A stretch of 64,000 nucleotides of DNA from Rhodanobacter sp. C03. GTDB taxonomy: Bacteria > Pseudomonadota > Gammaproteobacteria > Xanthomonadales > Rhodanobacteraceae. How positions within the stretch are numbered: position 1 is the stretch's first letter; every line of letters starts with the position of its first letter. Both the position numbers and the translations under genes were made by a program. This document shows positions 1-64,000 of the stretch, piece after piece. Where the stretch lies: positions 620,001 through 684,000 of the forward strand of contig NZ_MUNT01000006.1 in the NCBI RefSeq assembly GCF_002001175.1, given 5' to 3'. The notes under the pieces are model-generated. The model had not been told where the DNA came from, did no database searches, and saw only the letters and a program-made list of their open reading frames with translations.

Positions 1-80
1 TTCTCCTTAAGTTGTGTGAATAGGCGTGAAGCCTGCTGATCATAGGCACGCAAAACCGCATTTGTCATGACTTTGGCGCA

Positions 81-116
81 CAAAAAGAAACCGCCGGCTG
101 ACGGCCGGCGGTTTCC
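81..116 (-). terminator. Rho-independent terminator of the cyclophilin gene
   Basis: A perfect 12-bp stem (87-98 paired with 104-115) with a TGACG loop is followed, read on the minus strand, by a run of five T (82-86). It lies just beyond the stop codon of the cyclophilin gene at 137. Confidence 0.85.
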
Positions 117-136
117 TGGGATCCGGTGACGGCAAC

Positions 137-646
137 TCAGCCGCGCTGATCGAGCACCGCGTTCCATTCCTTCACGCGATCGGACTGCGCCGTCAGCAGC
201 GCGTCGACGTCGCCTTCGACGGTGACCTTCTCAATCACGTCGCCCTGCTGGATCGTGTTGACCACAGCCATGTCAGCCGCATCGACCACTTCGCCGAACA
301 CGCTGTGCTTGCCGTCCAGCCACGGCGTGGCGCCATGCGTGATGAAGAACTGGCTGCCGTTGGTGCGCGGACCGGCATTGGCCATCGACAACACGCCCGG
401 CTTGTCGTGACGCAGCGACGCGTTGAACTCGTCCTCGAACTTGTAGCCCGGGCCGCCGCGACCGCTGCCCTCGGGGCAACCGCCCTGGACCATGAAGTCA
501 GCGATCACGCGATGGAACGACAGCCCATCGTAATAACCGCGCTTGGCCAGATTGACGAAGTTGGCGACCGTGACCGGTGCCTTGTCTTCATGCAGACGCA
601 GGTGGATCGGGCCGCGGTTGGTGGTGAAGGTGACATTGATGGTCAT
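137..646 (-). CDS. ppiB: Cyclophilin-type peptidyl-prolyl cis-trans isomerase
   Basis: A 169-residue single-domain cyclophilin that isomerises Xaa-Pro bonds during folding. The catalytic block [13 protein letters not shown] lies at residues 44-56 with the active-site Arg at 46, NGSQFFIT follows at 96-103, and the ligand-pocket Trp is at about 109. There is no signal peptide, so it should be cytoplasmic like E. coli PpiB, whose length it matches. It stands alone: a strong terminator follows it, and the next gene upstream on the same strand begins 2 kb away behind a REP-type palindrome. The family assignment is secure. Choosing the symbol ppiB over another paralogue rests on the lack of a signal sequence. 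Confidence 0.93.
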
Positions 647-726
647 CGCAAATCCTTGAGTTCGAGAGCCGCAGCGTGCGCCGGCACGGGCACGCGGGTT
701 GCCAAGAATACCCCAGCGGCCACCCG

Positions 727-787
727 TTGTAGGAGCGGCTTCAGCCGCGATGCATCAAAGGCATCGCGGCTGAAGCCGCTCCTACAA
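727..787. repeat. REP-type extragenic inverted repeat 1
   Basis: A perfect 27-bp inverted repeat (727-753 and 761-787) around a 7-base loop. Each arm itself contains the small palindrome GCGGC-TTCA-GCCGC. It sits immediately downstream of the stop codon of the 3-hydroxybutyrate-oligomer hydrolase at 790. The GTAGGAGC...GCTCCTAC form matches the extragenic palindromes that are dispersed in many Xanthomonadales and Pseudomonas genomes and are mobilised by RAYT transposases; no RAYT gene is in this window. A related copy lies at 7591-7686. Confidence 0.85.
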
Positions 788-789
788 GT

Positions 790-2640
790 TCAGGGCAAGC
801 CCAGCATGCCGCGCTCCAGCGCACCCGCGCCACGTGGCTGGGCCGCCGGCTTCGGCACCTCACTCGGCCATGTCGCGCCTTCGTATAGATGTGCCCACAG
901 CCGGTCCAGCGCCGCATAGCCATACGGCAGCAGCGGCACGTGCTGGTCGCCGAAACCGGGCAGTGCCAGGAACGCATCGAAGTGCTGCGCGTGCGGTACT
1001 TTCCAGTAGATCGGTTCACGCCCTTCCTCGCGCAGCCATGCCACATACGGCTCGGAGCTGAACGCGGTCGGCAGCAAGCCGTCGCTGGCGCCATGAATCA
1101 CCCACAACGGCAGGTCGTTGCGCGGCAACTTGACCGCGGTGGCCGCGATGGAAGCGTGCAAGACCTGCGACTCAGGATCGTCGCCAGTCCACAGCGCGCG
1201 CAGGCATTCGCTGCCGATCAGGGTCGGGTCGGCCGAGACGCTGGTGCCGCCGAGCAGACCGATGCCATTGCCCGGTGGAATGCCCGAGCCATCCGCCCAC
1301 CAGGATGCCCGCGTGGCCGGATCGACCACACCCGGCAAGCCCTTGGCATCGATCGCCGCGTAATGGAAACCACATGGCATGTCCGTGGCACCCCGGCGCA
1401 GATAGGACGAGGCATAGCCCGCGGCAATCACCCGCCACAGGTCGAACGCGGTCGTGCTGGCAGCCGTGCTCATCGCCTCGTCGGTCCAGCCGCGGATATG
1501 CAGGTACTGATAAGCCTGCTCGGCTTGTTCGGCCACGGTGCTGCCGCTCAGCTTGCCCTGCGCGCGCAGGCTGGCGCAGCGCGACGGCCATGCCGGTGGC
1601 AGCACACCTTTCGGCGCACGCGCGAACGGCGCGGCGGCGAAGCGCTCACTGCCCAGCGCGCAAGGCAGCCAGATCGCAGCCTCGGTCGCGTAGTCGTACA
1701 TCGCACGGCCGTGATCCTGCACGTGCACGTTCGGCTCCAGCGCCACCACGCCGGCGAAGAAATGCTCCTGATCGAGACCAGCCGCCTGCAACACCGCGCC
1801 ACCGCCGTTGGACAGACCGGTGGCGATGATCTTCGTGTTCTGCGCCGTGAACGGGGCCTCGGCGGGAAACGCGCGATCGAGCATGGCCAACCCGAACTGC
1901 GCCGCCTGGATCACATGCCGGCCCCAGTCAGCCTCCGGGTTGTCGCCGGAGTTCATCTGCTTCACCGCGATACCCGCACTCGGTGGTGCCGGTGGCGGCT
2001 GGAACTCCAGCTCCGCTTCGCCGCGTTTGGCACGGCGACCATCCAGCGCCACGCCGCTGTTGTCGGCGTAATCGAAATAGCCGGCGCCTGTGCCCTTGTC
2101 CGTGTAGGCCACCGCGCAACCGCGCGGCAGACCCCAGGAACCGGCCAGCGAGATCGCGCCGTAGATGCCGCGCGAACCGGATGAGGCCGTGACAACCAGG
2201 CAGCGTTTCTGCTTGTCGAAATGGTCAGGCAGCTGCAGCAGCACACGATGCGGCGCGCGTGCGCCGGGGATGCGCGCAAACGCCTCGTATTCGCGACCCG
2301 GTACATCCGGCACGCCGCCATACACCGTGCCGAAACCACCCAGCGGGCCGAGATCGGCAATACCTTTCCAGCTGGTCTGGATCGCCCGTCGGCGCAGTTC
2401 TTCGGCGGTGGGGGCCAACGGATCGGCAAATGGCAGCGGCGCACCAGCCAGCCCTGCCAATCCCAGACCCGCAGTCAACAGATCGTCGTGACCGCGATGT
2501 TCGGTCACACGCACTTCGCCGTAATCGACCTCACGCATGGCGGGTTCCCTCGTCACCGGGCTGCTGGCACAAGCCGACAGCATGACTGATACCAGCACGG
2601 GCAAGCACAGCAGCGTCGAACAACGGGCGGATTTCTTCAT
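790..2640 (-). CDS. Putative lipoprotein 3-hydroxybutyrate-oligomer hydrolase
   Basis: A 616-residue protein resembling D-(-)-3-hydroxybutyrate oligomer hydrolases, which cut the soluble oligomers released from PHB into monomers. The N-terminus is a lipoprotein signal with lipobox LSAC (Cys 24), so an envelope-anchored enzyme is expected rather than the free secreted form. The nucleophile elbow G-L-S-N-G places the catalytic Ser at about 277. The WADGSG and GASDGLLP stretches near 445 and 530 fit the alpha/beta-hydrolase shape of this family. The length is near the 600-700 residues usual for the family. It is divergent from the crbR-like regulator that starts 117 bases away, which suggests shared control. 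The family call is from sequence memory; substrate specificity is not proven. Confidence 0.82.
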   Translation of the reverse strand: MKKSARCSTLLCLPVLVSVMLSACASSPVTREPAMREVDYGEVRVTEHRGHDDLLTAGLGLAGLAGAPLPFADPLAPTAEELRRRAIQTSWKGIADLGPLGGFGTVYGGVPDVPGREYEAFARIPGARAPHRVLLQLPDHFDKQKRCLVVTASSGSRGIYGAISLAGSWGLPRGCAVAYTDKGTGAGYFDYADNSGVALDGRRAKRGEAELEFQPPPAPPSAGIAVKQMNSGDNPEADWGRHVIQAAQFGLAMLDRAFPAEAPFTAQNTKIIATGLSNGGGAVLQAAGLDQEHFFAGVVALEPNVHVQDHGRAMYDYATEAAIWLPCALGSERFAAAPFARAPKGVLPPAWPSRCASLRAQGKLSGSTVAEQAEQAYQYLHIRGWTDEAMSTAASTTAFDLWRVIAAGYASSYLRRGATDMPCGFHYAAIDAKGLPGVVDPATRASWWADGSGIPPGNGIGLLGGTSVSADPTLIGSECLRALWTGDDPESQVLHASIAATAVKLPRNDLPLWVIHGASDGLLPTAFSSEPYVAWLREEGREPIYWKVPHAQHFDAFLALPGFGDQHVPLLPYGYAALDRLWAHLYEGATWPSEVPKPAAQPRGAGALERGMLGLP

Positions 2641-2756
2641 TCCGCCACCATAACAAGCACGCCGCCCACCGCCATCGTACGAAAGTCCAGTCCCGGTCGA
2701 TGCCGTGTCACGCGCCGAACTCGACGCGGCTGCCGCAGCCCGCTAACTTCAACGAC

Positions 2757-3416
2757 ATGACGAGCCTGCTGATCGCCGACGACCATCCACTGTTTCGCGC
2801 CGCATTGCGCCTTGCCGCCAGCGAAAGCCTGCCCGATTGCACAGTGCGCGAGGCCGCGGATCTGTCGGGCGTACTCGCTGCACTGGCCGCCGAGCCGGAC
2901 ACCGACCTGGTCCTGCTCGATCTGCACATGCCCGGCAGCCAGGGCCTGTCCGGTCTCGCCACGCTGCGCGGCCAGCATCCCAGCGTCGCCGTGCTGGTGG
3001 TCTCTGCCCACGACGAACCGCGCATCGTGCGCCGCGTACTCGATCACGGCGCCGCCGGCTTCATCCCCAAGAGCGCCAGCCCCGCCGAAATCGGTGAGGC
3101 GATCCGCCACGTGCTCGACTGCGGCAACTGGCTGCCGCCCGGTCTTGCCGCCGCCGTCGCGGCACTGCCCGCCAATCCCGCCGACACCGACCTCGCCAGC
3201 CGCCTCGCCCGCCTCACCGAACAGCAGTCCCGCGTGCTCACCCTGCTCGCCGAAGGCCTGCTCAACAAGCAGATCGCCGACCGGTTGGCGATCCAGGAGC
3301 GGACGGTGAAGGCGCATGTGACGGCGATCTTCGAAAAGCTGCGAGTAAGGAATCGGACACAGGCGGGGATGTTGTTGCGGTCGTTGGATTTGGGAGAGCC
3401 GGCACGGGTGGGGTGA
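2757..3416 (+). CDS. crbR: CrbR-like LuxR-type response regulator
   Basis: A 219-residue NarL/LuxR-type response regulator. The receiver has acidic residues D8/D9 and the phospho-acceptor D55 in LLDLHMPG. The C-terminal helix-turn-helix covers about 150-210 (LTEQQSRVLTLLAEG, then NKQIADRL...RTVKAHV). The reading frame extends further upstream, but the ATG at 2757 begins exactly at the receiver's first strand (MTSLLIADDHP) and is preferred. The opening is very close to CrbR/ErdR regulators, which switch on acetyl-CoA synthetase and C2/short-chain acid use in Pseudomonas and Vibrio. Its probable partner kinase is the minus-strand gene at 4233-7544, separated from it by an HNH gene. The pairing and the target genes are inferred from similarity and proximity. 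Confidence 0.85.
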   Translation: MTSLLIADDHPLFRAALRLAASESLPDCTVREAADLSGVLAALAAEPDTDLVLLDLHMPGSQGLSGLATLRGQHPSVAVLVVSAHDEPRIVRRVLDHGAAGFIPKSASPAEIGEAIRHVLDCGNWLPPGLAAAVAALPANPADTDLASRLARLTEQQSRVLTLLAEGLLNKQIADRLAIQERTVKAHVTAIFEKLRVRNRTQAGMLLRSLDLGEPARVG

Positions 3417-3448
3417 CCAGCTCAAACACAAAGTGAAATGGAGATCAC

Positions 3449-4201
3449 ATGAAGATTACGGAAGCACAAGTCGAAGCATCATGCAGAATCGCATCAGCCG
3501 TGTATGCCGGCAGGATGACGACCGCTGAAGGCATAAATGAATTAGTCAATCAGCACCAAGTCAATCAAGCTACAGCCCACGACTTTATCTATGACTACAA
3601 AAGACTGACTCAAGGCAAGTTGTTTCAGCGCGCCATGAGCGCCCAAGCGATGACTTATTTCATTGAGGAAATTGCCAGCACGCATGGAATGTCAGGGTTC
3701 GCAAACGCCATCGAATCCTTGTGGTCGCACATCCGCTACTACGAAGGACACACCAAGACCACGATGCACAAGATGCGAGTGGTGGTGACAGGATTTGAAA
3801 CTAGGCTACCCAAGTCACGCTTGCCTCGTCTCACGGATGTGCAGGCGGAGCTTGCCAACCAAGTCACCAAATCTCTTTCGGATTTGAGCGATGCGCGCAC
3901 TAAGCGCTTAATCATTGCGAACAAGGTTGCTCCTCGCTTGGAGGTTCGCACAACGATTTATGTACGCAATCCAGATGTCGTCGCCGCAGTGTTGGATCGT
4001 GCGGGAGGACTCTGCGAGCGCTGCAAGTCCAAAGCACCATTCATACGCGCATCAAACGGTACACCGTATCTTGAAGTCCATCATCGCATTCAACTAGCGG
4101 ATGACGGGGAAGACAGCACCGATAACGCCATGGCGATTTGCCCTAACTGCCATCGAGAACTTCATTACGGTGCCACCGAAAAACGGGAAGAAATCACATA
4201 A
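3449..4201 (+). CDS. HNH endonuclease, McrA-like C-terminus
   Basis: A 250-residue protein with a zinc-braced HNH nuclease domain at about 165-240: Cys 189 and 192, the EVHH pair at 211-212, Asn 226, then CPNCH at 231-235. This architecture is typical of McrA-like and other HNH nucleases that nick or cut DNA. Residues 1-160 are mostly helical-looking and match nothing I recognise; they could be a DNA-reading domain. AGATCACATG-type spacing gives a plausible ribosome site (GGAG). Codon and base use (many AT-ending codons, close to half GC) differ clearly from the GC-rich genes on both sides, and it separates a regulator from its probable kinase, so recent acquisition is likely. A role in restriction of modified or foreign DNA is inference. 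Confidence 0.85.
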   Translation: MKITEAQVEASCRIASAVYAGRMTTAEGINELVNQHQVNQATAHDFIYDYKRLTQGKLFQRAMSAQAMTYFIEEIASTHGMSGFANAIESLWSHIRYYEGHTKTTMHKMRVVVTGFETRLPKSRLPRLTDVQAELANQVTKSLSDLSDARTKRLIIANKVAPRLEVRTTIYVRNPDVVAAVLDRAGGLCERCKSKAPFIRASNGTPYLEVHHRIQLADDGEDSTDNAMAICPNCHRELHYGATEKREEIT

Positions 4202-4232
4202 ACCAATGAGCGTCACAGAACACGATGTCTCT

Positions 4233-7200
4233 CTATCGCGCCTGTCCCGTTGCAGAAACTGCCCTCTGTAACACCTGTCGTAGAGCCAATGGCTTGAGTG
4301 GCTTGTACAGAACGCCGATCCCCACATCAAGCAACTTTTGGCGCAGCTCGCCATCACGATCCGCCGTGAGCATCACCGTCGGCACATCGGCATGCCGTTC
4401 GCGTAGCTGATGCCAGACATCGAAACCGGTGGCGCCGCCGTCGAGGTGGAAATCGAGGATATGCAGATCCGGTCGCCACGGCGCCGCCAGCGCCTGCTCG
4501 GCATTACGCGCAGCGTGCACGTGCCAGCCCCAACTGGTGAGCAAACTGCTGAGTGCAGCGAGTGCAGCCGGTTCGTTGTCCAGCACCAGCGCACGACCGG
4601 CCGGCAATGACTGCTGTGCATCGGCGACAGGCGGCAGTCGTATCGCAGCTCGCGCCATCGGCACGCTGAGGTCGAACACACTGCCGCAGCCGGGCCATGA
4701 GCGCAGCCCGAGCGGGTGACCGAGCAATCCAGCCATGCGTTGCGCGATCGACAGACCCAGCCCCAAGCCCTGCCCACCCGCCGCGCTGCCACGACGAAAC
4801 TCCTGGAAGATCAGTTGCTGCTCGCCCGGCGCGATGCCCGGCCCGGTATCCCACACTTCCACGCGCAGCTGATCGCCACGCCGGCGCACGCCAAGCAATA
4901 CGCGCCCGTGCTCCGCATAACGCAACGCATTCGACAGGAAGTTCTGCAACACGCGCCGCAATAGTTGTGGATCGGAACGCACCCAGGCACGCGTGCCCAC
5001 CACATCGAACCGCACGCCGCGATCAAGCGCGATGGCGCGGAATTCCGCAGCGAGTGGATCGAGCACCTCGGCCAGCGGAAACGCGCGTGGCTGCGGATGC
5101 AGACGGCCGCCTTCCAGACGCGCGATATCGAGCAGGCCGGCGAGCAGGCCTTCGGTGGCGGCGAGTGCGCCATTGAGATGATGCGCGGTGGCGGCATCGG
5201 CGCCGCGTTCGGTGAGCGAGTGGGCGAACAGCTGCGCCGCGTGCAGCGGCTGCATCAGGTCGTGGGTTACGGCGGTGAGGAAGCGGCTCTTCGCCTCGTT
5301 TGCGCCTTGTGCTTCCGCCGAGGCTGCAGCCAGCGCGCGGGTGCGTTCCTCCACCCGCAGTTCCAGCGTTTCGTTGACGCGCTTGAGCGAGCCTTCGGCC
5401 TGGCGGAAAGCGGTGACGTCGGTGAACGTGGCGACGAAGCCGCCACCGGGCATCGGGTTGCCGCGGATCTCGACGATGGTGCCGTCTGGGAAGCGCCGTT
5501 CGGACAGGTGCCGGGTGCCGGCGCGCATATGAGCGAGTCGCTGCTGCACTCGCTGCTCGACTTCGCCGGGGCCGAGCATGCCGGCGTCGATGTTGTAGCG
5601 GGTCAGCTCGGCCACCGAGCGGCCGACCTGCAGCAGTTCGGGTGGATAGTCGAACAGGCGCGCATACGGACTGTTCCAGGCGACCAGCTGCAACTCGGCA
5701 TCGACCACGCAGATGCCCTGGCTCATGTTCTCCAGCGCCGCTTCCAGCACGCGCTGGTTGAAGCGCAGGTCCTGCGCTGCCTCGCCGACGATGGCGACGA
5801 CGGTATCCAGATCGTCGCGACCCTGTCGATGCACCACTTCCAGCAGCAGGCGCGCCGAGGCGGCACCGATCACGGCGGCCAGTTCGTGCTCGACCTCGGC
5901 CACGCGCGCACTGCCGGCGGATCCCGTAGCGGGCGCGTTCGCAAACAAGTGCTCGACCCGCTCGGGCGGCAGGAAACGCGCCGCCAGCGCATGCAGTTCA
6001 GTGACGCCGACATGACCTACGCTGACCGCATGCGTGACCCGGCCATAGCGCGAACCGGCCACCGCCAGCATCACCGCACCATTCGCCGCCAGACTCACCA
6101 CCACCGCACGACCCAGCCGGTTCCAGTCGCCCAGTCCGAGCAGATCGTCCGGCGCCAGCCAGCGCAGGCCGAACGGACCCACATGCAACCAGGGCAATGC
6201 CGACGGCAGCAGCGACGGCAGCACCGCATATATCCACACCAGCGTACCGGCCGCCAGCCCGGCCATTACCGCACGCGAGCCCAGTTGCGGGCGATACACC
6301 GCAGCCAGCAGCGCCGGCGTGAGGCCAGCAAGTGCGGAGAACGAGATCGCGCCGATATCGGCCAGTGCCTCGTTGCGCGCCAGCACACGGCTGTACGCCC
6401 ACGCCAGCAGGATCACCACCAGGATCGCCACGCGCCGGTGGTTCAGCAGTTCGCCGCGCAGATCGCCATGTTCGTCGCGGCCCCAGCCAGCCTTCACCCG
6501 CAGCGGCGCGATGAAGTGATTGACCACCATCAGGCTCAAGGTCAGCGTGGCGATTACCACCATGCTGGTGGCGGCACTAAGGCCACCGAGGAAAGCGATC
6601 AACGCCAGGCCGTGTTCACCGCGCGCCATCGGCAGTGCCAGCACGTACATGTCCGACGACACCCCGCTCGGCCCCAGCAGCGCATCGCCGATCCGCGCCA
6701 GCGGCAGGATCGGCAGCGAGATCAGCAGCAGGTACAACGGAAACAGCCAGCGCGCGCTGCGCAGATGCCCGTCGTTGCGGCACTCCACGATGCCCGCATA
6801 GAACTGTTGCGGCATGGTGAACATCGCCAGCGCACCGAGCAGGATCAGCGCCGGGAAGCCACTGCTGTCCGGCGGTGGCGGCACGTTGACCGGCAACCCC
6901 GCCGGCAGCGCCGTGAACAGCAGTGTGCCCAGTGCCAGCATCGCGCCAAGCTTGAACAGCGACTCGAACGCCATCGCCAGCACCAGCCCGCGGTTGTGCG
7001 CCATGGTCGAGGCACGCCGCGTGCCGAACAGCATCGCGAACAGCGCCATCAGCAATGCCACATACAGCGCACTGTCCTGCCACGGCTCCGACTCGGCCAG
7101 CTGGCCGTGGCTGAGGATGCCGTAACTCATCGCCACCGCCTTCAGCTGCAGCGCGATGTACGGCACGATGCCGATCAGCACCACCACGGTGACCAGCGCG

Positions 7201-7544
7201 GCCAGCCCCGAATGCCGTCCCAGCCGCACCGCGATCAAGTCAGCCAGCGAACCGGCGTTGTACTCGCGCACCAGCTGCACCATGCGGCGCAGGAATTTCA
7301 GCGCGAACAGATACATCAGGATCGCCCCGACGAACGTCGGCGGCAGCCACCAGCCGGAGCGACTGGCCTGGGTCACCGTGCCGTAGAAAGTCCATGAGGT
7401 GCAGTGGATCGCCAGCGACAATGCGTAGACGATCGCCCAGCGTTTCTCGAACAGTTGCGGACGACGTTCGCCGAGCAGGGCCACGCCGAACAGCAGGCCC
7501 AGCCAGCACAGCGCGGCAACGGCAATGATGCCGGCGCTCAGCAT
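4233..7544 (-). CDS. crbS: CrbS-like SLC5/PutP-linked hybrid sensor kinase
   Basis: A 1103-residue hybrid kinase. Residues 1-500 form a sodium:solute-symporter (SLC5/PutP) module with about 12 hydrophobic segments. A linker follows (505-595, possibly a STAC-like domain), then a PAS domain (about 596-715), a short coiled coil, a HisKA domain with His 761 in VTHDLMQPL, and an ATPase with N-box Asn 872 and G-box DTGPG at 899. A receiver completes it, with Asp 1031 in ILDFHLDG and Lys 1081. The layout matches CrbS, which activates acetate metabolism through CrbR; CbrA is the other known SLC5 kinase but lacks the receiver. All catalytic residues are present. The neighbourhood suggests the signal may be 3-hydroxybutyrate or a derived short-chain acid, which is inference. 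The start codon lies just before the first membrane segment. Confidence 0.88.
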   Translation of the reverse strand: MLSAGIIAVAALCWLGLLFGVALLGERRPQLFEKRWAIVYALSLAIHCTSWTFYGTVTQASRSGWWLPPTFVGAILMYLFALKFLRRMVQLVREYNAGSLADLIAVRLGRHSGLAALVTVVVLIGIVPYIALQLKAVAMSYGILSHGQLAESEPWQDSALYVALLMALFAMLFGTRRASTMAHNRGLVLAMAFESLFKLGAMLALGTLLFTALPAGLPVNVPPPPDSSGFPALILLGALAMFTMPQQFYAGIVECRNDGHLRSARWLFPLYLLLISLPILPLARIGDALLGPSGVSSDMYVLALPMARGEHGLALIAFLGGLSAATSMVVIATLTLSLMVVNHFIAPLRVKAGWGRDEHGDLRGELLNHRRVAILVVILLAWAYSRVLARNEALADIGAISFSALAGLTPALLAAVYRPQLGSRAVMAGLAAGTLVWIYAVLPSLLPSALPWLHVGPFGLRWLAPDDLLGLGDWNRLGRAVVVSLAANGAVMLAVAGSRYGRVTHAVSVGHVGVTELHALAARFLPPERVEHLFANAPATGSAGSARVAEVEHELAAVIGAASARLLLEVVHRQGRDDLDTVVAIVGEAAQDLRFNQRVLEAALENMSQGICVVDAELQLVAWNSPYARLFDYPPELLQVGRSVAELTRYNIDAGMLGPGEVEQRVQQRLAHMRAGTRHLSERRFPDGTIVEIRGNPMPGGGFVATFTDVTAFRQAEGSLKRVNETLELRVEERTRALAAASAEAQGANEAKSRFLTAVTHDLMQPLHAAQLFAHSLTERGADAATAHHLNGALAATEGLLAGLLDIARLEGGRLHPQPRAFPLAEVLDPLAAEFRAIALDRGVRFDVVGTRAWVRSDPQLLRRVLQNFLSNALRYAEHGRVLLGVRRRGDQLRVEVWDTGPGIAPGEQQLIFQEFRRGSAAGGQGLGLGLSIAQRMAGLLGHPLGLRSWPGCGSVFDLSVPMARAAIRLPPVADAQQSLPAGRALVLDNEPAALAALSSLLTSWGWHVHAARNAEQALAAPWRPDLHILDFHLDGGATGFDVWHQLRERHADVPTVMLTADRDGELRQKLLDVGIGVLYKPLKPLALRQVLQRAVSATGQAR

Positions 7545-7590
7545 GCGAGGGTCCTTGGGGCCGAGGCCGCGATCGCCTTCAACGCGCTTT

Positions 7591-7686
7591 TTTGTAGGAG
7601 CGACTTCAGTCGCGATGCCCTTCGCAGATCAGGATGATCGAGCCAAGGCATCGCGACTGAAGTCGCTCCTACAATCGCTCCTACAG
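7591..7686. repeat. REP-type extragenic inverted repeat 2
   Basis: A 28-bp perfect inverted repeat (7592-7619 and 7647-7674) around a 27-base loop, followed by an extra partial copy of the arm end (TCGCTCCTACAG, 7675-7686). Compared with the copy at 727-787 the inner palindrome reads GCGAC-TTCA-GTCGC, so both sides of the small hairpin changed together. It lies between the kinase gene start (7544) and the depolymerase stop (7726). Confidence 0.85.
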
Positions 7687-7725
7687 GGTTCTGGGCGCAG
7701 GGGTGATGGTGAAAGCTCACCGCCA

Positions 7726-8763
7726 TCAAGGCTGCGTTGGCAACCCCAGCGCATGCACCGCATTCACCAGCCAGCGCAGCTGCATGCCCTGGCGGCTGTC
7801 GTAGTCGGCTCCGGAATATCCCCACCAGTCCCAGCATGCTTGCGGATTCAAGGGCGCGAAACTTGCGCGGGTCTGAGGATATAGCACGGCTACATCGTAG
7901 ACATCCGCCCAGCGGTTGAAGCCGGCGTCTTGCACGAACGCCTCGCCCACCGCGTCGGCGTTCTGCTTGCAGCCATGGAACGCGACCACCAGGCCGCACG
8001 GCTTGCCGGCGAGGCAGTCCGGTGGCAGATAGACGTAGCCGGTCTTGGCCAGCAAGGCATCGGCACCATCGGGGCGCAGTGCATCCTGGTCGAACGTGCG
8101 CAATTCACCACGTGCCTGTGCTGCCGCGTGGGCCGGCTTGCCGAACATCTGCGCGAAGATTTCACCGGCGGCATCGAAGCCGCAGTGGCCGAGATACGGC
8201 GCCACCGATTTGTCGCAGTCATCGCCGCTTGCCGCCACTGGCAGGTTGTGCGCGAACGCGCGCTGGCCGTCGTCATGCACCTGCATGCCGCTCAGGCCTG
8301 GCGTGTTGTCGCGCAATTGCTCGTAGAAATGTGCGCCCGCCTCCGCCACCGCCGGCGCAACCAATGCATCAGCGCTGCCGTGCAACAGGTAGACATGGGC
8401 ATGCGCGAGATCCTTCAACGGACCGATCTCGCCGGCGGCCGCACGTTTGGCGGCGCTCGCCACCAGCGCGCCGACATCCGGTGCCGGCACGCCCTTCATG
8501 CAACTGCCCAGCGCAGTTTCCAGCTTGCCACCAGCGCAACCGTAAGGGCCACCGGCAACCAGCGCCGCGTTCGGGAACAGTTCCGGATACGCCAGCTGCG
8601 CCTGGGTCGCCATATAGGCGCCGGACGAAAGCCCGACCACGGCGACACGCGACGGATCGAGCTTCAGCTTCGGCAGCGAACCCGCCGGCTGGGCTGCACA
8701 GGCGCTAGCGCTGGCCAGCAACAGCGACAGGCCGAACGGGCGGATCCAGTTTTTCAATGACAT
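7726..8763 (-). CDS. phaZ: Secreted polyhydroxybutyrate depolymerase
   Basis: A 345-residue alpha/beta hydrolase of the extracellular PHB-depolymerase type, expected to cut PHB outside the inner membrane into oligomers. An N-terminal signal peptide ends around residue 22-26 (ASACAAQ). The lipase box G-L-S-S-G puts the nucleophile Ser at 46, unusually close to the N-terminus but normal for this subgroup. An HGSAD motif near 127-131 and an AFHGCKQ motif near 265-271 are further family marks. There is no C-terminal linker or substrate-binding domain, unlike the classical polymer-adsorbing depolymerases. A GGAG ribosome site precedes the start. It lies 97 bases downstream of the TonB receptor on the same strand and is probably co-transcribed with it. 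Similar folds include feruloyl esterases, so the exact substrate is not proven. Confidence 0.8.
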   Translation of the reverse strand: MSLKNWIRPFGLSLLLASASACAAQPAGSLPKLKLDPSRVAVVGLSSGAYMATQAQLAYPELFPNAALVAGGPYGCAGGKLETALGSCMKGVPAPDVGALVASAAKRAAAGEIGPLKDLAHAHVYLLHGSADALVAPAVAEAGAHFYEQLRDNTPGLSGMQVHDDGQRAFAHNLPVAASGDDCDKSVAPYLGHCGFDAAGEIFAQMFGKPAHAAAQARGELRTFDQDALRPDGADALLAKTGYVYLPPDCLAGKPCGLVVAFHGCKQNADAVGEAFVQDAGFNRWADVYDVAVLYPQTRASFAPLNPQACWDWWGYSGADYDSRQGMQLRWLVNAVHALGLPTQP

Positions 8764-8860
8764 CGACGATCTCCATGGTTAGACAACGACATACGCCGAG
8801 TATGCAGCGGGTTCATGCGATGCCTCCATGGCATGAACCCTCAACCATCAGGCTGACCGC

Positions 8861-11092
8861 TCAGAACGTGTAACGCGCGCTGAGGGTCACCATGCGTGGG
8901 GCGCCGTAGTAGCCGGTGACGATGCCCAGTGCCGCAATGTTGTAGCCGGTGGTGCGATAAGCCTTGTTGGCCAGGTTGGTGCCCTGCAGGCTCAACGTCC
9001 ACGGTGTGTTGATCTGCCAGATCAGGCCCGCGTTCCACAGGCCGTAAGCCGGCTGCGCGATCAGCGGCGACAGCGTGGTCTCCGGATACACCAGGCTCTG
9101 GTAGCTGTAGTTGATGCGCGCAGTGAGGCTGCCACCGTTGGCCAGCGGCTGCGTGTGATCCAGCGACAGGGCGCCGGAGAACTTCGGCGCGTTGGTGAAT
9201 TTCTGCTGGTCGGCCACGTTGACGCCGCCGCTGAGGAACTGGGTGTACTTGGTGTGCATCCAGGCGAAATTGCCGCTGAGGGTCCAGTTTTCCGCCGGCT
9301 TCCAGGCGAACTCTTCTTCCAGACCGTCGATATGCCCCTTGCCGGCGTTGGTGAAGTCGCCGAAGAAGCCCTGACTGCCATTCGGCAAGGTGTAGGAGGT
9401 AAACACCGACAGCTGGATGTTGGAATAGATATTGTGGAACAGCGCCGTGTTCATCATCAGCGCATCGTCGAAGAAGGTCATCTTGCTGCCCAGTTCGAAC
9501 GACTGCACCTTCTCGTCATCGATCGGCCGGCACGAGCTGGGAATCGCTGCGCAATTCGCGCGGATGTTGTAGCCACCCGAATGGAAGCCGGTGCTGTAGC
9601 TGCCGTAGAGCTTGATGTCGTCGCTCAGGCTCCAGTCCAGCGAGACCTTGGGCGAGGCATTGTTCGAGGTGTGCGAACCGGAGAAGTTGGCCAGCACCGC
9701 GGTCGACGTGGTGAAGTTCGCGTTGGCGAAACCGTAGTTCTGGATCAGGGCGCTCTTGGTCTCGCGGGTGAGGCGTGCGCCCACGTCGAGGCTCAGGCTC
9801 GGGCTGATGTCCCAGGTGAAGTCGCCATAGGCGGCCAGGCTGCGCGTGCTGATGCGACCACCGGTGCTGCCGTACTGCGCATAGCCCAGCGTGGAGTAAG
9901 GCGGCGAACCGAGGAAGATGTTGTGGATCTCGCCGTCGGCCGAGCCGTTGAAATAGTACAGACCGGCCACGCCATGTACGGTACTGCCGGAATCGTAATT
10001 GGCCTGCAGTTCCTGGCTGAACTGGTGATCCTTGTAGATCGCGCTGACGTCCGCGATCTTCTCCGGCAACGTATCAAAGTCGATATTGGTGTCGGTCGAG
10101 GAGCCACGCACCGCGGTGACCGATTTCAGAGTCCAGTCCTGGCTGGCGATCCAGTTGAGCGTGAGCGCGCTGCCGTAGAGTTTGGTGTGGTTGACCTGCG
10201 GCATGCCGCTGCGCGTGTCGTAATCACTGGAAAGCGGCGCATAGGTCGGGTCGAACAGGTTGCCGGTGAGCATCTTCGCGCCGCGCGGATTGGAGTTGTC
10301 GCGAACTCCGTCCACCGACAATTGGGCATTGAAGGTGCTCGACGGGAAGAAGCCGAGCGTGGCGCGTCCGGCATTGGTGTTCTTGTTGCCGTTGCGGCTG
10401 CCACTGAGCAGATCAGTGCCGAATCCGTCGTTGTGCTCGCTGGCGTAGGCCACGCGACCGCGCCACACGCCATCGGCACTGGCACCGCCCACGTTGGCCT
10501 TGACGTCCTTCTCGCCGTGCGTGCCGATGGTCGTCTCCACCGAGCCTTCGGTCTTGGTCGGCAACGGCGCGGACACGTACTTGATAGCGCCGCCGATGGT
10601 GTTCTTGCCGTACAGGCTGCCCTGCGGGCCGCGCAACACCTCGATGCGGCTGACATCGAACACGTCGAGCACGGCGCCCTGCGGGCGGGCCATGTAGACG
10701 TCATCGAGATAGATGCCGACCGCCGGATCGAAACCCCAGGTCGGATCGGCCTGGCCGATGCCGCGGATATAGGCGGTAAGCGTGGTATTGGAACCGCGCG
10801 CGGCATAGATCTGCAGCGACGGCACCTTGCCCTGCAGGTCGGCGAGGTTCTGCACATTCTGCGTATACAGCGAGTCGGCGGTGAACGCGCTCACCGCGAT
10901 CGGCACGTCCTGCAGGGTCTCCGCACGCTTGCGCGCGGTCACCGTGATCTGGCCGAGCTGCTTGGCATTGGCCGGCTTGCTCTGCTCGGTCGTGGTGCTG
11001 CTCTCGCTGCTTTGCTGGGCATACAGCGGTGCGGCAAACAGCAGGCCAGTCGTCGCCAGACCAATCGCCAGACTCAGATACGTGCGCTTCAT
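8861..11092 (-). CDS. TonB-dependent outer-membrane receptor
   Basis: A 743-residue TonB-dependent receptor with a signal peptide (1 to about 26, ending at LYAQQ). A TonB-box-like segment QITVTARKR lies near residues 46-54. The plug domain is at about 55-165 (VEVLRGPQGSLYGKN-type signature, here IEVLRGPQG), followed by a beta-barrel ending in the aromatic residue of ARYTF. The frame is open eight codons further upstream, but the ATG at 11092 has a GAGGGG ribosome site seven bases ahead and starts the signal peptide, so it is preferred. It is divergent from a GntP-family permease and followed by the PHB depolymerase. That context suggests uptake of hydroxyalkanoate oligomers rather than iron, though the barrel sequence alone cannot name the ligand. 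Confidence 0.88.
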   Translation of the reverse strand: MKRTYLSLAIGLATTGLLFAAPLYAQQSSESSTTTEQSKPANAKQLGQITVTARKRAETLQDVPIAVSAFTADSLYTQNVQNLADLQGKVPSLQIYAARGSNTTLTAYIRGIGQADPTWGFDPAVGIYLDDVYMARPQGAVLDVFDVSRIEVLRGPQGSLYGKNTIGGAIKYVSAPLPTKTEGSVETTIGTHGEKDVKANVGGASADGVWRGRVAYASEHNDGFGTDLLSGSRNGNKNTNAGRATLGFFPSSTFNAQLSVDGVRDNSNPRGAKMLTGNLFDPTYAPLSSDYDTRSGMPQVNHTKLYGSALTLNWIASQDWTLKSVTAVRGSSTDTNIDFDTLPEKIADVSAIYKDHQFSQELQANYDSGSTVHGVAGLYYFNGSADGEIHNIFLGSPPYSTLGYAQYGSTGGRISTRSLAAYGDFTWDISPSLSLDVGARLTRETKSALIQNYGFANANFTTSTAVLANFSGSHTSNNASPKVSLDWSLSDDIKLYGSYSTGFHSGGYNIRANCAAIPSSCRPIDDEKVQSFELGSKMTFFDDALMMNTALFHNIYSNIQLSVFTSYTLPNGSQGFFGDFTNAGKGHIDGLEEEFAWKPAENWTLSGNFAWMHTKYTQFLSGGVNVADQQKFTNAPKFSGALSLDHTQPLANGGSLTARINYSYQSLVYPETTLSPLIAQPAYGLWNAGLIWQINTPWTLSLQGTNLANKAYRTTGYNIAALGIVTGYYGAPRMVTLSARYTF

Positions 11093-11262
11093 GACATCCC
11101 CTCGCTGTTGACGCAACCATCGACGATGGATGCTGATGCGATGGAGAGTAGGCAGCCGGCAGCGTCACGACACTTGTACCTTCGTACAGTGCCCGCGCGG
11201 CCGGCACGCGCCGATACTCGGCCCTCGTCGACTCCGACCTTGTCTCCCGAGGATCCGCAAGG

Positions 11263-12660
11263 ATGGCATTCCTGATCGTGCTGGCCGCGCTGTGTTTCCT
11301 GATGTTCGCGGCGTACCGCGGCTACAGCGTGATCCTATTCGCGCCGATCGCCGCGCTCGGTGCGGTGCTGCTGACCGAGCCGGCATTGGTCGCACCGATG
11401 TTCACCGGCCTGTTCATGGACAAGATGGTCGGCTTCCTCAAGCTGTACTTTCCGGTGTTCATGCTAGGCGCGGTGTTCGGCAAGCTGATCGAGCTGTCCG
11501 GCTTCTCGAAGGCGATCGTGGCTGCCACGATCGGCCTGGTCGGACGCAGCCGCGCGATCCTGTCGATCGTGCTGGTGTGTGCGCTGCTCACCTACGGTGG
11601 CGTATCGCTGTTCGTGGTGGTGTTCGCGGTGTATCCGTTTGCCGCCGAACTGTTCCGCGCCAGCAATATCCCGAAACGGTTGATTCCCGGCACCATCGCG
11701 CTGGGTGCGTTCACCTTCACCATGGATTCGCTGCCGGGCACGCCGCAGATCCAGAACATCATCCCCACCGCGTTCTTCGGCACCAATGCGTGGGCGGCGC
11801 CGTGGCTGGGCACGATCGGCGCGGTGTTCATCCTGATCGTGGGTCTGGCGTATCTGGAATCACGCCGGCGCAAGGCCGCCGCTGCGGGCGAAGGCTATGG
11901 CGACAACCTGCTCAACGAACCGGCGCCGTTCAAGTACGCCAAGCTCGCCCACCCGCTGGTCGCGCTGCTGCCGCTGGTGCTGGTTGGTGTCTGCAACAAG
12001 CTGTTCACCGATCTCATTCCGCGCGTCTACGGCGCAACCCAGTCGTTCCTGCCCAGTGTGGTCGGCGAGGCCAAACCAGTGGTGCAGGAAGTATCGAAGA
12101 TCGCGGCGATCTGGGCGGTGGAAGGGGCGCTGCTGGTCGGCATCCTGTGCGTGCTGGCGTTTGCCTGGAAGCCGGTGATCCGGCAGTTTGCCGATGGCAG
12201 CAAGGTGGCTGTCGGTGGCGCGCTGCTCGCCTCAATGAATACGGCCTCCGAATACGGCTTCGGCGCGGTGATCGCCGCCCTGCCCGGCTTCAAGCTGGTG
12301 GCCGATGCACTGCACACGATTCCGAACCCGCTGGTGAACGAGGCGGTCACCGTGACCGCGCTGGCCGGCATCACCGGCTCGGCCTCCGGTGGCATGGGTA
12401 TCGCGCTGGCGGCGATGGCCGATACCTTCATCGCCAATGCGCATGCGGCCGGCATTCCGCTGGAGGTAATGCACCGGGTGGCCGCGATGGCCTCCGGCGG
12501 CATGGACACCCTGCCGCACAACGGTGCCGTGATCACCCTGCTGGCGGTGACCGGACTAACCCATCGGCAGTCCTACAAGGACATTTTCGCGATCACCGTG
12601 ATCAAGACGCTGGCCGTGCTGGTGGTGATTGCCACCTACTACCTCACCGGCATGGTGTGA
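11263..12660 (+). CDS. GntP-family permease, probably for 3-hydroxybutyrate
   Basis: A 465-residue inner-membrane transporter with about 12 hydrophobic segments. The GntP-family conserved stretches are visible: FTMDSLPGTPQIQN near 160-173 and a late ASGGMDTLPHNGA block near 411-423. This branch of GntP includes permeases annotated for D-beta-hydroxybutyrate and related organic acids, whereas the gluconate branch has different motifs. A GAGGA ribosome site sits nine bases before the ATG. It is transcribed away from the TonB receptor across a 170-bp shared control region. Import of 3-hydroxybutyrate produced by the hydrolases nearby is the most economical reading, but other hydroxy- or keto-acids are possible. 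Confidence 0.82.
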   Translation: MAFLIVLAALCFLMFAAYRGYSVILFAPIAALGAVLLTEPALVAPMFTGLFMDKMVGFLKLYFPVFMLGAVFGKLIELSGFSKAIVAATIGLVGRSRAILSIVLVCALLTYGGVSLFVVVFAVYPFAAELFRASNIPKRLIPGTIALGAFTFTMDSLPGTPQIQNIIPTAFFGTNAWAAPWLGTIGAVFILIVGLAYLESRRRKAAAAGEGYGDNLLNEPAPFKYAKLAHPLVALLPLVLVGVCNKLFTDLIPRVYGATQSFLPSVVGEAKPVVQEVSKIAAIWAVEGALLVGILCVLAFAWKPVIRQFADGSKVAVGGALLASMNTASEYGFGAVIAALPGFKLVADALHTIPNPLVNEAVTVTALAGITGSASGGMGIALAAMADTFIANAHAAGIPLEVMHRVAAMASGGMDTLPHNGAVITLLAVTGLTHRQSYKDIFAITVIKTLAVLVVIATYYLTGMV

Positions 12661-12747
12661 TCAGGCGGCAGGGCTATGGGGATGTGCCGGACCGGCAGAT
12701 GGATGAACGGATAATCGAAATTGCGGGCAAGTTGTCACATAAGTCCG

Positions 12748-12753
12748 TATAAT
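12748..12753 (+). promoter_or_regulatory. Possible -10 element of typA
   Basis: A perfect TATAAT lies 61 bases before the typA start codon. No good -35 hexamer is at the usual 16-18 base spacing (TTGTCA is only 10 bases away), so this is a partial promoter match. Confidence 0.4.
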
Positions 12754-12813
12754 TGGTCGATTCACCCTTCAAGAATCCTGCGTGACGGCCCCAGTGCCGC
12801 CCGAGTCGATCCC

Positions 12814-14640
12814 ATGTCTATCGAAAAACTGCGCAATATCGCCATCGTCGCCCACGTCGATCACGGCAAGACCACTCTCGTCGATTGCCTGCTCAAGCAG
12901 TCCGGCACGCTCAACGAGCGCACCGTGCTGGCCGAGCGCGTGATGGACTCGAACGACCAGGAAAAGGAACGCGGCATCACCATCCTGGCCAAGAACACCG
13001 CGATCACCTGGCAGGACAATCGCATCAACATCGTCGACACGCCGGGACATGCGGACTTCGGCGGCGAAGTGGAGCGCGTGCTGTCGATGGTCGACACCGT
13101 GCTGATCCTGGTCGACGCGATGGACGGCCCGATGCCGCAGACGCGCTTCGTGACGCAGAAGGCATTCGCGATGGGCTTCAGGCCGATCGTCGTCATCAAC
13201 AAGGTCGACCGTCCGGGCTCCCGTCCGCAGTGGGTCGTTGACCAGGTGTGGGATCTGTTCGATCGCCTGGGCGCCACCTCCGAGCAGATGGACTTTCCGA
13301 TCGTCTACGCTTCGGCGCTGAACGGCTACGCCAGTCTCGACGACAGTGTCCGCGAAGGCGACATGACCCCGCTGTATCAGGCCATCATGGAGCACACGCC
13401 CATGCCGGATGTGGATCCGGACGGCCCGTTCCAGATGCGTATCAGCCAGCTCGACTACAACAACTTCGTCGGCATCATCGGCATTGGTCGCATCCAGCGC
13501 GGCACGCTGAAGAAGAACATGCCGGTCGCCGTGATCAACCGCGAAGGCAAGAAGCGTCAGGGCAAGGTGCTGCAGGTGCTCGGCTTCATGGGCCTCGAGC
13601 GCATCGAGCAGGACAGCGCCGAAGCCGGTGACATCGTCGCCATTTCGGGCATTGCGGACCTGACCATCTCCGACACGATCTGCGCGCTGGATACCCCGGA
13701 AGCGCTGCCGCCACTGACCGTGGACGAGCCGACGATCAGCATGACCTTCCAGGTGAACAACTCGCCGTTCGCCGGCAACAAGGATCTCTCCGGCGGCAAG
13801 TTCCTCACCAGCCGTCAGCTGAAGGACCGTCTGGACCGCGAGCAGGTGCACAACGTGGCACTGAAGGTCGAGCAGGGTTCGGACGCCGACAAGTTCCTCG
13901 TCTCGGGTCGCGGCGAACTGCATCTGTCGGTGCTGATCGAGAACATGCGCCGCGAAGGCTATGAGCTTGCCGTATCGCGCGCGGAAGTGATCATCAAGGA
14001 AATCGACGGCCAGAAAATGGAGCCGTTCGAGCAGTTGGTGGTCGACGTCGAGGAAATCCACCAGGGCCCGGTGATGGAGCGCCTCGGCGTCCGCAAGGGC
14101 CAGCTGAAGAACATGGAGTCGGACGGCAAGGGTCGTGTGCGCCTCGAGTACCTGATCCCGGCGCGTGGCCTGATCGGCTTCCAGAACCAGTTCAAGACCC
14201 TGACCCAGGGTTCGGGCCTGCTGTTCCACGTGTTCGACCACTACGGTCCGAAGGAAGATGGCCAGATCGCCAAGCGCCTCAACGGCGTGATGATCGCCAA
14301 CGCTGGCGGCACCACCCCGGCCTACTCGCTGGGACCGCTGCAGGATCGCGGCAAGCTGTTCGCCGCCGAGGGTGACTCGGTGTACGAGGGTCAGCTGGTC
14401 GGCATCCACGCCAAGGACAACGACCTCACGGTCAACGTGATCAAGCCCAAGCCGCTGACCAACATGCGCGCCTCGGGCAAGGACGATGCGATCCAGCTGA
14501 CCCCGGCGATCAAGTACACGCTGGAACAGGCGCTGGACTTCATCGACGACGACGAATTGGTCGAGATCACCCCGAAAGAGATCCGTCTGCGCAAGAAGCA
14601 CCTGACCGAGAACGACCGCAAGCGCGCCTCGCGCGGTTGA
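12814..14640 (+). CDS. typA: Ribosome-associated GTPase TypA/BipA
   Basis: A 608-residue translational GTPase related to EF-G, which acts in ribosome assembly and stress or cold adaptation. The GTP-binding motifs are all present: AHVDHGKTT (13-21), [14 protein letters not shown] and NKVD. Elongation-factor-like domains II, III and V and the BipA-specific C-terminal domain follow, ending in a basic stretch ([13 protein letters not shown]). The ATG at 12814 matches the usual N-terminus [12 protein letters not shown]. Length and motifs are fully typical. It is a single gene with a hairpin after its stop codon. Confidence 0.97.
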
Positions 14641-14664
14641 GTTGTCGCTTCATGTGATGAACCG

Positions 14665-14688
14665 GAAGGCCGCCGCAAGGCGGCCTTC
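14665..14688. terminator. Hairpin between convergent typA and LysR gene
   Basis: A perfect 10-bp stem (14665-14674 with 14679-14688) with a GCAA tetraloop lies between the convergent typA and LysR genes. The following T tract is short and interrupted, so termination efficiency is uncertain. Confidence 0.6.
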
Positions 14689-14698
14689 TGTTGTGTGG

Positions 14699-15649
14699 TT
14701 ATGGTGCAGCAGTTTTTGTCTTCGCGCCCATCACACGCAGACCCGGCCGTTGCCGTGCCAGCTTGCGCAACAGCTCGGCGAACGCCTGCAGATCGTCATG
14801 CCACGGCGAGGCATCACGCCAGTACAGCGCGATCTCCCTGCCCAGCGCCTGCCCTTTCAGTTTGGCCAGCACGATGTTCGGCATCGAGGCCAGCCGCTCG
14901 TGCGCCAGCGCGGGCACCAGCGCGTAGCCACCACGCAAGCTGACCAGCGCAGCGAGGCTTTCCAGACTGACATCCTGCACATGGCCATGCTCGCCACCGT
15001 CACTGCCGAGGCCATCGGCATGACTCTCGGCCATCAAGGTCGCCTCTGCCGGATCGAGCTGATCCAGCGCGATGCTGCTCTGGCCGGCCAGCGGATGATC
15101 GGCACGCAGCATCAGTTCCCACGGCTCGGCGAACAGCGGCCGCATGGCGATGCCGCTGACCGCAGGCGTCGGCGGTGCCAGCACCGCATCGAGTTCGCCC
15201 TCGTGCAGGCGACGCAGCAGGCCGCGTGGCTTGCCTTCGGAAAGACCCAGCCGTGCGCCCGGAAAATGCTGCGGGAACGGCGCAATCAGATGCGGCAACA
15301 GATACGGTCCCAGCGACGCCGGCACGCCGAGCCGCAACTCGCCGCCGAAGGCGACCGCACCGGCACGGGCGACCTGCTGCAGGTGTTCGCCCGCGGCGAG
15401 CACGGCATCGATCTGCTGCAACAACCGCTGGCCGCCGGCGGTGGGAACGATGCGGCGACCACCGCGCTCGAACAGTGGTGCACCGAGCGCCTGTTCCACC
15501 TTCTGTACCTGATGCGACAGCCCCGACGGGCTGATGTGCATGGCGCGCGCCGCGCTGTTGAAACTGCCATGGCGATGTACCGCCTGCACCAGCGCGAGAT
15601 CGCGTAGCGAGACGGCGGCGAGGGCCATCGAAATCATCGAATGCTGCAT
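14699..15649 (-). CDS. OxyR-like LysR-family regulator without redox cysteines
   Basis: A LysR-type regulator of about 316 residues. The winged helix-turn-helix is at the N-terminus (FNSAARAMHISPSGLSHQVQKVE). The effector domain carries OxyR-like segments: ESHADGLG sits where OxyR has its GHCLRDQ peroxide site, followed by VSLESLAALVSLRGGYALVPAL. I find no Cys anywhere in the chosen product, so peroxide sensing by disulphide is not possible. Several starts are open (15649, 15637, 15628) and none has a clear ribosome site; 15649 is a compromise. The gene is divergent from aconitase acnA, 255 bases away, which makes acnA a reasonable target. Ligand unknown. Confidence 0.8.
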   Translation of the reverse strand: MQHSMISMALAAVSLRDLALVQAVHRHGSFNSAARAMHISPSGLSHQVQKVEQALGAPLFERGGRRIVPTAGGQRLLQQIDAVLAAGEHLQQVARAGAVAFGGELRLGVPASLGPYLLPHLIAPFPQHFPGARLGLSEGKPRGLLRRLHEGELDAVLAPPTPAVSGIAMRPLFAEPWELMLRADHPLAGQSSIALDQLDPAEATLMAESHADGLGSDGGEHGHVQDVSLESLAALVSLRGGYALVPALAHERLASMPNIVLAKLKGQALGREIALYWRDASPWHDDLQAFAELLRKLARQRPGLRVMGAKTKTAAP

Positions 15650-15904
15650 GTCATCAAATACGTTTGTGCATAACGGACCCTGCGCCCATGCTAGGCGGCG
15701 AACCAGCACCGTAACCGCCCAAGCCCATGCCGCAGTCTACCTGCCCGAACCGATGCCACCACAAGGCTCGCGCATGTAGCGGAAACCGGCTGAGCGGTTA
15801 GCGACTGCTCCGTGTTTGCGCGATAATTGCGGTCTTTGCCGGTCTGGCAAGCACGCAACGTTGCCTCCCCATCCCAGCCGCAGGATTTAGCCAGGAGTTC
15901 TCCC

Positions 15905-18655
<2,751 letters not shown>

Positions 18656-18680
18656 GTTTCAGCGTGGCCTGGTGACAACA

Positions 18681-18712
18681 AAAATCGCCCCGGATCCGGG
18701 GCGATTTTTTTA
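18681..18712. terminator. Bidirectional terminator after acnA
   Basis: A 28-base near-perfect palindrome (18681-18708) is followed by a T run on the plus strand and preceded by A residues that serve the convergent gene on the minus strand. Confidence 0.85.
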
Positions 18713-18723
18713 TGGGCCGGCAA

Positions 18724-19170
18724 CTACATCGAATGCTTCCAGCTCGCCGTATAACAGCGCCACTTGCCGTCGTCCTTGCGCCATGCCGATTCGACCTGGA
18801 ACAGGCCCATCTGATCGGGCAGCAACTTGCCACCACTGGTCAGCGTGACGCTGAATGTGGCCACCATCCGTTCGCCGCGATGCTCAATCGACACCGGACC
18901 CATCGTCACGCCGATATGCTCGTCGCGCAGCGCGAGGAGCCTGACCATGTTGGTCAACCCACGCCGATCCAGCTCGCCGGCATTACCGTCGAAGTCCTCG
19001 CTGAGCGGTGCGCCCACGTCGCTTGCCGCACCGACTTCGGCCGCCTGCGCAATCGATGCAATCGCCTCGCGCACCTGCTGTTCGTCCGGCGTGTGTCGAC
19101 AGGCCGACAAGCTCAACGCGAATAGCGCGAAAGCGGTCAACACACAGGCGATTTTTCTGAGTCGAATCAT
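18724..19170 (-). CDS. Small lipoprotein, NTF2-like fold suspected
   Basis: A 148-residue predicted lipoprotein with a signal peptide ending in the lipobox LSAC (Cys 24). The mature part begins with a helical stretch ([19 protein letters not shown]) and continues with alternating strands such as [21 protein letters not shown], then a Trp-rich end ([17 protein letters not shown]). This pattern resembles NTF2/SnoaL-like domains, often found in small envelope proteins of unknown role. It converges on acnA and shares its terminator. Function is not known; the fold is a guess from the residue pattern. Confidence 0.75.
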
Positions 19171-19309
19171 GGGTCACACTCGCTGCATTGCGGCTTGCCG
19201 CTGTACGCGGGCGTATGCTCAAATGAACAACGCAGTGATCCATGATGGATGCCGTCATCATCCCAAGTCCATCCTCGATCAGCGGTCATCCACACAGGGA
19301 AACCCAAGC

Positions 19310-20989
19310 ATGAGCATTGAACGTCCGTGGCTGGATCACTACCCGGCAGGCGTACCCAGCCAGATTGACGTCAATACCTATGCCTCGGTTCCGGCGGTGT
19401 TCGAGGAAGCGTTCAAGCACTTTCGCGAACGACCGGCATTCGCAAATTTCGGCCACAAGCTGAGCTATGGCCAGATCGACGAGATGAGCCGTCAGTTCGC
19501 CGGCTATCTCACTGGCGAACTCAAGCTCGGCAAGGGCGATCGCATCGCGATCATGATGCCGAACGTGCTGCAGTATCCGATTGCCCTGTTCGGTGCACTG
19601 CGCGCCGGCTTGATCGTGGTCAACACCAATCCGATGTATACCGCGCGCGAACTCAAGCATCAGCTGGAGGACGCCGGCGCCAAGGCGATCGTGGTGCTGG
19701 ATAACTTCGCCGCCACCCTGCAACAGGTCGTCGCCGAAACCCATGTGCAGCACATCATCACGACCGGCATCGGCGACCTGCTGGGTCCGAAGGGCGTACT
19801 GATCAACTTCGTGCTCAAGCACGTCAAGAAGATGGTGCCGGCGTTTGATCTGCCGCAGGCCGTACGTTTCCGCCAGGCGCTGACACGCGGCGCACCACAT
19901 CCGCTGCAACCGGTAACCCTGGGCCACGACGACATCGCCTTCCTGCAGTACACCGGCGGCACCACCGGTGTGGCCAAGGGTGCGATGCTGACCCACGGCA
20001 ACATGATCGCGAACATGCTGCAGGCCGGCTCCTGGGTTGGCACAAATGCCAAGCCCGGTGAAGAAGTGATCATCACCGCGCTGCCGCTGTATCACATCTT
20101 TTCTCTATGCGCGAACGGACTGGTGTTCACTCGCCTGGGTGGCCTCAACTGGCTGATCACCAATCCGCGCGACATGCCCGGCTTCGTCAAGGAACTGAAG
20201 CAGTCCGGCTTCACCGCGCTGACCGGCGTCAACACGCTGTTCAACGGCCTGCTCAACACGCCCGGATTCGCCGAGCTGGATTTCTCGAAGCTGCACCTGA
20301 CCCTGGGCGGCGGCATGGCCGTGCAGCGTGCGGTGGCCGACCGCTGGAAGAAAGTCACCGGTTGCACCTTGGCCGAAGCGTACGGGCTGACCGAGACTTC
20401 GCCGGCGGTGTGCATCAATCCGCTGGACATCAAGGAATACAACGCCTCGATCGGCCTGCCGGTGCCGTCGACCGATGTGGCGATCTGGTCGGAGGAAGGC
20501 CAGCCCCTGCCGACCGGTGAAGTGGGCGAACTGATGGTGCGCGGTCCGCAGGTGATGAAGGGTTACTGGCAGCGGCCGGACGAAACCATCAAGGTGCTCG
20601 GCGACGATGGCTGGCTGCATACCGGCGACATCGCGAAGATGGACGCCAACGGCTACTTCTACATCGTCGATCGCAAGAAGGACATGATCCTGGTGTCCGG
20701 CTTCAACGTGTACCCGAACGAGGTCGAGGACGCAGTGATGCAGCACCCCGGCGTGCTCGAAGTGGCGGCCGTGGGCGTACCGGACGAGCATTCCGGCGAA
20801 GTGGTGAAACTGTTCGTGGTGCGCAAGGATCCGAACCTGACCGAAGAGGCGCTCCGGCAGTTCTGTCGCGAGAACCTCACCGGCTACAAGCGGCCCAAGT
20901 TCATCGAATTCCGCGACGCGTTGCCGAAGAGCAACGTGGGCAAGATCCTTCGTCGCGAACTGCGCGACGAGAAGAAAGCCTCGGCTTGA
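19310..20989 (+). CDS. fadD: Long-chain-fatty-acid--CoA ligase
   Basis: A 559-residue acyl-adenylate-forming enzyme that activates fatty acids to acyl-CoA with ATP. The P-loop-like AMP motif [12 protein letters not shown] is near 215-226. The AYGLTETSP motif is near 362, and [12 protein letters not shown] with [18 protein letters not shown] lies at about 440-470. The ATG at 19310 follows an AGGGA ribosome site and matches the FadD-type start ([12 protein letters not shown]). The length is normal. It is a single gene between the NTF2-like lipoprotein and a strong terminator. Specificity for long chains is inferred from overall similarity to FadD. Confidence 0.94.
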
Positions 20990-21002
20990 GATTGCTCCCC
21001 CG

Positions 21003-21045
21003 GAATTGAAAACGCCCGCTTGAGGCGGGCGTTTTCAATTCAATG
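21003..21045. terminator. Bidirectional terminator between fadD and PilZ gene
   Basis: A perfect 17-bp stem (21003-21019 with 21025-21041) with a TTGAG loop. It contains A4 and T4 tracts in its arms and lies between convergent genes. Confidence 0.85.
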
Positions 21046-21056
21046 ACGGCGTTTGC

Positions 21057-21440
21057 TCAGTTGTCTTTCCAGTATTCCAGGATGTCCGCATAGCCGCCGA
21101 GCAGATTCCACAACGGGACTTGCTTGTCCTCGGGAATACGGCTGTAGGAAAACCCGATGTGATGATCGGAAACGCGCGCGACCGCCGCCTCGAGGTGGAT
21201 GTGCAGATTGTGGCCGAAGATCATGTCGAGCACCCAGCTCTGCCCCACTTCACCGGCCCAGCCGAGCGGACGGCGCAGCAAGGCGCCAGTTGCCGAGATA
21301 TCGACCAGTTCGGTGGGATGCGACTCGCCGTTGCGGCTCATCAATACCGTCGTCGCGATCTGCATGCGTGCCGGACGCAACTGTTCCGGCCCGTTGCCAC
21401 CTTGTCCATTCTTGTCAGTCGTCATCGTCATACCATTCAT
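21057..21440 (-). CDS. PilZ-domain protein
   Basis: A 127-residue, single-domain protein resembling PilZ c-di-GMP receptors. The second binding motif is clear (VDISATGALL, matching D/N-x-S-x-x-G near residues 46-54). The first motif is degenerate: RPAR near 22-25 is not a full R-x-x-x-R, so c-di-GMP binding is uncertain. A hydrophobic beta pattern follows and the protein ends in YADILEYWKDN. Three ATGs lie within the first six codons and the true one is not settled. The gene upstream on this strand is far away across a 975-bp gap, so it is probably transcribed alone. Confidence 0.8.
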   Translation of the reverse strand: MNGMTMTTDKNGQGGNGPEQLRPARMQIATTVLMSRNGESHPTELVDISATGALLRRPLGWAGEVGQSWVLDMIFGHNLHIHLEAAVARVSDHHIGFSYSRIPEDKQVPLWNLLGGYADILEYWKDN

Positions 21441-22415
21441 TTGCGCCTGAGCCCCTCTCTGCCGAGGACACCGTTTCGCACATCCTGAAACTGTTCTGGT
21501 GCGCCAATCGGTAATTCCATCGAGTCCTGAACACGCTGACTACTCTGGTTACAATGGTGCAAGCAATCAGCATGCCAGTTCATCAACCCGGTACCGACAC
21601 ACCGATAAATCCCTGCATTCCCGTGCCTGATCGGCCCTGGACCAGGCGTTCTGGCAATTATCGTCCTACACCCATCCATGCTGCGCCGTACGTCTCGCAG
21701 GTGGTTCGCGCAAACCCTGATCCTGCCATGACCGGCATACCCGGTGCCGTGGATGCCCCTGCGCATGCCGAACCGGCGCCATGAGACCGAACGCCATGCT
21801 GCAGAACGACGCATTAGGTCACATGCCGACCCACATCGACGATACGCGCAGAGCGAACGGCAAGCGACGGACAAGCGGACAAGCATAGATCGCCTGTAGT
21901 GCCTGCGACAGACACGACCATGAAGCTGGCCGGCGCAATACGAAGGACGCAGCTGCCTGAGGGAAATCACGGCTCGCTGCGCCCAACTGGACTTGTCGCC
22001 GGCTAGCCGCTACTCTTTATGCCACGTGTGGTCCCATGAATAGCGCTCGCCAGTCACTTCCGGCAGCCTATGGTTTCCACCCGATGCTCTCGAACCGATC
22101 GATAAACAGTCAGTGGCGTCGTTGTTCGCCACTATGACTTGCGCCTTTGCCGTGGCTGACAACCCGGAATCGACGCACGGTGATCGTTAGCGACCTGCCT
22201 GACCGAACCACCGATGCGTGGCTTCATCATGCCCGTTGCAGCGATGGCGCCCGACGCGCCTCGGCGGAAGATATGAAAGACCGCAATACCCTGGGACGCC
22301 GCCTTACCGCCGCATTCCGAGCACGGACATTTCATGGTCACACCCATGCATGAAATGATTCCGAACGTGTTGAACGCACTGCCAGCCGCTGAAGGCGGCC
22401 CAACGACATGCATTG
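21441..22415. other. 975-bp stretch without a convincing gene
   Basis: Open frames here (for example 21437-21970 and 22132-22413, both minus) have Cys/Arg-rich translations with no recognisable domain and no ribosome site. No tRNA-like cloverleaf, terminator with T tract or long repeat was seen. The composition looks less GC-biased than the flanking genes. It may hold decayed sequence plus the scpA promoter. Confidence 0.5.
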
Positions 22416-23348
22416 ATGAGCACTGAGCCAGTCGAGCCCGAGAGCCTGGTCACCGCACCGCAAGGTGCGTTTGCGTCGGTACCGCAACAGCAGGAAATGC
22501 CGCTGGCGATCGTGCGCGGCCAGCCGATGCTGCAGATGCCCCAGGATCTGTACATCCCGCCAGACGCGCTCGAAGTCATCCTGGAGGCGTTCGAGGGACC
22601 GCTGGACCTGCTGCTGTACCTGATCCGCCGGCAGAACCTGGACATTCTGGATATCCCGGTTGCCGAGATCACCCGGCAGTACATGACCTACATCGAGCTG
22701 ATGCGCGATGTGATGCGGCTGGAACTGGCCGCCGAATACCTGCTGATGGCCGCGATCCTGGCCGAGATCAAGTCGCGGCTGCTGCTGCCGCGGCCGCCGG
22801 CCGAGGAAGGGCTGGAAGAGGATCCCCGCGCCGAACTGGTGCGGCGCCTGCAGGAGTATGAACGGTTCAAGCGGGCGGCCGAGGATATCGAAACCCTGCC
22901 CCGGCTGGAACGCGACACCGCGGTGGTGCATGCGGAAGTAGGCGAACGCAACGTGATCAAGTTGCCGCCGCCGCTCGAGCTGAGCGAGATGTTGCTGGCG
23001 CTGAAGGACGTGATGCATCGGGCCGAGTTGTTTGGCCATCACGCGATCAAGCGCGAGGCACTCAGCGTGCGCCAGCGCATGGGCGAACTGCTGAGCCGAC
23101 TGGACGACGACAGTTTCCATCGTTTTGAAAGCCTGTTCGACATCAGCGAAGGACGCCTCGGCATCGTGGTGACCTTCCTTGCAATGCTGGAGCTGGCCAA
23201 GGAAATGCTGGTCGAGATTGTCCAGGAGGAACCGCTGGCGCCGATTTACGTGAAGGCGAAAGCGAGCCACTCCGAAGAACCCGCCGAGTTGCCGGCGGAC
23301 GATACACAAGCGGGCGAATCGGCGTTGATCGAATCGTCCAACCCATGA
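22416..23348 (+). CDS. scpA: Segregation and condensation protein A
   Basis: A 310-residue kleisin of the Smc-ScpAB condensin, which bridges SMC heads and helps resolve replicated chromosomes. The ScpA hallmark FEGPLDLLLYLIRRQNLDILDIPVAEITRQY lies near residues 49-80. The winged-helix C-terminal end appears as GRLGIVVTFLAMLELAKEM near 248-266. A proline- and glutamate-rich N-terminal extension of about 40 residues precedes the domain. The first ATG in frame is at 22416; an in-frame TTG directly before it is unlikely to be used. scpB follows 35 bases later and rluB overlaps scpB, forming one operon. Confidence 0.95.
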   Translation: MSTEPVEPESLVTAPQGAFASVPQQQEMPLAIVRGQPMLQMPQDLYIPPDALEVILEAFEGPLDLLLYLIRRQNLDILDIPVAEITRQYMTYIELMRDVMRLELAAEYLLMAAILAEIKSRLLLPRPPAEEGLEEDPRAELVRRLQEYERFKRAAEDIETLPRLERDTAVVHAEVGERNVIKLPPPLELSEMLLALKDVMHRAELFGHHAIKREALSVRQRMGELLSRLDDDSFHRFESLFDISEGRLGIVVTFLAMLELAKEMLVEIVQEEPLAPIYVKAKASHSEEPAELPADDTQAGESALIESSNP

Positions 23349-23383
23349 ACAACACCTACTGAATCGGCATCCGACCCAAGGCC

Positions 23384-24256
23384 ATGCAGATCGAGCAACT
23401 CAAATCCATTATCGAGGCCGCCCTGCTGGCCTCCAGCCAGCCGATGACGGTTCATCAGCTGGGTGATCTGTTCAACGAAACTGACGAAGTCAGTCACGCG
23501 CAGATCGCCAAGGCACTGGAAACGCTGACCGATGACTGCAACGGCCGTGGCATCGAGCTGAAGGAAGTGGCTTCCGGCTTCCGCTACCAGGTGCGCCAGG
23601 ACGTGCATCCATGGATTTCGCGGATGTGGACCGAGAAACCCAGCCGCTATTCGCGCGCACTGCTGGAGACACTGGCGCTGATCGCCTACCGCCAGCCGAT
23701 CACCCGCCCCGAGATCGAACAGATCCGCGGCGTGGTGGTGTCCTCCAACATCATCAAGACGATGGAGGAGCGCGAGTGGATCCGCGTGGTCGGTTACCGC
23801 GACGTGCCCGGCAAGCCGGCGCTGTTCGGCACCACCCGCATGTTTCTCGACTACTTCAACCTGAAATCGCTGGACCAGCTGCCGCCGCTGTCGGAAATCC
23901 GCGACATGGAAGACCCGCAGTTGCGCTTCGAGCCGGAACCCTTCCCTGCCCGCATCGTGCGCGACTTGTCAGTCGATCCGGACGAGGAGGCTTCGGAAGA
24001 TAAGGAAGCCGCGCGCGCTGGTGACGAAGCACATGACCAGTCACATGCATCCGCGCACACCGCAGATGCCGACGACAACCACCCCATCACGGTCGACGCT
24101 CTGGCGCCGGCCACATCACCCGAGTCCGATGGACATGGCTCCGAACCGAGCCCATCCGCCGAGAACCCGACTACCACTGCCGATGAGGCAGCGAACCCCG
24201 CCGCGGACGTCGAAGCCGACGCCGCCGAGCAAGATACCGAGGAGTACCGCGCATGA
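23384..24256 (+). CDS. scpB: Segregation and condensation protein B
   Basis: A 290-residue ScpB. The two winged-helix domains occupy about 1-185, with YSRALLETLALIAYRQPITRPEIEQIRGV and the later VGYRDVPGKPALFGTT as family marks. ScpB dimers stabilise the ScpA kleisin on SMC. Residues from about 190 onward form a strongly acidic, low-complexity tail (many Asp, Glu, Ala, Pro and Thr), longer than in most ScpB proteins. The last four bases overlap the start of rluB (ATGA), which implies coupled translation. Confidence 0.95.
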   Translation: MQIEQLKSIIEAALLASSQPMTVHQLGDLFNETDEVSHAQIAKALETLTDDCNGRGIELKEVASGFRYQVRQDVHPWISRMWTEKPSRYSRALLETLALIAYRQPITRPEIEQIRGVVVSSNIIKTMEEREWIRVVGYRDVPGKPALFGTTRMFLDYFNLKSLDQLPPLSEIRDMEDPQLRFEPEPFPARIVRDLSVDPDEEASEDKEAARAGDEAHDQSHASAHTADADDNHPITVDALAPATSPESDGHGSEPSPSAENPTTTADEAANPAADVEADAAEQDTEEYRA

Positions 24257-25851
24257 CTGCGCCGCAGAAATCCGTTCTATCCCTGAAGCGCGAACCGCGC
24301 AACGACGCCGCTGCCACCCAGATCGAGGAGCGCCTGCACAAGGTGCTGGCCAACGCCGGCCTCGGCTCGCGCCGCATGCTCGAACAGCGCATCCAGTCCG
24401 GCGAAGTCGAACTGAATGGCACACCGGCCGGGATCGGCGCCAGCGTGCATGCCGGTGACCGCGTGGTGCTCGACGGCAAGCAGTTCGTCGTCGCCACCGA
24501 TAATCGTGACGACACCGAGGTGCTGGTCTACCACAAGCCCGAGGGCGTGCTGACCACGCGCGACGACCCCGAAGGTCGCCCCACCGTGTTCGAACAGCTG
24601 CCGCGCCTGAAGGGCGCGCGCTGGGTCGCCGTGGGTCGCCTGGACATCAACACCACCGGTTTGTTGCTGCTGACCACCGACGGTGAACTGGCCAATGGCC
24701 TGATGCACCCGAAGAGCGGCCTCGAACGCGAATACCTGTGCCGCGTGCATGGTGAGGTGCCGGACGAGATCATCGAAAAGCTGAAGGCGGGCGTGGAACT
24801 GGACGACGGCCCTGCCCGTTTCGACGAGATCGCCGTGATCAGCCGCGGCGGCAGCCACAGCTGGTTCCGTGTGGTGATCCGCGAGGGTCGCAACCGCGAA
24901 GTGCGTCGTTTGTGGGATTCGCAGGGTTTCCTGGTCAGCCGCCTCAAGCGCATCCGCTACGGCAAGATCGAACTGCCGCGCAACCTGCGTCGCGGCGAAT
25001 GCGAAGCGCTCGACGCGGAAGCGGTCAAGCAGCTGCGTCAGACCACCGGCCTCGGTGCGCCGCAGCCGGTGCTGACGCTGAGCCCGGTGCTGCACCAGCG
25101 CCGCGCCAACCGCAACGTCACCGAATATCGTCCCGAAAGCGGCAGCAGCAAAGCCTGGACCGGCGGTCAGGACGAGGCACGCGAACTGCGCGCGTACGAT
25201 CGCATCCGCGAGGAACCCGTGCGTGGCCGCAAGCCACCGCGTCGCGACGGCAAGGAAGTCAACGGCAATCTCGCCCGCCCCGAACGCGGTACCGGTGGCG
25301 GCCGGGGTCGGCGCGTGGCGCCGGGTCAGGAGCTACCGTCGGTGCGTACGTGGTTCGCCGGCGAAAGTCGTGAAGGTGGCGGTCGTCCCGGTGGTGCGCC
25401 GCGCGGCAATGCCGCGGGTGGCGCCCCTGGTAATCGCCGCCCTGCCGGTGGTGGCAAGCCGTTTGGTGCGCGCACCGGTGGTGAGGGTCGTGGTGCAGGC
25501 AGTCCCTACAGTGGCTTCGGTGGCGAATCGCGCGGCACCGGCGGCAATCGCGCACCTGCTGGTCGCCCGCAGGGTCAGGGCAATCAGGCTCATGGCAACC
25601 AGGCGCACGGCAATTCGTCCTACGGCAACCAGGCCCACGGCAATGCACGTCCGCAGGGCCAGGGCGGCGCGCGTCCGCAAGGCAGCGGTCGTCCGCAGGG
25701 CCAGGGTGGCAATCGCCCGCAGGGCCAAGGCCGACCACAGGGTCAAGGTGGCAATCGCCCGCAAGGTGGTGGTGCCCGTCCCCAGGGTCACGGTGGCGCA
25801 CCCGGTGGCCGGCCACATGGACGTGGCGGCAATCGTTCGGGCAATCGCTGA
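24253..25851 (+). CDS. rluB: 23S rRNA pseudouridine synthase RluB with long Gly/Gln/Arg tail
   Basis: A 532-residue protein. Residues 1 to about 275 form a complete RsuA/RluB-type enzyme: an S4-like RNA-binding domain (HKVLANAGLGSRRMLEQRI at about 29-47), the catalytic motif GRLDINTTGLLLLTTDG with its Asp, and GRNREVRRLW. RluB makes pseudouridine 2605 (E. coli numbering) in 23S rRNA. The remaining 250 or so residues are low complexity, rich in Gly, Arg, Pro, Gln and Asn, with repeats such as RPQGQGGN and NQAHG. Such extensions are known in other Xanthomonadales RluB proteins and resemble RGG-type RNA-binding tails. The start overlaps the scpB stop. Confidence 0.93.
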   Translation: MTAPQKSVLSLKREPRNDAAATQIEERLHKVLANAGLGSRRMLEQRIQSGEVELNGTPAGIGASVHAGDRVVLDGKQFVVATDNRDDTEVLVYHKPEGVLTTRDDPEGRPTVFEQLPRLKGARWVAVGRLDINTTGLLLLTTDGELANGLMHPKSGLEREYLCRVHGEVPDEIIEKLKAGVELDDGPARFDEIAVISRGGSHSWFRVVIREGRNREVRRLWDSQGFLVSRLKRIRYGKIELPRNLRRGECEALDAEAVKQLRQTTGLGAPQPVLTLSPVLHQRRANRNVTEYRPESGSSKAWTGGQDEARELRAYDRIREEPVRGRKPPRRDGKEVNGNLARPERGTGGGRGRRVAPGQELPSVRTWFAGESREGGGRPGGAPRGNAAGGAPGNRRPAGGGKPFGARTGGEGRGAGSPYSGFGGESRGTGGNRAPAGRPQGQGNQAHGNQAHGNSSYGNQAHGNARPQGQGGARPQGSGRPQGQGGNRPQGQGRPQGQGGNRPQGGGARPQGHGGAPGGRPHGRGGNRSGNR

Positions 25852-25888
25852 GCCTCGGCTCGATCTGATGACGCGAAAAAGCTGACCG

Positions 25889-26233
25889 ATGGTACGCATC
25901 TATCACAACAACCGCTGCTCCAAGTCGCGCGCCACACTGGCGTTGCTGGAGCAGCATGTCGGCGCGTGCGAGGTGATCCATTACCTCGAGACGCCGCCAA
26001 GCACCGCCGAACTGACCGTGCTTCTGAAGCAGCTCGGCATGGGCGCACGCGAACTGCTGCGCACCGGCGAAGTGGAATATCAGTCACTCGGCCTGGATGA
26101 CCCCGCACTCGACGATGCAGCGTTGATGGCAGCGATGGCAGCGCATCCGAAACTGATCGAGCGCCCGATCGTGGTTGCCAAAGGCAAGGCAATCATCGGA
26201 CGGCCACCGGAAGCGGTGCTGGCAATACTCTGA
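25889..26233 (+). CDS. arsC: ArsC-family arsenate reductase (glutaredoxin type)
   Basis: A 114-residue thioredoxin-fold protein. The catalytic Cys 10 is in HNNRCSKSR, the usual ArsC active-site loop, and a late RPIVVAKGKAIIGRP block supplies the conserved Arg and cis-Pro region. Members reduce arsenate with glutathione/glutaredoxin, but many chromosomal copies (YfgD/ArsC2 type) have no proven arsenate role. No ars operon genes are nearby; it follows rluB by 37 bases, perhaps by read-through. The family is certain, the physiological role is not. Confidence 0.88.
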   Translation: MVRIYHNNRCSKSRATLALLEQHVGACEVIHYLETPPSTAELTVLLKQLGMGARELLRTGEVEYQSLGLDDPALDDAALMAAMAAHPKLIERPIVVAKGKAIIGRPPEAVLAIL

Positions 26234-26293
26234 TCCGCTGCCCTTCATGCTGACCGCTGCGATGCGCCCTTCAACGTACCGCGGCAGACGTCC

Positions 26294-27013
26294 TCATTGC
26301 AGGTCGAGCACCTGGCGATCGCCATCGCGACGATGCTGTTCCTTCTGGTTGAAGCTGGCCATGCAGCTGTCGCGCTTGATCATCACGCAGTCCAGATAAT
26401 CGGACGCCTCCACCAGCGCCCCGCGTACGGCCTTGCCGGCCGGCGTGTTCTTCTTCTGGCTGAAGGTGCCACCAAGGCCATCGCGCAGATAACCACCGAT
26501 GCCGACCTGCGTATTCGTGGTATTCCCTTCGACCGTGCGCGAATACACCACTTCGCTGGTTTCCGAGTCGATTACGCGCAGGTCGATCGCGATATACGCC
26601 TGGCTCTTGCCACCACCGAACGACATGCCGTGAAAACTCAGGCCGCCACCGGTATGACTGGTGTCTTCGGTATATGAAGTGACGGCGCCGGTGATGAGGT
26701 AGTGCGCACCGGTGATATTGCCGGTGCGTGGACCGCTACCCTGACGCACCCGGCCGGAACTGGCCAGATCCTGCTCGCCGATCACGGCGCCCAGCTTCTG
26801 TCGTTCGACTACGTTGAAATCGCCGGTGGAGCTGAGTTCATTGCTCAGTGCATCCGATAACTGGCGGCCGACATCTCCACCCCACCAATATGCAGAACTG
26901 GTCTGATTGGTGAACTCCGAGACAGCGATCGTCGGACGACCGGACTGCGCCGCTGCTGCGCCCGAAAGCAGGCACACACCGAGTGCGCAACCAAGGTTAA
27001 GGATCGGCTTCAT
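26294..27013 (-). CDS. CsgG-like secreted protein, not lipidated
   Basis: A 239-residue CsgG/HfaB-like protein. The N-terminal signal peptide (1 to about 22, AAAAQ) lacks a usable lipobox, unlike true curli-pore CsgG, which is a lipoprotein. The CsgG-domain pattern follows: PTIAVSEFTNQTS, LSDALSNELSSTGDFNVVERQKL and GAHYLITGAVTSY, then IAIDLRVIDSETSEVVYSRTVEG. No csgA, csgB, csgE or csgF neighbours are present, so a curli role is unlikely. Similar orphan proteins are thought to act in the periplasm or envelope. It stands alone and converges on arsC. Confidence 0.82.
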   Translation of the reverse strand: MKPILNLGCALGVCLLSGAAAAQSGRPTIAVSEFTNQTSSAYWWGGDVGRQLSDALSNELSSTGDFNVVERQKLGAVIGEQDLASSGRVRQGSGPRTGNITGAHYLITGAVTSYTEDTSHTGGGLSFHGMSFGGGKSQAYIAIDLRVIDSETSEVVYSRTVEGNTTNTQVGIGGYLRDGLGGTFSQKKNTPAGKAVRGALVEASDYLDCVMIKRDSCMASFNQKEQHRRDGDRQVLDLQ

Positions 27014-27130
27014 GGCATTCTCCGTGATGCAGGGGCGCCCGCCGCCGGCCTGCTGTTCACAGCGAATCTTAGAGTTGCGGTATGGCTGCCGATATTCTTC
27101 GGCTGGTCTATATCCGACGACCGAGGCAGC

Positions 27131-27931
27131 TCACCCCGGATCGAGGGTGAAGCTGTCGGCATCCATCCATGCGGGGAACCGTTCGCGATGTGCCAGCAAC
27201 GGCGCCGGATCCAAGGTAACTGTCACCACCTGCTCCTGCGTACCCAGTTCGACCAGCGGCTCCCCGACCGGGTCGATCACCGCGCTGTCGCCGGCATACG
27301 GCAGTTCGTTGCCATCCACGCCAACCCGGTTCACCCCGATCACGTAGCTGAGGTTCTCGATCGCGCGTGCACGCAACAGCGTGCGCCACGGGCCGCGGCG
27401 CGGTGCCGGCCAGTTCGCCACGAACAGCGCCAGATCGTATTCCATGCCACCACCGGCGGAGGCCAACCGGCGATTGCGCAGCCATACCGGGAAGCGCAGG
27501 TCGTAGCAAACCTGCGGCAGGATGCGCCAGCCCTTCAACTCCACGATCAGCCGCTCGTTGCCGCCGCCGTAGCGGGTGTGCTCACCGGCCATGCGGAACA
27601 GGTGGCGCTTGTCGTATTGCGCGAAGCTGCCATCCGGCTTTACCCACAGCAGACGGTTATAGACGGTATCGTTTTCGCGGATCGCCAGGCTGCCGCAGAT
27701 CACCGCGGCCACCTCGATAGCCAGCGCGCGCAACCAGGCCACGCCCTCGCCGTCCATCGTCGAAGCACTAGCCTGGGTGTCGTTGCTGAAGCCCGACAGG
27801 AAGGTCTCCGGCAACACGATCAGGTCGCTGCCTTTCGCCTGCCGCACCAGCGCGCCGTAGTAGTCGCGATTGGCCGGCGCGTCGTGCCAGCGGGTGGCGC
27901 CCTGTACCAGCGAGACTCTTAAAGCTTGCAT
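27131..27931 (-). CDS. Omega-amidase (nitrilase superfamily, YafV-like)
   Basis: A 266-residue carbon-nitrogen hydrolase with the complete catalytic set: Glu 42 (LPETFLSGF), Lys 108 (YDKRHLFRM) and Cys 142 (QVCYDLRFPVW). The pattern is that of YafV/Nit2 omega-amidases, which hydrolyse alpha-ketoglutaramate and alpha-ketosuccinamate. The ATG at 27931 begins the first strand (MQALRVSLVQG); the frame extends 16 codons upstream into the previous gene without support. The start overlaps the end of the transaminase by 13 bases. Transaminase plus omega-amidase forms the pathway that regenerates methionine from its keto acid using glutamine. Confidence 0.92.
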   Translation of the reverse strand: MQALRVSLVQGATRWHDAPANRDYYGALVRQAKGSDLIVLPETFLSGFSNDTQASASTMDGEGVAWLRALAIEVAAVICGSLAIRENDTVYNRLLWVKPDGSFAQYDKRHLFRMAGEHTRYGGGNERLIVELKGWRILPQVCYDLRFPVWLRNRRLASAGGGMEYDLALFVANWPAPRRGPWRTLLRARAIENLSYVIGVNRVGVDGNELPYAGDSAVIDPVGEPLVELGTQEQVVTVTLDPAPLLAHRERFPAWMDADSFTLDPG

Positions 27932-29067
27932 AGCCGCTCCGCCGCTGCATCCATCGTCGCATCGCTCTTGGCGAAGCACAGTCGCAGCAAGCGCGTGCCC
28001 GGTGCGGTTTCGTAGAACGGCGTCAACGGGATCGCCGCCACACCGCCCTGCTCCACCAGCCAGCGATTGAAGGAGAGGTCATCCTCGTCGCGGATCGCCG
28101 AGTAGTCGACCAGCTGGAAATAACCACCCGGCACATCGAGCAGCTTGAACCGCGACGGCGCCAGCAGCGCGCGGAAACGGTCGCGCTTGGCCTGATAGAA
28201 CGCCGGCAATTCCAGGTAATGCTCCGGATGGCTGGCCAGGAATTCTCCAAACGCTACCTGCGCAGGATGAAAGGTGCAGAACGTCAGGTACTGGTGCACC
28301 TTGCGAAACTCAGCCGACAGCGCGGCCGGCGCCACGGCATAACCGACCTTCCAACCGGTGCAGTGATAGGTCTTGCCGAACGAGGACACCACGATGCTGC
28401 GCTCGGCCAGCTCCGGGTGACGCAGCACGCTCTCATGCTGCGCGCCGTCGTAAACGATGTGCTCGTACACCTCGTCGGACAGCACCACGATGGAAGTGTT
28501 GCGCACGATCGCCGCCAGCTCTTCCAGATCCTCCGCCGACAGTACCGAGCCGGACGGATTGTGCGGGCTGTTGATCAGGATCATCCGCGTCTTCGGCGTC
28601 ACTGCATCGCGCACGCGCTGCCAGTCGATAGCGAAGGTAGGCACGGTCAACGGGATATGCACCGCACGCGCGCCCTGCAGATCGATGGCCGGCTCGTAGC
28701 AGTCGTAGGCCGGATCGAACACGATCACTTCCTCACCGGCACGCACCACCGCAGCGATCGCCGCAAAGATCGCCTCGGTGGCGCCGGAAGTCACCGTGAT
28801 GTCGGTGTCGACGTTGAGCTTGCGGCCATACAGCCGTGCGGTCTTCAGTGCGATCTGTTCACGCAGGGGCGCCGTGCCATGCATCGGCGCGTACTGGTTG
28901 CGGCCTTCGTTCATCGCACGGGCCAACGCATCACGCAACGGTTGCGGCGGCTCGAAGTCGGGAAAGCCCTGGCCCAGGTTCACGGCTTTGTGTTCCAGCG
29001 CCAGCTGGCTCATCACACTGAAGATGGTGGTGCCGACTTTCGGGAGCTTGGTTTCAATCATCATCAT
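27919..29067 (-). CDS. ybdL: PLP-dependent methionine aminotransferase (YbdL-like)
   Basis: A 382-residue class I aminotransferase, closest in my reading to E. coli YbdL, which prefers methionine and accepts glutamine-type donors. The PLP lysine is Lys 232 in SFGKTYHCTGWKVGY. NLGQGFPDFEPP (30-41), the SPHNPSG loop (167-173) and LLRLCFAK near the end are all conserved. It is the first gene of a two-gene unit with the omega-amidase. Together with mtnA at 57618 this suggests a methionine-salvage branch. Three consecutive ATGs open the frame, so the exact first residue is uncertain. Confidence 0.9.
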   Translation of the reverse strand: MMMIETKLPKVGTTIFSVMSQLALEHKAVNLGQGFPDFEPPQPLRDALARAMNEGRNQYAPMHGTAPLREQIALKTARLYGRKLNVDTDITVTSGATEAIFAAIAAVVRAGEEVIVFDPAYDCYEPAIDLQGARAVHIPLTVPTFAIDWQRVRDAVTPKTRMILINSPHNPSGSVLSAEDLEELAAIVRNTSIVVLSDEVYEHIVYDGAQHESVLRHPELAERSIVVSSFGKTYHCTGWKVGYAVAPAALSAEFRKVHQYLTFCTFHPAQVAFGEFLASHPEHYLELPAFYQAKRDRFRALLAPSRFKLLDVPGGYFQLVDYSAIRDEDDLSFNRWLVEQGGVAAIPLTPFYETAPGTRLLRLCFAKSDATMDAAAERLCKL

Positions 29068-29138
29068 TCAGCCGTATGGATGTCCATAAAGGTTCAAGCG
29101 TAGCGTATGGCGCCACTGCGTGCATCACAACGAACCAA

Positions 29139-30113
29139 TCACGGCCGGGGCAGATCTTCCAGCGGGCGCAGCTTGCACTGTTCGTGTTTCAGCAAGGTCG
29201 TGGCCGGCAGCCGTTCGGCCAGGAAATCGACCAGCGCGCGTACGCCAGGCAACATGCCGCGCCGGCTGGGGTAGACGAAGTGCATGGTGCCCTCGGGTAC
29301 GCTCCAATCCGGCAACACCACTTCAAGCTCGCCGCGAGCGATCGCCGGAGCACAGACGAACTCCGGCAACAGCGCCACGCCCAGGCCACGTCGGGCGGAT
29401 TCCAGCAGCACCGCGAAATCACCGGTGATCAGGCGCGCCTGCACCTCCACATTGACCTGCTCGCCGTTCGCCCCGATCAGCTCCCACACCTGTGCGCCTT
29501 CGTGCTCGCGCATCGACAGCGCCGGCAGCTTGGCCAGTTCCTCCGGTGTCGCCGGACGCCCCTGCGCTTTCAGCAGCGCGGGGCTGGCCACCAGCTTGGT
29601 GCGCGACTGGCCGAAACTGCGCATCACCAGGTTTGCATCGCTGTCCAGCTTGCTGCGCACCCGGATCGCCAGATCGTAGCCTTCGCCAATCACGTCGACG
29701 CGGCGATTGCTGGCCAGCAGCCGCACCTGCATCTTCGGATACTGCATGAGGAAATCCGGCAGCAAGTACGCCAGCACCGTCTGCGCCAGTGATTCCGGAC
29801 AGCTCAGCCGCACCACGCCGCGGGGTTCGGCGCGCAATTCATCCACCGCATCCTGCGCCGCCTGCGCCTCTTCCAGCACGGCACGACAATGTGTGTAAAA
29901 GCGCTCGCCGACTTCGGTCACCACGAAACGCCGCGTAGTCCGTTGCAGCAGGCGCACGCCAAGCCGCTCCTCCAGTTGGGCCACGCGCTTGCTCAGGCGC
30001 GATTTCGGCACCCCCAGCGCCCGGCCGGCCGCGGAAAAGCCGCCGTGCTCGACCACTGCGGCAAAGAAGTACAGATCGTTGAGGTCCTGCAGGGCGCCGC
30101 TCAATACTGTCAT
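29139..30113 (-). CDS. LysR-family regulator, probable azoR controller
   Basis: A 324-residue LysR-type regulator with an N-terminal winged helix-turn-helix (FSAAGRALGVPKSRLSKRVAQLE, about 26-48, a Lys/Arg-rich recognition helix typical of the DsdC/CrgA-like group). A periplasmic-binding-type effector domain follows (about 95-300). It is divergent from the azoreductase gene across a 112-bp gap, the classic arrangement of a LysR gene with its target. The effector is unknown; quinone or electrophile sensing is an inference from the neighbour. Confidence 0.88.
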   Translation of the reverse strand: MTVLSGALQDLNDLYFFAAVVEHGGFSAAGRALGVPKSRLSKRVAQLEERLGVRLLQRTTRRFVVTEVGERFYTHCRAVLEEAQAAQDAVDELRAEPRGVVRLSCPESLAQTVLAYLLPDFLMQYPKMQVRLLASNRRVDVIGEGYDLAIRVRSKLDSDANLVMRSFGQSRTKLVASPALLKAQGRPATPEELAKLPALSMREHEGAQVWELIGANGEQVNVEVQARLITGDFAVLLESARRGLGVALLPEFVCAPAIARGELEVVLPDWSVPEGTMHFVYPSRRGMLPGVRALVDFLAERLPATTLLKHEQCKLRPLEDLPRP

Positions 30114-30225
30114 GATTGTTTCCCAAGGAAGACGATACGTCCGATAACCGCCATCTTATCGCCGCATTGTTCCAAATATATCCTGATCACATCGCCGCTT
30201 CGTCGGCCCGACCAGGAACCTCACC

Positions 30226-30816
30226 ATGAAACTGTTGCATATCGACTCCAGCGCTCTGGGTGCCCATTCAGTGTCGCGGCAGCTGACCGCCGACATCGTA
30301 GCCGAGCTGAAGCGTCAGGCTGCCGGCATCGAGACCCATTACCACGATCTGACCGCCGAACCGCTGCCGCATTGGTCGCCGGTGGCCGACGCCAGCGATC
30401 CTGCCGTCGCCCTGGGCAACCAGATGCTGGAAGACTTTCTTGCTGCCGACATCGTGGTGATCGGTGCGCCGATGTACAACTTCGGCATTCCCAGCCAGCT
30501 CAAGGCATGGATTGACCGCATCGCGGTCGCCGGCAAGACCTTCCGCTATGGCGCCAACGGTCCTGAGGGGCTGGCCGGCGGCAAGCAGGTGATCATCGCC
30601 TCCAGCCGCGGTGGCATGTATGCCAGCGGCCCAGCCGCCGCGATGGATTTCCAGGAATCCTATCTGCGTACCGTGTTTGGCTTCATCGGCATCACTGAGG
30701 TGAGCTTCGTTCGGGCCGAAGGGCTCAACATGGGCGATGAGCCGAAAGCACAGGCACTGCAATCGGCGCAGGCCGCGATCGGTTCGCTGGTCGCACCGGT
30801 GGCCAAGGCTGCCTGA
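30226..30816 (+). CDS. azoR: FMN-dependent NADH-azoreductase/quinone reductase
   Basis: A 196-residue flavodoxin-fold reductase of the AzoR/AcpD family. The N-terminal strand [20 protein letters not shown] binds FMN phosphate, [18 protein letters not shown] (about 84-101) is the family signature, and SRGGMYASG (about 126-134) contacts the isoalloxazine. These enzymes reduce azo dyes and quinones with two electrons and probably protect against electrophiles. An AGGA ribosome site precedes the ATG. It is divergently arranged with a LysR gene and followed by its own terminator. Confidence 0.94.
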
Positions 30817-30840
30817 GTTCCACCACAACATGCGTGCACG

Positions 30841-30862
30841 ACGGCCCTACGGGGCCGTTTTG
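30841..30862 (+). terminator. Terminator of azoR
   Basis: A 7-bp GC stem (30841-30847 with 30852-30858) with a TACG loop is followed by TTT, 25 bases after the azoR stop codon. Confidence 0.7.
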
Positions 30863-31017
30863 CGTTCCCGGGGTCGGGTACACATCGCTCACGCACGATT
30901 GATCGCGTTGCCCCGCTCCGCCACGAAAGGCCAGCCACCGCGCTGGCCCTTGTACTGATGCCGTGCAGGTTTTCGCCTATAGGCCATCAGTCATGTTGCG
31001 AATCTGCATCTTTTTCA

Positions 31018-31045
31018 TTGACAGCTCGAAACATGGTGTTATAGT
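31018..31045 (+). promoter_or_regulatory. Sigma-70-type promoter of the ABC transporter operon
   Basis: A perfect -35 TTGACA (31018-31023) is separated by 16 bases from a -10 TATAGT (31040-31045). It lies 43 bases before the first gene of the operon and is the clearest promoter in the window. Confidence 0.75.
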
Positions 31046-31058
31046 TCACTACAACACC
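31035..31058. promoter_or_regulatory. Putative operator of the GntR/YtrA-type repressor
   Basis: A 24-bp imperfect palindrome with half-sites GGTGTTATAGT and its mirror (10 of 12 positions pair) covers the -10 element completely. GTGT...ACAC dyads are the usual targets of YtrA-type GntR repressors, one of which is encoded in the same operon (31433). Autoregulation is inferred, not shown. Confidence 0.6.
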
Positions 31059-31087
31059 GGCCCACGAGATCACTAAGGAGACACGTC

Positions 31088-31429
31088 ATGAAAGCAAACA
31101 AGCTCATCGCCAGCGTCGCCGCCGTCCTGTTTACCACCGCAACTCTTGGCGTCCTGAATTTCAACGTTGACGCCCATCAGGCACCCGTCACCGAAATCAA
31201 TGGCAGCAAGGTCATCAACCTGGCGCCTGTCCATGTTTACCCCAGCGCCGACGAGCGTCGCACCGCTGCCCTGCTGGCCGAAATCGGCGTCACGGGTATC
31301 GCCACGATCCCCGCCTTCGGCCACTTGGGCGGCGCCAGCGGCGCCGAGCAGTTCAGCCTGATCGGGTCGCAACTGGCCATGCCCTACTATTCGTTTGGCA
31401 ACAAGTTCGGTCGCATCAGCAAGGAATAA
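31088..31429 (+). CDS. Small secreted protein leading the ABC operon
   Basis: A 113-residue protein that I do not recognise. A signal peptide or membrane anchor spans about residues 5-29 (LIASVAAVLFTTATLGVLNF). The mature part has a short NLAPVHVYPSADERRTAALLAE segment and a Gly/Phe-rich end (IPAFGHLGGASG, YYSFGNKFGRISKE), with no Cys in the whole protein. An AAGGAG ribosome site sits 7 bases before the ATG, one of the strongest in the window. It is the first gene after the promoter/operator and is followed after 3 bases by the GntR gene, so it is co-transcribed with the transporter. A role as substrate, sensor or stress product is open. Confidence 0.8.
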   Translation: MKANKLIASVAAVLFTTATLGVLNFNVDAHQAPVTEINGSKVINLAPVHVYPSADERRTAALLAEIGVTGIATIPAFGHLGGASGAEQFSLIGSQLAMPYYSFGNKFGRISKE

Positions 31430-31432
31430 AAC

Positions 31433-31807
31433 ATGACCATTACCTGGAACGACAGCGTCCCGATCTATCGCCAACTGCACCAGCGTGTGGTGGCAATGAT
31501 CCTGGACGGCGCCTTGAACGAGGGCGACCCGCTGCCGTCGGTACGCCAGGTGGCTGCGGATTATCAGATCAATCCGCTCACCGTATCCAAGGCGTACCAG
31601 GAACTGGTCGACGAACAACTGGTTGAAAAACGGAGGGGGTTAGGCATGTTCGTCATCGAAGGCGCCCGCGAGGCGCTGCTGAAATCCGAACGCGAGCGGT
31701 TTCTGCGCGAAGAATGGCCGGTGCTGTTTGCCCGGCTGCAGCGACTGGGTCTGGATCTCAAGACCCTGCTGCGCGAGACCGAGTCCGGCAAGGGAGAGCA
31801 ATCATGA
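31433..31807 (+). CDS. YtrA-type GntR-family repressor
   Basis: A 124-residue GntR regulator with the short C-terminal arm of the YtrA subfamily. The winged helix-turn-helix spans about 10-75 (PIYRQLHQRVVAMILDGAL, PSVRQVAADYQINPLTVSKAYQEL). Only about 45 residues remain for dimerisation, with no effector domain. YtrA repressors normally control a neighbouring ABC transporter and respond to envelope-active antibiotics. Its stop overlaps the ATPase start by four bases. The dyad over the operon promoter (31035-31058) is a fitting operator. Confidence 0.92.
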   Translation: MTITWNDSVPIYRQLHQRVVAMILDGALNEGDPLPSVRQVAADYQINPLTVSKAYQELVDEQLVEKRRGLGMFVIEGAREALLKSERERFLREEWPVLFARLQRLGLDLKTLLRETESGKGEQS

Positions 31808-32661
31808 GCGCGGTGATCACAGCCAGCGGCCTGAGCAAGCGGTACAAAACGTCGCTGGCGCTGGACAACGTCAGCTTCCAGATTGCGCCTGGCCGCATCG
31901 TCGGTCTGATCGGCCCCAATGGCGCCGGCAAGACCACCGCACTGAAGGCGATCCTCGGTCTCACCGATTTCACCGGCTCGCTCAATGTGCTCGGCTTCGA
32001 CCCGCGCAAGCAGCGCGACAAGTTGATGGGCGAGGTCTGCTTCATCGCCGACGTGGCGGTGCTGCCACGCTGGATCCGCGTGCGTGAGGTGGTCGATTTC
32101 GTCGCCAACGTGCACCCACGCTTCGATCGCAAGAAATGCGAGGCGTTCCTGGCCCGCACCAAGCTGCAGCCCGGCCAGCGCGTGCGGCAGATGTCCAAGG
32201 GCATGATCGTGCAGCTGCATCTGGCCCTGGTCATGGCGATCGACGCCAAGCTGCTGATCCTGGACGAACCGACGCTGGGCCTGGACATCCTCTATCGCAA
32301 GCAGTTCTACCAGAACCTGCTGGAAGACTACTTCGACGAGAACAAGACAATCATCGTGACCACGCATCAGGTGGAGGAAGTCGAGCACATCCTCACCGAC
32401 CTGATGTTCATCCGCGATGGCAAGATCGTGCTGGATGCCGACATGGATGCGGTCGGCGAGCGCTTCATCGAAGTGATGGTGAACGCCGACAAGGCCGACG
32501 CTGCCCGCCAGCTGAAACCACTGGACGAACGCCAGGTCTTCGGCAAGAGCATTTTTCTGTTTGACGGCGCGAACCGCGCGACGCTGGAACAGCTGGGCGA
32601 AACCCGCCGGCCATCCATCAGCGACCTGTTCGTCGCCACCATGAAGGGAACCTACGCATGA
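31804..32661 (+). CDS. ABC transporter ATP-binding protein
   Basis: A 285-residue ABC ATPase. Walker A is GPNGAGKTT (about 37-45) and Walker B is LLILDEPTLGLD. The switch His is in TTHQ. The signature is degenerate, MSKGM instead of LSGGQ, as seen in several YtrB/BcrA-like exporters. A C-terminal extension of about 70 residues (from DADMDAVGERF) may contact the permease. The ATG at 31804 overlaps the repressor stop and the gene overlaps the permease by four bases. It pairs with a single permease subunit, so a homodimeric-permease exporter is expected. Substrate unknown. Confidence 0.93.
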   Translation: MSAVITASGLSKRYKTSLALDNVSFQIAPGRIVGLIGPNGAGKTTALKAILGLTDFTGSLNVLGFDPRKQRDKLMGEVCFIADVAVLPRWIRVREVVDFVANVHPRFDRKKCEAFLARTKLQPGQRVRQMSKGMIVQLHLALVMAIDAKLLILDEPTLGLDILYRKQFYQNLLEDYFDENKTIIVTTHQVEEVEHILTDLMFIRDGKIVLDADMDAVGERFIEVMVNADKADAARQLKPLDERQVFGKSIFLFDGANRATLEQLGETRRPSISDLFVATMKGTYA

Positions 32662-33626
32662 AAACCTTCTATTGGCTCGTGAAGCGCGAGTTCTGGGAAC
32701 ACCGGGGCGGCTTCTTCTGGGCTCCGATCATCACCGGCGGCGTGTTCCTGCTGCTGAACATCATGGGCATCATCACCGCCGAGGTACTCGGTGCCAGCCA
32801 CGGGATCCATTTCGGAGCCAGCAGTGGTTTGCATAGCGTGATGACCGACATGGATGCCGGCGACATGAGCAAGGTCGGGTTTGCGCTGGACATTGCGATG
32901 TACTCGGCGATGGCTCTGCTCACCGTGGTACTCGGCTTCGTGGTGTTCTTCTATTGCCTTGGTGCGCTGTATGACGACCGCCGTGATCGCAGCATCCTGT
33001 TCTGGAAGTCCCTCCCGATCTCCGATACCAGCACCGTGCTGTCCAAGATCGTCAGTGCCACCGTGCTCGCTCCTGTCATCGCCGTCATCGTGGGCATCGT
33101 CGTCGGCATGCTGCAGTTGCTGATACTGGCGATAACACTGTCGTTCCATGGCGTGAATGTGTGGCATTTGCTGCTTATGGCCCACCCTTTCCGCATCATG
33201 GTCAACCTGATCGGCTACATCCCTCTGTACGTGCTGTGGGCCCTTCCCTCCGTGGGCTGGCTGCTGCTCTGCTCGGCCTGGGCACGCAACAAGCCGTTCC
33301 TCTGGGCAGTCGCGTTGCCGGTGGCCACCGGCTTGGTGATCAGCTGGTTTGGCCTGATGGGACTGTTCAACCTGCCGACCACCTGGTTCTGGAAAAACGT
33401 CGTGCAGCGCGGCTTGTTCAGCACCTTCCCTGGCACGGGCAGCCTGTTCGGCACCAACGGCGAATCCATCGCACACAACGTCGCCGACAACCCGAACATG
33501 GACTTCATGGACCTGACCAATACCTACCAGCTGCTGGCTTCGCCGAACCTGTGGATTGGCGTGGTGATTGGATGCGGGCTGCTGGCCGGCGCCATCTGGT
33601 TCCGCCGCTGGCGCGACGACAGCTGA
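32658..33626 (+). CDS. ABC-2-type transporter permease
   Basis: A 322-residue membrane protein with about six hydrophobic segments: one near the N-terminus after KREFWEHRGGFFWAP, then around 75-105, 130-165, 180-215, 218-245 and 290-312. The N-terminal KREFWEHR segment and the periplasmic loop after the first helix fit ABC-2 permeases of the YtrC/EcsB kind. It is translationally coupled to the ATPase. A hairpin without a T tract (33638-33660) follows, so partial read-through into the lipoprotein genes is possible. Confidence 0.9.
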   Translation: MKTFYWLVKREFWEHRGGFFWAPIITGGVFLLLNIMGIITAEVLGASHGIHFGASSGLHSVMTDMDAGDMSKVGFALDIAMYSAMALLTVVLGFVVFFYCLGALYDDRRDRSILFWKSLPISDTSTVLSKIVSATVLAPVIAVIVGIVVGMLQLLILAITLSFHGVNVWHLLLMAHPFRIMVNLIGYIPLYVLWALPSVGWLLLCSAWARNKPFLWAVALPVATGLVISWFGLMGLFNLPTTWFWKNVVQRGLFSTFPGTGSLFGTNGESIAHNVADNPNMDFMDLTNTYQLLASPNLWIGVVIGCGLLAGAIWFRRWRDDS

Positions 33627-33637
33627 GTCTCGCGGGG

Positions 33638-33660
33638 GATGGGCCGTAAATCGGCCCATC
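33638..33660 (+). other. Hairpin after the permease gene
   Basis: A perfect 9-bp stem (33638-33646 with 33652-33660) with a TAAAT loop lies 11 bases after the stop. No T run follows, so it may act as an mRNA-stabilising or attenuating structure rather than a full terminator. Confidence 0.5.
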
Positions 33661-33764
33661 CTCGCCGGGTTCAACCCCATAAATCTGATACTGCAACCGA
33701 ATACGAACGTCCTGGAAGCGTCTGCACCGCACGGCTACACCACAAAGGATCGGAGCACCAACCT

Positions 33765-34325
33765 ATGTCATCACAGCGTCTGATTTTCATGTTGACTCTT
33801 GCCGGATTGATTGCCGGTTGCGGCAACGGCTCCGGCATGGGCGACTTCAGCAGCACCAGCATCGCCAATGGCGCGATCAAGGTCAGAAATAGCGAAATTA
33901 TCCTGCACGTCAGCGGTACGCCGGATGCCGTCATCGCAGCGAACGGCGACCTCAAGATAAACGGCCAGATCGTGCCGATCAGCCAGCCGGAACGCGAGGC
34001 ACTGCAGCATTACTACCTCGCCGCAAATGCCGTTCGTGAGCACGGCATCGCGACCGGCAAGGCCGGGGTCGCGCTCGCTGGGGAATCGATCAAGGGTGCG
34101 GTGGCCAGCATCGCCAGTGGCGGCGAAGGCAACGCCGACCAGCAGGTCGAGGCCGGTTCACAGAAAGTGACGCAGGCAGCGATGAAGATCTGCCAGGACC
34201 TGGCCGATATCAAGACCGCGCAGGACACTCTTGCCGCCCAGCTTCCAGCCTTCAAACCGTATGCCGGCATCATTGAGCGCGATGCGGCCAAGGACTGCAA
34301 CGACGATGACGTCACTCATCGATAG
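33765..34325 (+). CDS. DUF2884-like lipoprotein, copy 1
   Basis: A 186-residue predicted lipoprotein with signal peptide and lipobox IAGC (Cys near 20). The region NSEIILHVSGTPDAVIAANGDLKINGQ followed by QPEREALQHYYLAANAVREHG resembles the YggN/DUF2884 family, whose function is unknown. The C-terminal half contains MKICQDLADIKTAQDTLAAQLPAFKPYA, which is repeated with changes in the next gene. The ATG at 33765 begins the signal peptide; the frame is open further upstream. It probably belongs to the ABC operon, behind a hairpin. Confidence 0.8.
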   Translation: MSSQRLIFMLTLAGLIAGCGNGSGMGDFSSTSIANGAIKVRNSEIILHVSGTPDAVIAANGDLKINGQIVPISQPEREALQHYYLAANAVREHGIATGKAGVALAGESIKGAVASIASGGEGNADQQVEAGSQKVTQAAMKICQDLADIKTAQDTLAAQLPAFKPYAGIIERDAAKDCNDDDVTHR

Positions 34326-34359
34326 ACATGACCCGCATCATGCGGGCCATGTCCTTCTT
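34325..34359 (+). terminator. Terminator or attenuator between the twin lipoprotein genes
   Basis: An interrupted stem (34325-34330 with 34348-34353, and 34332-34338 with 34340-34346) is followed by CTTCTT. It starts on the last base of the first lipoprotein gene and would limit transcription into the second. Confidence 0.6.
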
Positions 34360-34434
34360 ACAGGCAGGCAGCTTGGCTATTTGCCGGCACGACGACAGCT
34401 GATATCCCATCGAACTCAAACGGGGAGCGAGACC

Positions 34435-35127
34435 ATGAAAAGCAACACGATCACCGGGAGTTTTCTTGCGCTGGCCCTGCTGTTGCCGCTGACGGCATGC
34501 AGCACTTCCGACAAGACAACTACTACGGTTGTAACCACCGAATCGCTTGGGACAGAGGGAAACTCTACCGTCTCCGCGGAAGTCCGGAAAGGCATCAACC
34601 AGGCCAAGCAGGAACTGCTCACTCAGGACATCGACGTCGGCAGCGTGCACATCCACGGCGACGGCCGGCACGACAGCGACGGCAACAGCAAACTGCCCAA
34701 GGCCGTCATCACCCCGCAGGGCGCACTGGTGATCGCCGGCAAGCCGGTGCAGGCCACGCCGGAACAGCACACCATGCTGGTGGACTACCGCCAGCAGATC
34801 GTCGGTATCGCCGAAGCTGGCATGGACATCGGCGCCAGCGGCGCGGACATCGGCGTCACCGCGGCCAAGCAGGCGATCTGGGGGGCGCTCAGCGGCAAGA
34901 ACGACAAGGAGATCGAGGCGAGCATCAAGCCGCAAACCGACCAGATCGAAGCTGCCGCCATGCGGCTGTGCAAGCGGCTGCCAGACATGCTGACCTCGCA
35001 GCAGAAACTGGCCGCGGCGATGCCCGAGTTCAGGCCCTACGCCACCATGCAGCAGAAGGATGTCGATGACTGCGGCAAGGACATGACCGACAAGAACGGC
35101 AAGAAAGGTTTTGCTGTGTCCTCCTGA
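34435..35127 (+). CDS. DUF2884-like lipoprotein, copy 2
   Basis: A 230-residue predicted lipoprotein with lipobox LTAC (Cys near 20) and a GGGGAG ribosome site. It is a paralogue of the preceding gene: a strand block AVITPQGALVIAGKPVQATPEQ aligns with the DLKINGQIVPISQPE block there. The end RLCKRLPDMLTSQQKLAAAMPEFRPYA aligns with the corresponding segment. Between them lies an amphipathic helical stretch (GMDIGASGADIGVTAAKQAI). Such YggN/DUF2884 proteins have no known activity. Envelope location is predicted from the lipobox; Ser at position +2 favours sorting to the outer membrane. Confidence 0.8.
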   Translation: MKSNTITGSFLALALLLPLTACSTSDKTTTTVVTTESLGTEGNSTVSAEVRKGINQAKQELLTQDIDVGSVHIHGDGRHDSDGNSKLPKAVITPQGALVIAGKPVQATPEQHTMLVDYRQQIVGIAEAGMDIGASGADIGVTAAKQAIWGALSGKNDKEIEASIKPQTDQIEAAAMRLCKRLPDMLTSQQKLAAAMPEFRPYATMQQKDVDDCGKDMTDKNGKKGFAVSS

Positions 35128-35134
35128 TCCGGAC

Positions 35135-35174
35135 GCCCAAAGCCCTCACGCACGATGCAGTGAGGGCTTTGGGC
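35135..35174. terminator. Bidirectional terminator between lipoprotein gene and fumC
   Basis: A perfect 15-bp stem (35135-35149 with 35160-35174) around a 10-base loop lies between convergent genes. The T tract is weak on both sides. Confidence 0.7.
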
Positions 35175-35178
35175 ACAT

Positions 35179-36573
<1,395 letters not shown>

Positions 36574-36645
36574 GACCGGATCCTGGCTGGGAATACCCGC
36601 CGACTATAAGCCGCCGGGCATGAAGCCGCTGGCAATGTAAAATAG

Positions 36646-38040
<1,395 letters not shown>

Positions 38041-38046
38041 GTCGCA

Positions 38047-38080
38047 AAGAAAAAGGCCCGCATCTGCGGGCCTTTTGTTG
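38047..38080. terminator. Bidirectional terminator between purB and cysteine synthase gene
   Basis: A perfect 12-bp stem (38051-38062 with 38065-38076) with T and A tracts built into the arms, placed between convergent genes. It should work in both directions. Confidence 0.9.
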
Positions 38081-39022
38081 TCACTCGATCTCGTCCGAGC
38101 CTTCGTTGACACCCTCGAACAGGAAGGTCGACAGATAGCGCTCGCCGGTATCCGGCAGCATCGCCAACAGCACCGAGCCCTGTGGCGCATCGGCTGCCAC
38201 CTGCAGTGCCGCGGCGAGCGTGGCACCGGACGATATCCCGACAAAGATACCCTCCTGCTGCGCCAGCGCCCTGGAAGTATCGCGGGCCAGCACATCGTCG
38301 ACCGGCACGATCGCGTCGACCACCTTGCGGTTGAGTACGGCCGGCACGAAGTCCGGCGTCCAGCCCTGGATCTTGTGCGGCTGCCACTCCTTGCCTGACA
38401 GCAGCGCCGCGCCAGCCGGCTCGGTGGCAATGATCTTCACCTCCGGCCGCGCCACCTTGAGGACCTCGCCGACACCGGTAATGGTGCCGCCGGTGCCCCA
38501 ACCGCTGACGAAGTAGTCGAAGCGGCGACCGGCAAAATCACGCAGGATCTCCGGCGCTGTGGTCTGGCGGTGATAGGCCGGGTTGGCCGGATTCTCGAAC
38601 TGCCGGGCAAGGAACCAGCCGTGTTTCTGCGCCAGCTCGGCCGCCTTCTGCACCATGCCGGTGCCGCGGGCAGCCGCCGGCGTCAGCAGCACTTTGCCGC
38701 CATAGGCGCGAATCAGCTTGCGTCGTTCGATCGAGAAGGTCTCGGTCATCACCGCCACGAACGGGTAGCCACGTGCTGCGCACACCGCCGCCAAGGCCAC
38801 ACCCGTGTTGCCCGAAGTGGCTTCGACCACCGTCTGGCCGGGCTTGAGCGTGCCGCGCTGCTCGGCATCGAGGATGATCGCCAGCGCCAGGCGGTCCTTC
38901 ACCGAGCCGGCCGGATTGAATGCCTCCACCTTCACGTACAAGTCGACATGCTTCGGCGCCAGGCGCTGGAGTTTGATGATCGGCGTATTGCCGATGGTGT
39001 CGAGGATGCTGTCGTAGATCAT
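38081..39022 (-). CDS. cysK: Cysteine synthase (O-acetylserine sulfhydrylase)
   Basis: A 313-residue fold-type II PLP enzyme that makes cysteine from O-acetylserine and sulphide. The PLP lysine is Lys 42 in NPAGSVKDR. The substrate loop TSGNTG (about 69-74) and the phosphate cup GTGGTITG (about 176-183) are intact. The C-terminal SSGATLAAALQVA and PDTGERYLST are typical. CysK and CysM are difficult to tell apart by eye; the length and GWGTGGTITG favour CysK. A TauE-type exporter gene starts 297 bases away in divergent orientation, which hints at a small sulphur-related locus. Confidence 0.92.
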   Translation of the reverse strand: MIYDSILDTIGNTPIIKLQRLAPKHVDLYVKVEAFNPAGSVKDRLALAIILDAEQRGTLKPGQTVVEATSGNTGVALAAVCAARGYPFVAVMTETFSIERRKLIRAYGGKVLLTPAAARGTGMVQKAAELAQKHGWFLARQFENPANPAYHRQTTAPEILRDFAGRRFDYFVSGWGTGGTITGVGEVLKVARPEVKIIATEPAGAALLSGKEWQPHKIQGWTPDFVPAVLNRKVVDAIVPVDDVLARDTSRALAQQEGIFVGISSGATLAAALQVAADAPQGSVLLAMLPDTGERYLSTFLFEGVNEGSDEIE

Positions 39023-39318
39023 GGTTCACTCCACGGAATGGGTCGGGAAACGACGTCGGCGATGATGCGCCCACACAGGTAAAACTATCGTCAGCCCTGA
39101 TGGACAGCCGCCGACAGCTCGTCTTCAGCCGTGGTTTGGCTCGACTGGCAACGCAGTCAACCCAGACATCGTGTCATAACATTTAGCCGTCTTTACGTCC
39201 ATTTTTCAAGCATGCGCATGCACCAGCAGACACAAGTTGGCATGTCGTGACACTGGCCGGTCGTTTCTTTGCGCTCCGACACAAGGCTGATACTCTTTCG
39301 TAAGACCCTCTGATTGAC

Positions 39319-40068
39319 ATGCCTGATTTGACCGAACTGCTTATCTTTGTCGCCGTCGGCGCCTTCGCCCAGCTGATTGATGGCGCGCTGGGCATGGCCT
39401 ATGGTGTGACCTCGGCTGGGCTGTTGATGGGTTTGGGCATGCCGCCGGTGGCAGCCAGCGCGAGTGTGCATTACGCCGAGACCTTCACTTGTGGCGCATC
39501 CGGCATCAGCCATTTGATGGCCGGCAACGTGCGCCGCCCATTGTTTCTGGCACTGGTCCTGCCGGGTGTACTGGGTGCCCTGCTTGGCGTACTGGTGGCG
39601 GTCAACGTGCCAGCACAGTGGATGCGCATCGCCCTGACGCCGTACCTGCTGGGCATGGGCCTGTTCCTGCTGTTCCGCCGCAGCCACCAGCCCGGACAGC
39701 GCACCGATGTGCCGCGCGGCACCGGCTTGATGGGGCTGCTGGCCGGTTTTGTCGACGCGATCGGCGGTGGTGGCTGGAGCGCACTGACCGTCACCATCCT
39801 GCTCGCGCGCGGCCTGCCGCCACGCGTGGTCATCGGCAGCGTGCACCTGGCCAAATGTGTGGTGAGCATCGCCGCCAGCATGAGTTTCCTGCTCACGATC
39901 GGCACCAGCCACGGCTCAGCCGTGCTCGGCCTGATCATCGGCGGCGTGCTTGCCGCACCGTTCGGCGCGCTGTTCATCCGGCGCATTCCGGCGCGGGCAG
40001 CGACGATGCTGGCCGGCTTCGCCGTGCTCGCGCTGGGCATCAACAATGCGATCCGCATGTTCGGCTGA
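39319..40068 (+). CDS. TauE/SafE-family membrane exporter
   Basis: A 249-residue protein with about eight hydrophobic segments. It has the inverted-repeat pattern of the TauE/SafE/YfcA family: AQLIDGALGMAYGVTSAGLL near 16-35 and, in the second half, LLAGFVDAIGGGGWSALTV near 138-156. Members are thought to export sulphite, sulphoacetate or other anions. The divergent cysteine synthase gene supports a sulphur role, but substrate is not proven. There is no signal peptide apart from the first helix. Confidence 0.87.
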   Translation: MPDLTELLIFVAVGAFAQLIDGALGMAYGVTSAGLLMGLGMPPVAASASVHYAETFTCGASGISHLMAGNVRRPLFLALVLPGVLGALLGVLVAVNVPAQWMRIALTPYLLGMGLFLLFRRSHQPGQRTDVPRGTGLMGLLAGFVDAIGGGGWSALTVTILLARGLPPRVVIGSVHLAKCVVSIAASMSFLLTIGTSHGSAVLGLIIGGVLAAPFGALFIRRIPARAATMLAGFAVLALGINNAIRMFG

Positions 40069-40107
40069 GGCCCATGCAAACCCGGCTGCCGCCACTACAA
40101 TGGGCGG

Positions 40108-41301
40108 ATGAAGCCCACCAACCACCTCCCGATTGAAGTCCGCGGCAGCGCCGCGCATCCGCTGGGCATGAGCCCGGCCCGATTCTTGCGCGACTACTGG
40201 CAGAAACGGCCACTGCTGATCCGTCGCGCGTTCGCCGATTTCCAGCCGCCACTGCAGCCGGACGACCTGGCTGGCCTGGCTTGCGAGGAAGGTGCGTTGG
40301 CCCGGTTGATCATCCACGACGAGAAGCGTGACCGTTGGCACGTCAATCCCGGTCCGCTGAACGAAGCCGATTTCGCCAAGACTCCCAGCACCAACTGGAC
40401 CCTGCTGGTGCAGGACGTGGACAAGTGGGATGCGGATGTCGCCGGACTGCTGGATCACTTCAGCTTCCTGCCGAGCTGGCGCCTGGACGACATCATGGTC
40501 TCCTACGCCGAGCCGGGCGGCGGCGTCGGCGCGCATGTCGATCAATACGACGTGTTCCTGTTGCAGGGACTGGGCCAGCGCCACTGGGCGATCAGCGATG
40601 ATCCGATGGCGCCGAAGGAGTTCCGTCATGACGTCGAACTGAAGCAACTCGCGCAGTTCGAATCGACCCACGAATGGCTGCTGGAACCGGGCGACATGCT
40701 GTACTTGCCACCTGGCGTCCCACACGACGGCGTGGCCTTCGGCGGTCCGTGCATGACGTTCTCGATCGGCATGCGCGCGCCCTCGCAAGCTGAACTGACC
40801 GGCGACCTGGCCGACCATATCGCCGAGCACCTGCCGGAAGAGCTGCGCTATGCCGACCCCGATCTGAAACCAGCCAAGGCCACCGGCGAGATCGATCGTG
40901 CCGCGATCGAACGCCTGAAGATGGCGCTGCCGTTTGCCGCGGTGCTGCGCGATGACATGCTGCGCGACTGGTTCGGCCGCTTCATCACCCGCTACCGCAA
41001 TGCACAGGTGCCGGCGCCGCTGGACAAGCCGCTGGGCGAGGATGCACTGGCCAAACAGCTCGCTGCCGGCGCGCAGCTGCTGCGTCATCCCTGGTCGCGA
41101 CTGGCCTGGAGCCAGGGCAAGTCCGGCTGCACGCTGTATGTCAGCGGTCACGCCTATCCGGCTACGCCCGCACTGGCGCAGCAATTGTGCGAACAACGCG
41201 CACTCGGCCTTACCGGCAAGCCGAATGCCACCGAACGCGCGTTGCTGCTGGCGCTGGTCAATGACGGTCATCTGCTGCCGAGAAAATCCCGCCGCCGATG
41301 A
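40108..41301 (+). CDS. roxA: Ribosomal protein uL16 arginine hydroxylase (JmjC-type)
   Basis: A 397-residue Fe(II)/2-oxoglutarate oxygenase of the YcfD/RoxA group, which hydroxylates an arginine of ribosomal protein L16. The iron ligands are His 143 and Asp 145 (GAHVDQYDVF) and His 206 (GVPHDGVAFG). The winged-helix C-terminal part (about 270-390) is present, and the length is normal for this group. The last four bases overlap the next gene (ATGA), so the two are translationally coupled. Confidence 0.92.
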   Translation: MKPTNHLPIEVRGSAAHPLGMSPARFLRDYWQKRPLLIRRAFADFQPPLQPDDLAGLACEEGALARLIIHDEKRDRWHVNPGPLNEADFAKTPSTNWTLLVQDVDKWDADVAGLLDHFSFLPSWRLDDIMVSYAEPGGGVGAHVDQYDVFLLQGLGQRHWAISDDPMAPKEFRHDVELKQLAQFESTHEWLLEPGDMLYLPPGVPHDGVAFGGPCMTFSIGMRAPSQAELTGDLADHIAEHLPEELRYADPDLKPAKATGEIDRAAIERLKMALPFAAVLRDDMLRDWFGRFITRYRNAQVPAPLDKPLGEDALAKQLAAGAQLLRHPWSRLAWSQGKSGCTLYVSGHAYPATPALAQQLCEQRALGLTGKPNATERALLLALVNDGHLLPRKSRRR

Positions 41302-42248
41302 AGCTGCAGAACTTCCAGGTCGAGATCGCCGAGTGGTCGCGCGAGGATCAGCGCGCGGCCCTGCTCGACCTGCGCCACACGGTATTCATCCAGGAACAGG
41401 GCGTGCCCGAGGCGCGCGAACGCGACGGGCTCGATGCCGACTGCTGGCATGTGCTGGCACGCGACGAGGCCGGCCAGCCGATCGGCTGCGGCCGGCTCAC
41501 GCCGGCACACAAGATCGGCCGCATGGCGGTGTTGCAGGAATGGCGCGGCCATGGTGTCGGCGTGGCCTTGCTGCGCGAACTGATTGCGCGTGCCCGCGCG
41601 CAAGGCTGGCCGCAAGTCGCGCTGGATGCCCAGGTCAGTGCGCTCGGCTTCTACGAACGCGAAGGCTTCATCGCGTATGGCGCGGAGTTCGAGGATGCCG
41701 GGCTGGCGCATCGGTCCATGCGCCTGAGCTTGGCCGCCTTTGCAGATGATGAGCGGCCTCAGCGCGACATCGGTGCGCTGCCTGCCGGCTCGCGCAGCGA
41801 AACCGCTGCTGCCCGATTGCAGTTGCTGGGCGAGACGCGCCACCGGTTGGCCATTTACATGCCACTGCTCGGCAACGACAGCTATGCCAGCGCGGAAGAA
41901 CTGGCCGAATTGCGCCGTATCGCGATCTCCGGTCGCGGCGCGCAGATCCGAATCCTGCTGCACGACCCGGCGGCAGCCTTGCGCAACGACCATCGACTGA
42001 TCGCGCTGGCGCAGCGCCTGCCCGGCGCGATCCAGATCCGCATGCCGGTGGAAGAAGCCGACCAGGCCTATGTCTCGGCCTATCTGCTCAACGACATCGG
42101 CGGCTATCTGTTCCTGCCTGAGGCGGATCGCCCGCAAGGCCGCGCAGCTCTTCACGACCGCGCAAGCCACGCGCCGCTGCAACAGCATTTCGACGAAGTG
42201 TGGGAGCGTGCCGAGCGCGCCAGCATCCTGCAGACACTGGATATCTGA
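41298..42248 (+). CDS. GNAT acetyltransferase with a C-terminal PLD-like module
   Basis: A 316-residue two-part protein. Residues 1 to about 148 are a GNAT acetyltransferase close to ElaA-type proteins (LRHTVFIQEQGVP, then GRMAVLQEWRGHGVGVALLRELI as the acetyl-CoA loop, and GFYEREGFIAYG). Residues from about 165 to the end form a second domain with LLHDPAAALRNDHRLIALAQRLPG, resembling the phospholipase-D-like DUF7931 region often joined to such GNATs in Xanthomonadales, but I see no HKD catalytic motif. It overlaps roxA, so an RNA- or ribosome-linked substrate is conceivable. Its true substrate is unknown. Confidence 0.87.
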   Translation: MKLQNFQVEIAEWSREDQRAALLDLRHTVFIQEQGVPEARERDGLDADCWHVLARDEAGQPIGCGRLTPAHKIGRMAVLQEWRGHGVGVALLRELIARARAQGWPQVALDAQVSALGFYEREGFIAYGAEFEDAGLAHRSMRLSLAAFADDERPQRDIGALPAGSRSETAAARLQLLGETRHRLAIYMPLLGNDSYASAEELAELRRIAISGRGAQIRILLHDPAAALRNDHRLIALAQRLPGAIQIRMPVEEADQAYVSAYLLNDIGGYLFLPEADRPQGRAALHDRASHAPLQQHFDEVWERAERASILQTLDI

Positions 42249-42561
42249 CCCGCACCAGAAAACCGGCTGAACACCAGCTGGCCTGGTGGATTTTGCCGGT
42301 CGGTCACCGGCGTCATCGACAAAGCGCCTGAAAACCGCTGCCTGCGACGAGAATCCATTAGACCATCGTCTCGAATGCACGCTGGCAGCCTGTTTCGAGC
42401 ACCTTGCGGGTTGCCGCCTCGCGGCAGCCAAAGGCTATAATTGTCCGGATTCTCTCCAGTCATCCGTTTGAACGGTCGGTCGGGCTTGAAAACCCGCCAA
42501 AAACCGCGACTTCCTTGGTCACACGGATGGCTGCAAGCATCCCTTCCCTGCCGGTGGTGAC
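42249..42561 (+). other. sucA: Leader and promoter region of sucA
   Basis: This 313-bp gap contains a hairpin (42272-42277 with 42283-42288) followed by TTTT that may end the roxA unit. A second small stem lies at 42295-42311. A perfect -10 TATAAT (42436-42441) has a weak TTGCCG 19 bases upstream and is the likely sucA promoter, giving a leader of about 115 bases. No open frame with support was seen. Confidence 0.5.
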
Positions 42562-45408
42562 GTGAGCACAAACCTGATCCGCGAGTTCTTCGATTCCTCC
42601 CAACTCGCTGGCGGCAACGCCGATTATGTCGAATCGCTTTATGACGCCTGGCTGGCCGACGCTACGTCGGTACCCGCCGAGTGGAGCAAATACTTCGAGA
42701 CCTTCAAAGGTCGCGAGTCGGGAGATGTCTCTCATGTCCCGGCCATTGCACGTATCGAGGCTGCGCAAAAGCAGCGTCATGTAGGCAACGGTGCCGCCGC
42801 TGCGCCGATCAGCGACGAGCACGCGCGCAAGCAGGCTGGCGTGCTGCGCCTGCTCACCGCCTATCGTTCGCGCGGCCATCTGGCTGCCGATCTCGATCCG
42901 CTCGGCCTGACCGAGAAGATGTCGGCGCCGGATCTCGGCCTCGCCTTCCACGGTCTCTCCGATGCCGACCTGGACACCGAATTCGACACCGGCAACTACG
43001 CCGGTGGCGGTCAGCGCCTGAAACTGCGCGAGCTGCTGAGCCGCCTGCAGAAGACCTATGCCAGCACGATCGGCACGGAATTCATGCACATCAGCAATCA
43101 CGAGCAGCGCAACTGGATCTACAGCCGGCTCGAACAGGCCGCCGGCAAGAGCACGCTGGACAAGGCTGGCAAGCAGCGCGTGCTGGACGGCCTCACCGCC
43201 GCCGAAGGTCTCGAACGCTACCTGCACACCAAGTACGTGGGCCAGAAGCGCTTCTCGCTGGAAGGCGGGGACAGCCTGATCCCGATGATCGACGACGTCG
43301 TGCGCGCCGCCGGCGACAACGGCATCAAGGAGCTGGTGATCGGCATGGCCCATCGCGGCCGCCTCAACGTGCTGGTCAACATCCTCGGCAAGCCGCCGAA
43401 GACCCTGTTCGACGAATTCGAAGGCAAGTTCGAACATCCGGACGACCCGGCCCATTCCGGCGACGTGAAGTACCACATGGGCTTCTCCGCCGACGTCAAG
43501 ACGCCCAAGGGCGGCGTGCACGTGGCGCTGGCGTTCAACCCCTCGCATCTGGAAATCGTCAACCCGGTAGTCTGTGGTTCGGTGCATGCGCGCCAGACCC
43601 GCCGCCGCGACACCATGCACACGCAGTCGATGGCCGTGCTGATCCATGGCGACGCCGCGTTCGCCGGCCAGGGCGTCAACATGGAACTGCTGAACATGTC
43701 GCAGGCCCGTGGCTTCAAGATCGGTGGCAGCCTGCACATCGTGATCAACAACCAGGTCGGCTTCACCACCTCCAATCCGCAGGACGCCCGTTCGACCATG
43801 TACTGCACCGACCTGGCCAAGATGGTCAATGCGCCGGTGCTGCATGTGAATGGCGACGACCCGGAAGCGGTGATCGCAGTCACCCGCCTCGCCTACGATT
43901 TCCGCAAGCAGTTCCGCCGCGACGTGGTGATCGACCTGGTCTGCTACCGCCGCCACGGTCACAACGAGGCCGACGAGCCGGCCGCGACCCAACCGGTGAT
44001 GTACAAGATCATCCGCGCCCGCCCCACCGCGCGCGACCTGTACCAGCAGCAATTGGTGAAAGAAGGCGTGCTGGCCGAAGGCGATGCGCAGAAGCAGTTC
44101 GAGGCCTATCGCGACCGGCTCGAAGCCGGTGCACCGATGACCGAACTCGACCCGTCGCCGACCCGCGACGGCCATGTCGACTGGGCGAAGTTCATCGGCG
44201 GCAAGCTGTCGACGCCGACCGACACCAGCGTGCCGAAGCAGAAGCTGCAGGAACTCTCCAGCAAGATCCTCACCCTGCCCGCCGACATCACGCTGCAGGC
44301 ACGCGTGGCGAAGATCTACGACGACCGCCGCAAGATGGCCGCTGGAGAACAGCCGGCCGACTGGGGCTTTGCCGAGAACCTGGCCTACGCCACCTTGATC
44401 GATGCCGGTCACGACATGCGCCTGGTCGGCCAGGATTCCGGTCGTGGCACGTTCTTCCATCGGCACGCCGTGCTGCATGACCAGAAGGACGGCCACACCT
44501 ACATGCCGCTCGCGACGATCCGCGCCGGAGCCGACGTGGAAGTGATCGACTCGCTGCTAAGCGAGGAAGCGGTGATGGCATTCGAGTACGGCCACTCCAC
44601 TACCGACCCGGACACGCTGAATATCTGGGAAGGCCAGTTCGGCGATTTCGCGAACGGCGCCCAGGTGGTAATCGACCAGTTCATCAGCTCCGGCGAAGCG
44701 AAATGGAATCGCCTGTGCGGCCTCGCGCTGTTTCTGCCGCACGGCTACGAAGGCCAGGGTCCGGAGCATTCCTCCGCGCGCCTCGAGCGCTTCCTGCAGC
44801 TGTGCGCATTCGACAACATGCAGGTCTGCGTGCCGACCACGCCGGCACAGGATTTCCACATGATCCGCCGGCAGATGCTGCGCCCGGTGCGCAAGCCGCT
44901 GATCGTGATGACGCCGAAATCGCTGCTGCGCCACAAGCTGGCCGTGTCCTCGCTGGACGAACTGGCCAACGGCAGCTTCCAGCTGGTGATCGGCGAGCAT
45001 CGCGAGCTGCCGGCGAAGAAGGTCAAGCGCGTCGTGCTGTGCTCGGGCAAGGTCTATTACGACCTGCTGGAAGACGCCGAGAAGCGCGGATCGAACGATG
45101 TGACGATCGTGCGTGTCGAGCAGCTGTATCCGTTCCCGCGCGTCGAAGTCACCGCCGAACTGGACAAGTATCCTTCCGCCAAGGAAGTGATCTGGTGCCA
45201 GGAAGAGCCGATGAACCAGGGCGCCTGGTTCCAGATCCGTCATCACCTGCAGGCCTGCACCGGCAGCAAGCGCAGTCTCTCCTATGCGGGACGCGCACGC
45301 TCACCGGCACCGGCCGCCGGCCATCTCAATACCCATGTTGCCGAACAAGCAGCACTCGTCGAGCAGGCGCTGGTTGCGCCGGTCGGCACCGACCACTCAG
45401 CAGAATAA
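42562..45408 (+). CDS. sucA: 2-oxoglutarate dehydrogenase E1 component
   Basis: A 948-residue thiamine-diphosphate enzyme that decarboxylates 2-oxoglutarate and passes the succinyl group to SucB. The N-terminal docking segment ([26 protein letters not shown]) is present. So are [29 protein letters not shown] and the ThDP-Mg site ending in [22 protein letters not shown] and the late [19 protein letters not shown] are also intact. The start is GTG; an ATG at this position is lacking and the N-terminus aligns with the family. The ribosome site is weak. It leads the sucA-sucB-lpdA cluster. Confidence 0.96.
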
Positions 45409-45425
45409 AGGCCCAAGGATCCCTC

Positions 45426-46622
<1,197 letters not shown>

Positions 46623-46653
46623 GCGTCCCGCTCAAATGCCAAATAGGTAACGT

Positions 46654-46717
46654 GGCTCTGGTACTGAAATACCACCGAAACAAATGGTTTTCGCGTTGCA
46701 TTCCAACCACCAGAGCC
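46654..46717 (+). other. Possible leader stem upstream of lpdA
   Basis: A 9-bp complementary pair (46654-46662 with 46709-46717) encloses a smaller TGGTA/TACCA hairpin (46659-46675). It lies between sucB and lpdA and could separate their expression. The structure is seen only as base complementarity and could be chance. Confidence 0.3.
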
Positions 46718-46744
46718 CATATCCGCTCCATCTGCGAGCACTGA

Positions 46745-48190
<1,446 letters not shown>

Positions 48191-48260
48191 GCGCAGGATG
48201 CGCTCATCCCGGGCAGCGCGTGCATGTGCGTCGATCCGGGATATCTAATCACGTACGACA

Positions 48261-48296
48261 CGCGACCCGTCTCCCAAGGACGGGTTTCGCGCTTTT
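48261..48296 (+). terminator. Terminator of the sucAB-lpdA cluster
   Basis: A two-part stem (48261-48265 with 48287-48291, 48266-48271 with 48279-48284, two-base bulge) is followed by TTTT. It separates lpdA from the LOG-family gene, whose ribosome site GGAG overlaps the tail. Confidence 0.75.
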
Positions 48297-48306
48297 GGAG
48301 ATATAG

Positions 48307-48903
48307 ATGGCCAAAGTTACATCGCTCTGCGTCTACTGCGGCTCCAGCGGTGGCAAGTACCCCGAGTACACCGAACAGGCGCGTGCGTTCGGCACCGAAA
48401 TGGCCCGTCGCGACATCGCCCTGGTCTACGGTGGCGGCAAGGTCGGTCTGATGGGCACCGTGGCCGACGCCGTGCTCGCTGGCGGTGGCAAGGTCATCGG
48501 CGTGATCCCGCGCCAGCTGGTGGAGCTCGAAGTGGCCCATCCGGGCCTGAGCGAACTGGTCGTGGTCGAGACCATGCACCAGCGAAAGACGCGCATGTAC
48601 GAACTGTCCGATGCTTTCATCGCCCTGCCCGGTGGTTTCGGCACGATGGATGAGATGTTCGAGATGCTGACCTGGGCGCAACTTGGCCTGCATCGCTACC
48701 CATGCGCGTTCCTAGATGTGCGTGGTTATTACGGCGGTCTGCGCACGATGATGGACCACATGGTCGACGAAGGTTTCGTGAAGGCCGGCCAACGCGACAG
48801 TGTATGGTTCGGCAATTCGATGACCGCGCTGTTCGACTGGATGGACAGTTACGATGGCGGCAATGCGTCCCGCGTGATTGACCCGTCCAGCGTCAAGGCC
48901 TGA
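48307..48903 (+). CDS. LOG-family phosphoribohydrolase
   Basis: A 198-residue LOG/TIGR00730 protein with a Rossmann-like fold. The conserved PGGFGTMDEMFEMLTWAQ motif (about 106-123) contains the catalytic Glu, and Arg 92 in KTRMYELSDAF matches the usual upstream Arg. Members cleave N6-modified AMP to the free base and ribose phosphate; in bacteria they may also clear other nucleotides. The start follows a GGAG site. It lies behind the terminator of the lpdA cluster, so it may have its own promoter in the short gap. Confidence 0.9.
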   Translation: MAKVTSLCVYCGSSGGKYPEYTEQARAFGTEMARRDIALVYGGGKVGLMGTVADAVLAGGGKVIGVIPRQLVELEVAHPGLSELVVVETMHQRKTRMYELSDAFIALPGGFGTMDEMFEMLTWAQLGLHRYPCAFLDVRGYYGGLRTMMDHMVDEGFVKAGQRDSVWFGNSMTALFDWMDSYDGGNASRVIDPSSVKA

Positions 48904-48949
48904 TCACCTGCGCTACAACCCGCTACAGGTCTCGTCATAGGATGTGCAC

Positions 48950-49822
48950 ATGCTCATGAAATGCCATCGCTCTATCCCGCTGGCTATCACCGTCATGTTT
49001 TTCGCACTTCCGGTAGCCAGTGCCGACTGGAGTACTCCTTCAGCCACCCAGTCGGTATCCGCCCCGAAGGCCGATCCAAGCGTACCTGCGGATCTCCGCG
49101 ACACTGTCGTCGACGCGACAGTCAAGGGTTTCTTGCTGTATCGCAACGACACCGCTTCCGCCATCGCCAGTGACACCATGGTGGATTCGGGTGCCCTGAA
49201 GGAAGTTGCCCATCCCACTGGCTGGCTCACGAATAGTGAAGACGCAGCCGGTGACCTGTGGTCAGTAGCATTTACCGAAGACAAAGATGGCAAGCCATAT
49301 GCATTTGCCGACGCCACCGTGCAATTCGTGGATGGCAAACCACGGGTATCCTTTCATCGAAACAAGCCAGCGCGACCCATTGCAGGCACCGAGGCCATTG
49401 AGGTTCAGGTTCGCGACCTCGCCATGAAGGTCAATGTGCTTCGCTGTGCACCGCAGTACAACCAAGCCGTCATGCTGTGGCAAGAACACGGCAACCTGTT
49501 CGCCAACGTGGATTTGCTTCCGGCCCGCACCGACGCAGACACCTACTATCTGGGCGGTTTCCACGAACTGCGCTACACCCTCAAGGGCGATGCGCCACCC
49601 AGCCACTTCGCGCAGACCAAGAGCTGCATCACTGTCACGAAGGAACCGGCCAACAGCGTCGCCATGGTGGTCACACACCTCACCTCGCCAACTCCCACCC
49701 AGTTCCACGTGTTCATGAGCCTCTCGTACCACAAGACCATATACGTACTCACAACGCAGAACCATCTGAAATGGGCCGTCGAAGCGGGACATATTCGCAT
49801 CGTCAAAGAAGACAAGTCATGA
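48950..49822 (+). CDS. Secreted protein of unknown function
   Basis: A 290-residue protein that I cannot assign. A signal peptide ends near residue 25 (ALPVASADW). The mature part shows an N-terminal helical strip, then alternating strands (for example LWSVAFTEDKDGKPYAFADATVQFVDGKPRVSF) and a C-terminal beta-rich region with HVFMSLSYHKTIYVLTTQNHLKWAVEAG. Only two Cys occur after the signal region. The ATG at 48950 has an AGGA site eight bases ahead; GTG at 48944 and ATG at 48956 are alternatives. Its stop overlaps the acuI start (ATGA), so the two are co-translated. Base use is somewhat less GC-rich than its neighbours. Confidence 0.75.
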   Translation: MLMKCHRSIPLAITVMFFALPVASADWSTPSATQSVSAPKADPSVPADLRDTVVDATVKGFLLYRNDTASAIASDTMVDSGALKEVAHPTGWLTNSEDAAGDLWSVAFTEDKDGKPYAFADATVQFVDGKPRVSFHRNKPARPIAGTEAIEVQVRDLAMKVNVLRCAPQYNQAVMLWQEHGNLFANVDLLPARTDADTYYLGGFHELRYTLKGDAPPSHFAQTKSCITVTKEPANSVAMVVTHLTSPTPTQFHVFMSLSYHKTIYVLTTQNHLKWAVEAGHIRIVKEDKS

Positions 49823-50829
49823 CTCCATCCGTTTCTGCCTTCCGCGCCTTCCGCATCCACAACGATGACTCCGGCTACCGCGCCGGTGTCGAAAGCATGA
49901 CGGCTGATGCACTGTCGCCTGGCGAGGTGCTGATCAAGACCGCGTATTCGTCGGTGAATTACAAGGATGCGCTGGCCGGCACTGGCAAGGGCAAAATCCT
50001 GCGCCAGTTCCCGCTCAATGGCGGTATCGACGTTGCTGGCCATGTGGTCGCCTCCACCGATCCCGCGTTCAAGGAAGGCGATGCGGTGCTGTGCACCGGC
50101 AGCGGCCTGTCTGAAACGCGTGACGGCGGCTATGGCGAATACGCGCGGCTGGAAGCGCGCTGGACGATTCCGCTGCCATCGGGCCTGAGTCTGCGTGAAA
50201 GCATGATCCTCGGCACCGCCGGCTTCACCGCCGCGCTGGCGCTGTTGCGCATGCAGGACAGCCGGCAGACGCCGGCACTCGGCCCGATTGCCGTGACCGG
50301 CGCCAGTGGCGGCGTCGGCCAGTTGGCGATCGATATCTTCAGCCGTGCCGGGTACGAGGTGCATGCGATCAGCGGCAAGGCGGATCATTTCGACTTTCTG
50401 CGCAGTCTCGGCGCCACCGCATGCATCGACCGCCACCAGCTCGCCTTCAGTGGCAAGCCAATGGATTCGGTGCGCTTCGGTGGTGCGTTGGATAACGTCG
50501 GCGGCGCGATGCTGGCCGGGCTGCTGCCGCTGATCGCGCCCTACGGCAACGTGGCGATCTGCGGCAACGCGGGCGGCATCGCTTTCGACAGCACCGTCAT
50601 GCCGTTCATCATCCGCGGCGCCAGCCTGCTCGGTATCGCGTCAGCCGGCACCGCTCGTCACATCCGTGACGAGGTCTGGCGACATCTGGCCAGTGACTGG
50701 AAGCCGCAACATCTGGAGCGCATCGCCACGCGTGAAATCACGTTCGACGAACTGCCTGAAGTATTCGTGCATATGCTCGCCGGCGACTCGTTCGGCCGCA
50801 CTTTGCTGCGCATTGGCAACACGGTTTGA
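49819..50829 (+). CDS. acuI: Acryloyl-CoA reductase-like zinc-free alcohol dehydrogenase (YhdH/AcuI)
   Basis: A 336-residue medium-chain reductase without zinc ligands. The hallmarks of YhdH/AcuI are present: YSSVNYKDALAGTGKGKI near 41-58, GGIDVAGHV near 66-74 and the NADPH loop TGASGGVGQLAI near 155-166. AcuI reduces acryloyl-CoA to propionyl-CoA and detoxifies this electrophile. The start overlaps the stop of the secreted unknown. Other quinone-oxidoreductase-like substrates cannot be excluded. Confidence 0.9.
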   Translation: MTPSVSAFRAFRIHNDDSGYRAGVESMTADALSPGEVLIKTAYSSVNYKDALAGTGKGKILRQFPLNGGIDVAGHVVASTDPAFKEGDAVLCTGSGLSETRDGGYGEYARLEARWTIPLPSGLSLRESMILGTAGFTAALALLRMQDSRQTPALGPIAVTGASGGVGQLAIDIFSRAGYEVHAISGKADHFDFLRSLGATACIDRHQLAFSGKPMDSVRFGGALDNVGGAMLAGLLPLIAPYGNVAICGNAGGIAFDSTVMPFIIRGASLLGIASAGTARHIRDEVWRHLASDWKPQHLERIATREITFDELPEVFVHMLAGDSFGRTLLRIGNTV

Positions 50830-50897
50830 CGAACCGCGCTTGGAAGTCGCTTCATCACGGCTTAGAATCAACGAAACTCGCTGGGGACTATCACCAT

Positions 50898-51263
50898 ATG
50901 GCACGTATCCTGATCGTCGACGATTCCCCGTCCCAGTTGCTGGGCATCAAACGAATCGTCGAAAAACTCGGGCATGAGACCCTTTCCGCCGAAGATGGTG
51001 CCGCTGGCGTCGAAGTGGCCAAGCTGGAAAAGCCCGATTTGATCCTGATGGACGTGGTGATGCCGAACCTCAATGGTTTCCAGGCGACGCGCACGATCAG
51101 CAAGAATCCCGACACCGCGCATATCCCGATCATCCTGGTGACCACCAAGGATCAGGAAACGGACAAGGTCTGGGGCATGCGCCAGGGCGCCAAGGCCTAC
51201 GTGACCAAGCCGATCAAGGAAGAGGAACTGGTCAAGGCGCTGAACGAGTTTCTGCCGCACTGA
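50898..51263 (+). CDS. pilH: Single-domain response regulator, PilH-like
   Basis: A 121-residue receiver with no output domain. Asp 8/9, the phospho-acceptor Asp 52 (LILMDVVMPN), Thr in VTTKD and Lys in VTKPI are all in place. The sequence is close to PilH of the type IV pilus Chp system, which controls twitching and surface sensing. PilG is the close relative and is usually next to pilH, but no other pil gene is here, so the symbol is tentative. The ATG at 50898 begins the first strand. A terminator follows. Confidence 0.85.
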   Translation: MARILIVDDSPSQLLGIKRIVEKLGHETLSAEDGAAGVEVAKLEKPDLILMDVVMPNLNGFQATRTISKNPDTAHIPIILVTTKDQETDKVWGMRQGAKAYVTKPIKEEELVKALNEFLPH

Positions 51264-51293
51264 TCCTGGTCCGGCAACTCATCACGCTCATGC

Positions 51294-51320
51294 AAACGGC
51301 GCCCTTCGGCGCCGTTTTCT
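51294..51320. terminator. Bidirectional terminator between pilH and cbpA
   Basis: A perfect 9-bp stem (51295-51303 with 51308-51316) with a CTTC loop and a short T tract, placed between convergent genes. Confidence 0.8.
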
Positions 51321-51340
51321 ATTGACCCACCGGCAACCTG

Positions 51341-52243
51341 TTACCGGCGCGGATCGTAGTCCTTGAAGTGTTCATGCAGCGCTTCATAGGCCGCACGCTG
51401 CTCGTCGTTATCCGCCAGTGGCGCCCGGATCGAAAGTTCCACCATCTGATCGCCCGGATGTGCGCCCGGCATGCCACGGCCCTTCAACCGCAACTTGCGT
51501 CCCGACTGCGAACCCGCCGGGATGCGCAGATCGACCGTACCGGCCAGAGTCGGTACCGGCAGCGTGGCTCCCAGCGCCGCTTCCCACGGAGCGATCGGCA
51601 ACACATGCACCACGTTGCGGCCGTCCAGGCGGAAACGCGCATCATCGTGAATGCCCACTTCCAGCAGCAGATCGCCATTCGGACCGCCAGCCATGCCCGG
51701 CTGACCCTGCCCGGAAAGGCGAATCACCTGGCCGGGGTTGATGCCGGCCGGAATCTTCACTTCCAGCACGCGCTCGCCACCAGCCGGATCATGCAACGCC
51801 AGGCGTGTGCGGCCGCCATCGAATGCGGTCTGCAGGTCGATTCGCACCGATGCCTGAACGTCCTGGCCGCGGCGTGGACGCGGCTGGCCGCGTTGGCCAG
51901 CACCGGCTGCACCACGGCCAAACAGACTCTCGAAGAAGTCGCTGAAATCGCCGTCGTCTCCGCCACCACCGAAGCCCTGCTGCCCTTGCCAACCCGGCGG
52001 CGGCCGGAACTGCTCGCCCTGCCGATAGCCGCCAGCGCGCAGCTGATCGTAGGAGCGCCGCTTCTCGGCGTCCTTGAGTACTTCGTTAGCCTCGTTGACC
52101 GATTTGAATTTCTCCTCGGCACCGGCTTCCTTGTTCTTGTCCGGATGGTATTTGCGCGCCAGCTTGCGATACGCCGCCTTGATCTCGGCTTCGCTGGCAT
52201 CGGGCTTCACACCCAGGATCTCGTAATAGTCTTTGAATTCCAC
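51341..52243 (-). CDS. cbpA: DnaJ-family co-chaperone CbpA
   Basis: A 300-residue DnaJ-like protein. The J domain is at 1-70 with the HPD motif at 33-35. A Gly/Phe-rich stretch (about 75-125) and two C-terminal beta domains for client binding follow. There is no zinc-finger region, which sets CbpA apart from DnaJ. The start is GTG at 52243: it lies at the J domain ([12 protein letters not shown]), and GGGGAG is eight bases upstream. The frame is open a further 52 codons without support. It is single and converges on pilH. Confidence 0.92.
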
Positions 52244-52496
52244 GAACACTCCCCAGCTCACACAAAACAGCGGCGAATCGACTCCGCTGCGGGCAAGACC
52301 TGCATGCGACTCGGTGACAGGTGTTGATGGTAATGCGTCGAAGCGGCGCCGGGGCCTTCTCCACCCGCTGTGGCCTCGAACGGTTGCCTCCATCACCACC
52401 TGTCACAGAAATAGGTCCCGGCGGCGGACGATTCAAGGCGACAGGCCGCCACCGGGCGATTTAGCATGGCGAAACTTCCCCCATCCCGAGACCCGC

Positions 52497-52979
52497 ATGA
52501 CCATCCAGCCTGGCGACACGATTCCGGACACCACCATCCAGGTCATCGACGGCGCGATAAGGCCAGGACATACCGGCGAGCTGTTCGCCGGACGGAAGGT
52601 CCTGCTGTTCGGCCTGCCTGGTGCGTTCACCCCGACCTGCTCCAACAAGCACCTGCCCGGCTATATCAGTCATTACGCCGAATTCCAGCAACGCGACATC
52701 AACGTGATGTGCCTCGCCGTCAACGACGCCTACGTGATGCAGGCCTGGGCCGCCGCGCAACAGGTTCCCGCCGGCCTGCTGATGCTTGCCGACGGCAACG
52801 CCAGCTTCACCCGCGCGCTGGGACTGGAGCTGGATGGCACCGCGTTCGGCATGGGCCTGCGCACGCGCCGCTTCGCGCTGTACGCGGAAGATGATGTGGT
52901 GCGCGTGCTGCAGGTCGAAGCGCCTGGCGAGCTGCGGGTTTCCAGTGCCGAGGCGATGCTAGCGGCGATCGGACATTAA
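52497..52979 (+). CDS. Peroxiredoxin, Prx5-like
   Basis: A 160-residue thiol peroxidase of the Prx5/AhpE-like group. The peroxidatic Cys 48 is in GAFTPTCSNKHLPGY, the family motif. A second Cys at about 71 (VMCLAVND) is not at a typical resolving position, so it is probably a one-Cys or glutaredoxin-reduced type. The ATG at 52497 matches the family start. The IS element begins 52 bases after its stop codon, so its original terminator may have been affected by the insertion. Confidence 0.93.
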   Translation: MTIQPGDTIPDTTIQVIDGAIRPGHTGELFAGRKVLLFGLPGAFTPTCSNKHLPGYISHYAEFQQRDINVMCLAVNDAYVMQAWAAAQQVPAGLLMLADGNASFTRALGLELDGTAFGMGLRTRRFALYAEDDVVRVLQVEAPGELRVSSAEAMLAAIGH

Positions 52980-53031
52980 GATACTTATGCCGGTATGTTG
53001 ATTGCAGGCTGGCTAACGTCGGCTTTCGGCC

Positions 53032-54600
53032 GATTCTGTTGAAAAACACCCTTGTCGCGGTGCGATGGAAGTGGTTGACTGATCACCCATCGACCGAGCG
53101 GGATTTTCGCGATGATGGGACGTCAGCAAGCTGCGCAAGCCCCCTTGTTCTACGCCTTCAACCTTGACGATCACGTCCCCGCCAATCATCTGCTTCGCGG
53201 CATTGATCAGTTCCTTGATCTGAGCGAACTGCACACGCATTTGTCCGCGCACTACAGTCACACTGGCCGTCCCTCGATTGACCCGGTGTTGCTGATCCGC
53301 ATGCTGATCGTGGGCTACTGCTTCGGGATTCGCTCGGAACGTCGGTTGTGCGAGGAAGTGCACCTCAACCTTGCGTATCGTTGGTTCTGCCGACTGGACC
53401 TGGAAGATCCGATCCCGGATCACTCGACGTTTTCGAAGAACCGGCACGGCCGGTTTCGCGACAACGACACGCTGCGGTTCGTGTTCGAACAGGTGCTGGC
53501 ACGTTGTCTGAGCGAGGGACTGGTTGGCGGCGAAGGATTCGCGACGGACGCGAGCGTGATCAAGGCCGACGCCAGCCGTCAGCGTGGCGTGTCGGGCGCG
53601 GAGGCGCACTGGGACAAGACAACGCCGCTCACCCGACCCGTGCGCGAGTACCTTGAAGCATTGGACGCTGCGGAGGAGGAACGCATCCCGCCAAAGAATG
53701 TGTCGCTGACCGATCCTGCCTCGCAGTGGACCGCCGCGCCCGGCGGTCCGGCATTTTTCGCCTACTCCACCAATTACCTCATCGACACCAAGGCAGGTGT
53801 GATCGTGGATGTGGAGGCGAGTCCCGCGCATCGCACGGCGGAAGTAAATGCCACACGTACCATGCTGGAGCGCACTGAAGTGCGCATGGGCATGAAACCT
53901 GAGCGGCTGATTGGCGATACGGCCTATGGCTCAGCCACCATGCTGGAATGGCTGGTCGAACAGAAAGGGATCGAACCGCACGTGCCGGTGTGGGATAAAT
54001 CGGAGCGATCCGATGGCACGTTCTCCCGGACTGAGTTTGCCTGGAACGAGCAGGACAACGCCTATGACTGTCCTGGCGGCAAGGAGCTGCGCTCGAACTG
54101 GCGCGCCTTCAAGGTGCCGCGCACCGGGGTAACCAAGGCCGACACGATCATCTATCGCGCCAGCGAGCATGACTGCCGAGGCTGCTCACTGAAAGAGCAA
54201 TGCTGTCCGAACACCCCGATGCGCAAGATCGCGCGCAGCATCCATGAACATGCACGCGAGGTCGCACGCAAGATTGCCACGACGCCGCAATATCTGCGGT
54301 CACGCTGCGAACGCAAGAAGGTCGAGATGTTGTTTGCTCACCTCAAACGCATCTTGCGGCTGGATCGATTGCGCCTGCGAGGTTTGCATGGTGCGCATGA
54401 TGAGTTTCTGATGGCAGCCATCGCCCAGAATCTGAGGCGAATGGCCAAGCGGTTGATGCCAACCGTGCAAGAAGACGCAAAAGGCCTCCCCGCATAGCGC
54501 TCAAGGGCGCTCGACCCTCCCAATTACTTCGCCGATGGATTGACGATCGCGCTATCGGCCAAGTACTCGCACTAAGAAAAGCGAGTTTTTCAACAGAATC
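53032..54600 (+). mobile_element. Intact IS1182-family-like insertion sequence
   Basis: A 1569-bp element bounded by perfect 16-bp inverted repeats (53032-53047 and 54585-54600, starting GATTCTGTTGAAAAAC). It is flanked by GGCC on both sides (53028-53031 and 54601-54604). Outside that, the arms GCTTTC (53022-53027) and GAAAGC (54605-54610) mirror each other, so the repeats look 26 bp long if the target is not subtracted. It carries one complete DDE transposase gene. The boundary proposed here assumes a 4-bp target duplication inside a palindrome. Confidence 0.85.
53112..54497 (+). CDS. IS1182-family transposase
   Basis: A 461-residue DDE transposase. An N-terminal DUF772-like domain holds PLFYAFNLDDHVPANHLLRGID and GRPSIDPVLLIRMLIVGY. 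The catalytic triad is readable as Asp 146 (FATDASVI), Asp 269 (LIGDTAYG) and Glu 405 (KKVEMLFAHLKR). A Cys cluster (CRGCSLKEQCCP, about 355-365) is typical of this family. The frame is intact and the catalytic residues are present, so the element may still be active. Two ATGs lie at the start and the first is shown. Confidence 0.92.
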   Translation: MMGRQQAAQAPLFYAFNLDDHVPANHLLRGIDQFLDLSELHTHLSAHYSHTGRPSIDPVLLIRMLIVGYCFGIRSERRLCEEVHLNLAYRWFCRLDLEDPIPDHSTFSKNRHGRFRDNDTLRFVFEQVLARCLSEGLVGGEGFATDASVIKADASRQRGVSGAEAHWDKTTPLTRPVREYLEALDAAEEERIPPKNVSLTDPASQWTAAPGGPAFFAYSTNYLIDTKAGVIVDVEASPAHRTAEVNATRTMLERTEVRMGMKPERLIGDTAYGSATMLEWLVEQKGIEPHVPVWDKSERSDGTFSRTEFAWNEQDNAYDCPGGKELRSNWRAFKVPRTGVTKADTIIYRASEHDCRGCSLKEQCCPNTPMRKIARSIHEHAREVARKIATTPQYLRSRCERKKVEMLFAHLKRILRLDRLRLRGLHGAHDEFLMAAIAQNLRRMAKRLMPTVQEDAKGLPA

Positions 54601-54637
54601 GGCCGAAAGCAGATATTGAGGAGTGCATACAAAACCT

Positions 54638-54674
54638 CAAAGAAAAACCCCGGCAATGCCGGGGTTTTTCTTTC
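54638..54674. terminator. Bidirectional terminator downstream of gyrA
   Basis: A long stem (54639-54655 with 54657-54673) built from GGGG/CCCC and A5/T5 tracts. It lies 20 bases after the gyrA stop codon on the minus strand and also protects gyrA from transcription leaving the IS element. Confidence 0.85.
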
Positions 54675-54692
54675 AAGACAGCATCAGGCTAC

Positions 54693-57308
<2,616 letters not shown>

Positions 57309-57617
57309 GAATCGGCTTCCTTGATAACAAAAAAAGGACGCTGGCACCGCGCCTCCAGCGCATGCGCGAGCGACCCGAAATCAACCTGCGAAGTGTAGCA
57401 CGAATGACATCAAAACGTCTGGATTTAACTGTTAAGTATCAACGACTTATAGCGACGCTTTGTGGCGCTTGAAAAGCACTCAGTGGACTGTCGAAAAATT
57501 GACCAGCGCAGCGACTGCCGAACTCGCGGCGGCGGGCAGTACCGGCCACCAATTCAGGTCTGGAAAATTCAGCAACAACCGTGCGCAGACCCTGTCACCG
57601 ATCTCAATACGACAGCT
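57309..57617 (-). other. Intergenic region upstream of gyrA
   Basis: A 309-bp gap between mtnA and gyrA. It should hold the gyrA promoter; a possible minus-strand -10 TACACT lies at 57392-57397, with no clear -35. No supported small gene, hairpin terminator or repeat was seen. Confidence 0.4.
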
Positions 57618-58631
57618 TCACCACCCAAACATCGCCTGCATCGCGAGGCTGTTCGGCCGCTCGATCACGCCGCGCTCGGTCACGATCGCGTCGATCAGTT
57701 CGGCAGGCGTTACGTCGAATACCGGGTTCCACGCCTGCGCCCCTTCGACCACGGTGCGTTTCCCCGCGGTGCTGAGCAACTCGGCAGGATCGCGCAGCTC
57801 GATCTCGATTTCCTCGCCGGTGCCGGTAGCCATGTCGACCGTGGATGACGGCGCCACTACCATGAACTTCACGCCGTGGTACTTCGCGGCAATCGCCAGT
57901 TGGTAGGTGCCGATCTTGTTCGCGGTATCGCCGTTCGCGGCGATCCGATCGGCGCCCACAATCACCCATTGCACGGCACCGGATTTCATCAGGTGGGCGG
58001 CGGCGGAATCGGCAATCAATTGCGCCGGGATGCCATCGCGCACCAGCTCCCACATCGTGAGGCGCGCACCCTGCTGCCATGGCCGGGTTTCGCCGGCATA
58101 GACATGATCGACCCGACCCATGGCCACGCCGGCGCGGATCACGCCCAGCGCCGTGCCAAAGCCGGCGGTGGCCAGTGAGCCGGTATTGCAATGGGTCAGT
58201 ACGCCGGAATGCGTTCTGATCAACGCAGCGCCCAACTCGCCCATCTGACGATTGGCGGCCAGATCCTCGTCCTGGATCGCCTGCGCCTCGCGCACCAGCG
58301 CCGCGGCATCGGCACCAGCCGCGATGCGCTTTTTCATCCGGTCCAGCGCCCACATCAAATTGACCGCGGTGGGCCGTGCAGCACGCAAGGTGGCCAGCAC
58401 TTCGTCGAGTGACTCACCTTGTTTCGCCGCCAGCGCCACGCCCCACGCGGCAGCAATGCCGATCGCCGGTGCGCCGCGCACGGCCAGATCCTTGATCGCC
58501 TGCGTGATGTGGCTGGCGTCAGTACAGTCGATCCAGCGTTCCTCGCCCGGCAGCAGGCGCTGATCGAGCAGACGCAGATATTCACCCTGCCATTGCACGG
58601 CACGGATGCGGTCGTAACGGTCGTAATCCAT
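57618..58631 (-). CDS. mtnA: Methylthioribose-1-phosphate isomerase
   Basis: A 337-residue enzyme of the methionine-salvage pathway, which isomerises 5-methylthioribose-1-phosphate to the ribulose form. The catalytic Cys 148 ([13 protein letters not shown]) and Asp 228 ([20 protein letters not shown]) are both present, which separates it from the eIF2B subunits of the same fold. [13 protein letters not shown] near 52-64 is also typical. The later mtn genes are not nearby, but a methionine-type transaminase and an omega-amidase are at 27-29 kb. It lies 60 bases from the pspC-type gene on the same strand. Confidence 0.94.
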
Positions 58632-58690
58632 GGGTATGTCTTTGCTATTCAGTCAAACGATCAGATCAGGGCTTGCAGCAGCATGCGCAT

Positions 58691-58876
58691 TCACGGCGCC
58701 TCAGGCATGACCAGCCACATGATCAGGTAAATCAGGATGCCCGATCCACCCAGCAGGGTCAGCATGACCCAGGCAACCCGCACCAGGGTCGGGTCCCAGC
58801 CGTAGTATTCGGCAATCCCACCGCAGACACCGGCGAGTTTTCTGTCATTGCGTGAGCGATATAAACGCTTCTCCAT
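58691..58876 (-). CDS. PspC-domain membrane protein
   Basis: A 61-residue protein made almost entirely of one PspC domain: RKLAGVCGGIAEYYGWDPTLVRV followed by a single membrane segment (about 34-58, WVMLTLLGGSGILIYLIMWLVM). Such short PspC proteins sit in the inner membrane and may sense envelope stress; no pspA or pspB is nearby. The frame extends 13 codons further upstream, but the ATG at 58876 aligns with the usual start (MEKRLYRS). It lies 25 bases downstream of phaC on the same strand and may be read with it. Confidence 0.88.
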   Translation of the reverse strand: MEKRLYRSRNDRKLAGVCGGIAEYYGWDPTLVRVAWVMLTLLGGSGILIYLIMWLVMPEAP

Positions 58877-58901
58877 TTCGACGATCTCTGCGGGAAAGCC
58901 G

Positions 58902-59969
58902 TCAGTCTCGCGCACTCAGCCATTGATGGATAGCCGGTGGTACCTCACGCTGCGCGCGGCCGGACACATAGATGCCGATGTGGCCGCCCTTGAACGCCAG
59001 CTGGGTGTAATCGGTGGTGCCGACGTGCTTGCCCATCGCGCGCGAGGCATCCGGCGGTACCAGGTGATCCTGCTCGGCGAAGATGTTCAATACCGGCTGG
59101 GTCACCATACCCAGATCCACCGGCTTGCCGCCGATCTCGAGCGTGCCCTTGACCAGCTTGTTGCCTTGGTAGAAGTCCTTGATGAACTGGCGGAACGCCT
59201 CGCCGGCCTGATCCGGCGAATCGAAGATCCAGCGCTCCATGCGCAGGAAGTTCTCCAGCTCGGTCGGGTTGTCGAGGATGTCGACCATGCCGATGTATTT
59301 CTGCTGGTTCAGTCGCACCGGCTTCAGCGTGAGGTAGACGTAGTTCATCAGTCCGGCGGGGATGTTGCCCATGGTGTCGACGAACAGATCCACGTCCATG
59401 CTGCGGCACCAGCTCGACAGCATGTTGTCCGGCGTGTGGAAGTCCACGGGCGTGACCATGGTGATCAGGTTCTTCACCTTGTCCGCGTGCAGCGCGGTGT
59501 AGCACAGCGAGAACGCACCGCCTTGGCAGATGCCGAGCAGGTTGATCGCATCGAGATCGTGACGTTTGCGCACTGCATCGACACAACGGTCGAGATAACC
59601 GTTGATGTAATCGTCCAGGGTCAGCCAGCGATCGGCACCGTCGGGATAGCCCCAGTCGATCAGGTAGACGTCTTCGCCCTGCTCCAGCAGGTTGCGCACC
59701 ATCGAACGGTCGGCCTGCAGGTCGGTCATCCATACCGTGTTGACCAGCGCATAGACGATCAGCAACGGCGTCTTCGCGGTGGGTCTGCTGTGGCCTTCGA
59801 AGTGCCATACCTTCAGCTTGTCCTCGCTGTAGACCAGCTTGCGCGGGGTGTTCGCGTATTCGGGCTCGCGCATGCCGCGCAGGTGGCCCATGCCGGCGGC
59901 GAGCTTGCGCTGGAACGTGGCGATGTCGCCCAGGGCCTTGGTCGGGTCGATGCGCAATGGCGTATACAT
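58902..59969 (-). CDS. phaC: Class III PHA synthase subunit PhaC
   Basis: A 355-residue catalytic subunit of a class III polyhydroxyalkanoate synthase that polymerises (R)-3-hydroxyacyl-CoA. The synthase box G-I-C-Q-G-G gives the nucleophile Cys 148, with Asp 301 (FAEQDHLVPP) and His 330 (FKGGHIGIYV) completing the triad. These positions are one off those of the Allochromatium enzyme. The short length shows that it needs PhaE. phaE lies directly upstream, 12 bases away, in the same operon. Confidence 0.95.
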   Translation of the reverse strand: MYTPLRIDPTKALGDIATFQRKLAAGMGHLRGMREPEYANTPRKLVYSEDKLKVWHFEGHSRPTAKTPLLIVYALVNTVWMTDLQADRSMVRNLLEQGEDVYLIDWGYPDGADRWLTLDDYINGYLDRCVDAVRKRHDLDAINLLGICQGGAFSLCYTALHADKVKNLITMVTPVDFHTPDNMLSSWCRSMDVDLFVDTMGNIPAGLMNYVYLTLKPVRLNQQKYIGMVDILDNPTELENFLRMERWIFDSPDQAGEAFRQFIKDFYQGNKLVKGTLEIGGKPVDLGMVTQPVLNIFAEQDHLVPPDASRAMGKHVGTTDYTQLAFKGGHIGIYVSGRAQREVPPAIHQWLSARD

Positions 59970-59981
59970 GGCGAGATCTCC

Positions 59982-61073
59982 TTACTTGCGCTTGCGCGGA
60001 CTGGTGCGGGAGGGAGATGCGGCACTGGACTTGGACGTGCTGGCCACTATCGCGCGCGCCGTCTTTGCCGGGGCCTTCGAAACAGACGTCTTTACCGCCG
60101 AAGTCGATCGCTTGGCAGGCGCAGCCTTCTTCGCGGCGGGCGCTGCACTCGGGCCACCGGCGAACTGGCGCTTCAGCGCCGCCAGTTCACGGCGCAACGC
60201 CATGATCTCGTCAGCATGATCTGAGGTCGCCGGCACGGGGCTGGCACGGAACTCGCGGCGCATGGCCTGCAATCGTTCGCCGAGGCTCGACACTTCGCTG
60301 CGCGTGGGTACGCCGAGTTGCTGGCAGAACTGTTCGGTCTGCTGCTGCTGCATCTGGCGCACACGCATCTGCGTGTTGACCATCTCACCGTAAACCTCGC
60401 GAAACTCGTCGGTCAGCGCGATCTCGGCATAGGCCTCTTCGGCGGCATCCACCCACAAGTCATACAGCGCCTTCAGCGAATCGATCTGGCGACCGGGCTC
60501 GGCGCGCTCCGCCAGTTTGTCCTGCAGGCGCTGCATCGCCTGCGCGTTGGAGCGCTGGATCAACGCCTGATAACGCGCGGAAGCCTGCAACGATTCCAGC
60601 ATGGCGGCGGCCATCGCCTGTTGCTTCATCTGTTGTTCGCGATCCTGGCCAAACGCCGGCGTCGGCCCCTGGGCGCCCGGCAGATCGCCAAAGCTGCCGT
60701 GCTGCGCCGCTTGCATCCAGGATTGCCATTGCCGCGCAAAGCCCTGCGCGCCAGCACTGTCGATACCGCCGAACGCCTGCGCAAACGGCTGGCTGGCACC
60801 ACCGAACAGCTGCTGCAGTTGCTGACGCCAATCGGCCGGCTGAGCCGCGGCACCGTTGGCGGCGGCGCCCTGCATCCAGTCGAAGTACCCCTTCAGGCCA
60901 GCCAAGGTGCGTTCCAGCGTGTCGTTGCCGGAAGCTGGTGTTGTCGGCGGCGTGAAAAACGGGTTGGTTACAGGCTGAGGCTGCTGTTGTTGCAGCTGGC
61001 GCGTCCAGGCGTCCCATGACTGCTGCGCCAGGGTCTGATAGTCCCTGATGAAATCATTCGCGGGGTCGGCCAT
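59982..61073 (-). CDS. phaE: Class III PHA synthase subunit PhaE with basic tail
   Basis: A 363-residue PhaE, the partner that activates PhaC on the granule surface. The family block YDLWVDAAEEAYAEIALTDEFREVYGE lies at about 204-230. A helical, Gln-rich middle (about 240-305) includes a segment suited to a coiled coil (EIMALRRELAALKRQF). Residues 306-363 form an unusual tail with 14 basic and no acidic residues, rich in Ala, Ser and Thr (AAPAAKKAAPAKR, PSRTSPRKRK). It resembles the DNA-binding tail of phasin PhaF and histone H1. phaC follows 12 bases later. Confidence 0.92.
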   Translation of the reverse strand: MADPANDFIRDYQTLAQQSWDAWTRQLQQQQPQPVTNPFFTPPTTPASGNDTLERTLAGLKGYFDWMQGAAANGAAAQPADWRQQLQQLFGGASQPFAQAFGGIDSAGAQGFARQWQSWMQAAQHGSFGDLPGAQGPTPAFGQDREQQMKQQAMAAAMLESLQASARYQALIQRSNAQAMQRLQDKLAERAEPGRQIDSLKALYDLWVDAAEEAYAEIALTDEFREVYGEMVNTQMRVRQMQQQQTEQFCQQLGVPTRSEVSSLGERLQAMRREFRASPVPATSDHADEIMALRRELAALKRQFAGGPSAAPAAKKAAPAKRSTSAVKTSVSKAPAKTARAIVASTSKSSAASPSRTSPRKRK

Positions 61074-61144
61074 CGGTGCATCCTCATGCGTGGTCCCTGC
61101 ATCCTAGCAAAAACGTGTTGCACAAAATCATCGGTGCCAGAACG

Positions 61145-61174
61145 CACAAGGCCCGGCATAAGCCGGGCCTTGTG
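61145..61174 (-). terminator. Hairpin terminator downstream of pnp
   Basis: A perfect 13-bp stem (61145-61157 with 61162-61174) with an ATAA loop lies 21 bases beyond the pnp stop codon. There is no clear T tract on the minus strand, so it may act mainly as a 3' mRNA-end stabiliser. Confidence 0.65.
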
Positions 61175-61195
61175 GAATCACACTGACCTTGAAAC

Positions 61196-63310
61196 TCAGG
61201 CGGTGGCGCCGTTGGCGCGCTCGTCTTCGGTGACTGCCTTCATCGACAGGCGGATACGGCCCTGCTTGTCCACTTCGAGCACCTTGACCTTGACGATATC
61301 GCCTTCCTTGAGCTTGTCGGAAACCTTCTCGACACGCTCATCGGAGATCTGCGACACGTGCACCAGACCATCCTTGCCCGGCATGATCGTGACGAATGCA
61401 CCGAAGTCCATCAGCTTGGCGACCTTGCCCTCGTAGATGCGGCCCGGCTCGACGTCGGAGACGATCTGCTCGATGCGCTTCTTCGCCGCTTCGCCCGCCT
61501 CGCGATTGACCGAGCCGACGATGATGGTGCCGTCGTCGCTGATGTCGATCGTGGTGCCAGTCTCTTCGGTGATCGAGCGGATCGTGGCGCCGCCCTTGCC
61601 GATCACTTCGCGGATCTTGTCCGGATGGATCTTGATGGTGATCAGGCGCGGGGCGTACTCGCTCATTTCCGTGCGGGCGGTGGTGAGCGCCTTGGCCATT
61701 TCGCCGAGGATGTGCAGACGACCGCGCTTGGCCTGCTCCAGCGCCACCTTCATGATCTCTTCGGTGATGCCGTCGATCTTGATGTCCATCTGCAGCGCGG
61801 AGATGCCATCGGCGCTGCCGGCCACCTTGAAGTCCATGTCGCCGAGGTGATCCTCGTCGCCCAGGATGTCGGACAGCACGACGAAGTCGCTGCCTTCCTT
61901 GACCAGGCCCATCGCGATACCCGCCACCGGTGCCTTCAGCGGAATACCCGCGTCCATCATCGCCAGCGAGGAACCGCACACCGAGGCCATCGACGAGGAA
62001 CCGTTGGACTCGGTGATTTCCGAGACCACGCGCACCACGTACGGGAATTCCTCGATCGTCGGCTTCACTGCCTGCACGCCGCGCTTGGCGAGACGGCCGT
62101 GGCCGATCTCGCGACGCTTCGGCGCGCCGAAACGACCAGCTTCACCCACCGAGAACGGGGGGAAGTTGTAATGGAACAGGAACGGATCCTTCGACTCGCC
62201 ACCCGGCGCATCGATGATCTGCGCGTCACGCGTAGTGCCCAGCGTGATGACGACCAGGGCCTGCGTCTCGCCACGGGTGAACAGCGCGGAACCATGCGTA
62301 CGCGGCAGTACGCCAACGCGTGCAGTGATCGCACGGACGTCGTCGAGCTGACGGCCGTCGATACGCACCTTGGTCTTCAGTACGCTGTCGCGCATGGTGT
62401 GGTATTCGAGCTCGCCGAATTCCTTCGACAGCTCGGCAGACGCCCAGCCGTTCGTTTCGGCTTGCGCTTTCAGCTCACCCAGCACGTCGGCCTTGATCGC
62501 GGAGATCGCGTCGCGGCGCTGCAGCTTGTCGCGCACCTGGAACGCTTCGTCCAGCTTGCTGCCAACGGTGCCCTTGAGCGCGGCGACCAGCGACTCGTTG
62601 CGCGCCGGTGCCTTCCAGTCCCATGACGGCTTGGCGGCTTCGGCAGCCAGTTCGGCGATCGCACGGATCGCGGTCTGCATCTGCTGGTGACCGAACATCA
62701 CCGCGCCGAGCATCACATCCTCGGACAGCAGCTGGGCTTCGGATTCCACCATCAGCACCGCACCGGCGGTACCGGCAACGACCAGGTCCAGCTGCGAAGT
62801 CTTCAGCTCGGTGGTCGTCGGGTTCAGCAGGTACTGGCCGTTGGCGTAACCGACGCGGGCGGCACCGATCGGACCCTTGAACGGGATACCGGCCAACGAC
62901 AGCGCAGCCGAGGCGCCGAGCAAGGCAACGATGTCGCCGTCAACCTCGGGATTGAGCGAGACGACCTGCGCGATGACCTGCACTTCGTTCTTGAAGTCTT
63001 CCGGGAACAGCGGGCGCACCGGGCGATCGATCAGACGCGAGGTCAGCGTCTCCTTCTCGGTCGGACGGCCTTCGCGCTTGAAGAAGCCGCCCGGGATGCG
63101 ACCAGCGGAGTAGAACTTTTCCACGTAGTCGACGGTGAGCGGGAAGAAATCCTGCCCTTCCTTCTGCTTGGTGGCCGCCACGGCGGTGACCAGCACCACG
63201 GTGCCGCCCATGCTGGCCATCACCGCGCCGGACGCCTGGCGGGCAATTTCGCCCGTCTCCAGCGTGACTTCGTGACTACCGTACTGGAATGACTTGGTTA
63301 CTTTTGCCAC
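61196..63310 (-). CDS. pnp: Polyribonucleotide nucleotidyltransferase (PNPase)
   Basis: A 704-residue PNPase that degrades RNA 3' to 5' with phosphate and can add tails. The order is two RNase PH-like domains with a helical linker, then a KH domain ([20 protein letters not shown], about 560-580). An S1 domain follows (about 620-690, [31 protein letters not shown] is its first part). [19 protein letters not shown] is the catalytic-core signature. The length is standard. It follows rpsO with a hairpin-rich spacer, the arrangement in which PNPase controls its own mRNA in E. coli. Confidence 0.97.
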
Positions 63311-63338
63311 GTGCTTAATTCCTGATCTGATTGAGAAG

Positions 63339-63388
63339 TGCGCCCGGGGATGGGCGCCTCTTGATCTTTGCGTTCATGGATGAACGCA
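63339..63388 (-). promoter_or_regulatory. Hairpins in the rpsO-pnp spacer
   Basis: Two stems lie in the 83-bp spacer: 63369-63376 with 63381-63388 next to the rpsO stop, and 63340-63345 with 63352-63357 ahead of pnp. In E. coli this spacer holds the rpsO terminator and the RNase III site for pnp autoregulation; a similar job here is inferred from position. Confidence 0.5.
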
Positions 63389-63393
63389 CGAAA

Positions 63394-63663
63394 TTACCGA
63401 CGCAGGCCGAGGCGTTCGATCAGGGTCTGGTAGCGCGCAAGATCGCGATCCTTCAGATAGCTGAGCAGACGCTTGCGCTGGTTGACCAGCTTCAGCAGAC
63501 CACGGCGGGAATGGTGATCCTGCTTGTGTTCCTTGAAGTGGCCGGTGAGATGGTCGATGCGGGCGGACAACAGGGCGACTTGGACTTCCGACGAGCCGGT
63601 ATCGTTCGGCACGCGGCCGAAATCAGCAATGATCTTGCCGGTTTGTTCTGCGGTAAGGGACAT
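63394..63663 (-). CDS. rpsO: 30S ribosomal protein S15
   Basis: An 89-residue S15 that binds the 16S rRNA central domain and bridges the subunits. The family signature [40 protein letters not shown] begins near residue 31 and is intact. The length is exactly the usual 89 residues. It sits between truB and pnp in the standard order. Confidence 0.98.
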
Positions 63664-63830
63664 GGGTATACGTTTCCTTGGAAAGGCGATGCGAAGCTTG
63701 TGCTTGCATCATCGCGATGACGCAAGCACAAGCTTCGCCTAGATGAATGAAAGCGTTGAAATAACCTGTCTATTCTACTGATGGGAGTGGTGTTACAACA
63801 AGTGCGCAGCGGCTTTTCGGCGCAATTTCT

Positions 63831-64000
63831 TCAGTCTGACGGCAGGTTGAAGCCGCGCAGGATGCGCGCACGGCCTTCGTCATCCAGTTCCAGCAACGCC
63901 AGCAGCGCGCCATCGCTGGCATAGGCGGCACAGCGGCCACTTGGCGGCGCCTGCGGCAGCGGGATCTGCTGGCCGCGCGAGATCGCCATGCTTTGCTGCT
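63831..64000 (-). CDS. truB: tRNA pseudouridine 55 synthase TruB, C-terminal end
   Basis: The last 55 or so codons of a gene that runs off the window edge. Translated on the minus strand it ends LLALLELDDEGRARILRGFNLPSD, preceded by ISRGQQIPLPQAPPSGRCAAY. This is the PUA-like C-terminal domain of the long TruB form. The enzyme makes pseudouridine 55 in the T loop of tRNAs. Its place directly before rpsO and pnp supports the call. The catalytic part lies outside the window. Confidence 0.85.
   Translation of the reverse strand, partial: QQSMAISRGQQIPLPQAPPSGRCAAYASDGALLALLELDDEGRARILRGFNLPSD

Follow-up and report, generated by a model that had tools for sequence, protein, structure and literature searches.

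Among described systems, the closest to the sensor pair analysed here is CrbS/CrbR (MxtR/ErdR), the acetate system of Pseudomonas and Vibrio, in which a hybrid kinase with SLC5 and PAS domains is paired with a LuxR-type regulator that targets acs and actP. Its DNA site, ACTU (GAC-N4-GTC), lies at -52 to -36 of the P. fluorescens acs gene (PMC5715377). The RpuS/RpuR pair of Sinorhizobium fredii regulates the pyruvate symporter MctP, an instance of an SLC5/STAC kinase pair turned to another small acid and to the transporter for it; the accessible part of that study makes no mention of a receptor or of polymer-degrading enzymes (PMC9100948). How PHB fragments get through the outer membrane, and how bacteria sense them, looks little studied, and a full-text search of the open literature (subscription papers lay outside its scope) returned no paper addressing either by its title or the start of its abstract. 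For sugars, the TonB-receptor carbohydrate utilisation loci of xanthomonads combine a receptor, a secreted hydrolase, an inner-membrane transporter and a dedicated regulator.

The locus described here occupies positions 790-12660 of a 64,000-nucleotide stretch of Rhodanobacter sp. C03 (the window). It shares all four components with the xanthomonad loci, but its proposed substrates are polyester oligomers instead of sugars, and an SLC5 kinase pair takes the place of the sugar-responsive regulator. With acetate CrbS/CrbR it shares the SLC5-PAS-hybrid kinase, the LuxR-type regulator and an imperfect palindrome with an AC-N4-GT core at a nearly equal distance upstream of the (predicted) start. 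It differs in that the pair is not beside acs, the regulators group apart, the half-sites are GTAC instead of GAC, and the proposed targets are genes for PHB and 3-hydroxybutyrate (3HB). We consider it likely that the locus is a co-regulated module under a CrbSR-type pair of its own, serving the use of 3HB oligomers and, in loci with a depolymerase, of short or amorphous PHB.

Gene content and linkage of the locus

An earlier note on this DNA had placed six system genes in the interval, and reading of the open reading frames together with Pfam/NCBIfam profile searches recovered all six (coordinates, strand, product, basis):

790..2640, minus: 3HB-oligomer hydrolase (HBOH), predicted lipoprotein, 616 aa; PF10605, lipobox LSAC
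2757..3416, plus: CrbR-type (ErdR/LuxR family) response regulator, apparent locus-specific paralogue; Response_reg and GerE, trees
4233..7544, minus: CrbS-type SLC5 - PAS - hybrid histidine kinase, 1103 aa; PAS_7, HATPase_c, Response_reg, PDB match, kinase tree
7726..8763, minus: exported PHB depolymerase of 345 aa with a single domain, the type 2 catalytic domain; NF050059, PDB 2d80
8861..11092, minus: TonB-dependent receptor; plug and barrel Pfam matches, model fold
11263..12660, plus: inner-membrane permease, distant member of the GntP / ion-transporter superfamily, proposed importer of 3HB or short oligomers; homologues match PF02447, AlphaFold model

The regulator frame is open from 2700 and the receptor frame from a TTG at 11116; the ATGs at 2757 and 11092 are the likelier starts. 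An HNH gene (3449-4201) also sits within the interval, was matched in 0 of 80 loci and is probably not a system member. Outside the window, on its left, the acs-like gene is a propionate--CoA ligase.

The permease had been called GntP-type, a name that rests on its homologues and on a fold model, the window's own protein having no Pfam or NCBIfam match and not reaching the PF02447 gathering score. Four of seven aligned members match GntP_permease (PF02447) at E 0.01 or better, two of them shown above the gathering score. The AlphaFold models, at pLDDT 63.6 and 65.8, reach only moderate quality and served for fold class alone; that of the permease (63.6) matches DASS/TRAP-type transporters, giving an ion-transporter-like fold at moderate confidence. 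A PDB search with the permease profile gave nothing usable.

Linkage among relatives, which the earlier note had named as a check, is conserved within the Rhodanobacteraceae. Among Rhodanobacteraceae-like loci, 37 have 10-kb flanks in full; every one of these holds permease and receptor, and the kinase is found in 36, and the regulator and HBOH in 34 each, and all five partners of the depolymerase occur together in 34. These loci were chosen by their depolymerase and share ancestry, and recurrence in other gene orders is therefore the stronger evidence. Other orders were found in further Xanthomonadales families and in Alteromonadales, namely in Alteromonadales loci L065, L068, L071, L074 and L080, in Rheinheimera (L223), and in G013, G015, G017, G313 and G190.

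The palindrome in the divergent promoters

New here is a palindrome, G[T/G]AC-N4-GT[A/C]C, present in each of the two divergent promoters of the locus. The predicted elements are:

2675..2691, core 2677-2688, unstranded: predicted CrbR operator of the HBOH/CrbR divergent promoter, TCGTACGAAAGTCCAGT; pattern G[GT]AC-N4-GT[AC]C
11171..11191, core 11176-11187, unstranded: predicted CrbR operator of the receptor/permease divergent promoter, CACTTGTACCTTCGTACAGTG; same pattern
11145..11150, minus: predicted -10-like box TACTCT of the receptor-depolymerase promoter; 49 of 56 aligned upstream regions, the window's among them, carry TANNNT here
11213..11218, plus: predicted -10-like box GATACT (without the consensus first T) of the permease promoter; 45 of the 56 aligned regions, the window's among them, carry xANNNT here

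Counted within 250 bp upstream of a gene, the palindrome precedes the permease in 61 of 63 loci, where shuffling gave a mean of 0.74 and a maximum of 4, and HBOH in 35 of 41, where it gave a mean of 0.32 and a maximum of 2; the receptor count (63/66) comes from the same interval as that of the permease and is not independent. Upstream of other genes it is rare (depolymerase 0/78, CrbS 2/55, TypA 2/44, peptidyl-prolyl isomerase 1/39, LysR 1/11, AcnA 0/10), and none of nine unlinked permease homologues has it within the same distance. The site carries 1.75 bits per column versus 0.55-0.59 in its flanks. Both -10-like boxes lie exactly 36.5 bp from the palindrome centre, one on each side, which puts the palindrome at about -51 to -35.

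The bare pattern occurs three times within the window against 2.1 expected, no rarer than chance, so that the case for an operator rests on position and conservation. A stricter pattern was found, within the window's genus, in six of seven genomes with a locus-type regulator and in none of six without. It matches three places in the whole genome that holds the window, one of which is the 2675-2691 site; the 11171-11191 site has no second match in the window within 3 mismatches. The third genome-wide match (G000:C19:113562), near a gene that we take to be exonuclease III, was judged a chance occurrence, since the list of matches for G007, a close relative, does not contain it. In G020, both strict matches lie inside reading frames.

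Between receptor and permease, G013 and one of the G190 copies lack the palindrome; HBOH lacks it in 6 of the 41 loci and also in G014, and no strict match occurs in G017. In five divergent MAG loci (L059, L060, L061, L064 and L066), with receptors 54-56% identical, a permease match next to the receptor is missing, as is the palindrome in its vicinity; of these, L059 nevertheless has both kinase and regulator.

Receptor, enzymes and sensor pair

The receptor has the plug and barrel Pfam matches of a TonB-dependent receptor, and its model adopts that fold, closest to FyuA (4epa), with a poorly modelled plug. Its nearest PDB relatives are siderophore receptors, and no solved relative with a 3HB-oligomer ligand is among the PDB matches listed. 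Such relatives would suit a receptor for iron, haem or a cofactor that is a bystander in the locus, with 3HB and its oligomers entering via porins, for which 3HB monomers and dimers are small enough. We consider this unlikely. In each of the 63 loci having permease and depolymerase, a receptor is found at most 4 kb from the permease, despite three receptor types that are only 29-35% alike in that place (of 70 loci matching a receptor, 64 gave full-length frames and the other 6 were left out). One palindrome is common to both genes, and G014 retains the receptor-permease pair with its palindrome where the other members are not within the 15 kb examined. Uptake of 3HB oligomers by the receptor fits this linkage, from which we infer it.

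HBOH passes PF10605 (3HBOH) with 414.6 bits against a gathering score of 27 (E 9.9e-124). Its lipobox, LSAC, was read from the sequence, and a pattern search finds a lipobox in 27 of 43 orthologues, a count that is crude because some start sites and landmarks are wrong. The depolymerase passes NF050059 (312.9 bits, cut-off 280) and aligns with the Penicillium funiculosum PHB depolymerase of PDB 2d80 (E 3.5e-42) at the GLSSG, D, H and HGC positions, which include the catalytic Ser, Asp and His. Both enzymes share these active-site positions and a single catalytic domain, no substrate-binding domain having been found in the window's depolymerase; the 2d80 enzyme differs in being fungal and tells nothing of transport or regulation.

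The depolymerase is the least constant member, and the core of the locus is therefore 3HB-oligomer use. The loci of G013, G017 and G313 and one of the G190 copies do not contain it, and in Rheinheimera the gene is unlinked and lacks the palindrome. A profile search of G013, G014, G017 and G313 found no depolymerase of either extracellular type above cut-off. The permease of one G190 copy directly adjoins a type-1 depolymerase, which scores 279.9 bits against a cut-off of 150. A 3HB dehydrogenase is often in the cluster, above the TIGR01963 cut-off in L065, L068, L074, L080, G013 and G313 and by homology in L071, G017 and Rheinheimera, which points to 3HB as the product used; the G015 cluster has an SDR scoring below that cut-off. 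The window's genome has genes for BdhA and a ScoA/PcaI-family CoA-transferase outside the locus; its bdhA is not linked to the locus, and the strict palindrome pattern is absent beside it.

A PHB/3HB salvage route had been read from the window's genes, and it gains support from the conserved linkage and from the clustered 3HB dehydrogenase of Alteromonadales, Rheinheimera and several others. The module might instead serve another polyester or hydroxy-acid (such as plant or microbial 3-hydroxy-acid esters), PHB not being its natural substrate. The core often lacks a PHB depolymerase and the Alteromonadales version adds a MetX-like esterase, which would agree with this; we nevertheless hold it to be quite improbable, given that the recurring enzymes are a 3HB-oligomer hydrolase and a 3HB dehydrogenase and that the depolymerase, where present, is of the scl-PHA type.

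Residues 12-448 of the kinase match PDB 10ed_A ('histidine kinase', E 3e-48) and are followed by PAS, HATPase and receiver domains, the fusion of an SLC5 transporter domain to a PAS-histidine kinase being that of CrbS; no Pfam transporter model matches the transporter region. The regulator scores 214 bits against NCBIfam ErdR (NF041830, cut-off 390), and acs-linked relatives also fall below the cut-off (best 266.9). In the regulator trees, acs-linked and locus-linked copies form separate groups, the latter with a support of 93/95, slightly under the tool's mark of 95/80; the corresponding split in the kinase tree has a support of just 54/5. The first regulator tree (56 locus-type and 14 acs-type rows, without Alteromonadales acs-linked copies) was silent on which groups are sisters and was therefore rebuilt with those copies, keeping 16 of the 56 and 7 of the 14 rows or newer versions thereof.

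Both CrbSR types are held by 9 of the 20 relatives searched, typically one adjoining acs with ACTU and the other at the locus. ACTU with 0-2 mismatches occurs in nine same-genus genomes having an acs-type regulator (eight beside acs; G005, another contig). The window's genome yielded only the locus-type pair, its sole match above the acs cut-off lying on another contig (C21) and not beside the pair; upstream of this acs, no ACTU was found within 4 mismatches of the relatives' core.

As far as sequence can tell, the locus pair is thus a separate paralogue and not the acetate CrbSR system, and the idea of acetate CrbSR coupled to PHB salvage finds no support: the regulators group apart and have their own palindrome, and many relatives carry an acs-type CrbSR with ACTU. 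An ordinary acetate CrbSR with the PHB genes as additional members of its regulon would share the same protein families, domain order and ACTU-like half-site spacing, and 3HB is degraded to acetyl-CoA. It is very unlikely, however, as a distinct acs-type pair coexists in those relatives, the operators differ (GTAC-N4-GTAC versus GAC-N4-GTC), and the window's genome combines the locus pair alone with an acs without ACTU.

Linkage by descent only, in a slowly changing chromosome stretch and with no common function, is hardly credible: TypA (31/37) and peptidyl-prolyl isomerase (34/37) flank the fully flanked Rhodanobacteraceae-like loci too, but in further families and orders the members recur in different arrangements that lack those flanks, and the palindrome occurs mainly in locus promoters.

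Proposed route and regulation

In the 3HB-oligomer module that we favour, the exported enzyme of the PHB depolymerase family would cut PHB, either outside the cell or in the periplasm, and the TonB receptor, judging by linkage, shared promoter and constant presence, may move the oligomers over the outer membrane. The lipoprotein of the oligomer hydrolase family would cleave them to 3HB, the permease might bring in 3HB or short oligomers, and BdhA and the ScoA/PcaI-family CoA-transferase, whose genes are present, would yield acetoacetyl-CoA. The SLC5 kinase may detect 3HB or a close product and phosphorylate the regulator. The regulator, as position and phyletic link of the palindrome suggest, would bind one palindrome per divergent promoter and switch on the permease, receptor-depolymerase(-kinase), hydrolase and its own gene.

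A wider proposal, which we advance tentatively, is that a separate SLC5-kinase branch, which predates the divergence of Xanthomonadales and Alteromonadales, senses 3HB and, through its own palindrome, drives a polyester locus with interchangeable TonB receptors importing 3HB oligomers, the first such polyester uptake route.

In soil and marine gammaproteobacteria, a conserved gene set appears to degrade PHB, take up the fragments and use them, and its own copy of the acetate-sensing switch, with a distinct DNA site, seems to run it. For genera common in soil and sea, the locus offers a specific receptor, permease, sensor pair and operator, and its proposed regulon can be tested directly. It also suggests that the acetate-type sensor family can diverge in targets and DNA site with promoter geometry nearly kept.

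An ACTU look-alike at 7598/7652 was set aside as part of a REP-like inverted pair. Within the locus, a weight matrix from published ACTU sites scored only moderately (9.04 at 11217, 7.73 at 11174, 8.96 at 2675), and it scored higher elsewhere in the window (15.09 at 42357); it was therefore dropped for the alignment of relatives, which revealed the GTAC palindrome.

Gene content and linkage of the locus

The locus has its nearest named relatives in Rhodanobacter (its depolymerase is 96% identical to that of Rhodanobacter sp. C05) and is composed as follows.

Window, left to right: 3-hydroxybutyrate (3HB)-oligomer hydrolase (HBOH), CrbR-type regulator, HNH gene, CrbS-type SLC5 hybrid kinase, PHB depolymerase, TonB receptor, divergent permease
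Window 3449-4201: HNH endonuclease gene, between regulator and kinase

None of 80 related loci has a match to the HNH gene, so it is probably a lineage-specific insertion. The depolymerase contains one type-2 domain above the NCBIfam cut-off and aligns over almost its whole length with PDB 2d80, a PHB depolymerase of known structure (E 3.5e-42); the GLSSG serine falls on the residue altered in the 2d81 chain, and D, H and HGC likewise have aligned counterparts. Since its export signal usually comes without a lipobox (a simple pattern found one in 9 of 80 loci), the enzyme would be placed in the periplasm or outside. Between kinase and depolymerase (window ~7590-7690) lies a REP-like inverted pair, TGTAGGAGCGACTTCAGTCGCGATG and its reverse, containing a look-alike of ACTU (GAC-N4-GTC), the known site upstream of acs, that would mislead motif scans.

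The earlier note had read these genes as one linked locus, and this linkage is conserved. Taking the best 80 of 142 loci from a depolymerase-based scan, we obtained full 10-kb flanks for 49, 37 Rhodanobacteraceae-like and 12 Alteromonadales-like. The former are near complete (permease 37, receptor 37, kinase 36, regulator 34, HBOH 34); the regulator is not within reach in L024 and L033, and L058 has neither regulator nor kinase. Permease, receptor and regulator occur together in five of the 12 Alteromonadales-like loci, four also having the kinase, and no other locus member was matched in the remaining seven. The receptor starts less than 4 kb from the permease in all 63 loci having permease and depolymerase. 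Five divergent MAG loci (L059, L060, L061, L064, L066) hold receptor and depolymerase, L059 also kinase and regulator; with no permease match and no palindrome, they may represent an earlier or reduced form of the locus that is controlled differently. Another divergent version carries an MFS transporter gene between receptor and depolymerase (L056:8664-9980). A contig filed under a Chitinophagaceae MAG (L008) has the typical Rhodanobacter version, probably through a binning error.

The module also recurs in other gene orders. In Alteromonadales, one side holds kinase, regulator and receptor, followed by permease, a MetX-like exported esterase, depolymerase and 3HB dehydrogenase; in Rheinheimera (G026, L223), permease, esterase, receptor, regulator, kinase and dehydrogenase stand together and the depolymerase is located elsewhere. 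G013 and G313 each combine permease, receptor, kinase, regulator, dehydrogenase and HBOH (in G313 in the order HBOH, dehydrogenase, regulator, kinase, receptor, permease), G017 has only HBOH, dehydrogenase, regulator and kinase, and the G015 version includes the depolymerase and an SDR scoring below the dehydrogenase cut-off. G190 holds two copies; in one, a type-1 PHA depolymerase (C8:411656-412522, 279.9 bits, cut-off 150) adjoins the permease, which puts another type of depolymerase into the same module. No depolymerase of either type scored above cut-off in G013, G014, G017 or G313. The core of the module would thus appear to be the use of 3HB-oligomers and 3HB, with the depolymerase optional.

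A regulator/kinase pair apart from acetate CrbSR

Matches to the ErdR model (E 1e-40 or better) in 21 genomes, the window's own and 20 relatives, split into two sets, an acs type and a locus type. Regulators of the acs type mostly adjoin acs and their own kinase (acs, regulator, kinase in G007). Both types are present in nine of the 20 relatives (G002, G005, G006, G007, G009, G010, G013, G014, G015), and the window's genome has the locus type only; a second full-length CrbS-like kinase was not found there. In nine same-genus genomes having the acs-type regulator (adjoining acs in eight, on another contig in G005), TTCGACCAAAGTCGA lies with 0-2 mismatches upstream of acs in the best acs loci. 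Neither the acs-type regulator nor TTCGACCAAAGTCGA upstream of acs was found in the window's genome (L085) or G003 (L094). Of the two acs genes of G004, the regulator-linked copy has a GACCAAAGTC core, and the site is not present at the copy away from the regulator (L086); the G011 genome in this comparison is 89% complete. A further regulator adjoins acs in all six Alteromonadales-like genomes searched, and the three acs loci fetched wider (L254-L256) also have a kinase, with GACC-N3-GTC upstream of acs.

A 40-regulator tree unites the locus-linked sequences (16 Xanthomonadales-type and G313 rows, six Alteromonadales and Rheinheimera rows) in a single group separate from the acs-linked ones, with support of 93/95, just below the tool's mark. 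The kinase tree has four clean clades, its deep split supported at only 54/5. The locus pair, a paralogue of acetate CrbSR, resembles it in architecture but differs in location, grouping and operator and on these grounds is not a member of that system; the earlier note's coupling of acetate CrbSR to PHB salvage was not supported.

Further CrbR-like regulators were also observed. One in Aestuariibacter (L226:7119-7754) lies a few kb from an aconitase match and from genes that we take to be prpB and prpC, and is perhaps another family branch tied to propionate. Two long-branched ones (Glaciecola, L224:7620-8285; uncultured Alteromonadaceae, L225:9360-9989) have CrbS-like kinase matches, and permease, receptor and depolymerase are not near them.

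A palindrome upstream of permease, receptor and HBOH

In 61 of 63 loci, those of Alteromonadales among them, CACTTGTACCTTCGTACAGTG or a close form precedes the permease by no more than 250 bp (in Alteromonadales as GTACCATAGTAC in 4/6). In one of the two exceptions, L030, the site stands 286 bp upstream; in the other, L022, a match falls within 250 bp of the receptor. A related site, TGGACTTTCGTACGA, precedes HBOH in 35/41 loci (missing in L018, L020, L038, L040, L045, L051), and the receptor has the palindrome upstream in 63/66 (missing in L059, L060, L066; four further loci could not be scored). Markov shuffles gave expectations of 0.74/63 (permease) and 0.32/41 (HBOH). Other upstream regions scored low (depolymerase 0/78, CrbS 2/55, TypA 2/44, PPI 1/39, LysR 1/11, AcnA 0/10); the CrbR score of 23/53 is lowered by an annotated start that falls within the site. 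Counted over the window by itself, the bare pattern occurs no less often than chance predicts (3 versus 2.1 expected).

Across 55 aligned Rhodanobacteraceae-like promoters, the palindrome holds 1.75 bits per column versus 0.55 and 0.59 for the 40 bp on either side. Predicted -10 boxes occur on the receptor side (TANNNT, 49/56) and the permease side (xANNNT, mostly GATACT, 45/56), both ending 36.5 bp from the palindrome centre. With the last base of the -10 box taken as -7, the 17-bp site spans -51 to -35 relative to the predicted permease start; ACTU lies at -52 to -36 at P. fluorescens acs (PMC5715377). The locus regulator would bind this palindrome.

As a control, 321 genomes of the class yielded 14 permease matches, of which 12 regions were fetched: two of three module-linked homologues have the palindrome, and none of nine unlinked ones has it within 250 bp. 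The strict pattern occurs in six of seven window-genus genomes having the locus-type regulator (the exception, G010, keeps a variant at HBOH), including three places in the window's genome, two within the locus, and in none of six without that regulator. The palindrome is absent between receptor and permease in G013, which has one between dehydrogenase and HBOH, and in one G190 copy; G014 lacks it between HBOH and regulator, and G017 has no strict match. A permease and receptor with palindrome are also present at L197 (G014:C1), where the 15 kb fetched contain no regulator, kinase or HBOH; the predicted operator thus goes with the permease-receptor gene pair.

Receptor types and source of substrate

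Three receptor types with a mutual likeness of only 29-35% account for 45, 14 and 6 of 65 rows. As Rhodanobacter and Dyella have sometimes type one and sometimes type two in the same position, the locus seems to need a receptor there, perhaps one adapted to the length of the oligomers. Among solved structures, siderophore receptors (FyuA, 4epa) are closest to it, so its substrate is not readable from homology; we infer the substrates of receptor and permease, and likewise the kinase ligand.

The window's genome encodes a 3HB dehydrogenase (C19:101405, passing three model cut-offs) and a CoA-transferase subunit of the ScoA/PcaI family (C17:205442, 248.5 bits), neither linked to the locus. Because its best PHA synthase match covers only 55 residues (24.2 bits, barely above the Pfam cut-off of 23.7), we read it as having no true synthase, with exogenous PHB or oligomers the likely source of substrate; five relatives have synthase matches of 125-260 bits. 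A propionate--CoA ligase gene, PrpE (L192:12441-16520, G000:C14), lies to the left of the window at a distance of about 3.5-7.6 kb, with neighbours that are presumably prpC and prpB; a propionate pathway beside the PHB locus could serve 3-hydroxyvalerate units.
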